Positions 1 through 64,000 of a stretch of 64,000 nucleotides of DNA are shown here, piece after piece; within the stretch, counting starts at the first letter, position 1, and every line of letters begins with the position of its first letter. This DNA comes from Campylobacterales bacterium. Its GTDB lineage: Bacteria; Campylobacterota; Campylobacteria; Campylobacterales; Sulfurimonadaceae. Under the pieces are notes generated by a model. It was not told the origin of the DNA, did not search any database, and saw nothing but the letters and a program-made list of their open reading frames with translations. Made by a program: the position numbers and the translations under genes. The DNA is taken from contig JAPLGO010000001.1 of assembly GCA_026390115.1 (NCBI GenBank), positions 160,978 to 224,977 of the forward strand. Direction: 5' to 3'.

Positions 1-1
1 T

Positions 2-67
2 GCAAATGGACTTGGCGTTAGTCTTAACCCATCCCTAGGAACACCTCCACCACTTCCTGCTAGTTAA
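2..67 (+). CDS. 3' end of an upstream CDS truncated by the window edge (…ANGLGVSLNPSLGTPPPLPAS*)
   Basis: Open frame from the window edge to TAA at 65-67, just upstream of the next lipoprotein gene. Confidence 0.4.
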   Translation, partial: ANGLGVSLNPSLGTPPPLPAS

Positions 68-87
68 GGAAATAAGGTAAGAGGTAT

Positions 88-768
88 ATGATGAAGTTAT
101 TAGTCTCAATTTTTGTAATTGTTTTTCTCTGTTCTTGCGGTGTGGATACATCATCAAATTCAGTGAACTCTTCAGCTACAACAAATAGTAATATTGGCAT
201 AGGTTTAGATTTAATAGACCCTAATCCGATACACTCAGATTCTAATACAACTGATACCAATTCGACAGATAACAATGGTACAAATGGCGGCGGTACAAAT
301 GGCGGCGGTTCAACTGTAACGCCTGAAAGTGACTTTGATACAGTCGGTGCAATTTATGATGCGAGTGCTTGTAATGCGAGTACATATCAAATAGCAAGGG
401 ATGCTTCATATAATGGCGTAAATGTCGGAGAGAATGGTTCTAGCTTTTTTAGCGTTAAAGATCAAGGCTTAGAGATTAGATCTGAACACTTAGAAGGTGA
501 CTCTGTAAATGCAGGTAAAACATGGGTGACTCTGTTTTATAAATCATTTCCGGATATAAAAAGCCTGAATTTGCAGGGATATACAAGCTATTTGATGGAA
601 GGCGTGTTTTTCCTAACATATGATATAGCATGGAGTGACAAGAGTATTCCAGGTATTAACAATACAGTGTATGTGCAGTCTAATATGACTACAAAACCTT
701 CATGCTACAGGTTGATTTTGAATAATGTTGTTGGTACACAAATCAGCATGAAAAAAGTATATAGATAG
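88..768 (+). CDS. Putative lipoprotein with low-complexity N/T/G linker and C-terminal DASAC…KVYR domain
   Basis: ORF 226 aa; signal peptide with lipobox (VFLCSCG). Confidence 0.75.
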   Translation: MMKLLVSIFVIVFLCSCGVDTSSNSVNSSATTNSNIGIGLDLIDPNPIHSDSNTTDTNSTDNNGTNGGGTNGGGSTVTPESDFDTVGAIYDASACNASTYQIARDASYNGVNVGENGSSFFSVKDQGLEIRSEHLEGDSVNAGKTWVTLFYKSFPDIKSLNLQGYTSYLMEGVFFLTYDIAWSDKSIPGINNTVYVQSNMTTKPSCYRLILNNVVGTQISMKKVYR

Positions 769-806
769 CACTCGTGCTATAAATTAAATTTTAAAAAGGA
801 TAGTTT

Positions 807-3800
807 ATGAATTATAAAAAAAGTTTATTAAGTTTAGTGACTATTATGGCACTAAGCAATATGGCAGTGGCAGATGATGCTGCAACATACTTACCGTTGT
901 CCTCAAAGGTGACAGATAGCGTTTGGAATCTGTTTGGGGTGAATGGTTTCAGCAATGGCGTTCCTAGCGCTGTATCTTCCGGAACTTCTTCTTTTTCGGC
1001 TGGTCTTACATCACTTGCCGACATACCGACTACAGATGAATTGGCAACGCCAGGTCTATCGAATGGTGGAAATTTAGCATCGCTTCAAGCCCTGCTACCT
1101 GCTACTCCGGTTATAAATACACTTTCAGTCGGTGTTGATATATCTACAACAGCATACAATGCTACAGAACCGGTTCGCAGTATGTATATGAAAGTCGGTT
1201 CTACCAGTATACCTAACGTAAAGTTTAACTACAAAGCTTCTCTTGAGGGCAAAGCAATAGAGATTTTGTTTAATGGAACTCTTTATTCAGCAACAATTGC
1301 AGAATCTAGTACTTGGGCAAATGCTTTAACTGCTACTTTAGGAAGTGGTGCCGTAGTTGCTACAACAGACAAGATTAAAACAGTTACAGGCGTACTCGAT
1401 TTTAATACAACTGATAATCCGGTTGAAGCAAAATATTTTAATGCTTCTACTCAGCTTTTAGCTACTGGCGCAACAGCAAGTTTTTACCACTTCAATGCCA
1501 TAACGCAACAGTGGGAAGTAAATCAAAAAAATGCAACTGTTCAAGACTTCACTAGCTTTACTGCAGGTAAGGCATATTGGGGTAGAGCAGATAGATTAGA
1601 TGCTCTTGGAAGTTTAAATCCGGATCAAGATGGTGCGACTGGTCTAATTCTAGGTCAGGCAACTGCTCTTAGCGGTATTCCAGATCCTGCAATGTATCAA
1701 GATGAGAGCAATGCAAGCACGCTTACGGCGGGATGGAACATGTTGTCATTTGATGACCACCAACCATACATCCGTCATGCAGCGACCGGCTTAGTTCTTA
1801 CATCCGTTGCCAATGGAAGTCAGTTTGTAATTACGGACGATTCCGGAGTAAACTCTATAACAGCTTCTGCAATTGCCGGTGGTGGTAATAACGCTGATGC
1901 TATGACCATCAATGCGGCGATAGAGTCTGCCAAACTACTAGGTTCTCTACCTCAAACATTTAATATAAAAGCGTTTCAAGGTTCGGGTGCGGGAACTATG
2001 ATTTTTCTCTCAGACAGAAAGTTTACAATTGGTGATGCTAATGCGACAGCTACTAATGTACCGGTGGCAACATTGGATGGGGCACAACCATATGTTAATG
2101 GTGTTAGAACCACAGTTGCCGATATAAACAATTCCGCTACTACCAGTGCAACATCTGCCTATGGCGAATATACAACAATTGTGAATGTTTTAACGGGTGC
2201 GGGCACTTCTGATTCCATACTTACTGGTGGTGGTGCCGATGCTACTGGTGCTAAACTCACATTTACAAGCAGTGATACAACAACTGGTTCGGCTACGGCA
2301 AATATTACTGCAAGTTTGACTAATGCAGCAAATGCTATCCATGCTATTCTTGGTTCAACTCCTACAGCTACACAAATCGATACAAATTTTGATGGTACAG
2401 CTGACATGCTTATCGTGGCAAATACAACGCCATACACTCTTAAAGATGCTACTTATACTCGTGTTTTTGCAGACACAAATACGACGGCTGGAAATGTGAC
2501 AGTTTCTGGCACTGCAAATACAGTAGTTGCATCAGGTGCTACATTAGCCTCTTTGGTAACTAATATAAATGCTGTAGCGGCTACAACTTTGATTGATGCA
2601 AATGCTACTCTAGATACCGTACCAAAGCTTGTAGCTGTAACGAATGCTATCTCTACTTTCGATATCAAAGATGTTGCAAGCGGAACGGTAGATATATTGT
2701 CTGCTAGTTCAACAGCCGGAGATTTAGCAAAAGGTGCTGTTGCAGGAGTTTATTCTCTTGATAGCGTTGCAAGATTACCTCTTATTCAGCACTCGTTTGT
2801 GAGTCCTCTATTTGACCCTAATTTAGCTGTTGATACTAATGTCACTATTAATGCAACTACTGCAACTATAACGGCTCCGGCATTAGGTACTACTATACCG
2901 ACTAGGTTAGCATATTTTGATGCGTTAGTTGCCGGAATTAATAATATGATTCAAAATACTCTCGGTGTGCATGGCTCTGCAAGCCATAACTACAGTGCGG
3001 CTACAAACAATATAACGGATGTCAACATCACGGTTGCCGGTCTAGGTGTAACAATCTTTGATATTAATAATACTTCTGGCGCTGGAGCTACAAATGTTGT
3101 AGTTCCTGATACAAACGCAGCTACTGCAGGAAAATTAGGTTCGGGTATAACTACCGGTGATTTGGTAGCCGACCTTAAAACAAACCCTATAGCTTCACCT
3201 AACTACGCTACTTACGGTCCACTCTACACGCTTCGTAACGCCGGAACAGGTTATGATGTAAGAGCTATCTTAAAAGCTACTACTGAGTTAGATACCAATA
3301 CAACGAGTGCTATTGCTTGGGACAGTATAGATATTACGCGTAATGAAAGTGAGTGGTTCTTAAACAACGAATTTAACCTATTCAACATTAACCATAACGC
3401 CGGTTACTGGGTCTATTTAGAAAATAAAACGCCGGACGCAGTTTCGATAGTTTCGGCAACATTTACAAGCCCTGCTTATACATACTATTTCAGTAATGCA
3501 GCTGGTTTAGCGACAACAAACATTATGAACAGTGGTCAAATATCAGTAACTATCACTGGACTTAGTGATGCAGTAGCCAGTTCAGCATATCTTACTGTTG
3601 GCGGTGAAGATGTTCCATTAACAAGATCAAGTCCTTCATCAAATATCTTTACAGCCGATGTGTCAAGTTACGCATTAAGAAATTTTGCTCAAGACCAAAC
3701 GGGACCAATCTCTATTACAGTAAGAGCTGTAAACGGTAAAGGTCAGGCTGTTACGGCTAGCGGTGTTGTTAGTATTGACTATCAAGCTCCTGTTATGACT

Positions 3801-4502
3801 ACACCGACTGTTTCAGGTGGTACAAGTATAATTTTAGGTGCAACGGGGACTACATCGAACTTCTATGTATTTAACGGTTATGTTCCAGAAGTACAAGCAA
3901 CAAGAACTACTGCTGTAGTAAAAACACTTCCGGCTTCAGGAAATGCAGCGACATTTAACGCTTGTACAGAATTTGATTTTGGTGTGGATAATACTTTACG
4001 CATAGTTGCGGCGGATGGTGCAATGAATACTTCAAATGTTTCAGATGCTAAAGAGATTATCTACGCAAGCTTACTCAAAGGAGCTACAGTACTAACACAT
4101 ACGCAAGGTGTTGGTTTGAAATCTCAAATTGGTTCTGTTTACAACTCAGCATGTGTGAATACTGCTACGCAAACTCTTCCAAGTGAAAATGCCGGCGTAA
4201 GTTTGGCTACGCTTGCAAGTGGAGCGACTACTCGTCTCTCATTCGTACCGATAGCAAATGCAAACTTTACACAAGATGTTGCATGGACAGCTAACTATTC
4301 TATCGGCGGAACAAGAGTAGCTCAGATTCAGAATGTAGTTGCATATGCCAGTGCTGGTACTAGTCATACATTCTTCTTAGAGTATAACGGTCACATTTAC
4401 CGAGGTACATTCCCTACATCTCAAGCTATTGCAGATGCTAGTATTGCTACACCAATAGCTTTAACACAAATAAGTGCTGTAAACACATCGTTAGTTCCTT
4501 AA
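807..4502 (+). CDS. Large secreted Thr/Ala/Asn-rich surface protein, 1231 aa
   Basis: Long ORF with N-terminal signal peptide (LLSLVTIMALSNMAVADD); upstream AAGGA RBS. Confidence 0.8.
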   Translation: MNYKKSLLSLVTIMALSNMAVADDAATYLPLSSKVTDSVWNLFGVNGFSNGVPSAVSSGTSSFSAGLTSLADIPTTDELATPGLSNGGNLASLQALLPATPVINTLSVGVDISTTAYNATEPVRSMYMKVGSTSIPNVKFNYKASLEGKAIEILFNGTLYSATIAESSTWANALTATLGSGAVVATTDKIKTVTGVLDFNTTDNPVEAKYFNASTQLLATGATASFYHFNAITQQWEVNQKNATVQDFTSFTAGKAYWGRADRLDALGSLNPDQDGATGLILGQATALSGIPDPAMYQDESNASTLTAGWNMLSFDDHQPYIRHAATGLVLTSVANGSQFVITDDSGVNSITASAIAGGGNNADAMTINAAIESAKLLGSLPQTFNIKAFQGSGAGTMIFLSDRKFTIGDANATATNVPVATLDGAQPYVNGVRTTVADINNSATTSATSAYGEYTTIVNVLTGAGTSDSILTGGGADATGAKLTFTSSDTTTGSATANITASLTNAANAIHAILGSTPTATQIDTNFDGTADMLIVANTTPYTLKDATYTRVFADTNTTAGNVTVSGTANTVVASGATLASLVTNINAVAATTLIDANATLDTVPKLVAVTNAISTFDIKDVASGTVDILSASSTAGDLAKGAVAGVYSLDSVARLPLIQHSFVSPLFDPNLAVDTNVTINATTATITAPALGTTIPTRLAYFDALVAGINNMIQNTLGVHGSASHNYSAATNNITDVNITVAGLGVTIFDINNTSGAGATNVVVPDTNAATAGKLGSGITTGDLVADLKTNPIASPNYATYGPLYTLRNAGTGYDVRAILKATTELDTNTTSAIAWDSIDITRNESEWFLNNEFNLFNINHNAGYWVYLENKTPDAVSIVSATFTSPAYTYYFSNAAGLATTNIMNSGQISVTITGLSDAVASSAYLTVGGEDVPLTRSSPSSNIFTADVSSYALRNFAQDQTGPISITVRAVNGKGQAVTASGVVSIDYQAPVMTTPTVSGGTSIILGATGTTSNFYVFNGYVPEVQATRTTAVVKTLPASGNAATFNACTEFDFGVDNTLRIVAADGAMNTSNVSDAKEIIYASLLKGATVLTHTQGVGLKSQIGSVYNSACVNTATQTLPSENAGVSLATLASGATTRLSFVPIANANFTQDVAWTANYSIGGTRVAQIQNVVAYASAGTSHTFFLEYNGHIYRGTFPTSQAIADASIATPIALTQISAVNTSLVP

Positions 4503-4522
4503 GGAGCTAACGAGGTTATAAG

Positions 4523-5290
4523 ATGATGAAGCAGTTCTTTACTCTTTCACTGTTTTGTATAACACTTCTTGCAAACTCTTTGCAAGAAGCTTCTCCATCT
4601 TTCTCTCCTAAAGAGAGAGAGATTCTCTCAAAAGAGATTCCTAGTACTTCCCCTTTTTACAACTCAAAAACATACGACTTAAAAAAAGGTTGGAATTCCC
4701 TCACGACTCCTCAAGACGGCGTGGATGTTGTTAAAACTTTTGGCGAAGTTTCAGAACTGAAATATATAGTTGTTTATGACAGTGTAAGTAAGCTGTGGGC
4801 GGTATTTTCACATGAGAAATTAGAAGGAGAGCTGTTGCTCTTAAAATATTTGGAGCCAAATGTAACCTTTTTTGTACTGGCTTTGTCGGATACAAAAGTA
4901 GAGATAAAAAGCAATACTATAAATGTTGCATGTCAGAAAATTTTGGATGACAAACAGTATAACTTTTTACTTGATTCTGGAATAACACAAGAGTCTGCGG
5001 TGAGCAAAGATGAAACAATGAGTGCAAAATCTCGTTACTTTTCACACCATGAAAAGGGAATCTATAACGATACACGCATTGCGCTCATCTATCCAAAAAT
5101 AGAAGTAAAAACAAAAAGAAGTTACAAGTACGGTCCAGCTTTGCCAAAAACTTTTTTTGAATTCAGCAAAGAGTATGAAGCCAAAAAATTTTATGTTTAT
5201 GATTTTAAAGAGCAAAAGTGCTTTGAGGGCATTTTTCCATCCATGCAAATACCACCTTTTCCTACTTTAAAAGAGATAAAGACAAATTAA
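4523..5290 (+). CDS. Secreted protein of unknown function, C-terminal motif similar to that of the preceding 1231-aa protein
   Basis: ORF 255 aa with signal peptide; GWN.L motif and C-terminal GIFPSMQ motif. Confidence 0.7.
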   Translation: MMKQFFTLSLFCITLLANSLQEASPSFSPKEREILSKEIPSTSPFYNSKTYDLKKGWNSLTTPQDGVDVVKTFGEVSELKYIVVYDSVSKLWAVFSHEKLEGELLLLKYLEPNVTFFVLALSDTKVEIKSNTINVACQKILDDKQYNFLLDSGITQESAVSKDETMSAKSRYFSHHEKGIYNDTRIALIYPKIEVKTKRSYKYGPALPKTFFEFSKEYEAKKFYVYDFKEQKCFEGIFPSMQIPPFPTLKEIKTN

Positions 5291-5296
5291 GATAAA

Positions 5297-7618
5297 ATGC
5301 ACCCCATCTATATGGTGGGGAGTATCTGCTTGAAATATTTGGTCTTTTTATTTTTTACTTATATATCTTTAATTCTTTTTACCGGCTGTGAGACAACAAG
5401 CAGCAGTACGGGAAACACAATAAAAAAAATAACTCTCAGCGGTGCTGTTATCGATGGCTACATAAAAAATTCAAGCGTCTGTTTAGACCTTAATATGAAC
5501 GGTTCATGTGATGTGAGCGAGCCATCTACCCTTACCTCAAACAGCGGAGCATTTAGCTTTGGAGACATAAATGTAACAGGTACGCTCTATATGCCGGTTA
5601 TAGCAAGCGGCGGAACAGACACGGCAACAAACAAAAGCTTTACAGGCAAATTCAAAAGTATTGTAGATACGGACAATGCCCCACAAGCTGGGCAACTTTT
5701 TGTAACACCGTTAACAGATATGATTGCAACTTCTTTTCTTAATTCGCCGGCACAAACTTACTCTTCACTACAAGCCTCTATCAAACAAATAGCAGTTGCT
5801 TATAAAATTTCGGAAGGGTATAGCAACAAAAGCCCTATGCAGTATGCCGGCGTATTTGCAATAACACAAGAGATTCAACAAACTTTGGCACTCATTGAGA
5901 CTGCTGCAACCAAAGCAAAAGGGATCTCATTAACATCCGTACAACTGCTTCAACTTCAAAGAGAGATAAAGAGTGCAATTATCACGCAAATTAGCGAAGA
6001 TGTAGATATAAACATAGAAAAAGTGCTTACAAAGCTTGAGACACTCTCTACTATTACCATTCCGGCAAATGAAAAGAGTTTTCTAACAGCGCAAGTAGCA
6101 GAACTTAAGGTGGCAATAGATTCTTTTGTTGCAAATAAAAATTTAACCGCCGCAAATCTCAACACTTATCAGGCAGCTTTAGAAACAGAGCAGGGAAAAG
6201 TAATTGCCGCACTTGAAAATGCGGCCAGCGGAGCTTCTCTAACACCTATAAAAATAAATATAGATATATTTGCCGTTCCAGATACAAATACAACCGATAC
6301 AAACACTACAGACACAAATACGACCGATACAAACTCGACTGTACCGGTAGAAAGTAATACAACAACACTCTCTTTTGGAGGTGTTATGGTGGATAGTTAT
6401 ATCAGCGGAGCAAAAATCTGCTTAGATTTAGACAGCAACGGCGTATGCGGCACAACAGAACCATCAACAACTACAGACGGCAATGGAACATTCAGTTTTA
6501 CTAATTTAAAAGTCAACAAAAACACAATGATTCCTCTTATAGGATTTGGCGGAACAGATATAGCAACAAATAAATCTTTTTCGGGTGAATTTCAGAGCAT
6601 ATTAGATGTAAACAGTACGCTCCCGACTACCAAAATTGCCTTAACTCCATTTACAGATTTGGCAAAAGTTCTCTTTTTTCAATCAACTATAAAAAACAAA
6701 GCAGCATTTGAAGCTTCTGCTACTAATCTTGGAAGTGCCTTTGGATTAAGCAGCAGCGATATAGTAAGTGATACCATGCAAAATATTCAACTCTTTGCTC
6801 TATCACAAGAGATACAAATTACAAAATCACTCATAGAATTCGTAGCAAAGAAAGTAATGTCCAAGACATTGACAGAAGTTCAAAAAAAAGATTTGCAGTA
6901 CAAAATAAAAAATGCACTGTTGACTCGAATTTTGGATAACGGATATCAAAATTTAAGCATATCGGAAGTTCTATCGGTACTTGAACTAGATATGAATATT
7001 ATAATTCCGGACAGCAATAGAACATTTGTAATATCACAAATAGCAGAAGTGAAAAGAGTATTTTCTCTGCTCTCTACAGATGCAAATATACATGAATGGG
7101 CACTTCCAAGACTTCAATCGGTTGTTGAAACTGCTTTAGAACCGGCATATACAAACTCTACTTATGTTGATATGAATGTTACAGCTGAGAGTGTAACGTA
7201 CAGCATATTTGACAAAACAGATGCCGTTTTTGATGCATCTGCATGTATTAAAGATACGTATTATAAAAATACTTTAATTGATAGTAACGCGACCGAAGCG
7301 ATAAGAGCAAGCGACTCCGTAAATGGTCTTACGCTTAATTTTAACAATAATTCAGGATTTGATTCAGCAAATAAAGTTGTACTCTACTACCCACTCTTAG
7401 GTGCAACGAAAACCAATGAAAGCGTAACTGTTTTTCAAAATAGCTACTATTTTGCCTTTGACAAAGCATGGGCAAACACAGGCAAGCAAATTTATATACA
7501 AACACCTAAAAATACCAATGGCTTGTACGGGTGCCAAAGAGCTAAATTAGACTCAAATATATCAAGCGAAATACAGTTTACTAAGGTATACAGATATACC
7601 GATACAAATGCATCATGA
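5297..7618 (+). CDS. Putative lipoprotein with an internally duplicated domain, 773 aa
   Basis: Lipobox-like LFTGC; two homologous halves (GAVIDGYIKNSSVCLDLN… / GVMVDSYISGAKICLDLD…) joined by a DTNTTDTNTT linker; N-terminal start uncertain. Confidence 0.75.
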   Translation: MHPIYMVGSICLKYLVFLFFTYISLILFTGCETTSSSTGNTIKKITLSGAVIDGYIKNSSVCLDLNMNGSCDVSEPSTLTSNSGAFSFGDINVTGTLYMPVIASGGTDTATNKSFTGKFKSIVDTDNAPQAGQLFVTPLTDMIATSFLNSPAQTYSSLQASIKQIAVAYKISEGYSNKSPMQYAGVFAITQEIQQTLALIETAATKAKGISLTSVQLLQLQREIKSAIITQISEDVDINIEKVLTKLETLSTITIPANEKSFLTAQVAELKVAIDSFVANKNLTAANLNTYQAALETEQGKVIAALENAASGASLTPIKINIDIFAVPDTNTTDTNTTDTNTTDTNSTVPVESNTTTLSFGGVMVDSYISGAKICLDLDSNGVCGTTEPSTTTDGNGTFSFTNLKVNKNTMIPLIGFGGTDIATNKSFSGEFQSILDVNSTLPTTKIALTPFTDLAKVLFFQSTIKNKAAFEASATNLGSAFGLSSSDIVSDTMQNIQLFALSQEIQITKSLIEFVAKKVMSKTLTEVQKKDLQYKIKNALLTRILDNGYQNLSISEVLSVLELDMNIIIPDSNRTFVISQIAEVKRVFSLLSTDANIHEWALPRLQSVVETALEPAYTNSTYVDMNVTAESVTYSIFDKTDAVFDASACIKDTYYKNTLIDSNATEAIRASDSVNGLTLNFNNNSGFDSANKVVLYYPLLGATKTNESVTVFQNSYYFAFDKAWANTGKQIYIQTPKNTNGLYGCQRAKLDSNISSEIQFTKVYRYTDTNAS

Positions 7619-7683
7619 GTTTCTGCGGTAATTTAAATATTATGTTAAAATACTTACAATTAAAAAGGTGAAAAGGGGTTTTT

Positions 7684-8514
7684 ATGTTGTTAAAGTTTTT
7701 TTTATTGTTTGTTATATTTGTATCTGCTTATTCGGGTGAATCGCTTCTTGCAAAAGATGCTCAGGTTGAGAATGGTTCTACATCCATAGAAAATACTGCT
7801 TGGTACACAAAAATCCATACAACAGTTGAAGCTGCAATATACATGTCAGATTTCCAAGGAACTCTATCAAATGCAACTCCCTCTGTTATCGACTTCGGAA
7901 AAGATTTTAAATATGCAAATTCAACATCATCATTTTTCTCGGTGGAAACACGATTTGATTACGATTATGTTCCAAATGTCTATATTAGCTACTTTAACAT
8001 GGTGCAAAAGAACGATGTTAATATCACTCGCGGTGTGACAATGGTAGATAAACCATTTACTAACGCAGCAACAAATATAGATTATAAAGTACTCAATGCT
8101 GTAGTTTTTCAAGATTTCAAAGCAAAAGGCGCAGTAAAAAAAGGGTTTTATATGGGTGACATAGAACTTGATATTGGAGCAAACCTAAAAGTTATCGATT
8201 ATCTTGTGCGGATGAAAGACAATGCAAATCCAAACGCAATCTATATGTATGACAAAGTAGATGCTCTTATCGTATTGCCATATGCGGGCTTTAAATATTA
8301 CCGATACGGCTTTGTTCTCTTTGGAAATATAAGCTCCCTCTCCTATTCAGAATCTAAATCTACAGGCTATCAGTTTGGAATAGAGTATCAAGTTGTTAAT
8401 AATATTTATTTAGGTTATAGCTATATGTATGAAGATTTTCAAGCTATCGAAAAAAAAGATCATATAGACTTTAAAACTGTCGGAAATAAGTTTAGCATTA
8501 AGTACACGTTTTAA
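7684..8514 (+). CDS. Putative outer-membrane beta-barrel protein
   Basis: Signal peptide, alternating aromatic strands, C-terminal FSIKYTF. Confidence 0.65.
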   Translation: MLLKFFLLFVIFVSAYSGESLLAKDAQVENGSTSIENTAWYTKIHTTVEAAIYMSDFQGTLSNATPSVIDFGKDFKYANSTSSFFSVETRFDYDYVPNVYISYFNMVQKNDVNITRGVTMVDKPFTNAATNIDYKVLNAVVFQDFKAKGAVKKGFYMGDIELDIGANLKVIDYLVRMKDNANPNAIYMYDKVDALIVLPYAGFKYYRYGFVLFGNISSLSYSESKSTGYQFGIEYQVVNNIYLGYSYMYEDFQAIEKKDHIDFKTVGNKFSIKYTF

Positions 8515-8565
8515 TTTATGTGCTTTTTGCTATAATGCCTGTGAAAATTTAAGTTAGGAATTTTA

Positions 8566-8997
8566 ATGAAATATTTGATTTTATTTATATTATGTGTTGC
8601 CAACATATCTGCTGTTTATGCGGCTGACGGTTATCCATCCGGTAAACTCCAAGAAGTGAAAGATTTAGATAATGACCTTGTATTAAAACCTGAAAAAAAT
8701 GTAAGAATAACCGTATTCGGTCAAGGTGTTGCTCCTGCGTTTACAACTATGCCGGCTCAAGCTCAAGCCCTTGCAAAGCGTGCTGCTATGGTGGATGGAT
8801 ACAGACTTATAGCAGAGCGTATAAAAGGTGTGTCAGTTGAAGGTCAAGACACAATTAAAAATATGCAGGTTACTCGTTCGGAAGTAAGAGCGCATGTTCA
8901 AAATTTAATTAAAAATGCAACAATCGTAAACACAATTTTTAAAGATGGGTTGTGCGAAGTTGAAATGGAAGTTAATCTAAACTACTCAGACTTCTAG
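8566..8997 (+). CDS. LPP20-like secreted protein
   Basis: Signal peptide; VFGQGVAP…AQALAKRAAMVDGYRLIAERIKGV pattern typical of LPP20-family proteins. Confidence 0.6.
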   Translation: MKYLILFILCVANISAVYAADGYPSGKLQEVKDLDNDLVLKPEKNVRITVFGQGVAPAFTTMPAQAQALAKRAAMVDGYRLIAERIKGVSVEGQDTIKNMQVTRSEVRAHVQNLIKNATIVNTIFKDGLCEVEMEVNLNYSDF

Positions 8998-9004
8998 TAA
9001 TTCT

Positions 9005-9856
9005 TTAAAATCTGTATTGAACTCCTAGATTTATCCCTTGTATTATGTTTTGAGTAAGGGTTGAAGAGGCCGTTATCGTATTTGTTGTATTTTTAATTGC
9101 CAGAGGCGTTTCATGATTCATAAAAGCGAACTGATAGTTTATAAAAAGTGCCAAATTGCTAAATCCCGTGTCGTAACTTAATCCTGTTTGAGCACCATAT
9201 AACAAAGCACTATCGGCTCCGCTTGTTGCATTTAACATTGGTGGCTTTGTCCAGCTAAGCGTACTTAATCCGCCCAATACGCCGATATAAGGCTCAAATT
9301 GACCCATTCTCATCTTATAATTGATTGTGCCGTAAAGATTTGAAATCGTATTTGTAGTTGAGGCTGCATTCAAATAACTTAAAGTCATAAAAATATTATT
9401 TTCAAAGTTATATCCCGCTTCAAAGATATATCCCATAGCACTTGTTCCAATTGAATTTGTCGTTATGTTTCCTTTTTGGACAGAATGGTCAAACGGAACT
9501 CCTAAAGATGCAAGTGAGCCATTTATAAAATAGTATCCTCCCTTTGAAATTCTTGTTTCTTCTTCGACTGCATGTGAGTCAAATGAAACTACAGCTGCTT
9601 CAGGAAAATAACTTTGAATACTTTGCAATGCAATAATTGCAGATTTGTAGTTTTTAAAAGCACCGGAATATACACTATATTCATCTCCGGATTTGTAAGT
9701 AACTATATTTAGTTCTAACTTTTTTAATTTAGCTTTTATGTATGGCAATTCAGCCTGACTTTTTGTTTTTGTAACTAATACATATTTTGAATCAGCAAAA
9801 ACCGAAGTTGAGAACAATAGAGATATAACAAAAAAATATAATAACTTCACGGGCAA
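9005..9856 (-). CDS. SPOR-like N-terminal region plus outer-membrane beta-barrel protein
   Basis: Signal peptide, SPOR-like 'YVLVTKTKSQAELPYIKAKLKKLELN…YSVYSGAF', C-terminal GVQYRF. Confidence 0.6.
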   Translation of the reverse strand: MPVKLLYFFVISLLFSTSVFADSKYVLVTKTKSQAELPYIKAKLKKLELNIVTYKSGDEYSVYSGAFKNYKSAIIALQSIQSYFPEAAVVSFDSHAVEEETRISKGGYYFINGSLASLGVPFDHSVQKGNITTNSIGTSAMGYIFEAGYNFENNIFMTLSYLNAASTTNTISNLYGTINYKMRMGQFEPYIGVLGGLSTLSWTKPPMLNATSGADSALLYGAQTGLSYDTGFSNLALFINYQFAFMNHETPLAIKNTTNTITASSTLTQNIIQGINLGVQYRF

Positions 9857-9900
9857 CCCTTTCTATGATATTTTGAATTAATAGCACAATTTGTTCCAAT

Positions 9901-9921
9901 GTTTTGGAATAAAAAATGCTA
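9901..9921 (+). promoter_or_regulatory. Putative sigma-54 promoter of the fliK-flgD-flgE operon
   Basis: TTTTGGAATAAAAAATGCTAA: GG-N10-GC spacing (GG 9906-9907, GC 9918-9919), upstream of flagellar hook genes. Confidence 0.6.
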
Positions 9922-9957
9922 ATACAGATATATAACCTTTTGTCATATGGAGATAAA

Positions 9958-11676
9958 ATGATTTCATTAGATATAAAAACAAAAAATAGTTCATCATCAC
10001 CCATAAGTTTAGTGACAAAAGAAGATAAATCGAAGCTGTCGTTCTCTGAACTTTTAAAGGGGATAAGCACTAAGAAAGAGACTCAATCTATTCAAAACGG
10101 AGCTTTAGTTTTATCTCTATCGAGTGAAGAAAAAGATATAAATAGCACAAAATCATCCACAAAAACCGAAACATTGGCATCACTGCTTAAAAACAAAAAT
10201 GTACAAATGGCAGAATCGAAAGTAGAGTTAAAAGAAGCATCTGTGCCCTTTGAATTAAACCCAAAAATAACCTCAACACTAAGTAAAGAGGAGTTCAGAA
10301 TTTTGGTAAAAGATGCCAAAGAGTATCTGAAATCTAAAATTATAGAGAGTGACGATTATAAAAAATCCGAAATAAAAGAACTTCCAAAAACACTCAAAGG
10401 TCTGGCTGAAGTAGGCAAAAAGTTTGGTATAAATATTAGTAAAATAACAATTGAAGATGTTCGTCCGGAGGTAAAAACTAATAAACCGGATGCCACTTCC
10501 ATTCTCAGGACTGCAAAAGAGAGTCCGTCTCAAGAGATTCAGCCAGCCAAAGCAGTAATAAAAGAACCTTTAAAAGAGGCACTTAAGACAGAAACACTAA
10601 ATACCAAAACAGCCGTCAAAGAGAGTGCAACTGCAGAAGTTCCACTTCCAAAAACAGCCGTCAAAGAGAGTGCAACTGTAGAAATTCCACTTCCAAAGAC
10701 AGCCGTCAAAGAGACTCCAAAAGAGAGTACAGCTGCAGAAGTTCCACAAACTAAAGAGATAATAGCAGAAGCTTTTGATATTAAAGAAAAAAAAGTAAAA
10801 GCTCCGCAAACCAAAGAACTCAAAGCTGAAATTAAAAATGATAATGATGTGGCTCAATCTGACAAAATAGTAACCATAGAAGAGCCTAAGACAAAAGTTG
10901 CACCTCTTTTAAAAACCTTGGCACCGGCAGAACATACAACAGAGCAACTGGTTCAGGCTAAATCCGGCGGAACACTGAAAGTTGAAGAAAAAATCACTAA
11001 AAACAGAGCGGATGAGACTCTAAAATCACTTCTGAGTGGAGAAAAACCGACGCAAAGTTTATCTGCGCTTGCCGGTAATATCTCTGTTTCTGCTGCAAGA
11101 ATAGTAGAATCTAGCAATCCAACTGAATCTAAAAGTCAATCCGAAAACTCATTTGAAAAACTTTTAGTCGGCGACACAGAATCAAAAGTTGATAGCTCCC
11201 AAAACACAAAGCTGGATGGATTGAGCGTACATAAAGCCGATAGCCTTGAAGTAAAGATTAACGAAGCCAAGCAGATGATAAAATATCTCTCAGCAGATGT
11301 TAAAACTGTAATAGAGGATTACAAAGCGCCCTTCACAAGAGTTAAAGTGCAACTCAATCCGGAAAAATTCGGCGATGTAGAGTTGACGGTAGTGCAAAGA
11401 GGTAGCAATTTACATGTCAATATCAGCTCAAATTCAACCGCAATCAATACCCTCTCAGCGAATATAATGGAGTTAAAAACACAGTTAAATAATAGTGGAA
11501 TAAATAATGCTACATTAAATTTTAGTAACAGCTCTGACAACTCTGCTTCAAGCCAGCAGCAAGGGCAAAAACAACAGCAAAATGAGGCTCATAAAGAGTA
11601 TAACTATTTTGAGAATGATGAAAAAAATGAAGAGATTTTAAGCTCTTTAGAGATAATCGTTCCTAGATACATATAA
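9958..11676 (+). CDS. fliK: Flagellar hook-length control protein FliK
   Basis: C-terminal Flg_hook pattern (RVKVQLNPEKFGDVELTVVQRGSNLHVNISS); next to flgD/flgE; ATG at 9958 with GGAG RBS preferred over 9916. Confidence 0.8.
   Translation: MISLDIKTKNSSSSPISLVTKEDKSKLSFSELLKGISTKKETQSIQNGALVLSLSSEEKDINSTKSSTKTETLASLLKNKNVQMAESKVELKEASVPFELNPKITSTLSKEEFRILVKDAKEYLKSKIIESDDYKKSEIKELPKTLKGLAEVGKKFGINISKITIEDVRPEVKTNKPDATSILRTAKESPSQEIQPAKAVIKEPLKEALKTETLNTKTAVKESATAEVPLPKTAVKESATVEIPLPKTAVKETPKESTAAEVPQTKEIIAEAFDIKEKKVKAPQTKELKAEIKNDNDVAQSDKIVTIEEPKTKVAPLLKTLAPAEHTTEQLVQAKSGGTLKVEEKITKNRADETLKSLLSGEKPTQSLSALAGNISVSAARIVESSNPTESKSQSENSFEKLLVGDTESKVDSSQNTKLDGLSVHKADSLEVKINEAKQMIKYLSADVKTVIEDYKAPFTRVKVQLNPEKFGDVELTVVQRGSNLHVNISSNSTAINTLSANIMELKTQLNNSGINNATLNFSNSSDNSASSQQQGQKQQQNEAHKEYNYFENDEKNEEILSSLEIIVPRYI
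10606..10750 (+). repeat. Imperfect ~45-bp tandem repeat inside fliK
   Basis: Three copies encoding K-TAVKESATAEVPLP-like units. Confidence 0.75.
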
Positions 11677-11689
11677 AGGACATACTAGA

Positions 11690-12370
11690 ATGGCAATCAC
11701 ACCAACCGGACAAAATGCCGCAACAGTAGCTACCACAGCAGCAACATCTACTACCGCAGCAGCAATAGCAAAAGATCAAAGTGCTTTAGGAAAAGATGAT
11801 TTTATGAAACTTCTTTTAACAGAACTTCAATATCAAGATCCAACCGCACCTATGGATAGTGAGAAAATTTTAACTCAAACCTCTCAGCTGGCAACTTTAG
11901 AATCTTCTGATAAAACGAATACAGCTTTAACAAACTTAACAAAAGCACTAGGAAGTACTCAACAGTTCTCTACTATTGCAGCTATTGGAAAAACAGCTGA
12001 TTTAGGGAGTGATGCCATAACTTATGATAAGGGAACTGCTTCTAAATTTGAGGTCTATTTTCCGAATGCCGTTCAAAAAGGTACAGTAGATATTACGGAT
12101 GGGAGTGGCAATAAAGTTGGAGCACTCGATGTCGGTACTAATCCCGCCGGTGTTTATCAATTCACTTGGGATGGAAAAGATGTTGCAGGGAATGTTGCAG
12201 CCAGTGGCATCTATCATGTTAACGCAAGCTATAGTGACCCTGCTGGAAACCCTTTAACAACAAGGCTTGGTGCCTACCCTATAGAATCAGTTAAATTTGA
12301 TCAGGGGAATACTCTTCTGAAAGTTGGTTCAAATTATGTACCTCTTGCAAATGTTGTAGAAGTTTACTAA
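11690..12370 (+). CDS. flgD: Flagellar hook assembly/capping protein FlgD
   Basis: LGKDDFMKLLLTELQYQDPTAPMDSEKILTQTSQLATLES signature. Confidence 0.95.
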   Translation: MAITPTGQNAATVATTAATSTTAAAIAKDQSALGKDDFMKLLLTELQYQDPTAPMDSEKILTQTSQLATLESSDKTNTALTNLTKALGSTQQFSTIAAIGKTADLGSDAITYDKGTASKFEVYFPNAVQKGTVDITDGSGNKVGALDVGTNPAGVYQFTWDGKDVAGNVAASGIYHVNASYSDPAGNPLTTRLGAYPIESVKFDQGNTLLKVGSNYVPLANVVEVY

Positions 12371-12386
12371 ATAAGGGAATTTCACT

Positions 12387-13640
12387 ATGATGACGCAAGC
12401 CTTTTATACCGGAATCTCTTCTCTTCAAAGTAACCAAACAGCCATAGATGTAATATCTGATAATTTGGCGAATGTAAGTACAAATGGGTTTCGTGGATAT
12501 AGTGCAGAATTTTCATCACTCTTTGAAAATGCACTCAACTCTACATCTGCCAACTCAAATGATCAAGTTGGAGTTGGTACAAGAATATCAGCAACAACCA
12601 TGAATATGCAAAATGGTTCTGCGATACTCACAGAAAGAAATACAGATTTGGCAATTAGCGGGGATGGATGGTTTGGAGTGCAGTCGTCCGGTACACCTTT
12701 ATACACCCGTGACGGAAGTTTCTCTTTTGATGCCAATGATAATTTGGTAACGGGTGACGGTTTTCATGTTTTGGGAACTATGGGCGGAAATATCTCTAAC
12801 AACACGCTTACTAAAACACTAGGTGAAGTACCGCTAAATAGTGCAGCATCTCAAGAAAAACTCCAATTTCCAAAATATTTAACCTATCCTGCCCAACCGA
12901 CAACAAATGCAAAATTCTTTGCTAATCTGGGTCTCGGAACAGATATGATACCTGTTGGTGCCGGAATTGTTGATTCAAAAGGAAATAAAAACAATTTGCA
13001 ATTGGAGTTTACTAAAAGTGCTACACAAACTCCTCCGGGAAGTCAATGGGATGTAGTCGCAACTACAAAATCATCAGATGGGTTAACCACATTTGATACC
13101 AAAAAAGGAAGTGTAAGCTTTGGCGAAACTGGTGATTTACTCTCAACTACGCTTACAACTATTGATAACAACGGTACAAATGTTGCGATTGATTTGGGTA
13201 GTGGATATGGTGGGGTTGTTACAACGAACGGAATTTACAAGTCGGGCTCAAGTATTGTAGATGGAACAGTCGGCGGAGATCTTGAAGGTTATTCGATTAA
13301 CAAAAACGGAGAAGTTTTGGCTGCTTTTACAAACGGTCTGCAAAGCAGTGTCGGAAAAATTGCCGTCTATCATTTTCAAAATGATCAAGGCTTAGACAGA
13401 GTAAGCGGAACAAGATTTTCAGAATCTTCTAATAGCGGGAAAGCAATATTTTTTAAGGATGCAAACGGCAAAGACACTCTTGGCGCAAATATAATGAACT
13501 TTAAACTAGAGGGTTCAAATGTTCAAATGAGCACAGGGTTAACAGATTTAATAATACATCAAAAAGCGTATGACGCTAGTTCAAAATGTGTAACCACAGC
13601 AGACCAAATGATACAAAAAGCTTTAAGCATGCACAAATAA
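12387..13640 (+). CDS. Flagellar hook protein FlgE-like (short paralog, 417 aa)
   Basis: N-terminal FYTGISSLQSNQTAIDVISDNLANVSTNGFRG and C-terminal flagellar rod/hook signature. Confidence 0.9.
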   Translation: MMTQAFYTGISSLQSNQTAIDVISDNLANVSTNGFRGYSAEFSSLFENALNSTSANSNDQVGVGTRISATTMNMQNGSAILTERNTDLAISGDGWFGVQSSGTPLYTRDGSFSFDANDNLVTGDGFHVLGTMGGNISNNTLTKTLGEVPLNSAASQEKLQFPKYLTYPAQPTTNAKFFANLGLGTDMIPVGAGIVDSKGNKNNLQLEFTKSATQTPPGSQWDVVATTKSSDGLTTFDTKKGSVSFGETGDLLSTTLTTIDNNGTNVAIDLGSGYGGVVTTNGIYKSGSSIVDGTVGGDLEGYSINKNGEVLAAFTNGLQSSVGKIAVYHFQNDQGLDRVSGTRFSESSNSGKAIFFKDANGKDTLGANIMNFKLEGSNVQMSTGLTDLIIHQKAYDASSKCVTTADQMIQKALSMHK

Positions 13641-13649
13641 ATAGATAAC

Positions 13650-13666
13650 TTGGAACGCTAAATGCT
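13650..13666 (+). promoter_or_regulatory. Putative sigma-54 promoter upstream of flgE
   Basis: TTGGAACGCTAAATGCT: GG-N10-GC (GG 13652-13653, GC 13664-13665). Confidence 0.65.
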
Positions 13667-13786
13667 CAATACATATACCATAAAATAAAAATTCTAAAAG
13701 CTTAGCTTCAGTCGTATCAGCGGCCCTAGCAAAATAAAAGGGACTGGTTCCTTTTACTTATTAAATAAAAATGAAAAGGATTTAAA

Positions 13787-15922
13787 ATGTTAAAATCACT
13801 TTATTCTGGCATCTCAGGGCTGCAATCACATCAAGTTGCAATGGATGTTGAATCAAATAATATTGCCAATGTAAACACAACAGGTTTTAAATACTCTCGT
13901 GCTAACTTTTCAGATCTGTTGGCTCAGACTCAAGCAATCGCTACAGCTCCTCAGGGTTCATTAGGCGGTAAAAATTCCGTACAGATAGGGCTAGGCTCTA
14001 CTATAAGCTCTATGACACGCATATTCTCTCAAGGTTCAATTCAAAATTCTGACAAAAATACGGATGTTGCTATTCAAGGGGATGGATTTTTTATAATCTC
14101 TCCTGATAACGGCAGCACATACAAATATACCAGAGCGGGCGACTTTAAATTTGACGCCGGCGGAAATTTTGTTGATAATAACGGTTTTATCGCGCAAGGT
14201 TGGCTTAGAGATAGTGCAACCGGCAAAGTGGATTCAACCAATCCTATTAAAAGCATAAATATAGCACCTGGACTCACAACCCCTGCCAGTCCTAGCCATG
14301 AAGTTGTACTAAAAGCAAACCTTGACTCAGGAACACAAGTTGAGACTTTTTCTCCGGCCTATGAAGTTGCTTCAGGTACTCCGCCCAGCATAACGACTCC
14401 TGGTTCCAGTGACGGAATAGATGCGGCAGGAAATCCTGTACCATCAGGCGATGTAGGAGTTATGTTTAATGAATCCGGAGCAGCTTTCAGTCTTCAAAAA
14501 GATCAAGGTGTCTGGGCTTCATTTTTAAGTTCTCAAAAAAATGGTGTCGGTGTAGTTCAAGGCGGTGCCGGAGAGCTGAATTTAACATTTACACTTGATG
14601 ACGGGACAACTAAACTGATTACAACAACCGGTGGGGACCCGTTAAACACAGCAGCAGTAAATGGAAATAGATTCACAGCAGCAATTAATGCCCAAACTTC
14701 TGTAACCGGAGTAACAGCTACATACGATATAGCCAATAATAAAATTAATTTAACAAATACTAACAGTAGCGATTCAACATCGCATAATATAAATGTAACT
14801 GCCGGTAATGCAAACAGCGGTGTTACATCCGGTTCAGTTATAACTGCTTATAAATACCAGTATGACCCAGCGGTTGTCTCAACGGCAACAGGGATTGATA
14901 AAAAATTTACTACCCTCTCTGATTTACGATATGCGATGGAGAAGCAGGCACGTGCTGATGGCGGTGGCGTTGCCGGTGCCGGTAATAACATAGAGATTAA
15001 AGTAAATGCGCAAGGGAAGTTTGAGATAACAAATCCTGGCGGTGGTGCTAATGATTATGATATGAATCTAAAGGTTACGGCATACTCTGCTGTGGGTATT
15101 ACCGATAATACGCGTTTCAGTAGAAATATGGAAGCAATGAATGCTGTTTTACCGGCTGGAAGTGGCGGTAAAGCGTATTCTCAAGGTTTTAATGCTGCAA
15201 CACACTCTAGCAGTATAGATGTTTATGATTCGCTTGGCTCTAAGCATACACTACGAATGGAGTTTAGAAAGACAGCAGTTGATGTAGCAACAGGCAGTAC
15301 ATGGGACATGAAAATTACTGTTCCGGAACCGGCTACCATTAATACAATTGCACCCTACAATGAAAAAACCGGTTCAATTCGTTTTAATAATGATGGTTCA
15401 TTATCAACCTATAATCCGCCAAATGTTTCATTTTCAGGAAATAACGGTTCAGCACCAAACCAGCAGGTAAGTCTCAGTTTCGGTACTCCCAATTCATTTG
15501 ACGGTATGACAAGTTTTGACTCTACATCGTCAACATCGGGTATATCTCAAGATGGTTATACAGGTGGGGATTTAGTAGGAATTAGAATAGATCAAAGCGG
15601 TACTTTAATTGGTTCATTTTCAAATGGTCGCTCATTTGGTCTTGCTCAGATTGCCATGGCCAAATTTACAAATAATGAAGGGCTTGGAACTGAAGGGGGA
15701 AATGTATTTACCCAGTCTGCAAACTCCGGTGAACCGATTATCGGTACAGCGGCAACTGCAGGGCGTGGATTTATCCAATCTTCCGCATTGGAAGCTTCCA
15801 ATGTGGATTTATCTCGTGCCTTGACACAGCTTATTATAATTCAAAGAGGATATCAGGCAAACGGTAAAACAATTACCACTGCGGATCAGCTTCTTCAAAC
15901 TTTAATCGGATTGAAAAACTAG
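13787..15922 (+). CDS. flgE: Flagellar hook protein FlgE (711 aa)
   Basis: LYSGISGLQSHQVAMDVESNNIANVNTTGFKYSR… and C-terminal SNVDLSRALTQLIIIQRGYQANGKTITTADQLLQTLIGLKN. Confidence 0.95.
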   Translation: MLKSLYSGISGLQSHQVAMDVESNNIANVNTTGFKYSRANFSDLLAQTQAIATAPQGSLGGKNSVQIGLGSTISSMTRIFSQGSIQNSDKNTDVAIQGDGFFIISPDNGSTYKYTRAGDFKFDAGGNFVDNNGFIAQGWLRDSATGKVDSTNPIKSINIAPGLTTPASPSHEVVLKANLDSGTQVETFSPAYEVASGTPPSITTPGSSDGIDAAGNPVPSGDVGVMFNESGAAFSLQKDQGVWASFLSSQKNGVGVVQGGAGELNLTFTLDDGTTKLITTTGGDPLNTAAVNGNRFTAAINAQTSVTGVTATYDIANNKINLTNTNSSDSTSHNINVTAGNANSGVTSGSVITAYKYQYDPAVVSTATGIDKKFTTLSDLRYAMEKQARADGGGVAGAGNNIEIKVNAQGKFEITNPGGGANDYDMNLKVTAYSAVGITDNTRFSRNMEAMNAVLPAGSGGKAYSQGFNAATHSSSIDVYDSLGSKHTLRMEFRKTAVDVATGSTWDMKITVPEPATINTIAPYNEKTGSIRFNNDGSLSTYNPPNVSFSGNNGSAPNQQVSLSFGTPNSFDGMTSFDSTSSTSGISQDGYTGGDLVGIRIDQSGTLIGSFSNGRSFGLAQIAMAKFTNNEGLGTEGGNVFTQSANSGEPIIGTAATAGRGFIQSSALEASNVDLSRALTQLIIIQRGYQANGKTITTADQLLQTLIGLKN

Positions 15923-15982
15923 AACTTTAATAGTTTAATCCATTTTTGCTATAATTCCTTCATTATTTATGAAGGAATTTTT

Positions 15983-17146
15983 ATGCAATTCTCTGCTCCC
16001 CTCAAATCAAATTCAAAAAAAATTATGTTACTTGGCTCTGGCGAGTTAGGCAAAGAAGTCGTTATCGAGGCTCAAAGATTGGGGCTTGAAGTTATCGCAG
16101 TGGACAGATACCAAAATGCTCCTGCGCACCATGTGGCACACCGCTCTTATGTCATAAACATGCAAGATAAAGATGCTCTCTTAGAGATTATCCGTCGTGA
16201 AAAACCTGACTATATTTTGCCAGAGATTGAAGCTATCAGCATTGCCGCTCTCTTTGAAGCAGAAGCGGAGGGATTTAATGTTATTCCAAATGCCGAAGCA
16301 GTCAATAAGACCATGAACCGTAAAAATATCCGCCGTTTTGCAGCAGAAGAGCTGGGGCTGAAAACAGGTGCGTATGAGTTTGTAAAGACTCTTGATCAGC
16401 TAAAAGCCGCTGCCCAGCGAATGGGCTTTCCTTGTGTTATAAAACCTGTTATGAGCAGCTCAGGACATGGACAGAGTGTGGCAAAAAGTGCTGCCGATAT
16501 AGAAAAATCATGGGAAATGGCAAAAGAGGCAAGAGGCGATTCAAGTGAACTTATCGTGGAAGCCTTTGTTGATTTTGACTATGAAATTGCACTTTTAACA
16601 GCCAGAAACGGAAAAGAGACAGTTTTTTGCGAACCTATAGGGCATGAGCAAAGAGACGGCGATTATGTCTTCTCATGGCAGCCGATGGCGATGAGTGAAG
16701 TTGCAAAACAAAAAGCGCAAGAGATGGCTAAAAAAATCACCGACGGGCTTGGCGGTCAAGGTCTTTTTGGTGTTGAACTTTTTATTAAAGGGGATGAGGT
16801 CTATTTCTCAGAAGTTTCACCTCGCCCACATGACACGGGAATGGTTACGCTTATCACACAATCTCAGAGTGAATTCGCACTTCATTTGAGAGCAGTTTTG
16901 GGACTTCCATTAGGATTCACTTTTTACGGAGACGGTGCAAGTGCCGCTTTTAAATCTGAAACACACAACTTTGCTCCTGTTGTTGAAGTGGATGATTCTC
17001 TTTTTAGCGAAAACAGTTTTGTAAGAATTTTCTCAAAACCAGAAGCACACAAAGGCAGAAGACTGGCCGTTGCACTTGTTTTTGATAAAGTTGACAACGC
17101 ACTTGCCAAAGCAAGAGAACTCATCAAAAAAGTTAAAGACGCGTAG
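15983..17146 (+). CDS. purT: Phosphoribosylglycinamide formyltransferase 2 (formate-dependent)
   Basis: ATP-grasp protein: [29 protein letters not shown]…[25 protein letters not shown]. Confidence 0.95.
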
Positions 17147-17161
17147 AATTAATAACTCCAC

Positions 17162-17566
17162 ATGCAAGAATTAGCACTCTTTCTCTCCGCATTTCTTGCA
17201 GCAACTATCTTTCCACTCAGTTCTGAAGCCACTTTTGTGTTGGCCCTCTCGGAGGGTATGAGTATTTCATATGCTCTTACTTTTGCCTCTTTGGGAAATA
17301 TTTTAGCCATAATCCTCAACTACTGGTTTGGTTACTGGCTTAGCGAGAAAACGCAAACTAAACTTGCAAAATCAAAAATCGGTTCTAAAAGCTTAGCTTA
17401 TGGAAGCAAATATGGTTACTTTATTCTACCCTTCACATGGCTTCCGCTTATCGGCGATCCACTCACTCTTGTTGCAGGTGTTATAAGACTCAGATTTGTT
17501 TGGTTTGTTATAATTGCAGGAAGCTTAAGGGTTTTAAGATACTTTTTTTTAGCTCAAATTTTTTAA
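17162..17566 (+). CDS. YqaA/DedA-like membrane protein
   Basis: Small polytopic protein; SEATFVLAL…GSKYGYFILPFTWLPLIGDPLTLVAG pattern. Confidence 0.75.
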   Translation: MQELALFLSAFLAATIFPLSSEATFVLALSEGMSISYALTFASLGNILAIILNYWFGYWLSEKTQTKLAKSKIGSKSLAYGSKYGYFILPFTWLPLIGDPLTLVAGVIRLRFVWFVIIAGSLRVLRYFFLAQIF

Positions 17567-17576
17567 AGGTTAGTGT

Positions 17577-19196
17577 ATGAGAAGTGATGTTTTAATTATA
17601 GGAGCGGGCGGTGCAGGTTTGGTTGCTGCCATACATGCTCATTCTGCCGGTGCAAAAGTGCGAATCCTAACCAAAGATTACCCTACCAGAAGCCAGACAA
17701 CAATGGCTCAGGGCGGAATTAATGCAGCACTGGGAAATGTGAGCGAAGATAGCATTGAGGCACATGTTCAAAACACTCTCAAATCTGCGCACGGCTTAGC
17801 AAATGAAGAATCAGTCAGATTTATGTGCGAACAAGCACCGACAGCTGTACATTGGCTCGATAGCATCGGCGTATGCTTCAGCAGAACCAAAGATGCAAAA
17901 ATCGCTCAGAGAACTCTTGGCGGTGCCTCTGCTCCTCGTGCTTGTTACGCTCAAGATTACACTGGACTTAAAATTCTTCACACATTATATGATAGAGTTC
18001 TCGCAGCCGGCATTGAAATTTTAAACGAAAGATACCTTCTCAATTTTATAACAAACAAAGATGAAACTAACAAATCTTATGCATGCGGAGCAACTGTTTT
18101 AAACATTCGCACAGGCGAAATAGAGAACTATGAAAGTGCCTCAGTTATTGTCGCAACCGGAGGATACAGCAGAATCTATCACAAACACTCTACCAATGCC
18201 ATCGGCTCAACAGGCGATGGCATTGCCGCTGCAATTCGTGCAGGGGCAAGACTCAGAGACATGGAGTTTATTCAGTTTCATCCTACTGCTCTTAAAAACT
18301 CTTCAATCCTTATTTCAGAGAGTGCCAGAGGCGCCGGCGGACATCTTTTAAACTCTAAGGGTGAAAGATTTACGAACGAGTTGGCTCCGCGTGATGAAGT
18401 AGCCCGTGCAATTCACAACGAGATAGAAAGAGGCGAAGATGTATTTTTGGATATTCGTCATTTAGGCGAAGCGTTTATAGACGAGGAGCTTCCTCAAGAG
18501 AGAAAATTGGCAAAACTTTATGAAAATGTTGACCCTATTTATGAACTAATTCCCATAAAACCGGTCGCGCACTACACCATGGGCGGTATCGAGGTGGATA
18601 AAAACTCCCAAACCAAACTGGAAGGACTTTTTGCCGTGGGCGAGTGTGCAAGCCACAAAGTGCATGGAGCAAACCGTCTTGGCGGAAACTCTCTCTTAGA
18701 GCTTGTAGTTTTTGGAAAACAAGCGGGAGAGAGCGCAGCAAAGCATGCAAAAAAGTTTGATAAAAAAATTGATACAACAATACAAACAAACACTACTAAC
18801 AATTTTATAACTGATGTAAAACAGTTTACAAACCAAATAGATTTTTATCAAAAGCGAAAGATAATAGGCAATATTTTTTATGACAATGTTGGAATAAGCA
18901 GAAATGAGATGGGCTTAAAGGCAGCTCTTAAAGCTATTCGTCAAATTCAAAAAGAGATTCCTTTTATGGGTCCAAGAGATAAGTCAAAACTCTATAATAC
19001 AAACCTTGTCGAGTTTATTGAGTTTGTAAACATGGTGGAGCTTTGCGAAATAATTTTGGTTTGTGCGATAAGTAGAAATGAGAGCCGCGGTGCGCACTTT
19101 AGAGCAGATATACCAAACGAAAACGACATGGTATACAAGGCGCATACGATAACTTGGAAAGAAAATGATGTACTTTATGCAGACTTTATGGAGTAG
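17577..19196 (+). CDS. Succinate dehydrogenase/fumarate reductase flavoprotein subunit
   Basis: DVLIIGAGGAGLVAAIHA, QTTMAQGGINAALG, QFHPT, HYTMGGIEVD motifs. Confidence 0.9.
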   Translation: MRSDVLIIGAGGAGLVAAIHAHSAGAKVRILTKDYPTRSQTTMAQGGINAALGNVSEDSIEAHVQNTLKSAHGLANEESVRFMCEQAPTAVHWLDSIGVCFSRTKDAKIAQRTLGGASAPRACYAQDYTGLKILHTLYDRVLAAGIEILNERYLLNFITNKDETNKSYACGATVLNIRTGEIENYESASVIVATGGYSRIYHKHSTNAIGSTGDGIAAAIRAGARLRDMEFIQFHPTALKNSSILISESARGAGGHLLNSKGERFTNELAPRDEVARAIHNEIERGEDVFLDIRHLGEAFIDEELPQERKLAKLYENVDPIYELIPIKPVAHYTMGGIEVDKNSQTKLEGLFAVGECASHKVHGANRLGGNSLLELVVFGKQAGESAAKHAKKFDKKIDTTIQTNTTNNFITDVKQFTNQIDFYQKRKIIGNIFYDNVGISRNEMGLKAALKAIRQIQKEIPFMGPRDKSKLYNTNLVEFIEFVNMVELCEIILVCAISRNESRGAHFRADIPNENDMVYKAHTITWKENDVLYADFME

Positions 19197-19199
19197 TTT

Positions 19200-19901
19200 A
19201 TGAAGATAAAAATCAAAAGGGAAGAGGTTGCAGAGTATGAAGTTGAGATGCAGAATGCAACACTCTTAGAAGTTTTAAATGAGATAAAAACAAAGCAGGA
19301 TTCAACCCTTACCTACTCCAGCGGATGCAGAAGCAGTGTCTGCGGCAGTTGTTCAGTGCGTGTCAACGGCAAAGAAGTCTTGGCATGCGGATATAAGGTA
19401 CAAAATGAGGATTTAGTTGAGCCTCTTAGAAATGTAACTGTACTTCGTGATTTGGTTGTAGACATGGAAAGGGCTTACTCTTTCAATACAAAAGCAAAAG
19501 CTTGGCAAATTTTCCAAAGCAAAAATATTTCATTAACTATGGAGGATGAGAAGCGAAATGAAGTGCAAAGCGACTGTATTCTTTGCGGCTCATGTTACAG
19601 CGCTTGTCCTGTTTATGCAGTAAACGAGGAGTTTCTTGGTCCATTCTCACTCACAAGAGTTTGGAGATATGTGAGCGATGCGAGAGAGGATGGCGTACAT
19701 GCAAAAATTGACAACATTCAGACCAACGGCGTTTGGGATTGTACTCTTTGCAATGAGTGTACAATGGTTTGCCCACAGGAAATTTCTAGCAAAGCGGATA
19801 TAGAAAAACTTCGCTCAAAATCTGCGATGCTTGGGTTTACAGACCCCAATTTTAGTAATTTTGGCGGCGATTTTAGTTTCGATGGGAGTCCTAGTTTTTA
19901 A
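19200..19901 (+). CDS. Succinate dehydrogenase/fumarate reductase iron-sulfur subunit
   Basis: 2Fe-2S CRSSVCGSCSVRVNG and CxxCxxxCP clusters. Confidence 0.9.
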   Translation: MKIKIKREEVAEYEVEMQNATLLEVLNEIKTKQDSTLTYSSGCRSSVCGSCSVRVNGKEVLACGYKVQNEDLVEPLRNVTVLRDLVVDMERAYSFNTKAKAWQIFQSKNISLTMEDEKRNEVQSDCILCGSCYSACPVYAVNEEFLGPFSLTRVWRYVSDAREDGVHAKIDNIQTNGVWDCTLCNECTMVCPQEISSKADIEKLRSKSAMLGFTDPNFSNFGGDFSFDGSPSF

Positions 19902-19968
19902 AACAACTAACAGTACTAACAATTGAAATGTGTTATAATAATTCTCAATTAATGTAAAAGGGTTTAAT

Positions 19969-20466
19969 ATGGCAAAAGAGTATTCATTTGATATTAGTGC
20001 AAAAATAAACATGCAGAGTTTTAAAGATGCGATAAATCTTGTTGACAGAGAGGTTGCAAACCGTTATGACTTCAAGGGTACAAATTATGAAGTCGCCTAT
20101 AAAGAAAAGGACAAACTTCTTGTTTTGGTAGCTTCAAGCGATAATAAACTTGACGCTCTCAAAGATGTGGTAATCGCAAAACTTCTAAAACAGGGTTTGT
20201 CATCTAAAGTTTTAGATGAGCAAAAAGTGGAAGATGCAAGCGGCGGAACAAGAAAAGCGACTTTTAAGATTGTTGATTATATAGAGTCCAAAGAAGCAAA
20301 AAAAATAACTGCTGAGATAAAAAACCTAAAACTCAAAGTAAATGCCCAGATAGAGGGAGATTCTATAAGAGTAAAGGGTGCAAAACTTGATGATTTGCAA
20401 GCTGTAATCGCTGCAATTCGCGGAATGGAGTGGGAAGCTCCACTTGTGTTTGAGAACATGAGATAA
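19969..20466 (+). CDS. YajQ family cyclic-di-GMP/nucleotide-binding protein
   Basis: SFDISAKINMQSFKDAINLVDREVANRYDFKGT…VQAAIRGM-like C-terminus. Confidence 0.93.
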   Translation: MAKEYSFDISAKINMQSFKDAINLVDREVANRYDFKGTNYEVAYKEKDKLLVLVASSDNKLDALKDVVIAKLLKQGLSSKVLDEQKVEDASGGTRKATFKIVDYIESKEAKKITAEIKNLKLKVNAQIEGDSIRVKGAKLDDLQAVIAAIRGMEWEAPLVFENMR

Positions 20467-20471
20467 TCCAC

Positions 20472-21116
20472 ATGTCAAAAATGAGCATTGAAGATGCAGC
20501 TACCCATTTTGGGGTTTCAAAAGAGGCTATCCATAACAGAATCAGAAGAGGCTCATTGCAAAGCGTTGTAGAAAGTGGTGTAAAGCTTGTTGAAATAGAT
20601 GGGGCTGTTTCACAAGCAACTAACAGAACACAAACGAAAAAAAGTGACAAAAATCAGGATGATAAATACTATAAATTTTTAGAAGAGCAGAATGTAAAAC
20701 TTCAGGAGAAAGTTGAAAAACTTGAAGGTGAGACAAGAACCCTCCGAGACCAAAAAGAGCGGATGCTCATAGAAGAGCGAATAAAAATAGAACAAATTTA
20801 TAGAGATAAAGACGAGCAGTTAAAAAATATCCTCAACACTATCTCTTCACAATTTATGCTCAACACTCCGATGTATGAGAGCATAAAAGAGCCGCATGTG
20901 GAGGCTGATATTGAAGATATTGAAGATGAGCCAAAAGAAAAGAGCCAACGCTTATCTCTAAAAAAATATCTCAAACAGAGCGGTTTTTCGGAGCAGATGC
21001 AAGAAAAAATTAAAAAGAGATTTAAAAAAATAAAAGATGATAAAAGAGTTGTTGCTGTTGGCAAAAAAATGTATATTGATTTGAGTAAATATGACTACAG
21101 CGATATAGTACGGTAG
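20472..21116 (+). CDS. HTH plus coiled-coil DNA-binding-like protein
   Basis: N-terminal SIEDAATHFGVSKEAIHNRIRRGSL HTH; coiled-coil middle. Confidence 0.65.
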   Translation: MSKMSIEDAATHFGVSKEAIHNRIRRGSLQSVVESGVKLVEIDGAVSQATNRTQTKKSDKNQDDKYYKFLEEQNVKLQEKVEKLEGETRTLRDQKERMLIEERIKIEQIYRDKDEQLKNILNTISSQFMLNTPMYESIKEPHVEADIEDIEDEPKEKSQRLSLKKYLKQSGFSEQMQEKIKKRFKKIKDDKRVVAVGKKMYIDLSKYDYSDIVR

Positions 21117-21614
21117 ATGAAAGCACTCTTTATCGGCGGTATAAAAAGCGGTAAATCTTTGCATGCAGAAAATTTTATATTAAAAAACTCATTAACAAAA
21201 CCTTACTATTTGGCTACTACTGAGTTTATTGATGATGAGATGCAGATAAGAATTAATGAGCATAAAAAACAGCGAAAAGATAATTTTATAACTATTGAAG
21301 AGCCGTTAAAACTTTACGAAAAAATACTACTGGGGTGTCACGATAGCGTTTTGGTTGAGTGTCTGAGTATATGGATTAATAATATGCTTTATCACGGATT
21401 TGATTTTTTTGCTATGAAAGAAGAACTAACTAACATTCTAAAACTCAAACAAAACATAGTGTTTGTTATAAATGATGTTGGCTGCGGTGTTATTCCTGAA
21501 AATAAATTAGCAAGAGAGTTTATTGACATCAGCGGAAAATTATCACAACTTATAGCATCGCACTGTGATGAAGTTTATCATACGGTTGCCGGCATAGCAA
21601 CTAGGATAAAATGA
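21117..21614 (+). CDS. cobU: Adenosylcobinamide kinase/guanylyltransferase
   Basis: LFIGGIKSGKSLHAENF P-loop; next to cobS and a cobC-like gene. Confidence 0.88.
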   Translation: MKALFIGGIKSGKSLHAENFILKNSLTKPYYLATTEFIDDEMQIRINEHKKQRKDNFITIEEPLKLYEKILLGCHDSVLVECLSIWINNMLYHGFDFFAMKEELTNILKLKQNIVFVINDVGCGVIPENKLAREFIDISGKLSQLIASHCDEVYHTVAGIATRIK

Positions 21615-22348
21615 GAGATATTTTTAAAGGTTTCGCCCTTGCCGTCTCTATGCTTACTACGCTTCCTTTTTTTAGAGTGCATGATTTCAGCAAAGGAATA
21701 AACGGCTATGCGGTCATGTTTTACCCTTTGGTTGGATTCATTCTTGGCACAATATTGTGGGGCATGCATGAACTCTTAAATCCCTATATTTCACATGCGC
21801 ACCTAGGGGTTATCATCTTTGGCATGTGGATATTTCTCACAGGTGCCCTGCATCTTGATGGTCTGAGTGATACTATTGATGGAATTTACGCTCCAAAAGA
21901 GAGAGCCTTACAAGTCATGAAAGAGCCCCATATCGGAGCAATGGGAATGATATTTACCGCTACTTTTTTAATTGTAAAAGCTTCTACTTTGTGGGTGTTT
22001 GACGTTTTCTATCTACTTCCTCTGGTTTTGATGCTCTCTCGTTTTAATACAGTTTTGGCAATCTACCTCTATCCCTATGTAAGCCCCAACGGCATGAGCA
22101 GTTTTGCAAAAAATGAGCTAAGAAAGGTTCAGGTTTTAGCAGCAACTTTTTATGTCATTATATTTGGCATGTGGGCGCTCGGCTCATGGAGCTTTGTTTT
22201 GATGTTTGCGAATGTGTTAGTTTTGTTTGTTATAAAGCTCTATTTTGTGAAAAGATATGGTGGTTTTACAGGAGATATTTACGGTTTTACTATTGAGATA
22301 ACAGAGTTGATTCTGTTAAACAGCATACTGATTATCGGCATTTCATGA
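21611..22348 (+). CDS. cobS: Adenosylcobinamide-GDP ribazoletransferase
   Basis: GALHLDGLSDTIDGI…KEPHIGAMGM signature. Confidence 0.92.
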   Translation: MRDIFKGFALAVSMLTTLPFFRVHDFSKGINGYAVMFYPLVGFILGTILWGMHELLNPYISHAHLGVIIFGMWIFLTGALHLDGLSDTIDGIYAPKERALQVMKEPHIGAMGMIFTATFLIVKASTLWVFDVFYLLPLVLMLSRFNTVLAIYLYPYVSPNGMSSFAKNELRKVQVLAATFYVIIFGMWALGSWSFVLMFANVLVLFVIKLYFVKRYGGFTGDIYGFTIEITELILLNSILIIGIS

Positions 22349-22914
22349 AAATCACTCTCATTCGCCATGCAGAAGTTGAAGAAGCGTATCATAAAAAATA
22401 TAATGGGCATCTGGATATTGGACTCTCAAAAAAAGGATACGAATCAGCCAAAAAATTAGCCAAACATTTTAACAACATAAACTTTGAGAGTGTTTTTTGC
22501 TCAGACCTTATTCGTGCAAAAGAGACTATTAAATACTTTGGGCATACCAAAGATGCAATCTACACACAGAGGCTGAGAGAGAAGTCATGGGGACGGCATG
22601 AAGGGCTTAGTTTTGATGAAATAACTGCGCAAGGCGAGATAGAGTATAAAGATTTTTCGCAGTGGATAAATGCACTTGACGGCGAAGATTATAAGAGTTA
22701 TACAAAAAGAGTAGAAGAGTTTTTTTTAGAGTTCCTGCCATCACTAAAACAAAAAAATGTTTTAGTAGTTACACATGCCGGAGTAATAAGAGTTTTTATA
22801 GGCATAGTCCTAAATCTTAGCCTTGAAGAAGCATTTAGCATATCATTCCCCTATGCAGCATATGTAATTTACGATAGCCAAAATAAAAGTTTTAGCGAAA
22901 CAAAAAATTTATAA
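22345..22914 (+). CDS. cobC: Histidine phosphatase family, putative alpha-ribazole phosphatase
   Basis: ITLIRHAEVEE and VVTHAGVIRVF motifs; overlaps cobS. Confidence 0.85.
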   Translation: MKITLIRHAEVEEAYHKKYNGHLDIGLSKKGYESAKKLAKHFNNINFESVFCSDLIRAKETIKYFGHTKDAIYTQRLREKSWGRHEGLSFDEITAQGEIEYKDFSQWINALDGEDYKSYTKRVEEFFLEFLPSLKQKNVLVVTHAGVIRVFIGIVLNLSLEEAFSISFPYAAYVIYDSQNKSFSETKNL

Positions 22915-22972
22915 ATCGGCAATATTACTAAAAATTAAGAACGAACTCGGTAAAATTCAACTTCTCATACAA

Positions 22973-23060
22973 GGACAGTTGGGAGAGCGGTTGAATCTAC
23001 TACCTTGGAAAGGTAGCGTAGGGAAACCTACCGAGGGTTCGAACCCCTCACTGTCCACCA
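22973..23060 (+). tRNA. tRNA-Ser (anticodon GGA), encoded CCA
   Basis: Acceptor GGACAGT/ACTGTCC, anticodon arm CTACC-TTGGAAA-GGTAG, long variable arm, T arm GGGTTCGAACCCC, CCA end. Confidence 0.96.
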
Positions 23061-23063
23061 GAA
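23044..23063 (+). repeat. Left attachment repeat within the tRNA-Ser 3' end
   Basis: CCCCTCACTGTCCACCAGAA, identical to 28138-28157. Confidence 0.92.
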
Positions 23064-23163
23064 GAACAAAAATGACTTCAAACACCCTAAAATAGGGACT
23101 AACACCAGCACAAAACATATAAAGAATCAACTGTATGACACTTCTAACAAAAACTATGCACCT

Positions 23164-24338
23164 TTGAGAATTTACAAAGTTCAAGATATTTACTATTACA
23201 GAAGAAAGATTAATAAAAAACAGTATAGAATTAGTTTGAAAACAAAGGATTTAAAGATTGCTTTAAATCGTAGAAAACTTTTGAACCTGCTCAATGATGG
23301 AGAATTTATGTATACATTTTCAAAAGGTGATTTTAAAATCATTTTTGAATACGACACTATGGAAGAATATAGAGAAATGTATAAAGATGCAGAAGAAGCT
23401 TATAAAAACGCAATGCTCTATAATTATGAAAGAGTTCAAACAGCTTTATCACAAGTTGATACTTCTCCTCAATCTGCTGAACACTCTATAACTTTTGAAG
23501 AATTAAAGAGTAAATTTCTTGTTATGAAAAATAAGTCAAATAAAGTTGGGGACAGTAGCTATAAGCAATATTATTCTATTTTTACCAAATTAATTAAATA
23601 TTTCAAAGACAGAAATATACATTCTCTTAACATAGAAGATTTTGAAGGATTTAGAGACTATTTAATCAGCTCTGGTCTGGTTGCCAAAACTATCAATGGA
23701 ATAATGCGAAATGTAAATCAATTTATAAAATTTGGTGTTAATTATAAATATCTCAAAGAAAATAATATTGAGGGCTTAGAGACATTAAAAGAAATAACAG
23801 TAAAAAAAGAAAATTTCACTGACGAAGAAATAAACGCTGTTCTAAATTATGAAGATATAGAACCAAATTATAAAATGGCGTTTAAAATAGCGATTTACAC
23901 AGGTATGAGAGTATCAGAAATTATCAATATTGAAAATGAAAACATAAGAGAAAAAGATAGCATTACATACATAGATTTACCTAAATCAAAGACAGATGCA
24001 GGGATTAGAGATATTCCTATTTGTGACAAACTTTTAAGCGATATAAAAAATACAAAATTTCCACTATTTCCAGAAAAACTCAAAGCGCTGTTCAAAAAGC
24101 AATATTGCGAAAACTTTATAAAATTCTTGATGTTGAAGGCGAAAAAGTATTTCACACATTTAGAGCCACTTTCATAGGCAAGGCTGTAAATACTTTCCCT
24201 GAAAAACTTCCCATTATTCAAGAAATAGTTGGACATAGCAAAAGTGATAATAGTTCTTTGACGATTGATACATACGCAAAAGGTTTTAACTTAAAGCTAA
24301 AAAAAGAAATTGTTGACGCGATAGAATATACTTCATAA
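23164..24338 (+). pseudogene. Tyrosine recombinase/integrase, frameshifted between the catalytic-Arg and HxxR regions
   Basis: Frame 1 (23164-24177) has YTGMRVSEI; frame 2 (24105-24338) has FHTFRATF, VGHSK and DTYAKGF; frames meet at the A-run 24074-24078. Confidence 0.85.
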
Positions 24339-24434
24339 TATTATTCGCTTATCTCTAAGGATGAACAAGTTCAAAATATCAGTGATTGATTGATTTACAA
24401 TAGCTACGCTAGGCTAAATCAATCAATTGCCAAT

Positions 24435-25301
24435 CTATATATCAATATCAAAGCTACTTTTTCTCTTAGTGCTTAAAATAACATCTTTGATATTTTTATT
24501 TACAAGCTCCATATTCTTATCAAACTTCTCCTGATTGTTCTCTTCAAGAGCTTTATCCATGCGATTTAGATAGATTAATACTCTTTTTTCAACCTTCTCT
24601 TCAAGGTCTTCTAAAATAGTGTCAATACTGCTTTTATACTCATTTAGTGCATCTCTTTGCTTGTCTAATTTAGATTTATTAATTGGTATTTTTTTCTTTG
24701 CCGTTGGTTTATTGGTTTTTATAACATATTCATTTATATCATAGCCTTTTGCTCTTGCTACTTCAATTGCGATATTTTTCAATAAAAATGAGTATTTCTT
24801 TTTAGACAAATCAAGTTTGACATCTTTGATATACTCTGACAGCACAAAATTAAACTGCATCATACTACCTTGCTCTTGCTTGTGTATGTTGTAGAAATTA
24901 TTGTCCTGTATATGGTTAATTATGTCTTCTCTTTTCATATCAAGATTATTAGCATCGATTAGGTTAGTAAAGAACTTTAACAATATAGACTGAATGGCGC
25001 TTTTCTCTTTTTTGTCGTCTTTGAAAGAAAAAGGAAAGTTTATTGTGAAAGAATGCCCATATTTGTTTGGTGGTTTCCCACCAACACCTTTTAATAGTTG
25101 TTTAGTATGTGCAACTTCAAGAGGAATGCACATATTTAAAAATACCTTTTGCATAGATTGAAAGTTTCTTATTGAATGACCATCTTTTATGTGATTTTTG
25201 TGATTATTATTGGTTAAATACCTTAAATAAGTCAATAACCCATTCTTGCCAGATTTAATCGTCTTTGCGATGGTTATCCAGTTTTTTAGCTTCCTGCTCA
25301 T
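24435..25301 (-). CDS. Element-encoded protein of unknown function, 288 aa; faint relaxase/Rep-like pattern only
   Basis: ORF overlapping the upstream 94-aa ORF; 'IAKTIKSGKNGLLTYLRYLTN' and 'GSMMQFNFVLSEYI' look vaguely like mobilization proteins but lack an HxH motif. Confidence 0.6.
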   Translation of the reverse strand: MSRKLKNWITIAKTIKSGKNGLLTYLRYLTNNNHKNHIKDGHSIRNFQSMQKVFLNMCIPLEVAHTKQLLKGVGGKPPNKYGHSFTINFPFSFKDDKKEKSAIQSILLKFFTNLIDANNLDMKREDIINHIQDNNFYNIHKQEQGSMMQFNFVLSEYIKDVKLDLSKKKYSFLLKNIAIEVARAKGYDINEYVIKTNKPTAKKKIPINKSKLDKQRDALNEYKSSIDTILEDLEEKVEKRVLIYLNRMDKALEENNQEKFDKNMELVNKNIKDVILSTKRKSSFDIDI

Positions 25302-25582
25302 TTGTTGAAGTCTTTTAGCTCTTGTTCAAGCTGTTTTAACTCTAATTTTTTTTGTTTAATCAAATCTTTAAAATATACAATTTTATTATCTTTGATTTTT
25401 ACAAATATTTTAAGCATATGTATATTTGTTAATGTATGACTAATTTTTTCTATGCATTTGATGCTTTCACACTCTTGCATTTGCTCAATCAATTCAGCAA
25501 GCTCTTTTAGCTCCTCTTTATTAATACTATCAATACTACTCGTTAATCCGTCAATCTCTTCTTTTATATTTTCATATTTCAT
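25298..25582 (-). CDS. Small coiled-coil protein, 94 aa, translationally coupled to the 288-aa ORF
   Basis: Stop/start overlap at 25298-25301; Lys/Glu/Leu-rich. Confidence 0.6.
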   Translation of the reverse strand: MKYENIKEEIDGLTSSIDSINKEELKELAELIEQMQECESIKCIEKISHTLTNIHMLKIFVKIKDNKIVYFKDLIKQKKLELKQLEQELKDFNK

Positions 25583-25845
25583 TTTTTACACCTTTAAAAG
25601 TTTTATAACTCTTAATTATGCAAATGAAAAAAAATAATAGGAATAGATATGACTTTTAAAAAGGCTTATTCAAGATAGGAGAACCGTTGGTTATCTCTTC
25701 TTGCAAAGGGAAAACCCTTTTGAAACCCTTTTTTATACATATTTCTTAAAACATTAAATTTAATAAAATGTTGTTTTCACTTCTTTAAATATAATAAAAA
25801 ATGATTATTTAGGCGCTCATTTTTTCATTACGTCCCAAATAAGCA

Positions 25846-26793
25846 TTAATCGCCATATGTTGTGGCATTTAAAATATTTTCAATATCTATAGAGAATTTA
25901 TCTAGCATTAAAAAGCGTTTAGTGTACATAGAGCGCTTGTTTGATTTAATTTCATCAAAACTTTTACGATTTTCGACAATCGGTAAACTGAAAAAATATC
26001 CATTAAAAATACCACCTGATTCAATCCAGTATATATCATAATCTGCTTTGAACTTTTCAGCATGTCTTGGCTTACGTGAGTGTCCAGCATGATATTTTGT
26101 TGAAATCGCATTAAGGTAATCAACTTTGAGTGTTTTGCATATTTGCCTAGTAATAAATATCATGAAATCTCGTGGTCGTACACCGTGCATAGCTTTTGTA
26201 ATGTTCCTAACCACTCTCTGTGAATATTCACTTGGACTTGGTCCTTGCATTCCGCCTATTATTGCATGCAACTTACCCTCTATTTCTGCAAACAAAAAAG
26301 TAACCGAATAAATTCTTTGGTTCTGGGCATCCAAAAAAGATAGTATAAGCTCACCTTCTTTCTCGAAAGAACCATCATAAAATAGCTTAACAATGAATTT
26401 ATCGTCTCCAAACTCAATATCTAGTAAATTAATACCTGATCTACTATACATAGCGTCTATAGACTCTTCTTTGAATTTATTTGCTATAAATCGATAATGA
26501 GATGTAATATAGTTTATTTTCTCGTAAATGCTAAATTCATATACAAGATAAGGATGGAATGGCTTACTGTATATTCTTGGGTGAGTTGAAATAATAAGAT
26601 CATAAACGGGGTGGGTATGGGTATCAAAAAAATCAAATAATTTTGTTATGAATTTTTTGTAAATTATAGATCTAGCGATAAACTTTATTTTTCTCTTAAA
26701 AGAATATTCGCAACTATTTGCTATTTGGTTTGCTTTGTATATAATCAACTGCTTTAAGCTCAACTTTTCGTTAAATCTATTAAAAATCGCCAA
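25846..26793 (-). CDS. VirK/YbjX (DUF535) family protein
   Basis: IEGKLHAIIGGMQGPSPSEYSQRVVRNITKAMHGVRPRDFMIF and YLNAISTKYHAGHSRK typical of DUF535. Confidence 0.88.
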   Translation of the reverse strand: MAIFNRFNEKLSLKQLIIYKANQIANSCEYSFKRKIKFIARSIIYKKFITKLFDFFDTHTHPVYDLIISTHPRIYSKPFHPYLVYEFSIYEKINYITSHYRFIANKFKEESIDAMYSRSGINLLDIEFGDDKFIVKLFYDGSFEKEGELILSFLDAQNQRIYSVTFLFAEIEGKLHAIIGGMQGPSPSEYSQRVVRNITKAMHGVRPRDFMIFITRQICKTLKVDYLNAISTKYHAGHSRKPRHAEKFKADYDIYWIESGGIFNGYFFSLPIVENRKSFDEIKSNKRSMYTKRFLMLDKFSIDIENILNATTYGD

Positions 26794-27084
26794 TTTTTAA
26801 AATCTTTGAAGTATAACCACATTGAGCCAAAATTTAAATCTGATGTCTAACGAACTCTAAAATTTGGCAGTTAAATTAAAAAAAGTTACATTCTGAAACT
26901 TAAACCACCTCTTGTTTTTTTACTGTTTTATTTGAAAATTTCACCCCAAACTTATAAATATCTGAATTGATTATTCTTGATTCTTTTTTCTATAAATATT
27001 GTATATATACGAACTGCCTCCCAAATGTTTTAAAACTTTTTCGCAAAAAAAATAGCAAAAAACAAAAAAACAAAATTTTATTTC

Positions 27085-27970
27085 TATAATTATTTAGTAA
27101 GTGAAAGATAAATATATCTTTCACTTACTAAATAACCTTTTTGTGTTTTTTCTACAGCTGGAAGTTTGAGATTTTACAACCCATGAATTATTATTAAAGG
27201 ACGTCAGAAGCGTTTTAATAATAATTTCCCTTATTATTGTCAATGTAAAATCTCACAATAAACTAAAAAAAACACCTTCTACGAAAGTATGAGCGTCTAA
27301 ACCTTATCTAAGTTGATTTATCAATATGATAAGAGCAAACTAATAGTTTAGAAAAAAGACTTAGCAAGGACAAGAGACCCTTAGTTAAGCCCCCTGCTTC
27401 TGACCTCATTTTTAATGAGAGGGGTTTAGGCTATCTTGTTTGAGTTAGAAATAATACAAAAATCGGCGAAAGACTATCCGCAGATAAAAATCCAAAAATC
27501 AACATTTTAAGATTACTCAAATATTATTCTTGTATTTTATATTTTTATGTATAAAATACACGCTTGAAAAAAAAGAATATATGTGACGGACACTCAATGA
27601 TACAATATCATTTAGTATAATATAGATACCATCTTACAACAATTTAAGAAATTGTTGTAGGGCTATTTATGCTCAAAAGCCTAAATCCACAATATTGTTA
27701 TATTATATTTCCATTTTTATTAAATTGTATCATTATGTCAAATAACCCATTAAAGAAAAAAAGAAATTATGAGAGTTTGTAAAAAAGTTAGAACGTAAGT
27801 TATTACTTTTTTACAAATTTTTAGTTTAAAATTACGCAGTAATTGAAAAATAAAAACCCAACAAAAAAAATCAAGCCAACGGCGAATTCAAAAAATAAAA
27901 AAATAATTTTAAAATTAAAAAAGCCAAGAGGCTATTTTATGCCTGCCGGAAGCTATTGAATAAAATAAAT
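27085..27970 (+). ncRNA. Candidate large structured RNA region (unclassified)
   Basis: No convincing ORF; at least 15 perfect or near-perfect helices of 6-21 bp, many nested; GAAA and GUAA tetraloops; G-U extensions favour the plus strand. Confidence 0.5.
27090..27135. repeat. Perfect inverted repeat, 21-bp arms, 4-nt loop
   Basis: TTATTTAGTAAGTGAAAGATA-AATA-TATCTTTCACTTACTAAATAA. Confidence 0.95.
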
Positions 27971-28065
27971 ATTTAAATAGTCAATCATACAGTTTAGCCA
28001 CAAATTAAGTTAAATCGTTTTAAGATGATGCTAGAAAAGAACTATGATACTAAGGACATAAAACT

Positions 28066-28287
28066 ATGACACTTTCACTGTCTGACGATGATATAAAATC
28101 CCTAATTTCAGGGGTTATAGAGGGTTTAGTCAATGTCCCCCTCACTGTCCACCAGAAACGCAATAAATCCCAAAAAAATCGTACTTTCAAGGGTATCAAT
28201 AGAACATTTTTGAAACAAAATGCAAAATATTTGTTTAAAATCAAAAATTCCTTTTACATCTCTTTAAGATATAAAAAAAGGTGCTAA
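28066..28287 (+). CDS. ORF across the right att site; probable detached 5' portion of the integrase gene
   Basis: ATG with AAGGA RBS; codons 1-24 are inside the element, then the att core in the same frame as the integrase ORF at the left end. Confidence 0.5.
   Translation: MTLSLSDDDIKSLISGVIEGLVNVPLTVHQKRNKSQKNRTFKGINRTFLKQNAKYLFKIKNSFYISLRYKKRC
28138..28157 (+). repeat. Right attachment repeat
   Basis: CCCCTCACTGTCCACCAGAA, identical to 23044-23063. Confidence 0.92.
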
Positions 28288-28540
28288 AATATTTCCTCAA
28301 AACAGATAATATCGTTGTTTATATAGTTGATGAAAATTTGCAAATTATTACAATCGTTGGCATTAAAAAATGCCAAGATGATTTATAAAAAATAGTTACA
28401 CTTTGATTTTGAAGGGCTTATACTCAAGACACAGAATCTTGAACAGTCCCAAGATATTTCAAAAAATCTTCTTACATGTGTAATCAGCGTGATGAGAGTT
28501 TGATGAGCCTGTCAAACAGTTATATTTGGCAGGTTCCTTG

Positions 28541-29335
28541 TCATCTATGTGCTGTTCCTGAATCAGAAGTTTCACCATTTATCTTTTGTTTTAAAGGTTT
28601 TTTAGCTTTAATTTTTTCTATTTCATCAAAATTTAATGTTTGTATCAAACCTTGCGCTTCAAGATTAAACATTGTTTGTTCTTCAACAGCAAGTGCCATC
28701 TTCAAAGATGTAGCATTATAATCCAGATTGCTGTTATTCTCAAGTTCACTAAATCTTTTTAAAATAGCTTCAATTGCAATTGGTGCATTCGAATGTGAAT
28801 TATTTTTTTCAATTAATTTCTCATAAACAGCATTAAGAACAATAATGGACTTCTTTGTTGCCTTAGACGGAACTTTTAACAACTCTTCTTCTGTTGTATT
28901 TGTTTCTTGCGCTAACACAAATAATTTTTGCTCACGGATTGTTTCATTTTCATCAGCAATATATGTAGTAGTAGGAGTAATTACGTTACTGTAAGATGTA
29001 AGATTAATGTCAAGGGCAACATCCGCAGCTGTTAAATTTCCATCACCGTCAACATCAATCCAGCCACCTACAGCTGTAACAGGAAAAACAGGCTCATTTA
29101 CGAATATATATGTATTATTTGTATCACTTACCTGTACTGCAACACTGCCATTTGCATCTGTAACATTAGAATCATAAACGGCACCTCTTTCAACTACTAC
29201 ACTGTATCCTGAAATTACAGTTTGTACGGAAGCAGAAGCATCGCTTAATGAACTAGAGCTAGTTCCAGAACCACAGCCATAAAACGATAGTGTCACAATT
29301 ACCGACAATGAATGAATAAATTTTTGTTTTTTCAT
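28541..29335 (-). CDS. Putative lipoprotein, 264 aa, downstream of a c-di-GMP riboswitch
   Basis: Lipobox LSFYGCG; VGGWIDVDGDGNLTAADVALD segment. Confidence 0.75.
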   Translation of the reverse strand: MKKQKFIHSLSVIVTLSFYGCGSGTSSSSLSDASASVQTVISGYSVVVERGAVYDSNVTDANGSVAVQVSDTNNTYIFVNEPVFPVTAVGGWIDVDGDGNLTAADVALDINLTSYSNVITPTTTYIADENETIREQKLFVLAQETNTTEEELLKVPSKATKKSIIVLNAVYEKLIEKNNSHSNAPIAIEAILKRFSELENNSNLDYNATSLKMALAVEEQTMFNLEAQGLIQTLNFDEIEKIKAKKPLKQKINGETSDSGTAHR

Positions 29336-29399
29336 AATAAATCCTTTAAATTTAATGAGTTTTATGCAGATAAAAAATCTAGGAATACAAATTAGAAGA

Positions 29400-29486
29400 A
29401 TATTGCAACCTGGCGATCTCTTATCAAAGACCCATAGCTTTCCGTCCTTGCTTCACAACAAGTTTGGCACGTTTTAACAGGTGAAA
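29400..29486 (-). promoter_or_regulatory. Cyclic di-GMP-I (GEMM-I) riboswitch
   Basis: Minus strand: ACGTGCCAAACTTGTTGTGAAGCAAGGACGGAAAGCTATGGGTCTTTGATAAGAGATCGCCAGGTTGC; matches the GEMM-I core (GCAAAC…GGACGCAAAGCC..GGGTC…GCCAGGTTGC). Confidence 0.85.
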
Positions 29487-29683
29487 TTTTACATTTATTA
29501 TGATTTTAATCACATTAAAAAATTTTGCTAGTTATGTGATGATTTTTTCTAATCTATAGATAAACTTTTTTATAACGTTATTTTGTAACAGTTGTTATAA
29601 TATATGTGGTTATACGATGCAGATATTTTACAATTAGTGTATAATCAACACTTATTTATAAAAACTATATGATGGAAGCAGCG

Positions 29684-31303
29684 ATGCCAAAATATTTTCA
29701 AAATCTTAGTATAAGTACAAAACTGCAAATTGCAATCTTTGTTATCTTATCTGTTATGCTTAGCAGTGTTATCTTTTGGCTTCAAGATAAAAATCGTGCC
29801 AACTTAATAGAGATTATTGAGGGAAAAGGCGTTGCGATAGCTCAAAGCACCATTAATGGGCTAAACATGATGATGCTTACCGGCACTATATCGGATGTAG
29901 AAAATAGAAAACTTTTTTATGAAAAAACCGCTTCAACAGATGAGGTAAAAGGTTTTTATGCTTTCAGAACAAGCAATTTAACCCCAGATTACGGTGAAGG
30001 TTTGGAAATTGAGCATTCAAGAGATGCGCTTGACAAAAAGAGCATAGAAACGAAAACAATTGTTACAGATTTTGATGAAAATAATAATAAAACGTTAAGA
30101 ATTACCATGCCGTTTATTGCGATTTCAAACTACAAGGGAACCAATTGTCTTGCATGTCATAATGTTCCTGAAGGAACGGTTCTTGGCGGTGCTACCGTTT
30201 ATATTGACATAGTCTCGGAGATAGAAAAAATTAGGAGTCAAACACTGTTTATGTGGATTGGAGTGATTACTCTTCAGCTAGTTATTCAGCTCGCTGTATA
30301 TTTTGGCATGAAGGTACTCGTCGGATCTCAGGTAGAGAGGATAGTGAATGAACTTTCCTTGATGAAAGGTGATTTTTCAAAGCAACTTACTATCAAATAT
30401 AATGATGAGATTGGTCTTATCGCAAAATACATAAATGAGTTTATAGAGGACTCCGCAAGTTTTATTCGTGATACAAAACATGCCGTTGCGACCAATAAGG
30501 ATGTAGCACTTCGTATAAATAAAATGACTGTTTCACAAAAAAATGAGATATCTAAGGGATGTACTCTTCTCCGTGACATGATGAACAATTCTACAAAAAT
30601 AGAAAATATTATGAAAGAGTCGAATCAAATCAATAATGAATCAGTTAATAGAATAAATGAAGCAGATAGTTCCCTGAGTAATGCACAAGATAAAATTGAA
30701 AGTATGATTTCTGGCATTAAGATGAATGTTGAAAAAGGAGGAGAAACCGTTGAGCAGATAAGTAACCTTAATCAGACAATAGGAGATGTTCAACATATTC
30801 TGACAATCATATCTGATATTGCGCAGCAGACAAATCTTTTAGCCCTTAATGCTGCGATTGAAGCCGCCCGTGCAGGTGAACATGGAAGAGGCTTTGCAGT
30901 TGTTGCCGATGAAGTCAGAAAACTAGCCGAAAAAACTCAGAAGTCTCTGACAGAGAGCGATGCAACATTTAAAGTGCTCTCACAAATAGCTGTTGAGGCG
31001 GTTGACAGTATCAAAGAACAATCTTACTCTTTAAATGAGTTGAATGAGCATAGCGATGAAGTAAAATTACTCATTACAGAGGCTGCTAAAAAACTTCAAA
31101 CAACGAAAGAGTACACAAATATATTGTTAGAAAAAAATTCTAAAATATGTTTGGATATAGAAGATATTAATGAAAGTACTTCAGATGTTCAGTGTGTGGT
31201 TGAGGGTAGTTCAAAAACTATTGATGAGTTAATGGATTTAGCAGATTCTCTTAGTGAAGATGCCCAAATATTGAGTGAAAAAATTGGTAGATTCAATGTA
31301 TAG
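29684..31303 (+). CDS. Methyl-accepting chemotaxis protein with periplasmic CxxCH heme-binding motif
   Basis: Two TM segments, CLACH in the sensor domain, MCP hairpin [39 protein letters not shown]; start 29669 also possible. Confidence 0.9.
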
Positions 31304-31312
31304 GAAAAAATT

Positions 31313-31741
31313 ATGGATATTGTCTTTCTTTTAGAAGTAGGTTTTGGTTTAACGGTTATTTTAGGTTTATTAATTTTTTTGCTTGTATCAATTAGGAATA
31401 AGAGAGTGCAGATTAATAATGAAGCAGAAAAAAAAGAACCGATATTAGATTTACAATCTTTACAAGCAATTATAGAAGATGAAAAAACAACTTCTAAAGA
31501 ACTCAAAGAGGCTCTTGATTCAGTTATAAAAAATTATGGAGTAATTGATGAAAAGGGAGGAGTTAAAACTTATCGTCATTTTGATACATATTTGGAGATA
31601 ATTTTCAGTATCTGTCTTCATCCAAATACAAATAAAGATTTAATTATAAATTTTGAGAGAGAACTGAGAAAATTAAATCCTGATTATACAACTGAAATTG
31701 AAGGTGCTCTGATAAAAGGTCTAAACTCCAGGGGAGTTTAG
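31313..31741 (+). CDS. Hypothetical membrane-anchored protein
   Basis: ORF 142 aa with N-terminal TM; directly downstream of the MCP gene. Confidence 0.6.
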   Translation: MDIVFLLEVGFGLTVILGLLIFLLVSIRNKRVQINNEAEKKEPILDLQSLQAIIEDEKTTSKELKEALDSVIKNYGVIDEKGGVKTYRHFDTYLEIIFSICLHPNTNKDLIINFERELRKLNPDYTTEIEGALIKGLNSRGV

Positions 31742-31744
31742 TTA

Positions 31745-32863
31745 TTAATGATTGTGTCTATATCTTTTCTCTTCTTCTAGTATAGTACCTAAAAGTTCTA
31801 CAACTTTTTTGCTGCCGTTCTCTGCAGCATTGAAGTAGGTCATAACATTTTTAGATTCTATTGTGCATGTGCCATTTTTTACGCACTCAACAACTTTCTT
31901 GATGCTGTCATGTACCTCTTTATGCGGTTCAACCATTTTAGAAAAGCTTGCACATTTTCCAAACTTCTCTTTTCCTGTACCTTCAAAATACCATTTTCCG
32001 AGTCTGCACTCTGTGTCTGATGCAAAAGAGCCTGTGATTTCCCCGCTAAATACAGTTTTGTATCCGTTTGCTTTAAAGAGCAGGTGGTCGAGTTTACTTA
32101 AAACCATAAAAATAGCATAAGTGATATCTTTATTCTCCATAGCAATTATCTCTGTATTGGATGATAACTTATTCATTCTCTCTTGGAATATATCCATTTT
32201 GGTATTTGAGCTTTGAGACAACTCTTCCATGGCTTTTGAGTGCGCATGAACTTCTTGTGTATTTTGCTTTAGACCCTGAACTGTGATTTCAACTTCACTT
32301 GTAGCTTTTTGCGTTCTCTCAGCCAGTTTTCTGACCTCATCCGCTACGACCGCAAATCCCCTGCCATGCTCGCCAGCTCTTGCGGCTTCAATCGCAGCAT
32401 TAAGGGCTAAAAGATTTGTTTGATCAGAGATATCTTTAATAAGATTTATAACACTAGAGATGCTCTCAACATTAGAATTCAGAGTATTTACTTGCTCATA
32501 GGTGCTTGTAATATGTTCGAGTAAGGCGTCCATATCACTCGCTAAATCGTTCACATCTGCTTGCGTTTGTTGCGTATATTCACCATTTGTTTGGTTTCTG
32601 CTATCAACATCTTCAAGACTTTTTAGATTACTGCCTAGGTCACCTTGAATTATTTTCAAATCTCTTTCACAGCCATCCGTAAGACTTTTTGTTAATGCAT
32701 TTGTAAGCTCATTCATAACATGCGCAGAGTCATTAACTCTTGCCGCCTCTTCCAATCTCAAAATTCTTGCGTTTGCATTTTCAATCTCATTTTTAAGTGA
32801 GTGAATCTCTTCCTCTTTTTTCTTTATAGACGCCTCTAACTCACGATTATTTCCAAAAAACAT
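31745..32863 (-). CDS. Soluble methyl-accepting chemotaxis protein with C-terminal CZB domain
   Basis: MCP signalling hairpin; [17 protein letters not shown]…[12 protein letters not shown] pattern. Confidence 0.88.
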
Positions 32864-32940
32864 ATATACCCTTTTTTTGCATATTGGTTACAATTCACTG
32901 ATATATAGTATATAAAAAACTATATTAAAGTATAATTTTT

Positions 32941-34866
32941 TTACTTTAGCTCAATCATCTCCGTAGCTCGACCCTGAATAATAAATATATCTTTTGCTTC
33001 AAGCTTGCCAAGTGTCTCTAAATCCATAACTCCTGTTGCGACAAGTGAGATACCTACCGTATCTGTTATAAGTCTAAGAGCCGATAAAGCTTGCTCACTT
33101 TGACCTAAGAAGTAGCTTGTTTCACCTTTTATGTAAGCAGGTCTTAAATCTTGCAGATATTGATAATCCGAACTTTCACCGATAAACTCATAAATTCCCA
33201 TTTCAATATTATATTTCTCAAAAAGAGCTTTATACTGCTTAATCTGTTCAGAATTCTTGCGAACCAATTTATCCGGTATCTCAATTACTAACTTAAAAGG
33301 AAGATATTTTGCATACTCTTTAAATAGATTGCTAAGCTCATGATAAGTCTCTTTCATATCTAAAAACTCAAAAGAGAGTCTAAGTGAGCAAGTTGAACCT
33401 TTGAGATTACTGTCTGGTTTTTTAAACATCATATTGATAACGTTTTTGTAAATTTGTGAGCTAAGACCTACTTGATTTGCAGAGGCCATAAATTGACCGT
33501 AAGAGTACACAGTACCATCATCTATTTTCATTGATAAACTAAGAACATTGTGTGCAATTGTTTTACTCTTTAAATCTACAGCTGTCCATGAAACAAAAGA
33601 GAAGTTATTAAACTCTAGAGCTTGATTTATAATCAGCCTCCAAGCATCCTTACCCATAACTTCTATTGCTGTTTCAGCTTTATCTAGATGTATATGCATA
33701 TCTTTAACTTTTGCTTTAGCAAGGGCATTATCGGATAATGAAAGGAGCTGTCCTATATTTTGTTTGTAATTATATTCATAAAGACCTATAGAAATAAACG
33801 TCTCATTAAGATCCAAATTATATTCTTTTATGGCTCTGTTTGCCCTATCATAAATATTTTCAGCTATAAATAACGAATGCATATTTGAACAATCAGGCAG
33901 TAAAATTGAGAACTCCGTACCATTTATTCTAGATATTATTGCATGTTCACATTCATCTACATTATTCTTAAATATATCAGCTAGTTCAATAAAAAGCTTA
34001 TCAACATCTTTGTGTCCTATACGCTCATTAGCTTCTATCACACCACTCAATGCTATGATTATATTGATACCACCTTTTGAAAAGGCATCAATTTTAAGAT
34101 ACTCCGGCAGTTTATCTATGAGGTATTTGCGGTTTCTAAGTTTTGTTGTCGGGTCTATATATTCTAGCTCTTTTTGTCGTTTGAGTTCCTCATTCCCTTT
34201 GTCAAACAGTGCTTTTACTTTTGAAACCATGTTATTCATGCCAAGAACAACATCTTTGAACTCTTTTGTATTTGGAATGCTTCCCTGCATAATGAACTCA
34301 TTTCTTCCAACCGCTTCTGCCTGTCTTTGAACCTCTTTAAGTGGCTTGAGAATTGCAGCAAGTATCAAGTTTAAAATTGTAAGTGCAATAATAGCAATGA
34401 TGCCAAACGATACGAAAAGACCCGTAAAAATTGTATATAACTGCTTGTAGGCGTAACTGACATCACTCTGAACATTCAATATACCTACCTGACTCCAACC
34501 GGCCGATACATTTGCAGATGCAACCGGTGCATGAATTTTTACCACTTTTAAAAACCATTCAGGCACTGTTATTTGCTGATTTTCTGATTTTCTCTCATAC
34601 AAAATTACATTATCAACATCCACAAGCGAAATGTAGAGATAGTTTCCGCTATCAAAGTTGGCATTTATCATGGTTGTCATAACTGAAGTGTCGCCGACAG
34701 CGGTTCCAAGAGAGAGACTAAGAGAAGTTGCAGTATTTTTAGCATCCTCATAAAGCCTCTCCTGAACCGAAGTGTTGGCACTCTTAAAATTGAGCGTCAA
34801 AACAGTTCCAAATATAATGAGTAAAAATATAGATAATATAAGGGCTATCTGCTTGAAGAGAGTCAT
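32941..34866 (-). CDS. LapD-like c-di-GMP receptor with degenerate GGDEF and EAL domains
   Basis: LapD/MoxY-type N-terminus, HAMP, GGDEF motif replaced by NGTEF, no EAL catalytic motif; overlaps a LapG-like gene. Confidence 0.8.
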   Translation of the reverse strand: MTLFKQIALILSIFLLIIFGTVLTLNFKSANTSVQERLYEDAKNTATSLSLSLGTAVGDTSVMTTMINANFDSGNYLYISLVDVDNVILYERKSENQQITVPEWFLKVVKIHAPVASANVSAGWSQVGILNVQSDVSYAYKQLYTIFTGLFVSFGIIAIIALTILNLILAAILKPLKEVQRQAEAVGRNEFIMQGSIPNTKEFKDVVLGMNNMVSKVKALFDKGNEELKRQKELEYIDPTTKLRNRKYLIDKLPEYLKIDAFSKGGINIIIALSGVIEANERIGHKDVDKLFIELADIFKNNVDECEHAIISRINGTEFSILLPDCSNMHSLFIAENIYDRANRAIKEYNLDLNETFISIGLYEYNYKQNIGQLLSLSDNALAKAKVKDMHIHLDKAETAIEVMGKDAWRLIINQALEFNNFSFVSWTAVDLKSKTIAHNVLSLSMKIDDGTVYSYGQFMASANQVGLSSQIYKNVINMMFKKPDSNLKGSTCSLRLSFEFLDMKETYHELSNLFKEYAKYLPFKLVIEIPDKLVRKNSEQIKQYKALFEKYNIEMGIYEFIGESSDYQYLQDLRPAYIKGETSYFLGQSEQALSALRLITDTVGISLVATGVMDLETLGKLEAKDIFIIQGRATEMIELK

Positions 34867-35504
34867 ATTTTTTTCCTTTGTATGTTGAGGTTTAATTCAT
34901 CCCAGTTTTTGTGGATTTTTTCATTTTCTATCTTTTCTCCGGCATCATTTCCGGAAGCCTTGTAAAGGGAGGTTCCGCTAAAATTATAAATAGGGGTAAG
35001 GTCTGTTCTTTTTGAGGCAGGGAGAACTTTGTGGTTGTTGTTATCCATAACAAGAGGCTCACTTCTGGCGGTTGCAAAGTATGTTAAAACCATGTGCGCT
35101 TCTTTAAACTGTGTAGAACGGACATAAGTAAAAAACAGCTTTTTAGGATCAATCCCAAGATAAACCAGAGCGAAGTATTTGGCTATTACATAATCTTCGC
35201 AATCGCCCATATCTTTAGCCAAAAATTCCGAAGGAGTAGCCCAATAATCGCTTACTCCATACACCTTCATGTCAGCTGCATATTTAACCTCATTATAGAA
35301 GGTATTTATCTCTTCCAACTTCTCCGCGTCAGTTTTCCCGGCGAGAGCATCCAAACTTTGCTGAAGATAGACAAATCTTTTTTTTGCAAACTCATCATAC
35401 TTTTGTCCGACTTGTACAATCAAAGCTGCATCAACGTAAGGCTGCCCTGCATAAACAAAATCCGATGCTAGTAAAATGAATAATAATATTTTAAGAAAAA
35501 TCAT
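34863..35504 (-). CDS. LapG-like transglutaminase-like cysteine proteinase
   Basis: YWATPSEFLAKDMGDCEDYVIAKYFAL…EAHMVLTYF…VMDN: Cys/His/Asp arrangement of the family. Confidence 0.88.
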   Translation of the reverse strand: MIFLKILLFILLASDFVYAGQPYVDAALIVQVGQKYDEFAKKRFVYLQQSLDALAGKTDAEKLEEINTFYNEVKYAADMKVYGVSDYWATPSEFLAKDMGDCEDYVIAKYFALVYLGIDPKKLFFTYVRSTQFKEAHMVLTYFATARSEPLVMDNNNHKVLPASKRTDLTPIYNFSGTSLYKASGNDAGEKIENEKIHKNWDELNLNIQRKKI

Positions 35505-35521
35505 TTTTTATTATACATTAA

Positions 35522-37024
35522 TTAGATTTGTCTTTTATTAAAACCTGCTGTTCCCTCTTTTGCATCTGTGATATACTCTTTGGCATATGCTTTTAAGTAA
35601 CTAGGAATTGCTCTGCCTCTGACTTTCATCATGTCTTCGAGCATCTCTTTTGCGACTATTTCCGGTGAGAGTTTTTTAATTTGTGTTAGGTATATAAAGA
35701 GCAGTTCGCCAAGCCTTTGAAGAGAAATTTGCCATGTGGAGTCGGTCTGTTTGTATATCCACATCCCAAATGCATAAAAGTTTTCGTAAACACTCTCATC
35801 TTGCCAGATAAGTTTAACACTCTTTTTGAAATTTCCGCTGTTATAAGTTAAATCCCAAAATCTCGCAAACCTTTTCATAATTTGTATATCATTAAAGCTA
35901 AGCTGAGAGTTTTGCAAAATATCATAAGGTGGAATATCACTATAAACCATGCTGTGTTCAATATCATGGCGGTTTATAAATGTTCCTGAGAGTTTTTTAA
36001 GTATTCCTATCTGTATCTCACAACTGCTGAGTTTTACTAATTCATCAAGATTCCTGCCAAAACTCTCTAGCGATTCATTGGGAAGCCCGACTATCAAATC
36101 AAGATGTATATGGGCTTCGGTTTCATGTTCTAAAAAGCTTATATTTTCTCTAATCTTTTCTAGGTTGAGTTGTCTAGATATATTGTTGGCAATTTCTAAA
36201 TTAAGCGTCTGTATCCCTATTTCAAACTGTAGCGCACCATGTGGAAACTTTGCAATTTTTTCTTTGATTGAGGCTGGGAAATGGTCTGGGATTACTTCAA
36301 AGTGAGCAAAATAAGAAGATTCTTTTGCCAAAAAGAAATCTAATATTCTGTTAGCTGTTTTTATATTTAGGTTAAAAGTTCTATCAATAAATTTGAAATT
36401 TCTAGCTCCTCTTTGCCATAAAAGCTCAAATTCTCCCAAAACTGCGTCCAAATCAAATGCTCTGACCCGTTCATCCATGGAAGAGAGACAAAATTCACAG
36501 TGAAATGGGCAGCCTCTCGATATTTCTACATAAATGTAGCGGTTTTTTATATCATCGTCTGTGTAGTATCTGTATGGAAGCTCTACTGTTTTAAGTTCTG
36601 GAGTGTTCATTTTAATGATTTTTTCTATTGGCAAATTTTTATCAAAAATATTTTTACAAAGCTCATAAAAAGCCAGATCACCTTCACCCTGAATAATAAA
36701 ATCAGCTTCATCAAAATTGACACGAAATGGTGTGTGAGTCACTTCAGGACCGCCTAAGATTATTGTTGTAGATGGTGAAACTTTTTTTAAAATGTGAACA
36801 AGTTCTTGCACCTCTTTTGCATTCCAGATATAAACACCGATACCTACAATATTAGGCATACAAAAGAGCACTTTTTCTACTACCGTTTGAAGAGCATCGT
36901 TGATGCTGAATTCTAGAATCTCAGCTTCTTCTCGCAACTCTTTTAAATTGGCATACAAATATCTAAGACCTATAGAGCTGTGGGTGTATCTTGAATTTAA
37001 GGTAGTTAGGATGATTTTTTTCAT
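35522..37024 (-). CDS. B12-binding domain radical SAM protein
   Basis: VEISRGCPFHCEFCLSS; N-terminal B12-binding-like region. Confidence 0.9.
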   Translation of the reverse strand: MKKIILTTLNSRYTHSSIGLRYLYANLKELREEAEILEFSINDALQTVVEKVLFCMPNIVGIGVYIWNAKEVQELVHILKKVSPSTTIILGGPEVTHTPFRVNFDEADFIIQGEGDLAFYELCKNIFDKNLPIEKIIKMNTPELKTVELPYRYYTDDDIKNRYIYVEISRGCPFHCEFCLSSMDERVRAFDLDAVLGEFELLWQRGARNFKFIDRTFNLNIKTANRILDFFLAKESSYFAHFEVIPDHFPASIKEKIAKFPHGALQFEIGIQTLNLEIANNISRQLNLEKIRENISFLEHETEAHIHLDLIVGLPNESLESFGRNLDELVKLSSCEIQIGILKKLSGTFINRHDIEHSMVYSDIPPYDILQNSQLSFNDIQIMKRFARFWDLTYNSGNFKKSVKLIWQDESVYENFYAFGMWIYKQTDSTWQISLQRLGELLFIYLTQIKKLSPEIVAKEMLEDMMKVRGRAIPSYLKAYAKEYITDAKEGTAGFNKRQI

Positions 37025-37045
37025 AGCGTGATTTTAGCATAAAAG

Positions 37046-37080
37046 TCTCAAGCTCTGTAAAGGGGGTTAAGAGCTTGAGA
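37046..37080. repeat. Perfect inverted repeat (11-bp arms, 13-nt loop)
   Basis: TCTCAAGCTCT-GTAAAGGGGGTTA-AGAGCTTGAGA. Confidence 0.85.
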
Positions 37081-37240
37081 AGGTTTCTAGAAAATTTATA
37101 GGAGTTTATCTTTATCTCTATATGAAAGGGGGAAAACATATTTGAGATGCGTAATTATATTTATTATAAATAAATAGCAAGTTAACCATATTTTATTCCT
37201 ATTTATTTAAGCTATCCTTAATAGTTCTCTTTTTGAGAAA

Positions 37241-38677
37241 CTATTTTGATAGTTCATACTCCTCTATCATAGCATCGAGTTTAGTAAAGAGTTCGGCAGA
37301 TGCCTCTTCCATTAAAGTAAAATTTACTACTATATGTTTCGGATTATCAAATTTTAATGTTGTGCCATGTTTTACAAATTCAAAGTTTTTAAATACTGAA
37401 TTATGAACTACGGCATGTGGAGCATCCATCTGAGCAAAAGCTTTTGTATTGCCAAATCTCTCTTGACCAATCCCAAGATACCATTTACCCATACGACAAT
37501 TTTTGTGATCAGCAAAAACAGCAGATGAATCAGCTTCTAAAATAGAAGAATACGCTTTAGATTTAAAAATAATGTGATCAACCTTCACAAGTGTCGTAAA
37601 GAGACGATTTTGAACTTTTATAGCTGAATGAGATGCACTGTTTGCGAGAGAGTTGAGTTCTTTAAATGTATCTTCAAACGCATGTATAACTGTATTTGAA
37701 GTATCTGCAATCTCTGAAATATTGTCAGAATTTGTTCTTATGTCATTTGTCTCTTGTTGCAATGCTTTGATAGTGATTTCTATCTGATTTGTTGCCTTTT
37801 GTGTTCTTTCGGCAAGTTTACGAACCTCATCTGCTACGACTGCAAATCCTCGCCCATGCTCACCTGCACGTGCGGCTTCAATTGCAGCGTTAAGAGCTAA
37901 AAGATTTGTTTGATCTGCTATATCTTTAATGAGTCCGACAACTTCTGAAATCTCTGCTGAGCGTTGTTCCAAGTTTATTATACCGCCATGAGAAGAGGCT
38001 ATAAGCTCAACAAGTTCGCTTAATCTTTGACTTATTTCAACAACTGTATCCAAACTTTTTGACGACTCTTCAGCAGTTTTATTAGCAACACCGACAATTT
38101 CATGCGAATCTTCAGAACATAAATTTATATCTTTTTGAATAACCGTAAGACCTTGACTCACTCCACCGCCTAAATTGCCTAATTCATGTGAAAGTTCTCC
38201 TCTCAATTTTGTTTCATTACCCCTTGCTATAGATGAGATTGCCTCATTGAGTGTTTTTGCAGTTGTATAAAAAACCCCATGAAGACCTTCCGGATAAGTT
38301 CTTCTATATGTTTGACCTGCAGAAGCCTTTTCTATAGTAGTTACAGTATCTCTCATAAAAGCTTCTAGTTGGTCAAGAACATCATTAAGGCTCCATGCAA
38401 AATCTGACTCGGCAGAGTTGTCATCCGGTATATGTGTAACACGATCTTCTAGCTTACCATTTGCTGCATTCTTTAAAACCCTTTGCATTGCAAGACGTAA
38501 TGCTGAAGATGATTCAGAGCTAGAACCCGCTGGAACAAAGAGAGACAGCAGTAAAACAAAAAACAAAACTAAAGCTAAAATATAGCCTCCTGTAACCAAA
38601 GCAAATATCATTACACCTACAAGTGCAACTAAAAGCAATAGAGTTTGGTTACTCTTGAATAGAGATGATAAATTCAT
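37241..38677 (-). CDS. Methyl-accepting chemotaxis protein with CZB domain
   Basis: TM segments, MCP signalling hairpin, [16 protein letters not shown]. Confidence 0.88.
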
Positions 38678-39134
38678 CGTAGCTCACTCCTTTTTCTGTT
38701 AATATATCTGTTAATATTTTAGTTGAAGCTTCTACACCGCTTCTCTTCTCGGCTTCAAGCATTTTTGCATAAAGAGGTTTTATAATCCCGATAGCTTTTG
38801 CACTTGGCTTTCGTCTGACTGAGTAGTAGCCGACTAAATTTCCTTTTTCATCCAATGAAGCTGTAACATATGCAAATACCCAATAATCATTCCCATTTTT
38901 TGTTTTATTGATTACATAAGCAAATATTTCCTCTTTTTTACTCACTCTTTCCCACAAAAGTTTGAAGACAGCTTTTGGCATATCCGGATGGCGAATTATA
39001 CTATGAGGCTTACCAAGTAACTCCTCCTCTTTGTACTCTGCCATCTGCATAAAAATTTTATTTGTATAGGTTATGCGACCTTTCAGGTCAGTTTTTGAAA
39101 CAATAAAATCATTTTGTTGCATCTCTTTAAGCAT
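38649..39134 (-). CDS. PAS-domain sensor (Aer-like)
   Basis: [49 protein letters not shown]. Confidence 0.88.
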
Positions 39135-39221
39135 ACAAAATCCCCTTTTTTAAAATTTTGTCAAAAATATATTACAAATGTACTTAAATAACACCCTTTA
39201 AGATAGAACGAAAATTCTAAA

Positions 39222-40319
39222 CTACAACTTCCCGTACATTTCATTATAAAACGAGATAGCATGCCTGTCACTCATATTGGCGATATAGTCGGCTACCACT
39301 CTGTGCTTATTTCTAACATGTAACTGCTTATAATAAAACTCCGGCAACATCTTCTCTTCTTGCATAAGCCCTTTATATAACCCTTTTATAGCTTGTTTTC
39401 CTGCAAACATTTTTATCATAATATTTTTATGTTGATAAAGTTTATTGAAAAGCAGTTTTTTCAGTTTTTTCAGTTTTTTCTCCAGTTTCGGATCAAAACC
39501 GATAGGAATATCATTGTTGCTGTCAATTGTTGCACTCAATATTTCGCCTCTTGTGATTTTATCTTTGGAGAATTCTAAGAGTGAATAAATAAGATGGTTT
39601 ATAAGATGGGAACTAAAACGGTATCGAAACATCTCATCGTTCTCAAATCCGACTCCCTCATGAGCAACTTTTTCCAAAATCTCACAAATCAACTCGCTCT
39701 CTCTTAAATCATCAAAACTGATAAGTCCTGAATTGACTCCATCGTCTATATCATGGCTTATATAGGCTATCTCATCGGCACGGTCAACAACCATGGCTTC
39801 TATAGAAGGGTGTGTTTCAAGGTTAAACTGTTCATGGATAATTGCAGGCAGAAAGCTTTTTTTGTAGGGATAGGAGTGTTTCAGAATGCCCTCAAGTGTG
39901 GCGAAAGAGAGGTTTAGACCATTGTAGCTATTGTATCTTTTCTCCAAGAGTGAGACAACTCTAAAACTTTGAAAGTTATGCTCAAACCCGCTTGTAAAGC
40001 CATCTTCTTTCAGGCACTCATCCAGAGAATCTCCGCCGATGTGACCAAAAGGAGTGTGACCTAAATCATGCGCAAGTGCAATAGCCTCTGCCAACGCTTC
40101 ACTTAATCTTAGGGTAGAGGTTATGGAGCGGGCAATTTGTGAAACTTCTATGGAGTGGGTAAGACGGGTGCGAAAAAAATCACCCTCTTGATTTAAAAAA
40201 ACCTGAGTTTTATACTCAAGCTTTCTAAAACTATCAGAGTGGATAATCCTATCTCTGTCTCTAGCATAGGGCGAGCGGAAGTCGTCTTCTATCTTGTAAA
40301 ATCTTTCGTGCGGTTTCAT
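39222..40319 (-). CDS. dGTPase-like HD-domain triphosphohydrolase
   Basis: YARDRDRIIHSDSFRKLEYKTQVF…ALAHDLGHTPFGHIGGDSL. Confidence 0.92.
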   Translation of the reverse strand: MKPHERFYKIEDDFRSPYARDRDRIIHSDSFRKLEYKTQVFLNQEGDFFRTRLTHSIEVSQIARSITSTLRLSEALAEAIALAHDLGHTPFGHIGGDSLDECLKEDGFTSGFEHNFQSFRVVSLLEKRYNSYNGLNLSFATLEGILKHSYPYKKSFLPAIIHEQFNLETHPSIEAMVVDRADEIAYISHDIDDGVNSGLISFDDLRESELICEILEKVAHEGVGFENDEMFRYRFSSHLINHLIYSLLEFSKDKITRGEILSATIDSNNDIPIGFDPKLEKKLKKLKKLLFNKLYQHKNIMIKMFAGKQAIKGLYKGLMQEEKMLPEFYYKQLHVRNKHRVVADYIANMSDRHAISFYNEMYGKL

Positions 40320-40873
40320 TATACTTTTTTCAAAAATTCAGTTTTTAGGAAGATTTTCGTACCGTTTACTCTTCCTTCAATATGGTCGTCGATATCGGCG
40401 GGAAGAGCAATACGAGTAACAGTTGTGCCCCTTTTTGCAGTAAAGCCTGCACCTTTAACCTCTAAATCTTTTAATATAACCACGCTGTCTCCGGCTTGAA
40501 GGATTACACCATTTGCATCTTTATGAACTAATTTATTTGTAGAGGCATTGAGAGCCGAATCTGCCCATTTTTTTTCATCCTCTTCCAGATACATCATCTC
40601 AACCAAATCTTGGCGACCTAACTTGTTTAGTAAAATATAGGACATAACTTTAACAGCAGGAACTTCACTCCACATGCTTTCGTTTAAACAGTTAAAGTGG
40701 TTTTCATCCAATGTTTCGGAGCTAATCTGCTTTTTACATGTTGCGCATGCATATATGGACTGCTCACTGCTTCCGTCTGTTACGCCAACTTCCAAAACAC
40801 CCAAATCTTCACTGCTTCCGCAAAGTTCACAAACCCCGCCACTTCTTGCTATTAACTCTTTTTCCGTATTCAT
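40319..40873 (-). CDS. PhnA/YjdM-family protein
   Basis: CELCGSSEDL zinc ribbon; KDANGVILQAGDSVVILKDLEVKGAGFTAKRGTTV. Confidence 0.88.
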   Translation of the reverse strand: MNTEKELIARSGGVCELCGSSEDLGVLEVGVTDGSSEQSIYACATCKKQISSETLDENHFNCLNESMWSEVPAVKVMSYILLNKLGRQDLVEMMYLEEDEKKWADSALNASTNKLVHKDANGVILQAGDSVVILKDLEVKGAGFTAKRGTTVTRIALPADIDDHIEGRVNGTKIFLKTEFLKKV

Positions 40874-40979
40874 ACATTCTACCTTTTTTCATTTTATTTA
40901 GAGCTCTTGCAGAACTCATTGTTGTTACGCTAGCCGCATTATGGCGCTAAAGTGATAGAATTATACCAAAAAGCCTCTA

Positions 40980-42143
40980 TCAACCTTTTATTACCTGATT
41001 TCTTCCGGCTTCTTTAGCTTTATAAAGTGCGTTATCTGCTCTTTTCATGGCTGCAAATGGATCTTTATCTTTTTGAGAATTTTGGACTATTCCTGAAGAG
41101 ATATTAATATAGATGGTTTTAGAGCTTTTTTTGTTTCTTACAATAAAGGGAGATGTAGCTATTTTTTGTCTTAGAGCATCTACATGTACAAACGATTCAT
41201 CCACCTCTTTGGATGGAAATAGAATCACAAACTCCTCTCCGCCGTATCTATACGCTTTACCGTCTCCACCGACACCAACAAGCTTTGAAGCGACCATTTT
41301 TAAAACTTCATCGCCCGTATCATGCCCGTAGGTATCATTAAATTTTTTAAAAAAATCTATATCTATCATGGCAAGTGAGTACTTTCTTCCAAGTTTTGCC
41401 ATATCTTCTACTAGAGCACGCCTGCCAGGCATAGAGGTCAGCTCATCATAAAAGGCTAATCTGTACGACTCTCGAATAAGCAGGGCAAAAATAATAACAC
41501 TTATTGCAAGCAAAGATATTTCATTAGCATGTGGAGTTTTAAGAAAAAATAGGCCCATATAAAATGTGATTATGATGACTAAGAATGTACTGTTATACAT
41601 CAAATATCTGTTGAAAACGACTACTGCACCCATGATTAAAACAGTGAGTATTCCAATAACGGCCGTAACATCTTTGAGTGGATAAAAAGATATTGCAAAT
41701 ATTTTTACCTCCAGCAACTCTTTGAGTGTGGCATTCGGATAAAATACAAAATATAGTACAGTCGCTATTTCAAAGACAAAAAACACTATCTTGAATATGC
41801 CCCAAATAGAAAAAAGCCCTCGTTCTTTTAAAAATAAAAATAAAATGATATGCAAGGGATATAATAGAGAGCTATACAAAAATAGGTCAGTAGCTCTTTG
41901 TGCGCTTAGATATTGAAATCCAATATGCATAATTATGAGAGGTATGATAATAAATATAAATCTGTTACGATTAAACTCCCATGAGACCCATAAAATCATG
42001 GCGCTCACTGCATAAAATATATAGGGAGTCAGACTAAATATGATGCTCGGTATTTTTGTGCCGTTCGCAATCAATAGTAAAAAAACCAGAGATATGAGTA
42101 GTGGCATCAACAAATTGAGTGTTATTGATTTTAAAGAGTTCAT
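40980..42143 (-). CDS. Membrane diguanylate cyclase (GGDEF)
   Basis: Multiple TM segments; YRYGGEEFVILFP. Confidence 0.9.
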   Translation of the reverse strand: MNSLKSITLNLLMPLLISLVFLLLIANGTKIPSIIFSLTPYIFYAVSAMILWVSWEFNRNRFIFIIIPLIIMHIGFQYLSAQRATDLFLYSSLLYPLHIILFLFLKERGLFSIWGIFKIVFFVFEIATVLYFVFYPNATLKELLEVKIFAISFYPLKDVTAVIGILTVLIMGAVVVFNRYLMYNSTFLVIIITFYMGLFFLKTPHANEISLLAISVIIFALLIRESYRLAFYDELTSMPGRRALVEDMAKLGRKYSLAMIDIDFFKKFNDTYGHDTGDEVLKMVASKLVGVGGDGKAYRYGGEEFVILFPSKEVDESFVHVDALRQKIATSPFIVRNKKSSKTIYINISSGIVQNSQKDKDPFAAMKRADNALYKAKEAGRNQVIKG

Positions 42144-42151
42144 GGCAACTA

Positions 42152-43390
42152 CTATTTTCTACCTTTTGGAGATGGACGAGTTCTGTTGCTAGGACGAGAC
42201 CTATTGTTTGAACCTGAACCTCTTTTTTGCACAATAGGCTCAGCTTTTATAGACGGGTCCGGAGCAAAACCTTTTACTACAAATCGGTGAATATCTTTTT
42301 TAATCAGTTTCTCTATATTTTCAAGAAACTCTTTTTCGTCTATACAAACAAGCGAGAGTGCCTCTCCGATATTGCCTGCACGACCGGTTCGCCCAATGCG
42401 GTGAACATAATCTTCGGGAACATTAGGGAGCTCAAAATTGACCACATGCGGAAGCTGATCGATGTCTATACCGCGCGCTGCAATATCGGTTGCTACTAAA
42501 ACTCTTACCTCCCCTGCTTTAAAGTCGGACAAAGCCTTAGTTCGTGCATTTTGACTCTTGTTTCCATGGATTGCCGTAGCTGTTATACCCTCTTTTTCAA
42601 GATATTCACTTAGCTTATTTGCACCATGTTTTGTTCTTGTAAAAACAAGTACCTGCTTCCAGTCACCCTCTTTTATAAGGTGTGAAAGCAACTCTTTTTT
42701 TCTCTCTTTATCTACCGGATGGATAACCTGCTTCACCTGCTCAGATGACATATTTGCACGAGCCACTTCTATAAGCGTCGGAGCATTTAAGAGATTATCT
42801 GCGAGTCTTTTTATATCATCAGAAAAAGTAGCAGAGAAGAGAAGATTTTGTCTGTTTTTTGGCAAAATTGCTAAGATTTTTCTAATATCGTTGATAAATC
42901 CCATATCCAGCATTCTATCCGCTTCATCCAAAATCAAAAAATCAACTTTTGATAGGTCAATAGTTTTTTGAGAAATATGGTCTAAAAGTCGTCCAGGAGT
43001 AGCGATAACAATATCAACACCTTTTCTAAGTGCTACAAGCTGAGGATTAATTTTTACTCCTCCAAATATAACAGTCGATTTAAAAGGAAGATGTTTTCCA
43101 TAAATATCTACACTTTCGGCAACTTGAGATGCAAGCTCTCTTGTTGGGGTTAGAATAAGTGCACGAATCTCCGGTTTGTTGTGTGCTCGCTTATGCTGAC
43201 TTAAAAGTTGAAGCATCGGGAGCGTAAAACCTGCTGTTTTTCCTGTTCCGGTTTGTGCACCTGCAAGAATATCTTTTTTGGCTAAAATAACAGGGATTGC
43301 CTGCTTTTGAACGGGAGTAGGTTCTGTGTAGCCCTGCTCTTGTATGGCTTTTAGAAGTGGCTCAATGAGCCCGAGTTGTTTAAATGACAT
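42152..43390 (-). CDS. rhlE: DEAD-box RNA helicase, RhlE-like
   Basis: [18 protein letters not shown] box, [10 protein letters not shown]. Confidence 0.93.
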
Positions 43391-43545
43391 TAACTACCTT
43401 TTACATTAGCTTAAATAGGCTAAATTTGGGGCATTATAGCAGATTTTGCGTAAGAATGAAACTCTCTAGCCACATTTACGCTATAATCATGCAACAATTT
43501 TGCAGCGTACAACTTTCTACAGCTGCAAACCACTCAAGGATTTCT

Positions 43546-44562
43546 ATGCCATCTTCTACTCCAACTTTAAAACGCCACAATCACCGTGTTCACCCATGTC
43601 AATCAGAGAAAAAACAGGAGCTTTTAAAGCTGCTTCTCATGAGAAATGAGGGAAAAAATATTATTGTTGTCACTTGTGAAACAATTGAAAAGGGTGAAAA
43701 TTCAAAAAATATCACTTTTATAAACGATGATGAATTACTAAAAGCACCGGGACTTAAAGCTGAACTTCTCATTAGTTACAATTTACCCGACAAAGCCATT
43801 GCTTACATGGCTAGAATTGCTCACGCAACCTCACATGCACTGATTTTACTCGACCAAGAAGAGGAAAAACTTCTCTACCCGATAGAGACGCTCATCGGGC
43901 GAACTATTATGCAAGAGCCAATTGAAGGCTTCGGACCGGCTATTGTTGTAAAGCAGGAAGTTGTAAAAAAAGAGTACGCACCAAGAGAAGAGAGAAAAGA
44001 TTTCAGACCAAGAAACAGCGACTTCAAAGGTGAGAAGAAAAAATTTGGCGATAGACCGCCAAGAGATGACAAACCTCGTTCTGCAAAACCTTATGACAGG
44101 GATAAAAAGGATGAAAAGTCTGATTTTAAAAAGCCGTTTGATAAAGACAAATCCGGTTTCAAAAAGCCTTATGATAAGGACAAAAAAGATGATAAGTTTG
44201 GTGCAAAGAAGCCTTGGGACAAAGATAAAAAAGATGATAACAAGCCTAGCTTCAAGAAACCATGGGATAAAGATGACAAATCTGCTGCTAAAAAACCTTG
44301 GGATAAAGATAAGAAAGATGATAAGTCCGGCTTTAAGAAGTCTTTTGACAAAGATGGAAAATCCGGATTTAAAAAGCCTTATGACAAAGATAAAAAAAGT
44401 TCGACATTTTTAGGGAAAGATGAAAATGGAAAAGCTATATTTTCTGGCAAATCAGGCGATAGAAATCATCGTCATGACGGCTCTAAAAGAGAGTCCGCTC
44501 CAGTGCTTACAGGCAAAAAGATAAATATAAAATCTCTTAAAAAACCAGCAGACAAAGAGTAA
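43546..44562 (+). CDS. Degenerate helicase C-terminal-like domain with K/D-rich repetitive tail
   Basis: ATG at 43546 with AAGGA RBS; NHRVHPCQSEKKQELLKLLLMRNEGKNIIVVTCE aligns by eye with the RecA2 start of RhlE; KPWDKDKKDDK repeats. Confidence 0.7.
   Translation: MPSSTPTLKRHNHRVHPCQSEKKQELLKLLLMRNEGKNIIVVTCETIEKGENSKNITFINDDELLKAPGLKAELLISYNLPDKAIAYMARIAHATSHALILLDQEEEKLLYPIETLIGRTIMQEPIEGFGPAIVVKQEVVKKEYAPREERKDFRPRNSDFKGEKKKFGDRPPRDDKPRSAKPYDRDKKDEKSDFKKPFDKDKSGFKKPYDKDKKDDKFGAKKPWDKDKKDDNKPSFKKPWDKDDKSAAKKPWDKDKKDDKSGFKKSFDKDGKSGFKKPYDKDKKSSTFLGKDENGKAIFSGKSGDRNHRHDGSKRESAPVLTGKKINIKSLKKPADKE
44080..44400 (+). repeat. Coding low-complexity repeat (FKKPYDKDKKDDKSG-type units)
   Basis: Repeated 'aagcct/gataaagacaaaaaagatgat' units. 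Confidence 0.85.
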
Positions 44563-44580
44563 AAATTTTTTACTCTTTGT
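44552..44580. terminator. Bidirectional terminator-like palindrome between convergent genes
   Basis: ACAAAGAGTAAAAA-T-TTTTTACTCTTTGT, 14-bp arms, overlapping both stop codons. Confidence 0.7.
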
Positions 44581-44800
44581 TAACCTCTAAACTTTCTTTT
44601 GACTGAATTTTTTCGGATGGCTTGATAGACGCTTTTGCAGCCTCTTCTTCGCTATATTTTATACACTCCTGAGGCATAGTCGCCTGAGGGTCTAATCTTA
44701 TATTTTGACACATCTGAGCATTAAATGTCATATTTGCACATCCGCCAAAAACAACTACTGACGCTAAGCACAATTTCCAAAACACTGTTTCTTTAGACAT
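44570..44800 (-). CDS. Small lipoprotein
   Basis: MSKETVFWKLCLASVVVFGGCANM lipobox; start 44800 preferred. Confidence 0.65.
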   Translation of the reverse strand: MSKETVFWKLCLASVVVFGGCANMTFNAQMCQNIRLDPQATMPQECIKYSEEEAAKASIKPSEKIQSKESLEVNKE

Positions 44801-44814
44801 GTAAATCCTTTTTT

Positions 44815-45648
44815 TTATAATCTTTTTTTGATAATTAAGTCTAAATATTTCGATGGCGTTACCCGCATCATCTCTTGAGCTAGCCAACGAATTTGAAAGT
44901 ATGCCGCACCACTATCTCTCAATGTAAAATAGTTTTTTAAACTTCTAAGATTAAATGTTACAACCATGTCAACTTTTACATTGTCTGTAATGACGTGCTT
45001 AAAAGCGTCGCCTACATTCTTTTTCTTTTTGCCAGCCTCTAATGCTTCAAAAAGCGCTTGTGCATTGCCAGAAAGCTCTTCTACAAATGAAAGAGAACTT
45101 TTTGCGACAGCCATATCAAGAAAATCTTCCACTCTTTGCGACTGAAATTCTAGTTTATCATAAATTGCACCTATTTCGATTTTGTTGTACTCTCTATCTA
45201 TCGTTACAAACATATCAAAATCTGAAATCTTATCTATAAAAAATTCTCTGTCCCCTCCATGTTTTGATGCGACAAAAGCGTTGATAACAGAACTCATAGT
45301 ATAGCGAGTGCTTCGCACTGATATAGCCTGAATGCGATGTCTTGCATGCTCTTGAAGTACACCTCTTGAAGTACCGCGAATCAGAAAACTGAGATTTGCA
45401 TGCTCTAAAATAGAGTGATGAAAATAGGTCCAAGCCAAGTCACTTAAAAGAGTTGAATCTTCTATAGAGTTTATCGCACTGCATTCGTCCGCCTCAGGCA
45501 TGCTGCTTTCAATCTGTTTGATTACCTCATTTTCACTATTTTCAAACGAGTCATAACATGTTCGTGCAGCTGCCTCTGCTACGCCAATACCTGTGTCTTG
45601 TAGTAGAACTACTTTTGGTTGTGAATAAGTTATGCCGTACATCTCCAT
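44815..45648 (-). CDS. thyX: FAD-dependent thymidylate synthase
   Basis: ThyX motif RHRIQAISVRSTRYT; GGAGG RBS before ATG at 45648. Confidence 0.92.
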   Translation of the reverse strand: MEMYGITYSQPKVVLLQDTGIGVAEAAARTCYDSFENSENEVIKQIESSMPEADECSAINSIEDSTLLSDLAWTYFHHSILEHANLSFLIRGTSRGVLQEHARHRIQAISVRSTRYTMSSVINAFVASKHGGDREFFIDKISDFDMFVTIDREYNKIEIGAIYDKLEFQSQRVEDFLDMAVAKSSLSFVEELSGNAQALFEALEAGKKKKNVGDAFKHVITDNVKVDMVVTFNLRSLKNYFTLRDSGAAYFQIRWLAQEMMRVTPSKYLDLIIKKRL

Positions 45649-45659
45649 AGATACCTCCA

Positions 45660-46298
45660 TTATTTCTGTATGCCGTCTAAAATAGGAACAAAATCGCATG
45701 CTTCTAATTCGGTCTGCTCAATATTTGAACCGTTCTTTTTAAAGCGGGTTATTATTTGCTTGCCGGCTTTTTCTATAGGTGCTACTAAAATCCCGCCATC
45801 AGTCAGTTGCTCAAAAAGTTTTTGCGGTATCACTTTTGTCGAGGCTGAGAATAGTATTCTATCGTAAGGAGCGTACTGCTTCCAGCCGTTTTGTCCATCA
45901 TCTATTTTTGTATGAATATTATTAAGGTTGAGCTCTTTAAAGCGGGCTTTTGCTTCAAACATTAGCGACTCAATTCTCTCTATAGTAAAAACTCCGCGAA
46001 ACATGTGCGAGAGCACTGCTGCTTGATAGCCACTTCCACACCCAACCTCCAGAACTTTATAGCCACCTTTGGGCTCTAAATATTGGCTCATTTTAGCAAC
46101 AGTTAAAGGAGAACTTATCCACTGGGCATACCCCATAGGCAGGGCATCCAATTTGTAGGCATTATGCTTAAGCCCCATTGGAACAAAAGCTTCCCTATTT
46201 GTATTTGCAATAGCGTTTCTAACTTCAGGGCTGAGAGCAAATTTTTGGTGGCAATCCTCTGCTAATCTGGTTGTTTTTGTAGCTGTTATTCTATCCAT
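45660..46298 (-). CDS. pcm: Protein-L-isoaspartate O-methyltransferase
   Basis: PMGYAQWISSPLTVAKMSQYLEP…VLEVGCGSGYQAAVLSHM. Confidence 0.92.
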   Translation of the reverse strand: MDRITATKTTRLAEDCHQKFALSPEVRNAIANTNREAFVPMGLKHNAYKLDALPMGYAQWISSPLTVAKMSQYLEPKGGYKVLEVGCGSGYQAAVLSHMFRGVFTIERIESLMFEAKARFKELNLNNIHTKIDDGQNGWKQYAPYDRILFSASTKVIPQKLFEQLTDGGILVAPIEKAGKQIITRFKKNGSNIEQTELEACDFVPILDGIQK

Positions 46299-47014
46299 TC
46301 TATGCCAACATCCATGTATCTTCTCATTAAGGTTATCTCTTTTTCAATATAATTTACTTCTAAGCAAGCTTTATTCCCATTACGACGCACTTTACCGTTT
46401 GGAGCTATGATACCACTCATTTTTGTGCAATCTTCATTCAAACTATCGCTTGCAACTACATAGCACTGATTCATTATTGCTAATGCTCTTGTAAGCGTTT
46501 TGAAGTGTTCTGTTCGCAAAACTCCCCACCAAGAGGGTGTAGCGATGATATCGCATCCCTCTAATTTTTTCCATAACTCTTTAAAACGAAGTTCAAAACA
46601 GATAATTACTCCTATCTTCATCCCCTCTATTTCAATAATCTTAATAGCATCATCGCCACCCTCAGAAAAATAGTTATCCTCTCCACCAAAACGGAATAAC
46701 CTTGCCTTTGCTCTCTCATAAATAACTTCACCGTTATGAAAAATTTTTGCAAAGTTGAAAACTTCATCTCCTCTTTTTTCGATGATAGTTAGTATGATAA
46801 TCTTATCTGTTGAGGCTTTTTTTATCTCTTCTACAGCAATCGGTGCGAAAGAGCAGACATTATCAAAGTTATCATAATCAAAACCGCTCAAACACACCTC
46901 TGGGGCTACAATGAGTGAGTTTTTTGAAGTTTGATTTATAAGTGTTAGGAGTGTTTGTAAGTTAGTGTTATAGTTGTTAGTTGTTATAAATGAGAGTGAG
47001 CATAGTTTGTACAT
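46286..47014 (-). CDS. Carbon-nitrogen hydrolase family protein
   Basis: VAPEVCLSGFDY, ICFELRF, TPSWWG. Confidence 0.85.
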   Translation of the reverse strand: MYKLCSLSFITTNNYNTNLQTLLTLINQTSKNSLIVAPEVCLSGFDYDNFDNVCSFAPIAVEEIKKASTDKIIILTIIEKRGDEVFNFAKIFHNGEVIYERAKARLFRFGGEDNYFSEGGDDAIKIIEIEGMKIGVIICFELRFKELWKKLEGCDIIATPSWWGVLRTEHFKTLTRALAIMNQCYVVASDSLNEDCTKMSGIIAPNGKVRRNGNKACLEVNYIEKEITLMRRYMDVGIEWIE

Positions 47015-47023
47015 GCTTACTCG

Positions 47024-48046
47024 CTAAAAGTCATCATCAAATGATAAGCTGCCTTTTGAGTAATTTGTTACAGTTCCCTCAAAGAAGTTAGTTTTTTGAT
47101 CATTAAATTTTGCAAAATCATTCACCCATTTAATCGGATTTGTAACATTGTAAATCTTCTCAAATCCAACTGCATTGAGCCTCTCATCCGCTAAGAATTG
47201 AATATATTGCTCAACAATATCATCTGTCAAACCCAAAATCTGACCTTGAGTGATGTATCTTCCCCAGTCTGCTTCGAGCTTTGCAGCTTCTTTGAACATC
47301 TCAATTACTTCTGCTCTTAGTTTATCGCTAAAGAGATCTGCTCTTTCTTTGCGAAGTGTATTTATTAGATTCTGAAAAAGAACAAGATGTGTAACTTCAT
47401 CTCTTTGAATAAACCGAATCATCTGCGCGGAGCCCAACATTTTTCCTGATCTTGCAAGAGTATAGATATATGCAAAACCGCTGTAAAAATAGATTCCCTC
47501 TAAGATTTGATTTGCGAAACATGCTTTTACAAAATTATATTCTGATGGATTTTTTGCAAGTTCTTGATAGACTCTTGCAATTGCATCATTTTTACCCTTC
47601 AGCATCATATCGCGACGCCATAAATCATAAATTTCAGCCGAATTTTGTGAGATACTATCAACCATAACCGCATAACTTTGTGAGTGAAGCGCCTCTTCAA
47701 AGGATTGACGAACCAAAATAAGGTTAATCTCTGGCGCAGTGACATAGGGATTTATATTATCAATTAAATTGTTTGTTTGAAGTGAATCCATAAATATCAA
47801 TTGAGAAAGTGCCTTATCATACGCTGTTTTTTCGGCATCTGTTAGTTGTTTATAGTCATTTACATCCCTTGTCATATCAACTTCTTTTGGGAACCATGTG
47901 TTATTAAGCATAACTTCCCAAAGATTGTATGCCCACTGATATTTTATATTATTTAACTCAAAAATACCCGTTGGATTTCCACCAAAAACTCTTCTGTCAT
48001 TTACATTTTCAGTTGAATTCGGATTATATATCTCTTTTCTATTCAC
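47024..48046 (-). CDS. nrdB: Ribonucleoside-diphosphate reductase beta subunit
   Basis: Di-iron ligand regions ([20 protein letters not shown]), [12 protein letters not shown]. Confidence 0.93.
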
Positions 48047-48148
48047 TTTCTTGCTCTCTCTTATTTATTTATTCACTGACATAAAAATTTATAATCTATG
48101 ATTATAGCATCGGAAGTTTTTGTTTAATTGAAACCAATAAAAGCTTTT

Positions 48149-48412
48149 TTATTTTTGTGACTCTTTTTTTACTTTTTCTGCATCTTTAATATCACTATCA
48201 TATCTATCGACAAATTTCTCAGCGGATTTATCAACAGATTTTATCATTTTATCTTTAAATTCTGTAGCGGAGTGACCTGTTTCATGGGAATATACAATAT
48301 AAGCACCTACAGCAACTGCCAAAAACATCAACTTTGTATAGTTAGCTCTGTTGAATGTAAAAGTAAGCAAAGCCAATAAAATTAATGAGCCAATATATAT
48401 TAAATTATCCAT
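48149..48412 (-). CDS. Small membrane protein
   Basis: 87-aa ORF with N-terminal TM segments. Confidence 0.55.
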   Translation of the reverse strand: MDNLIYIGSLILLALLTFTFNRANYTKLMFLAVAVGAYIVYSHETGHSATEFKDKMIKSVDKSAEKFVDRYDSDIKDAEKVKKESQK

Positions 48413-48544
48413 TTTTTTATCCTTCTTTAGTGGGTAAGTATATCGACATTAAAATAATAAAAAGTAGTTTGATAATTTCAAAGATTTGATAGTATAGATA
48501 AGATTCCACAGACAATAGCCTGTGGAAATATAAAGAGCGGTAAA

Positions 48545-50347
48545 CTATTTACGAGAGTATCTTTTTCTTTCTGCTTCTGTTAAATATCTTTTACGAATAC
48601 GGATAGATTTTGGAGTAACTTCAAGAAGTTCATCATCTTCAATCCACTCCAATGCACGTTCAAGTGACATATCACGAGGTGGAATAAGTTTTATAGCTTC
48701 ATCAGCACCGGATGAACGAACATTTGATTGCGCTTTACCTTTGATAGCATTTACCACTAAATCATTAGAGCGAGAGTGTTCACCAACAATCATTCCTTCA
48801 TATATTTTAGTTTGTGGCCCTATAAAAAGAACACCACGGTCTTGAATGTTAAAGAGTGAATACGCTAATGTTTCACCATTTTCCATAGATACAAGTGCAC
48901 CGTAAGTTCTTGACTCAACTGTACCACTATAAGGACGGAACTCTAAGAAAGAGTGATTCATAATTCCCTCTCCCTTTGTGTCTGTTAAGAATTGTCCACG
49001 GAATCCGATAAGTGCACGGGCTGGTATTTCAAACTCAATTCTTTGAAAGCCTTGACCCATTGGAACCATTGCTTTCATTTCTGCTTTTCTTTTACCAAGT
49101 TTTTCAATAACTGAACCGCTGAACTCTTCTGGAACATCTACAACTAAATGCTCAAATGGTTCACACTTAACACCTTCGATTTCTCTAACGATAACTTCCG
49201 GACGGCTAACACCAAATTCAAAGTTTTCACGACGCATATTTTCAGCAAGAATAGTTATTTGTAACTCTCCACGACCTGAAACTTTAAATTTACCCTCTCC
49301 AACAATTTCTAACTTCATAGCAACATTTGTTGTCATTTCAGCTTCAAGACGGTCTTTTAGCTTATTTGAAGTAACATGTTTACCCTCTTGACCAGCAAGT
49401 GGAGAATCATTTACAGAAAATATAACCGTTAAAGTTGGCTCTTCAATATGCATTGGATCAAGCGGCATAGGATTCTTAGGATCACAAATAGTATCACCGA
49501 CATCCACTGTTTCTAAACCGGCAAATGCAACGATATCGCCCGCTTCAGCTTCTTGAATTTCCATACGGTTAAGACCATGAAAACCAATAAGTTTAGTGAT
49601 TTTACCTTTTACTAATTCACCGTCAGCTTTTGCCAACATAACATTATCGCCTTTTCTGATAACACCGTTGAAAATACGGGAAATACCTATTTTACCGACA
49701 TAGTTATCATAATCAAGTGTAAATACTTGTGCTTGAGTATGATTTTCTCTATCACCCTGTGGCTCAGGAATATGCTTTAGAATAGTTTCAAAAATACATT
49801 GAAAATCTCCACCCTCTTCATCCATATCTAACTTTGCAATACCATCACGAGCAGCAGCATAAATAATTGGAAAATCTTGCTGATCATCCGTTGCACCCAT
49901 AGCTGCAAAAAGGTCAAACATCTCATCCACAACACGCTCAGGATCTGCCGAAGGTTTGTCTATTTTGTTGATTACAACAATTGGTTTTTTACCAAGTGCT
50001 AGCATCTTTTTAACAACAAATTTTGTTTGAGGCATAACACCTTCATACGCATCTACAAGTACCAAAACACCATCAACCATTTTAAGAACGCGTTCAACTT
50101 CTCCACCAAAATCCGCGTGACCAGGAGTGTCGATAATGTTAATTTTATAATCTTTATAACGGATAGCCGTATTTTTAGAAAGAATTGTAATACCTCTTTC
50201 TTTTTCTAAATCATTGCTATCCATAGCTCTTTCATCATGTTGCTCATGAGCACCATATGTTCCTGATTGCTCTAACAATCCATCAACTAATGTAGTTTTG
50301 CCGTGGTCAACGTGTGCAATAACTGCAATATTTCTAATCTTTTGCAT
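48545..50347 (-). CDS. typA: Ribosome-binding GTPase TypA/BipA
   Basis: [32 protein letters not shown]; full-length 600 aa. Confidence 0.96.
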
Positions 50348-50498
50348 GGGGGTTCCTTGAGTATTCGTTTCTTTAAAGCTTTAATGAAACAAAGGGTAAA
50401 AATTTTCGCGATTGTATCCAAAAAATCGTTATATATTCATAAAAGTAGTGATATACTTGACAATCTGAATCAAAAAAATTCACACTATTGAGATATAA

Positions 50499-51761
50499 AT
50501 GATTAAATATCCTGATTATTTAAAAAAAATATTTGATAAATTACACATGAGCGGTGCGTCATGTGTAATTGTCGGCGGTTATGTTCGTGATAGCTTTTTA
50601 AATATTACATCTAAGGATATAGATATTGAGGTTTATAATATATCTTCATTTAATGAACTTGAAGGGCTTTTAACAGAGTTTGGCAGTGTAAACAGTTTTG
50701 GCAAAAGCTTTGGTGTCTGCAAATTACGAATAAAAGATTTAGATATAGACTTCACCCTCCCCAGAACAGATAGTAAAATTTCCTCCGGTCATGCAGGTTT
50801 TGATATAAAAATTCAATCAAACCTAAATTTCATTACCGCAGCAAACCGACGTGATTTTACTGTAAATGCAATCGGATATGATGTTCTTAACAATAAAATA
50901 TTAGATCCATTTAATGGCATAAATGATTTAAAAAATAAAATTCTAAGAGCAGTGGATAAAAATAAATTTTCAGACGACCCGCTTAGAGTTTTGAGAGCCG
51001 TGCAGTTTTGTGCAAGATTTGATTTGACAATAGATGATGAACTTTTTAAGCTTTGCAAAGAGATGATAACTCATAACATACTCTATGAACTTCCCAAGGA
51101 AAGAGTATTTGAGGAGATTAAAAAGCTTTTATTAAAATCATCTAAACCTTCCCTTGGGTTAGAACTTTTAAAAGAGCTTGGTGCAATAAAATATTTTTCT
51201 GAACTTGGTACATTAAATAATAACGACTGGATACATACTTTGCAAACAGTAGATGAAATTGCAAAACAAGAAATTATAAATAAAAGTACAAAAACTGTTT
51301 TGATGTTAGCAGGAGTTTGTTATAAGTTTGATGATATGCTGACTATCAGTTTTGTATCCAAACTAACAAATGAGAAAAAGTTGCTAAAAAAAATTTTACC
51401 TTTAATTCATAATCATATAAAAATTAAACAGAGCAATTCGGAACTATTTAGACTTGCTACAAAAGTAAATATAGAAAATTTTCTAATTTTAAAAAAGGCA
51501 ATATACAAAAACTCAAATCATGGGCTCTACATGGCTTGTGATGAGATAAATGAACAGGCAAAAAAATTAAATATTTCAAATAAGAAAGCTGTTCCATTTT
51601 TAAGAGGAAGAGATATATTGGCATGTGGAAACGTAGCATCCAAAGAGTTTTCAGAAATTTTAGAAGATGCCTATGAAGCCCAAATGAATGAGGAATTCAG
51701 CTCTTATGATGAAGCTAATGAGTGGTTAAAGAATCATTTAGCACATTTTCTTTTCTGCTAA
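50499..51761 (+). CDS. CCA tRNA nucleotidyltransferase/poly(A) polymerase family protein
   Basis: CVIVGGYVRDSFLNITSKDIDIEVYN; RRDFTVNAIGYD; DPLRVLRAVQFCARF. Confidence 0.92.
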   Translation: MIKYPDYLKKIFDKLHMSGASCVIVGGYVRDSFLNITSKDIDIEVYNISSFNELEGLLTEFGSVNSFGKSFGVCKLRIKDLDIDFTLPRTDSKISSGHAGFDIKIQSNLNFITAANRRDFTVNAIGYDVLNNKILDPFNGINDLKNKILRAVDKNKFSDDPLRVLRAVQFCARFDLTIDDELFKLCKEMITHNILYELPKERVFEEIKKLLLKSSKPSLGLELLKELGAIKYFSELGTLNNNDWIHTLQTVDEIAKQEIINKSTKTVLMLAGVCYKFDDMLTISFVSKLTNEKKLLKKILPLIHNHIKIKQSNSELFRLATKVNIENFLILKKAIYKNSNHGLYMACDEINEQAKKLNISNKKAVPFLRGRDILACGNVASKEFSEILEDAYEAQMNEEFSSYDEANEWLKNHLAHFLFC

Positions 51762-52203
51762 AATCGGTTTTAGTATTTACGATTCGAATCGCATTTTTTA
51801 TAGAATTTTTTAATTTTAAACCATATATCTGCTTATACTTTGTATCATAATCAGCAATTATGTCGGCGTACACATTTATAAACTCCTGAATGAGTTCTAT
51901 CGCATCAATAGTGATTCTAATATCCGATGCAATAACCAAAACTAATTCGAAGCAATTTTTAATTTTACTATCCATGTCGTCATTTGCTAAATATCTCTCA
52001 GAAGTTTCTTCATTAACTGTTGTTAATTTTTTTAAAATTTCTATAACACCTTCTTCTGAGGGCTCAAAACCTTGCATACTGCTTTTCATATATGCTCTCA
52101 TATCGGTCAAATTCATTTTAGATATTTTATCTATCATTTCTAACTTTTTTTTGTCGGAGCCACTATCACTATTTTTCAGTATATTAATAATGTTTTCAAA
52201 CAT
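51715..52203 (-). CDS. Hypothetical protein, 162 aa
   Basis: ORF overlapping the convergent gene end by 47 bp. Confidence 0.55.
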   Translation of the reverse strand: MFENIINILKNSDSGSDKKKLEMIDKISKMNLTDMRAYMKSSMQGFEPSEEGVIEILKKLTTVNEETSERYLANDDMDSKIKNCFELVLVIASDIRITIDAIELIQEFINVYADIIADYDTKYKQIYGLKLKNSIKNAIRIVNTKTDFSRKENVLNDSLTTH

Positions 52204-52231
52204 GCCAACTCCTTATTTCATAACATAAAAA

Positions 52232-52615
52232 TTAAACCCTTGCGCTATCTACCTCAATTACCGTATGTACATTTCCTCTTGGATTATAATCTGCTACTAT
52301 TTTCATATATTTTGGTTTTAATTTTTTTTCAAGAACCTCATATATTTCATTTGCAGAGTTCTCATGCGAAATGTGTCTATCTCTAAAACTGTTGATATAA
52401 AGCTTTATCGCTTTTAGCTCTACAACCCACTCATCAGGCGTATATTCAAGATAAATCGTAGCAAAATCCGGATATCCGCTTCTAGGACAGAGACAAGAAA
52501 ATTCAGGCAGAGTCATCTTTATAAGATAGTTTCTTTTGTGTTCATTTGGCCAAATTTCTAAATCTTTTTCAACATCAAATTCATTAACTATTTTTTCACC
52601 GTACTTCATCTTCAT
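52232..52615 (-). CDS. queF: NADPH-dependent 7-cyano-7-deazaguanine reductase
   Basis: TLPEFSCLCPRSGYPDFATIYLEYTPDEWVVELKAIKLYINSFRDRHISHENSANEI. Confidence 0.95.
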   Translation of the reverse strand: MKMKYGEKIVNEFDVEKDLEIWPNEHKRNYLIKMTLPEFSCLCPRSGYPDFATIYLEYTPDEWVVELKAIKLYINSFRDRHISHENSANEIYEVLEKKLKPKYMKIVADYNPRGNVHTVIEVDSARV

Positions 52616-52617
52616 CC

Positions 52618-54012
52618 TTACTTTTCATAAATTTTTTCTAGCTCACTGAGATATTTCCCTTGGAAATAGTCAACTTGAAGCTTTGCAGCTTCCATTTTTG
52701 TATCTTCCGATTCAATCATCTTCATCCATATCTTAATACCTCTGGCTTGTGCCATTGCGACAAAACCAATTATTATACTATTATAGTTTCTCTTTCTTAT
52801 CTCTTTTGTTAATTGAGCATCTAACCGAACCGCATCTATTTCTAAATCTCTCATGTATAAAAAACTCGTGTGCATTGAACCGAGCCTGTCAATGGCAATT
52901 AATATCCCCATTTCTCTTAATGATTTTAAAGTATTATTAAATTTTTCAATATATGAATAGTACTCTTGTTCACTTATTATAAACATAATTTTATTTTTAT
53001 TTTTAATAAGCTCTTTTATTTTCATTAAAAAGATTGGATTTCTAAGCGAAGTTGGTGCTATTGTAAGAGCAAAAATTTCACTCTCTTTATCATTTATGCA
53101 TGCAATTGTTTTTTCTAAAACCATTAAATCAAAATCAACCATAAGCCCAAGTCTATTGATTACATTCATATAACTTTTTTGATGAAGAAGTTTAGCGTTT
53201 GGTGTTTTTAGCTTTACAAAACACTCTTTTATAACGCTTTTACTATTTTCAAAAACATTTTGTGTCAATAAAATAAAAGTTCTGTTTTTAATTGCACTTA
53301 TGACGAAAGATTCTAACTCACTTGGGTTTATCTTCTCATCACTAAAAGTATGCTTCTGATATTTAATTTGCTCTTGAATTTCAAAAAGATTTTCTATCAT
53401 ATAATCTAAATTATTTGAAAAAGATGTGTCAACAATCGCACCCGATATTTTAACCTCTATATCATCTACTTTATACTCACTGCTTTTTAAGCAAAAAAGT
53501 TCCAAAATAGTATTGTACTGATTTTTATTACCTTTTAGTCCGATGACAAAATCACCACCTTTTACATGCCCAATCGCAAAATTATAAATATTTTTACTCT
53601 CCAAATATTCACTCACATCTTTGGCAACTTGATAAAGAGTTTTATCTCCATTTTTTATGCCATAGCGCGCATTTATATCATTTAAATTATCTATACTTAT
53701 AAGAATTAATGTATATTCTTTCTCTTTTTTTAGTTCTTTATTTAGATACTTATAGAGGTACTCTCTTGTAAATGTTTTTGAAACAACTTCTGTTATTTTC
53801 TCATCAAACCCACGATATATAAGATAAAAAATAAAATAGATACTAAATGCTAAAAGCAGAATAGATTCAATATAAAAAGTTACTTGCAGACTATCATAAG
53901 TCGTAATAAGCGTGTTTGATACGAGGGCTAAGATAAGGGCAAAAATAGGGAGCCCCATTCTAAGTGCTAACTTAAAACGGTATTCTCTCTCTTTTGTTTG
54001 CGGGAGGAACAT
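52618..54012 (-). CDS. Membrane protein with degenerate GGDEF and EAL-like domains
   Basis: NARYGIKNGDKTLYQVAKDVSEYL…VKGGDFVIGL; AIDRLGSMHTSFLYMRDLEIDAVRLD. Confidence 0.8.
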   Translation of the reverse strand: MFLPQTKEREYRFKLALRMGLPIFALILALVSNTLITTYDSLQVTFYIESILLLAFSIYFIFYLIYRGFDEKITEVVSKTFTREYLYKYLNKELKKEKEYTLILISIDNLNDINARYGIKNGDKTLYQVAKDVSEYLESKNIYNFAIGHVKGGDFVIGLKGNKNQYNTILELFCLKSSEYKVDDIEVKISGAIVDTSFSNNLDYMIENLFEIQEQIKYQKHTFSDEKINPSELESFVISAIKNRTFILLTQNVFENSKSVIKECFVKLKTPNAKLLHQKSYMNVINRLGLMVDFDLMVLEKTIACINDKESEIFALTIAPTSLRNPIFLMKIKELIKNKNKIMFIISEQEYYSYIEKFNNTLKSLREMGILIAIDRLGSMHTSFLYMRDLEIDAVRLDAQLTKEIRKRNYNSIIIGFVAMAQARGIKIWMKMIESEDTKMEAAKLQVDYFQGKYLSELEKIYEK

Positions 54013-54018
54013 GTGGGG

Positions 54019-56367
<2,349 letters not shown>

Positions 56368-56461
56368 TTATCAAAATTTTACTAAAAGGAAGTTTTACGC
56401 TTTGTAGATTGGTTTTAAGATGCAGAAAAATTACCCTTTATAATAAGGATAATTTATAAAT

Positions 56462-57529
56462 TTATATAACTATTGGCATTACAACTGTTTTAAAGTTTTC
56501 ATCACTTAATACAAAAGGTAAATTTCCTTCGTTTAAACCTAAACTAAATTCTGAAGAATTAATAGCATTTAAAAAGTCGAGTAAATATCTACTGTTGATA
56601 GCAATCGTAAATGGTATTACAAATCCTGTAGAAAAACTTATTTCTGTTTTTGCTTCTATGTTATCATCACTAAGGGATTCAAAAGTAATTAAATCATTAA
56701 AAAATGTTATTTTGACATCTGTTGAAATAGTAGTAATCTGCTTAATAGATTCTATCATTACTGATTTTGGTAAAACAAGAGTATTTGCTATTTCTTTTGG
56801 AATAATTCTGGAATATTCTGGAAATTTTCCATTGATAAGTTTTGTAAAAAATGTATATTGATCAGAATGAATTATTAAATTTGTTTGATCATAATAAAGT
56901 TCAATATTATCAAAAAACAATTTTTGTATTTCTATAATAGCTTTTCTTGGAAGTATTATAGAAAGTTCTGTAGAACTATCTTTAGCAATAGTAACAACGG
57001 CTAATCTTCGAGTGTCAGTTGATGCAAAATTGAGATTTTCATGTTTTATATCTATTAAGGCGCCATTGAGTTCAAATTTTGGATTATTAATATCAATTGC
57101 CGGAGTTATTTTTTTGAGTGAATCTATAAGAAAATGTGAATCTATAGAAATTTGAGATTTTCCTTTATAATTTGGAAATTCAGGAAAATCGTTATGAGAG
57201 AAAGTAGGTAATTTAAATTTTGAGTGTGATTGAGAAATGTATAAAATATCATTTTTTACTTCTAAACTTATTTCACCATCTTTTAAAATTCTAATAATAT
57301 CTATGAATTTTTTGCCGTTTGCTGTCGTGCTTCCTTCTGATATTACATTTACTTTGTCAGTTGTTACTAAATATCCTATTTCATAATCTGTAGCTTTGAG
57401 AGTTAATATGGATTTAGAAACATTTAAATATACATGCGATGTAATTTGTGAAGTATCTTTTTTTTCTAAAAAAGGTTGAGCATGGTTTAAAATATTTTCG
57501 ATAATTGATTTTGAAACCGTAATTTTCAT
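56462..57529 (-). CDS. dnaN: DNA polymerase III beta subunit
   Basis: Sliding clamp; position between gyrB and dnaA; ends FKTVVMPIVI. Confidence 0.95.
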   Translation of the reverse strand: MKITVSKSIIENILNHAQPFLEKKDTSQITSHVYLNVSKSILTLKATDYEIGYLVTTDKVNVISEGSTTANGKKFIDIIRILKDGEISLEVKNDILYISQSHSKFKLPTFSHNDFPEFPNYKGKSQISIDSHFLIDSLKKITPAIDINNPKFELNGALIDIKHENLNFASTDTRRLAVVTIAKDSSTELSIILPRKAIIEIQKLFFDNIELYYDQTNLIIHSDQYTFFTKLINGKFPEYSRIIPKEIANTLVLPKSVMIESIKQITTISTDVKITFFNDLITFESLSDDNIEAKTEISFSTGFVIPFTIAINSRYLLDFLNAINSSEFSLGLNEGNLPFVLSDENFKTVVMPIVI

Positions 57530-57539
57530 ATTAAATCCT

Positions 57540-57680
57540 ATATATTTATTATAATTTTAGTATGTAGTAGTAGGTGTTTGTGAAAATGTGAATAACACTA
57601 ATTCACTCCTATTTCAAGGGTTACAACTGTAACTTTAATACAAGTCTCTTTTTTCACACTTACTCACTTTATGAATTATA
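57540..57680. other. Putative oriC part 2 (DnaA-box-like motifs, dnaA-dnaN intergenic)
   Basis: GTGAATA 57588-57594, ATTCAC 57601-57606, TTCAC 57653-57657 in AT-rich DNA. Confidence 0.5.
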
Positions 57681-57696
57681 TCTTTTTTTTTATATT

Positions 57697-59004
57697 TTAT
57701 GAAGATGATGTTATTTTATTTGTTAATTCTTCAATTTTCACTTTAAAATCTTCATCATTTTTCATAAGTTCACTTATTTTTTTAAGTGTGTGGCTAATAG
57801 CCGTATGGTCTTGCATGCCAAAGTATTGGGCAAGCTGAGGCATTGTATTTTGCGTGAGTTCACGACAAAGATATATTGCAATTCTTCTGGCATAAACGAG
57901 ATTTTTACTTCTGCCTTTTGAGCGAATTTCACTTGGTTTTATATTTAAATCTTTTGATACACTCTGCACAATTAAGTCAAGTGTTATATTTGCGCGATTT
58001 TCTTGAAGTTGGTCTTTTAATACATTTTTAGTAAAAGCTAAATCAATATCTACATTTATTAGCTGAGAGTAAGCATGAAGTTTAGATAAAATACCTTCTA
58101 TTTCACGTACATTGCTGTCGATTACGGTTGCTATATAATTGATAATATCTTTAGAAAGTTTTACTTTATTTAATCTGCATTTATTTTCTATAATTGCGAT
58201 TTTTGTTTCAAGTTCCGGTGGATGAATATCTGCAACTAACCCATGTTCAAAACGGCTTCTCAGTCTCTCTTCCAAACCTGCAATTTTTTTAGGGTGTTTA
58301 TCAGCTGTTAAAATTATTTGTTTGCCTGCACCTTTAAGAGCTTCAAAAGTGTGAAAAAATTCCTCTTGTATCCCCTCTTTGTTGCTTAAAAATTGAATAT
58401 CATCTATAAGAAGTACATCACATTTACGGTACTTTTCTTGAAATCTCTCCATTGTTTTATTTCTTAAATGTCTTATAAAATCGTTTAAAAATTGTTCAAC
58501 AGTGGTGTAGATAACAACTTTCCCCTGGTTTTGTAGTACATTGCCAGCAGCCTGCATAAGGTGAGTTTTACCAAGTCCTACTCCGCCATATATAAAAACA
58601 GGATTATAAAGAGTTCCCGGTTTTTCACTTACACTTTTAACAGTCGCATAGGCAAATTGGTTTGAACCGCCAACCATAAAATTATCAAAGGAGTGTGATG
58701 GATTTAAAAGTGAGTGTTGCGTTTTTTCTTCGGTAGATTTTTTACTTTTTTTACTGTCTATTTGATTTTTCAGTGTTATCATAATACTAACTTTTGAGCC
58801 TGTTTTGACCTCAAAAAGATGTGCTATTTTTTCTGTATATTTACTTTTTATCCAATTAGAAACAAGGGCATTTTGAGCATAAAATATTGCAAGATCACTT
58901 GTTGATTTTTTTGCATCATAAGTTAAAAACTTAATATATCTGTTATATTCAACCTCTGTAATCTCTTCTTTAAGTGATTTTAAAACTTCTTGACCGATAT
59001 CCAT
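57697..59004 (-). CDS. dnaA: Chromosomal replication initiator DnaA
   Basis: NPVFIYGGVGLGKTHLMQAAGN; C-terminal YFGMQDHTAISHTLKKI. Confidence 0.98.
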   Translation of the reverse strand: MDIGQEVLKSLKEEITEVEYNRYIKFLTYDAKKSTSDLAIFYAQNALVSNWIKSKYTEKIAHLFEVKTGSKVSIMITLKNQIDSKKSKKSTEEKTQHSLLNPSHSFDNFMVGGSNQFAYATVKSVSEKPGTLYNPVFIYGGVGLGKTHLMQAAGNVLQNQGKVVIYTTVEQFLNDFIRHLRNKTMERFQEKYRKCDVLLIDDIQFLSNKEGIQEEFFHTFEALKGAGKQIILTADKHPKKIAGLEERLRSRFEHGLVADIHPPELETKIAIIENKCRLNKVKLSKDIINYIATVIDSNVREIEGILSKLHAYSQLINVDIDLAFTKNVLKDQLQENRANITLDLIVQSVSKDLNIKPSEIRSKGRSKNLVYARRIAIYLCRELTQNTMPQLAQYFGMQDHTAISHTLKKISELMKNDEDFKVKIEELTNKITSSS

Positions 59005-59019
59005 TGCATGCCTTAATTA

Positions 59020-59155
59020 TTTTTTTGTATGTGAATAATATCTATTTTTCGCATAAACAGAGTTAAAAAAGATGTGAATAGCTAATATGTGAATAGTGTG
59101 AATAACAGCATGTAATACTATTTTTGTATATAATTTGTAATTAACTTCACATGCT
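59020..59155. other. Putative oriC part 1 (ruvC-dnaA intergenic DnaA-box cluster)
   Basis: Four GTGAATA (TATTCAC) motifs at 59031-59037, 59074-59080, 59089-59095, 59098-59104, next to an AT-rich stretch. Confidence 0.65.
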
Positions 59156-59167
59156 GAGCAGGAAAAG

Positions 59168-59650
59168 ATGATAATACTAGGAATTGATCCGGGAACAAGA
59201 AACATGGGTTATGCTCTTATCTCTTTAGAAATTGGTAAGATTTCGCTTGTTGAGGCAGGGCTTATAAAAATGAAGGCAGAGGATTTGCAGTTTCAGATAC
59301 CTCAGATGGTGGAGGGATTAACGACGATATTTGAAAATCATAAAATTGATGAAGTGGCCATGGAAGATATTTTTTATGCTCATAATCCTGCCACCACAAT
59401 AAAACTGGCGCAATTTCGCGGTGCAATCATGTTAAAACTTCTTCAAGAGTTCGGGCAGTTTCATGAATATACGGCTTTGCAGGTAAAAAAAGCTCTTACA
59501 GGAAAAGCAAAAGCAGGTAAAGAGCAGGTTGCATTTATGGTAAAGAAACTTTTAAATATAAAGAAAGAAATAAAACCCCTCGATATTACCGATGCGATGG
59601 CGGTTGCCATAACGCATTCTCAAAGAGTTAGGTTAAAAAAACAATTCTAA
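59168..59650 (+). CDS. ruvC: Holliday junction endonuclease RuvC
   Basis: [36 protein letters not shown]. Confidence 0.96.
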
Positions 59651-59659
59651 GGAGTTTTT

Positions 59660-60331
59660 TTGAATGTTTTAATTATAGAAGATGATGCACCCAGTGCAAA
59701 GCAGCTCCTGCAACTTTTAAAAAATGAAAAGTATAGTTGCGATGTGGCATGCGGATATTTTGATGCAAAAGAGTATCTTGATAGAAACAGTTACTCTATA
59801 ATACTGCTTGATTGGAATTTAGGCGATGGAGATGGACTTTTCCTTCTAAAAGAGATAAGAAGCCATGGTTTTATAACTACACCTATACTTATGCTTTCCG
59901 CAAACTCTGAGATTGATGACAGGGTCAAAGTACTTGATTCCGGTGCCGATGATTATTTATGTAAACCCTATTCCAATATTGAATTACTGGCAAGAATGAG
60001 AGTTTTGCTGAGAAAAGGTTCAAAAGAAAAATCTTCTATGATTAGTGTTGACGATGTAGTGCTAAATATTTTAACACATGAAGTTTTTGTAAACGGTGCG
60101 CTTGTTGATTTGACAACAGCGGAGTTTGATTTATTAGAACTATTTATGAGAAATCAAAATATTGTTCTTACAAAGTATCAGTTGAGCGAACATTTAAACA
60201 AAGATAACTACTCAATAAAGCATAGCAACATCGTAGAAGTACATATAAAAAATATAAGAAAAAAGTTAAATAGAAAAGATTTTATAGTTAATATTAGAGC
60301 TGTCGGATATAAAGTAAATAAATCTTCATAA
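59660..60331 (+). CDS. OmpR-family response regulator
   Basis: Receiver domain (LLDWNLGDGDGL) and winged-helix output domain. Confidence 0.92.
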   Translation: MNVLIIEDDAPSAKQLLQLLKNEKYSCDVACGYFDAKEYLDRNSYSIILLDWNLGDGDGLFLLKEIRSHGFITTPILMLSANSEIDDRVKVLDSGADDYLCKPYSNIELLARMRVLLRKGSKEKSSMISVDDVVLNILTHEVFVNGALVDLTTAEFDLLELFMRNQNIVLTKYQLSEHLNKDNYSIKHSNIVEVHIKNIRKKLNRKDFIVNIRAVGYKVNKSS

Positions 60332-60387
60332 TCTCTTCATTTTTTTATTATAAAGTTTCATAAAATTTAGTAATAAAGGGGGATTTT

Positions 60388-62169
60388 ATGAAATCTTTTA
60401 TTTTTTTTGTTATGGTGTTTTTGCTAGGAGGATGTAATGTCGGCAGCAGTAGCAGTACCTCAACAGATGGAGTAGTTACAATAAACTCAAAAGAAAGTAG
60501 TGGTGAGAGTTCAAGCTCTGAGAGTAACAATAGTCATGAGGAGGGTTTGACGACCGCCGGTACAACATCTGCATCAAATTCAACAACTACTGCTACCTCG
60601 ACAGTTAGCGCAACATATATACTCCTCGCATGGAATGATTTAGGTATGCACTGTTTTGATGGGAGTGATTTTTCTATTTTTTCAATACTTCCGCCTTACA
60701 ACAATCTAAACGCACATCTCATCTATAAAGCAGGAACTTCAAATAAACATGTAACCACAAATGTAACACTTACTTATGAGTCACTTACTTATAACGGGCA
60801 TACAAATACAAAAAGCAGTACAAAAACGAATTTCTGGAGCTATTTAACATCTCTTTTTCCCGGTTCATCTAGTGTAAGCGATATAGGTTTAACAGGCAAT
60901 GCTACTCCTTCAACAGTTCCGCATGCCATGGCCTATAGTGCAAGTGGTGGCAAGTGGGAGGCAAGCGGAATTCCGATTGTGAATCGTGATGATAATAACG
61001 CAACAAACTACTATCCAATGGTAAGGGTTGTAGCAAAAAATACAGCCGGAACAACCTTGGCAACGGCGGATGTAGTACTTCCGGTGAGTGATGAGATGGA
61101 TTGTGAAAAGTGTCATGCAAGCACAGTAAGTTCAACCGCAGCAAAACCGATAGCCGGCTGGGAAAACTCTGTGGATACTTTGAAAGATTATAAACTTAAT
61201 ATTTTAAAACTTCATGATGAGAAGCACCCTATAAATGCAGCCGATTTGAGTGCAGTAAAAGCGAAGGGATATACAAACTATCAGGCAAGTCTATATGCAA
61301 CAGCAAAAGCAGGCACACCGATTTTATGTGCATCATGCCACAGCTCAAATGCATTAGCCACGACCAATATTGGAAATGCTAAAGCACTTACTACATCTTT
61401 GCATTCAAAACATGCAAGCGTTATAGACCCTAACAACAGTCTCAGGTTAAGTGATTCTACAAATCGTTCAGCTTGTTATAATTGCCATCCCGGGGCTGCT
61501 ACAGAGTGTTTAAGAGGCGCCATGGGAAGTGCAAAAAATGCAGACGGTACGCAAATGATGCAGTGTCAAAGTTGCCATGGGACGATGAATGATGTCGGAA
61601 ACTCAAATCGAATGGGATGGATGGATGAGCCGAATTGTCAAGTTTGTCATCAAGGCGGACAGAGACATACTAATGCAATGGTAGGTGGAAGCATGAGAGC
61701 TGTTGTAGATACAAGGTTTGCAACAAATCCAAATACCCCCTCTGTCGGAGCAAGTTTATACAAACTCAGCACGGGACATGGAGATTTACAATGTTCATCA
61801 TGTCATGGTTCCACACATGCTATATTTCCAAGCAGCCATGCTGAAGATAATGTAATAAGCAACCAGATTCAAGGTCATAGCGGTACAATTGCAGAGTGTA
61901 CGGCATGCCATACAACTGTGCCATCAACAACAACCGGTGGTCCACACGGCATGCATAGTGTTGATCAAGGATGGGTAAGCTCGCATCAAAATGTTGCAGA
62001 GCGTAATGCTGCGCAATGTACTTCATGCCATGGGTCTGATTACAGAGGTTCTGATTTATCTAAAACATTTAGTGCAAGAACACTGAGCGTAGAGGGCAGA
62101 ACTAAAACATTTGTTAAAGGTGCTAAAGTCGGCTGTTATGATTGTCATAATGGTCCAAGTGGCGATTAG
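60388..62169 (+). CDS. Nine-heme c-type cytochrome lipoprotein
   Basis: Nine CxxCH motifs (CEKCH, CASCH, CYNCH, CQSCH, CQVCH, CSSCH, CTACH, CTSCH, CYDCH); lipobox LLGGC. Confidence 0.9.
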   Translation: MKSFIFFVMVFLLGGCNVGSSSSTSTDGVVTINSKESSGESSSSESNNSHEEGLTTAGTTSASNSTTTATSTVSATYILLAWNDLGMHCFDGSDFSIFSILPPYNNLNAHLIYKAGTSNKHVTTNVTLTYESLTYNGHTNTKSSTKTNFWSYLTSLFPGSSSVSDIGLTGNATPSTVPHAMAYSASGGKWEASGIPIVNRDDNNATNYYPMVRVVAKNTAGTTLATADVVLPVSDEMDCEKCHASTVSSTAAKPIAGWENSVDTLKDYKLNILKLHDEKHPINAADLSAVKAKGYTNYQASLYATAKAGTPILCASCHSSNALATTNIGNAKALTTSLHSKHASVIDPNNSLRLSDSTNRSACYNCHPGAATECLRGAMGSAKNADGTQMMQCQSCHGTMNDVGNSNRMGWMDEPNCQVCHQGGQRHTNAMVGGSMRAVVDTRFATNPNTPSVGASLYKLSTGHGDLQCSSCHGSTHAIFPSSHAEDNVISNQIQGHSGTIAECTACHTTVPSTTTGGPHGMHSVDQGWVSSHQNVAERNAAQCTSCHGSDYRGSDLSKTFSARTLSVEGRTKTFVKGAKVGCYDCHNGPSGD

Positions 62170-62209
62170 TTTTAAGAGAACATGTTAACATACTAAAAAA
62201 TTAGAGGGG

Positions 62210-63208
62210 TTGTTTTTGCTTAAAATTATTGTAATTTTAGCTTTAGTACTGTCTTTGTACGCAGAAGAGGAATATCAGCTAGGTGAAGGGATTCAAGTTG
62301 CATCTCTTCCGTTTTTCGTTGGCGGTTATGTTTCATCAGATTATAGAAATATGAACAACGAAAATAGATACAGACTTGATGACATAGCTGTTATAGGTTA
62401 TGGAAGTTATGATAAATTCTCCTACATGGCTGAGGTTGAGTACAAGGGATTTTATACAGAGACGTATAAAGATGATGCAAAAGATGTTAATAAAAATAAC
62501 AGATTGAACACGGAGAGAATCTATCTGGATTACAACTATAATGAAAGCTACATGTTTCGAGTAGGTAAATATAACTCTCCTATAGGTTTTTGGAATCTGT
62601 TGCCGGTAAATGTATTAAGAGATACTTCATCAAACCCGATTACCTCTGAAATTATCTTTCCAAAGTTTACAACCGGCGCAGGTGCCACGTACTCCTCCTA
62701 TAATGAAGCTGAATTAAAAGTAAATTTAATGCTTCAGAATAATGAAGATATAGACAATAACTATAACAATTATAAAATAGATAAACATTATGGTATTGGT
62801 CTTTTGTATGGGAAAGATGACTATGCAATAAAGATAAACGGCGGTCATTTTAATAGACTTGACAGTTCTTTAGCCACACCAGATGAACTTTACTATTTTC
62901 TTCTCTCCGGCAAATATGATAGAGATAAGTATCAGTTTCAAAGTGAAATCGGCTCGCAAAAATCTAAAAGAGAGTTTACTACCAACTATGCAGCCTATAT
63001 TCAAGGGCTATACCGCTTTACCGAGCAGCATATCGGAATTCTGAGATTTGAATCCTATGATGACAAGCTTAACAATAAAAAAGATGATATCGCGATAGTC
63101 GCACACACTTACAGACCAATATATCCGGTAGCAATAAAGTCTGAATATCAGTTTCATTCTCTGCATTTGGAGAATCAATTTTTATTCTCATTGTCAGTGA
63201 TGTTCTAA
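62210..63208 (+). CDS. Putative outer-membrane porin-like protein (TTG start)
   Basis: Signal peptide; alternating aromatic beta strands; ends FLFSLSVMF. Confidence 0.65.
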   Translation: MFLLKIIVILALVLSLYAEEEYQLGEGIQVASLPFFVGGYVSSDYRNMNNENRYRLDDIAVIGYGSYDKFSYMAEVEYKGFYTETYKDDAKDVNKNNRLNTERIYLDYNYNESYMFRVGKYNSPIGFWNLLPVNVLRDTSSNPITSEIIFPKFTTGAGATYSSYNEAELKVNLMLQNNEDIDNNYNNYKIDKHYGIGLLYGKDDYAIKINGGHFNRLDSSLATPDELYYFLLSGKYDRDKYQFQSEIGSQKSKREFTTNYAAYIQGLYRFTEQHIGILRFESYDDKLNNKKDDIAIVAHTYRPIYPVAIKSEYQFHSLHLENQFLFSLSVMF

Positions 63209-63621
63209 TGAAAAAGATTGCTATAGCTTCGATCATGCTAGTATTTGTGCCACTTTTATCTTTAGCAAACGAGTATGCTGTTATTTCAAATAAAAATATA
63301 AAAGAACTCTCAGAGAGTGAAATAAAAGCAATATTCTTGAAAAAACTTACATTCATTGATAATTTTGCGGCAGTTCCTGTAAATCTGGAAGCGGGAGATT
63401 CATTAAGAGTGAAGTTTGAAGAGAAGCTTTTGGATATGAGTTTTGAGAGACTGAAATCCTACTGGACAAAAGAGCATTATTTGGGGCATAGACCTCCTGT
63501 AAATATGAAATCGGAGGAGAGCGTAAAGGCTTTTGTTAAAAAAGTGGATGGTGCTATTGGGTATATAAATGCAAATAGCGTTGATGATAGTGTAAAAGTT
63601 TTATATAAGTGGAGCGATTGA
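63208..63621 (+). CDS. PstS-like periplasmic substrate-binding protein
   Basis: ISNKNIKELSESEIKAIFLKKLTF…GAIGYINANSVDDSVKVL. Confidence 0.75.
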   Translation: MKKIAIASIMLVFVPLLSLANEYAVISNKNIKELSESEIKAIFLKKLTFIDNFAAVPVNLEAGDSLRVKFEEKLLDMSFERLKSYWTKEHYLGHRPPVNMKSEESVKAFVKKVDGAIGYINANSVDDSVKVLYKWSD

Positions 63622-64000
63622 TGGCTAGAGTACTTTTGTGTGATGATGAGTTAATGAATAGAAAAGTCGCCTCAAAGATATTGGAAAAAGAGGGTTTTAG
63701 TGTTGTCGAAGCGATAAATGGAAAAGAGGCATTAGAAATTTTAAACACTACAAAAATAGATCTGATTTTAATGGATTTGATGATGCCTGTTATGAATGGG
63801 TACGAAGCTACAAAAATTATAAAAGAGGATGATGAATTCTCTACCATTCCTCTTATAATTATTTCTGCACTTTCAGACAAAGATGCAATAACAAAGGGTT
63901 TAGAGTTAGGTGCGGATGAGTATCTGACAAAGCCTTTTGATATAGTCGAGTTTAGACTCCGAGTAAAAAATGCAATAAAAATCGGAATCTATCAAAACAT
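63621..64000 (+). CDS. Response regulator receiver-domain protein, truncated by the window end (not in the ORF track)
   Basis: ATG 63621: MARVLLCDDELMNRKVASKILEKEGFSVVEAINGKEALEIL…LILMDLMMPVMNG…LTKPFD. Confidence 0.88.
   Translation, partial: MARVLLCDDELMNRKVASKILEKEGFSVVEAINGKEALEILNTTKIDLILMDLMMPVMNGYEATKIIKEDDEFSTIPLIIISALSDKDAITKGLELGADEYLTKPFDIVEFRLRVKNAIKIGIYQN

Follow-up and report, generated by a model that had tools for sequence, protein, structure and literature searches.

A tRNA-gene element family in Campylobacterota with an integrase gene that carries its own attachment site and appears to be split on integration

Introduction

When an integrase gene lies directly behind a tRNA gene without a start codon suited to its full length, and a well-placed start codon stands in the same reading frame at the far end of the same element, the question arises whether integration itself has cut the gene in two. 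We met this arrangement in a stretch of 64,000 nucleotides from a Campylobacterales genome (the whole stretch is called the window here), for which a reading made from the sequence alone had proposed that the gene is partitioned as in archaeal viruses of the SSV type. In the SSV-type (type I, "suicidal") integrases of archaea, such as those of SSV1/SSV2, pTN3 and pT26-2, the recombination site lies within int, and integration, often at tRNA genes, leaves two parts, int(N) and int(C), of which int(C) contains the catalytic domain (PMC8371274). A review of 2021 describes suicidal integrases as exclusively archaeal (PMC8371274). Self-disrupting integrases have hitherto counted as peculiar to archaea, and accounts of how they evolved draw on archaeal data only. 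Our analysis makes it very likely that the window holds an integrative element of about 5.1 kb with attP inside its tyrosine integrase gene, which is split on integration, full-length Int being made only from the circle.

A divided integrase gene behind tRNA-Ser(GGA)

The element is bounded by two copies of the repeat CCCCTCACTGTCCACCAGAA, at 23044-23063 and 28138-28157, whose exact length is 20 bp, with no extension to the left. Both copies were found where the sequence-only reading had placed them, and the tRNA-Ser that it had seen upstream of the left one was located by ARAGORN (Table 1). Its description of the two ends also held: an ATG at 28066 with AAGGA upstream stands 24 codons ahead of the right repeat, and the left integrase frame is already open within the tRNA gene and stays so as far as LRIYKVQD and beyond it. 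The sole start candidate that it had named on the left, TTG 23164, indeed has no ribosome-binding site and is also unconserved.

Table 1 Features of the element in the window
Feature	Position	Strand	Basis
tRNA-Ser(GGA), target gene; attB in its 3' end, whole after integration	22973..23060	+	ARAGORN
Left att core (attL side), 20-bp identity to 28138-28157	23044..23063	+	Repeat comparison
Putative attP-encoded int linker (P' side), in frame with core and body, without a start codon suiting full-length Int	23064..23163	+	Frame open in 25/25 integrases
Putative P'-arm arm-type repeat TATGACAC, partner TATGCACC at 23155; codes YDT..NYA	23134..23141	+	Repeat search
int(C): arm-binding domain, core-binding domain, first part of catalytic domain (TGMRVSE)	23164..24075	+	
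Conserved internal start codon, Shine-Dalgarno GGAG at 23299-23302; candidate short-integrase start	23308..23310	+	15/15 core homologs
One-base frameshift site (A-run) in int(C)	24074..24078	+	Frame open in G082, G185, G246, G386 and others
Remaining catalytic domain (HTFR...GHS...DTY), shifted frame	24079..24338	+	
Element ORF, 288 aa, no family match	24435..25301	-	
Element ORF, 94 aa, no family match	25298..25582	-	
DUF535 (PF04393) cargo gene	25846..26793	-	Pfam domain match
Putative distal P-arm arm-type repeat TATGATAC	28043..28050	+	Repeat search
Putative proximal P-arm repeat TATGACAC, encloses int start codon ATG 28066-28068	28065..28072	+	Repeat search
int(N): 24 codons MTLSLSDDDIKSLISGVIEGLVNV, AAGGA at 28053-28057	28066..28137	+	
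Right att core (attR side)	28138..28157	+	Repeat comparison

Joining the two repeats reproduced the translation quoted across the junction, but what had been called one continuous ORF ends at 24177, before the HxxR...H...Y residues. The frame that contains TGMRVSE stops at this point, with a one-base shift in the A-run, while the catalytic residues HTFR, GHS and DTY sit in another frame (24105-24338); the integrase homologs are open across this A-run. Either the window copy is broken or the shift is a sequencing error, and because of the frameshift it is probably dead and the window's own element immobile. Other broken copies of int occur in G275, G463 and G554 and on contig C33 of the window's own genome. 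The latter is a second copy of the same integrase type (G000:C33:42956-43799; L075, L098), and the stretch read around it holds no tRNA.

The integrase body from LRIYKVQD onward is a complete integrase with arm-binding, core-binding and catalytic domains. The homolog in G082 matches PF00589 and PF13102, a match to the phrog_1 integrase was obtained with E 9.5e-38, and the R...HxxR...H...Y residues of tyrosine recombinases are present in the window, divided by the frameshift. The archaeal domain Phage_integr_3 (PF16795) was not matched, the Pfam hits being to other integrase domains. A structure model was poor (mean pLDDT 59) and was used for secondary structure only.

The split is conserved among related elements

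Among 228 genomes of the same family, four close homologs were found, all directly after tRNA-Ser or tRNA-Asn and in the same direction. Wider searches of Campylobacterota gave tRNA-Ser (GGA, GCU, UGA) and tRNA-Asn as targets, and tRNA-Phe in a distant branch. When about 85,000 species genomes were scanned for the close family, seven loci came up, each with a Campylobacterota label (Sulfuricurvum, Sulfurimonas, Nitratifractor, Sulfurospirillaceae and others). The elements range from 4.3 to 21.3 kb.

Both ends could be compared in eleven elements, namely the window's and those in G082, G246, G386, G499, G463, G085, G275, G300, G059 and G366. In all eleven, the int frame at the right end holds an ORF with ATG and Shine-Dalgarno sequence that continues without a stop into the right att. 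In ten of them no frame but that of int has such a start at a distance of more than two codons; the exception is G300, where int(N) has 8 codons and a second frame offers a rival of 7. Two further elements from an integration hot spot, G406 and G246b, show the same in-frame split, which brings the count to 13 of 13, although these share ancestry within subclades and represent fewer than 13 independent events. At the left end, all 13 integrases come in frame out of the tRNA 3' end without a start codon suited to the full-length protein, and at the far end int(N) brings an ATG and ribosome-binding site in the same frame ahead of the second att copy.

Between the tRNA 3' end and the arm domain, the int frame is free of stops in all 25 integrases compared, whereas the two shifted frames are open in 2/25 and 0/25. 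The partition that the sequence-only reading had likened to SSV survived the comparison, with out-of-frame or stop-containing joins in none of the 13 two-ended elements. The tRNA 3' end is read in different frames by different subclades (FESLAVRH, NPSLPA, PSSLP, SNPVSGAT, SEISHH), and the right-end ORF is always in the matching frame. The int(N) peptides are alike within subclades, for example MIQSLSAKNVEALESRI, MTPSLSAKSVEALESRI and MILSLSAKDLESL. In contrast, Campylobacter-type integrases at the same tRNA-Ser genes begin at an ATG about 145-158 nt past the tRNA, with the frame closed before the tRNA, and such an open frame is also lacking in two elements of the same hot spot whose integrases are reversed. 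This conserved arrangement in relatives rules out a chance origin of the in-frame right-end start in the window, and the comparison strongly supports the split anatomy, as read from sequence, as real and conserved. A single origin of the split integrases is compatible with the tree without being established by it (2 changes, p-AU 0.17).

The family also leaves the traces of integration at tRNA genes: the tRNA is restored at one end, its displaced 3' fragment lies at the other, and an empty site exists in relatives at the tRNA-Ser(GGA) locus of G386, which is another locus than the window's. There the flank halves lie 21.3 kb apart in G386, where the site is occupied, while the joined flanks match as one continuous stretch in G424, G376, G288, G415 and G356. 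A flank search for the window's own locus gave only relatives of about 65-71% identity, none of which spans the site. No intact unsplit int was found in plasmid, phage or IMG/VR records (PLSDB, INPHARED and IMG/VR were searched), and we therefore infer the circular form of the gene. Three weak matches in IMG/VR were considered as circular forms and rejected, as they have no tRNA nearby and look like ordinary integrases.

The attachment site appears to lie within the coding sequence

When the circle junctions are written out, direct repeats flank the core, and this holds for all of the first eleven elements. In most of the close group, TATGATAC-type words stand on the P side with a spacing of about 21-22 nt and recur on the P' side; other words are CTGCTATGACGACTTTT in G499, GTCCAAC in G366, G406 and G246b, TTTACAAC in G300 and AACCACA in G059. 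Taken singly, the repeats were matched by 0/1000 shuffles in G246, G386 and G499, and by 204/1000 in the worst case, G085. They look like arm-type integrase sites, and the proximal one on the P side encloses the start codon of int in the close group. As such repeats flank the core, the whole attP would lie within the 5' part of int, so that about the first 65 codons of the gene would be translated attP.

Selection on the linker was mixed. The pair G300/G519 differs by 8 synonymous and 2 nonsynonymous changes (dN/dS 0.05), while two other close pairs gave 0 synonymous to 2 nonsynonymous and 1.5 to 9.5. This fits a DNA constraint on attP as well as a coding constraint.

Proposed mechanism

The preferred reading brings together the anatomy of the element, its conservation, the two-sided arm-type repeats and the empty sites at one related locus. 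In the circle, int would begin at ATG 28066; its frame would cross the P arm, then the core, which is a copy of the tRNA 3' end, then the P' arm, and would go on into the arm-binding, core-binding and catalytic parts of the integrase. After recombination of this core with tRNA-Ser(GGA), int(N), with the ribosome-binding site, the start codon and about 24 codons, would stand at the right end. The int(C) body would follow the tRNA at the left end and have no start that suits the full-length protein. If full-length Int comes only from the circle, integration would turn off the full-length enzyme, which would favour staying integrated and make the reaction self-limiting, like that of the suicidal integrases of archaea. 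Excision would restore the whole gene; int would accordingly be expected to be expressed from the circle, to lose activity on integration and to regain it on excision.

The "off" state may be incomplete. Because a conserved internal start could let integrated copies make a short integrase, integration may remove the full-length form only and not all integrase. The SSV-like reading stands in this modified form: the split itself is supported, but the window copy is also frameshifted, and the internal start may leave part of the integrase expressible.

The internal start and other readings

Just after the arm domain, an internal start codon with a Shine-Dalgarno match of at least 4 bases is present in 15 of 15 core homologs but at only 9 of 137 other in-frame start codons, and GAG is favoured at the internal Shine-Dalgarno codons (19/26 vs 94/429 elsewhere), both counts being taken without regard to the kinship of the sequences. 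The start is GTG or TTG in three homologs, which thus retain a start at this place, and ATG in the remaining core homologs. These features raise the tentative possibility of a two-form switch, in which the circle makes long and short Int and the integrated state keeps the short form alone, transcribed from the tRNA side, with a role in excision or regulation. No terminator between the tRNA and int(C) was seen in the window, and the int bodies are still open in most integrated copies, as such a switch would have it. Lambda-type integrases need their arm-binding domain for excision, and the short form would be made without it, which speaks against the switch; so do the weaker Shine-Dalgarno matches in the wider clade, where the internal ATG is mostly kept. 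A bolder form of the idea seems rather doubtful to us: that this is a bacterial family in which attP encodes the N-terminus of Int and integration exchanges isoforms, the long Int, made only from the circle with its start in an arm site, serving integration, and the short Int being kept afterwards for another task such as control of excision.

An ordinary integrase that starts after the att core, at TTG 23164 or ATG 23308, with a merely coincidental in-frame ORF at the right end, is very improbable. Such a TTG does exist, and the body from LRIYKVQD would by itself be a full integrase, but this reading must pass over the 13 of 13 in-frame right ends, the 25 of 25 open linkers, the lack of conservation and of a ribosome-binding site at the TTG, and the different behaviour of the canonical integrases used as controls. 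The comparative data refute it as stated, with the exception of the internal start.

It is likewise very improbable that int(N) is a separate small gene for a leader or excisionase-like peptide, in frame by chance. It has its own ribosome-binding site, and a TATAAT-like box lies 25-42 nt upstream of it in several elements (in the window the sigma-70 promoter is a weak match only and overlaps an arm site), but in no element does its frame stop before or within the att core, and it is always the frame of int despite the subclade-specific frames of the tRNA end. The notion that the window element is a decayed relic and the split a by-product of decay, to which the frameshift and the further broken copies lend some colour, is refuted for the family by the same split with open int bodies in G082, G085, G246, G386, G499, G300, G059, G366 and G406 and is highly implausible, although decay is still likely where the mobility of the window copy is concerned.

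Comparison with known systems

As far as could be checked in open-access papers, a split integrase has not been described in bacteria. The 13 elements share with the SSV type an attP within int and an in-frame split on integration. They differ in their bacterial host, in the internal start that may keep part of int expressible and in their general integrase domains, which are not PF16795; the two are alike in working, but the present family stands outside the archaeal one and is not homologous to it.

Coding sequence itself is divided here, whereas in ICEclc the promoter alone is displaced. Circularisation of ICEclc brings Pcirc from one end of the element to a place upstream of intB13 at the other. 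The position of Pcirc for intB13 is 102,729 (PMC2892462). The integrases of Mx8 and SSV have been noted to extend across attP (PMC4383910), and in the Myxococcus phage Mx8 (IntP/IntR) integration swaps the 3' end of int while the enzyme stays active (PMC6070905). Mx8 thus shares with the present elements a bacterial tyrosine integrase gene that spans attP and is changed by integration (PMC4383910, PMC6070905), but there the C-terminus is altered, whereas here the 5' end with start codon and ribosome-binding site is separated. In the integration-dependent immunity of mycobacteriophage BPs, attP also lies within a coding gene and integration changes the protein made (PMC4557955); that gene is a repressor with a trimmed C-terminus, and attP is not in int.

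The presence of this design in many elements of a bacterial clade that is not homologous to the archaeal family suggests that it evolved more than once, and hosts that are easier to work with could now be used to test it. The design is relevant to how an element commits itself to integration without a repressor or a separate directionality factor, to how such elements ever leave, and to how one stretch of DNA can serve at once as attachment site, binding array and protein code. Split integrases are likely to be misannotated by gene callers, with starts placed too late.

Neighbouring insertions and element content

Within the genus of G386 (L141-L150), some genomes have an empty tRNA-Ser(GGA) attB, and in others the same site is filled by split-int elements or by ordinary elements with reversed int. 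A third att copy lies 1.5-2 kb past the right end at the loci of G085 (L038/L039/L090) and G246 (L077), which suggests tandem or nested insertions. A homolog on a Nitratifractor contig (L042:4808) has a tRNA 3' fragment in front of it and neither the whole tRNA nor an upstream int(N), as if it had inserted at a displaced tRNA fragment. Host-side DNA past the right att often contains a motif like CCCCTATTTTAGGCACTTTCAA, which resembles int linker DNA (for example at 14579 and 16102 of the oriented G246 locus). The DNA to the right of the window's attR was considered as a decayed int(C) of an older tandem element, and this was unsupported (6.4 bits, against up to 10.8 for shuffles).

In the window's element, the roughly 1.2 kb at 26800-28065 contains no convincing genes and has a perfect 21-bp inverted repeat (27090-27110/27115-27135); this stretch could be a replication or transfer origin. 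No replication gene was recognised on this element, while those in G082 and G085 carry RepL. These two also encode a second tyrosine-recombinase-like protein on the int(N) side (L035:8041-8922 and L038:16007-16867), with the motifs R...HDFRYDYA and HDYRYQFA...Y and without a library hit. Beyond integration genes, the elements carry varied cargo: DUF535 in the window, a DNA methyltransferase in G300 and, in G275 (L083:7768-11769), a CBASS-like defence operon composed of a phospholipase effector, an oligonucleotide cyclase and E1-E2 and JAB proteins.

Follow-up and report, generated by a model that had tools for sequence, protein, structure and literature searches.

The locus and its host element

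What does a stretch of 886 nt (27085-27970) without a convincing reading frame contribute to an integrated element of only 5.1 kb, whose other cargo is a tyrosine integrase, a 288-aa protein, a 94-aa protein and a DUF535 protein? The element lies in the window analysed here, a stretch of 64,000 nt within contig C16 of a 2.64-Mb genome, and is bordered by the 3' end of a tRNA-Ser(GGA) gene and a partial copy of it (Table 1). An earlier note, made from the sequence alone, had proposed that the stretch is a large structured RNA carried by the element; folding energy, the absence of a convincing ORF and covariation with a diverged second copy bear this out.

The 288-aa protein has no Pfam match and is probably relaxase-like. 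Its homologues (L073, L074, L075) retain two paired histidines resembling those of HUH relaxases, and an alignment with two homologues shows that the second histidine is absent from the protein of the window. A truncated, 84%-identical copy of the same protein occurs elsewhere in the genome (C33:198675-199250), with no RNA beside it. Just beyond the element lies a c-di-GMP-I riboswitch (29401-29478), upstream of a lipoprotein-like gene (28541-29335, minus strand).

Table 1. Features of the element and of the RNA, in window coordinates
Feature	Position	Strand	Basis or remark
tRNA-Ser(GGA) gene	22973..23060	+	ARAGORN and Rfam
Left attachment site, tRNA-Ser(GGA) 3' end	from 23044		29-nt repeat with 28138
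Integrase, main part	23164..24338	+	Pfam Phage_integrase and Phage_int_SAM_5; ORFs; sequence
Relaxase-like protein (288 aa)	24435..25301	-	alignment with two homologues; relaxase identity probable
DUF535 protein	25846..26793	-	Pfam, E 3e-67
Putative -10 box TATAAT	27085..27090	+	common to both copies at the start of homology
5' hairpin, 21 bp	27090..27135	+	sequence replaced, hairpin retained in second copy
Large structured RNA	27097..27940	+	ends predicted from -10 box and terminal hairpin
Variable 5' domain	27143..27493	+	mostly 80-86% identity to 27445; structure kept by compensatory changes
Highly conserved stretch: end of 5' domain and 3' domain	27446..27760	+	95-96% identity
Indel-rich linker	near 27493-27505	+	closes the variable 5' domain
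Terminal hairpin with T-tract, putative terminator	27917..27938	+	conserved in both copies
int(N), detached 5' end of integrase gene	28066..28137	+	in-frame join across att core
Right attachment site, copy of tRNA 3' end	28138..28166		86% 29-nt repeat

Folding and coding potential

The whole stretch folds with energies far below those of shuffled controls, at -199.2 kcal/mol on the plus strand (z -11.9) and -212 kcal/mol on the minus strand (z -8.6). On the plus strand, z is still -6.5 when the 21-bp 5' hairpin is left out and -5.8 for the 326 nt of 27500-27825 alone, while flanking non-coding controls give z values of about 0. Among the unpaired bases of the plus strand 49% are A. No ORF of at least 60 aa overlaps the stretch and the short ones reach 44 aa at most; the single conserved short frame (27669-27782) has accumulated mostly amino-acid-altering changes between the copies. 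The impression that no named class matches also held: in a search of the region with the Rfam covariance models no family reached its gathering score, including group I and group II introns, tmRNA, RNase P, GOLLD and ROOL. Permissive thresholds returned plastid and miRNA-like matches on hairpins only, which we took as chance. A group I intron-like string, AUCCGCAG, was dropped, as its partner strand is absent and Rfam gave no match.

A diverged second copy on another element

The same genome contains a second copy of the stretch on a different element (C33:39653-40519, minus strand). The two copies are 83% identical over 973 aligned positions and represent the sole DNA-level similarity between the two elements. 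The left edge of the alignment holds TCTATAATTA, common to both copies, and the alignment stops about 45 nt past the common terminal hairpin, which reads GCC-AAGA-GGC in the window and GCC-TTTCA-GGC in the second copy. Beyond the highly conserved stretch identity returns to about 80%, and a 16-nt indel after 27495 parts the two halves. Read on the RNA strand, the second copy also folds below its controls (z -7.2, against -11.9 for the window copy).

The second element starts at a tRNA-Asn gene (att C33:79706), followed by the start of an integrase, a Mu-like prophage, the rest of the integrase, a MobV-like relaxase, the RNA, int(N) and the other att (39445). The relaxase has a Mob_Pre match that falls under its cut-off, and the prophage, with a Mu portal protein and a Mu-type transposase, interrupts the integrase (G000 C33 ~44000-79600; L079, L080). 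Thus, the order tRNA, integrase, relaxase-like gene, RNA, int(N) and att is common to both elements, and in each the RNA gene has the relaxase-like gene on one side and int(N), at the attachment site, on the other. The integrases of the two elements, both broken, are only 45% identical over 96 shared aa; hence the RNA either evolves much more slowly than the genes around it or is transferred as a module. Recombination between the copies could account for the near-identical block.

Covariation between the copies

The two diverged copies, on two elements, share a common fold that is maintained by compensatory changes. An RNAalifold consensus of the copies has 211 pairs, with 11 compensatory and none broken, but the alignment itself had shaped that structure. 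A fairer test predicts the structure from the window copy only. With this structure the other copy shows 10 pairing-preserving double changes against 2.2 expected, a number reached in 0 of 5000 randomisations, and 28 broken pairs against 40 expected. The first 60 columns, which include the 5' hairpin, are poorly aligned, and the test was therefore repeated without them: this left 6 double changes against 1.4 expected (P 0.003) and 16 broken pairs against 30 expected (P 0.0001), all from one comparison of two copies in one genome. The compensatory changes include: 1) U-A to C-G at 27307/27329, 27313/27324 and 27341/27345; 2) G-C to A-U at 27315/27322; and 3) A-U to G-C at 27620/27667. A change of CAGCTG to CAATTG at 27155, palindrome for palindrome, was rejected as a hint of self-pairing, since at least one such change turns up in 14% of randomisations.

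All helices that the earlier note had called perfect are perfect in the window, and most persist in the second copy. Named by their outermost pairs, 27143/27275, 27297/27351, 27370/27439, 27387/27427, 27439/27521, 27596/27734, 27635/27659 and 27830/27844 are fully kept, as is 27303/27333 with one compensatory pair. The helices 27167/27255 and 27531/27560 are retained at the cost of one pair each, and 27186/27226 loses one pair while showing two compensatory ones. Two or three of the proposed helices fail in the second copy: 27405-27410/27414-27419 has 4 of its 6 pairs broken, and 27616-27624/27699-27707 has 2 of 9 broken, where both copies can accommodate 27614-27625/27663-27673 instead, one of its pairs being compensatory. 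The third, 27776-27788/27805-27817, has 5 of 13 pairs broken in that register, and the second copy (L029) forms a long hairpin of its own at the position of 27776-27817. As for the two hairpins with GNRA loops, the GAAA one (27276-27293) is conserved, and in the second copy the GUAA one lacks its outer pair.

These data bear on whether the stretch is a decaying remnant or functionless AT-rich hairpin DNA, as the broken integrases of both elements and the lost histidine of the relaxase-like protein might suggest. We find this scarcely credible in view of the compensatory changes, the 95-96% conservation of a non-coding block and the flanking non-coding DNA, which is free of excess folding.

Probable strand and ends of the RNA

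The plus strand is likely to be the RNA strand, to judge from the TATAAT at the left edge, the better plus-strand z and the terminal hairpin, which would act against incoming minus-strand transcription. No -35 partner for this TATAAT was recognised in our scan. It appears improbable that the real transcript is instead the minus strand, as a regulatory or antisense RNA running in the direction of the DUF535 gene. The minus strand folds well too and keeps its pairs, and its consensus fold has more double changes and the lower absolute energy (-133 against -122). However, the lower energy is expected from the greater G and T content of the minus strand, and the z against shuffled alignments favours the plus strand (-7.2 against -5.4). 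Further, the hairpin at 27917-27938, which reads as a terminator on the minus strand too, would with its T6 terminate minus-strand transcription entering the region, and no conserved minus-strand -10 box is seen by eye at that end. The G-U pairs of the 27776 helix, which the earlier note had cited in favour of the plus strand, are a weak argument, given that wobble pairs also form in the minus-strand fold.

Covariation cannot separate an RNA from single-stranded DNA, and the presence of relaxase-like genes on both elements might point to a structure that acts in the latter form, for example as a replication or transfer origin in the circular element. We regard this as quite improbable: the RNA is remote from the expected site of an oriT, on the 5' side of the relaxase genes, no replication gene was recognised, and the stretch displays a GNRA loop along with putative promoter and terminator signals. 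Known single-strand origins are also far smaller than this RNA gene.

An integrase split by its own attachment site

The open frame of the integrase extends upstream across the att core (window 23044-23164 and 28066-28166), and in the excised circle a short ORF from 28066 would continue in frame through this core into the integrase. The integrase is also frameshifted at about 24085-24110, with a 337-aa ORF to 24177 followed by an ORF at 24105-24338, which may reflect real decay, a sequencing error or a programmed shift. In four related integrases from other genomes of the order (L059, L063, L064, L066) the start likewise lies on a short segment at the opposite end, in frame with the main part through the att repeat, and a frame that spans attP is found in at least 5 elements of this bacterial order. 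The attachment site of the integrase thus divides its own gene in these bacterial elements, and since the frame crosses attP, integration detaches the first 20-40 codons. Exchange at attP is limited here to this short N-terminal piece of the integrase.

The position of the RNA directly upstream of int(N), in the same direction in both elements and with a terminator-like hairpin in between, might suggest a cis-acting leader, in which a transcript of the excised circle runs from 27085 into int(N) and the fold and terminal hairpin gate integrase synthesis. This, the main rival reading, is unlikely. In both copies int(N) has its own conserved TATGAT (28043) and ribosome-binding site (AAGGAC, 28052), and the four related elements with the same split integrase have no RNA upstream of int(N); both points weaken the leader reading, and 840 nt would be very long for a leader. 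The existence of related elements without the RNA further implies that it is an accessory rather than a part of the integrase system.

Two of these related elements carry non-coding DNA of other sequence. Beside its integrase, the L064 element has a hairpin-rich stretch of 909 nt (2564-3473, integrase on the plus strand; z -7). It contains direct repeats as well as long perfect hairpins, and its sequence is unrelated to that of the RNA. In the L063 element about 600 nt of moderately structured non-coding DNA (5284-5890, integrase turned to plus; z about -3.6) occupy the slot of the RNA directly upstream of int(N), with no convincing sequence similarity to it.

Distribution

In 400 genomes of the order, two sub-domain covariance models recovered the genome of origin alone, as did the R1 model by itself in 136 genomes of the genus; the R2 model by itself, in 24 genomes of a second genus, which has the most related integrases, found no homologue. 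Covariance matches of 20 bits in L032 and L033 are weak and look like chance. BLAST gave AT-rich noise only in 100 relatives and nothing real in phages and plasmids. Exact searches, which are weak negatives, gave one chance match in a protein-coding sequence for a 20-mer in 85,488 species genomes, and none or chance matches in viral contigs for seven patterns, each 16-21 bases long. The RNA was also absent from the relatives of the element found through the integrase or the 288-aa protein. This class of RNA is either very rare or poorly sampled.

A proposed role and comparison with known large RNAs

We propose, with a probability of about 0.6, that the stretch is a stand-alone non-coding RNA gene of about 840 nt, an accessory of small integrative mobilizable elements. 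As a diverged second copy on another element keeps the same fold, the gene seems to represent a genuine new RNA class, though a very rare one. Transcription would be driven to the right by the TATAAT at 27085 and stop at the hairpin of 27917-27938, which narrows the likely gene to about 27097-27940. The product would fold into two domains with a variable linker between them, the 5' domain being variable and the 3' domain nearly invariant. By analogy, it may be an abundant structural RNA, self-assembling or a scaffold for protein, that serves the element, in parallel with the role that GOLLD and ROOL may have for phages. Its place beside attP makes it plausible that expression is tied to excision or transfer. 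A more specific version, still tentative and on balance doubtful, is that of a new class of large self-assembling RNAs of integrative mobilizable elements in this order, whose expression would be tied to the excised state, the gene abutting attP and the split integrase.

To our knowledge, large ornate RNAs are few and unexplained. Recent work showed that three of them assemble into complexes free of protein, two of these being cages (PMC12286853). Among the closest parallels is GOLLD (RF02032), many members of which exceed 800 nt and which combines a tRNA neighbourhood, a conserved 3' domain, a variable 5' domain, a variable linker and important unpaired A residues (PMC12286853). The RNA described here resembles it in size, in its mobile-element host and tRNA neighbourhood, in the contrast between a conserved 3' domain (95-96%) and a variable 5' domain (mostly 80-86%) across the two copies, and in its variable linker and A-rich loops. 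However, it resides on a small integrative element rather than a phage. A closed 14-mer RNA cage is a further mark of GOLLD. The RF02032 model has no match at E<=10 in the region, and its best match elsewhere in the genome scores 13.5 bits against a cut-off of 150.

With ROOL (RF03087) the RNA shares large ornate structure, mobile DNA and the want of a known protein partner. However, its 5' and 3' parts differ in conservation, while those of ROOL are intertwined and must co-evolve (PMC12286853). RF03087 too has no match at E<=10 in the region, and it is this search that carries weight, as a genome-wide scan gave none in control genomes either. Compared by description, the ~800-nt non-coding RNA of phage ICP1 is similar in size, in its ORF-less gap and in its mobile DNA, but belongs to a lytic phage and has measured expression (PMC7567579). 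The RNA also displays the conserved complex fold, covariation and lack of an ORF that typify large structured bacterial non-coding RNAs in general.

The resemblance to GOLLD, together with the lack of a match to the GOLLD or ROOL models, leads us to propose a class that works similarly: on our best reading the RNA may represent a class of large mobile-element RNAs that is new and very rare, and that would act like GOLLD and ROOL without belonging to either. If so, the presence of such an unrelated class on an element of 5 kb would mean that RNAs of this kind are no speciality of phages, and so minimal an element, with few genes besides, would offer a much simpler setting in which to learn what large ornate RNAs do.
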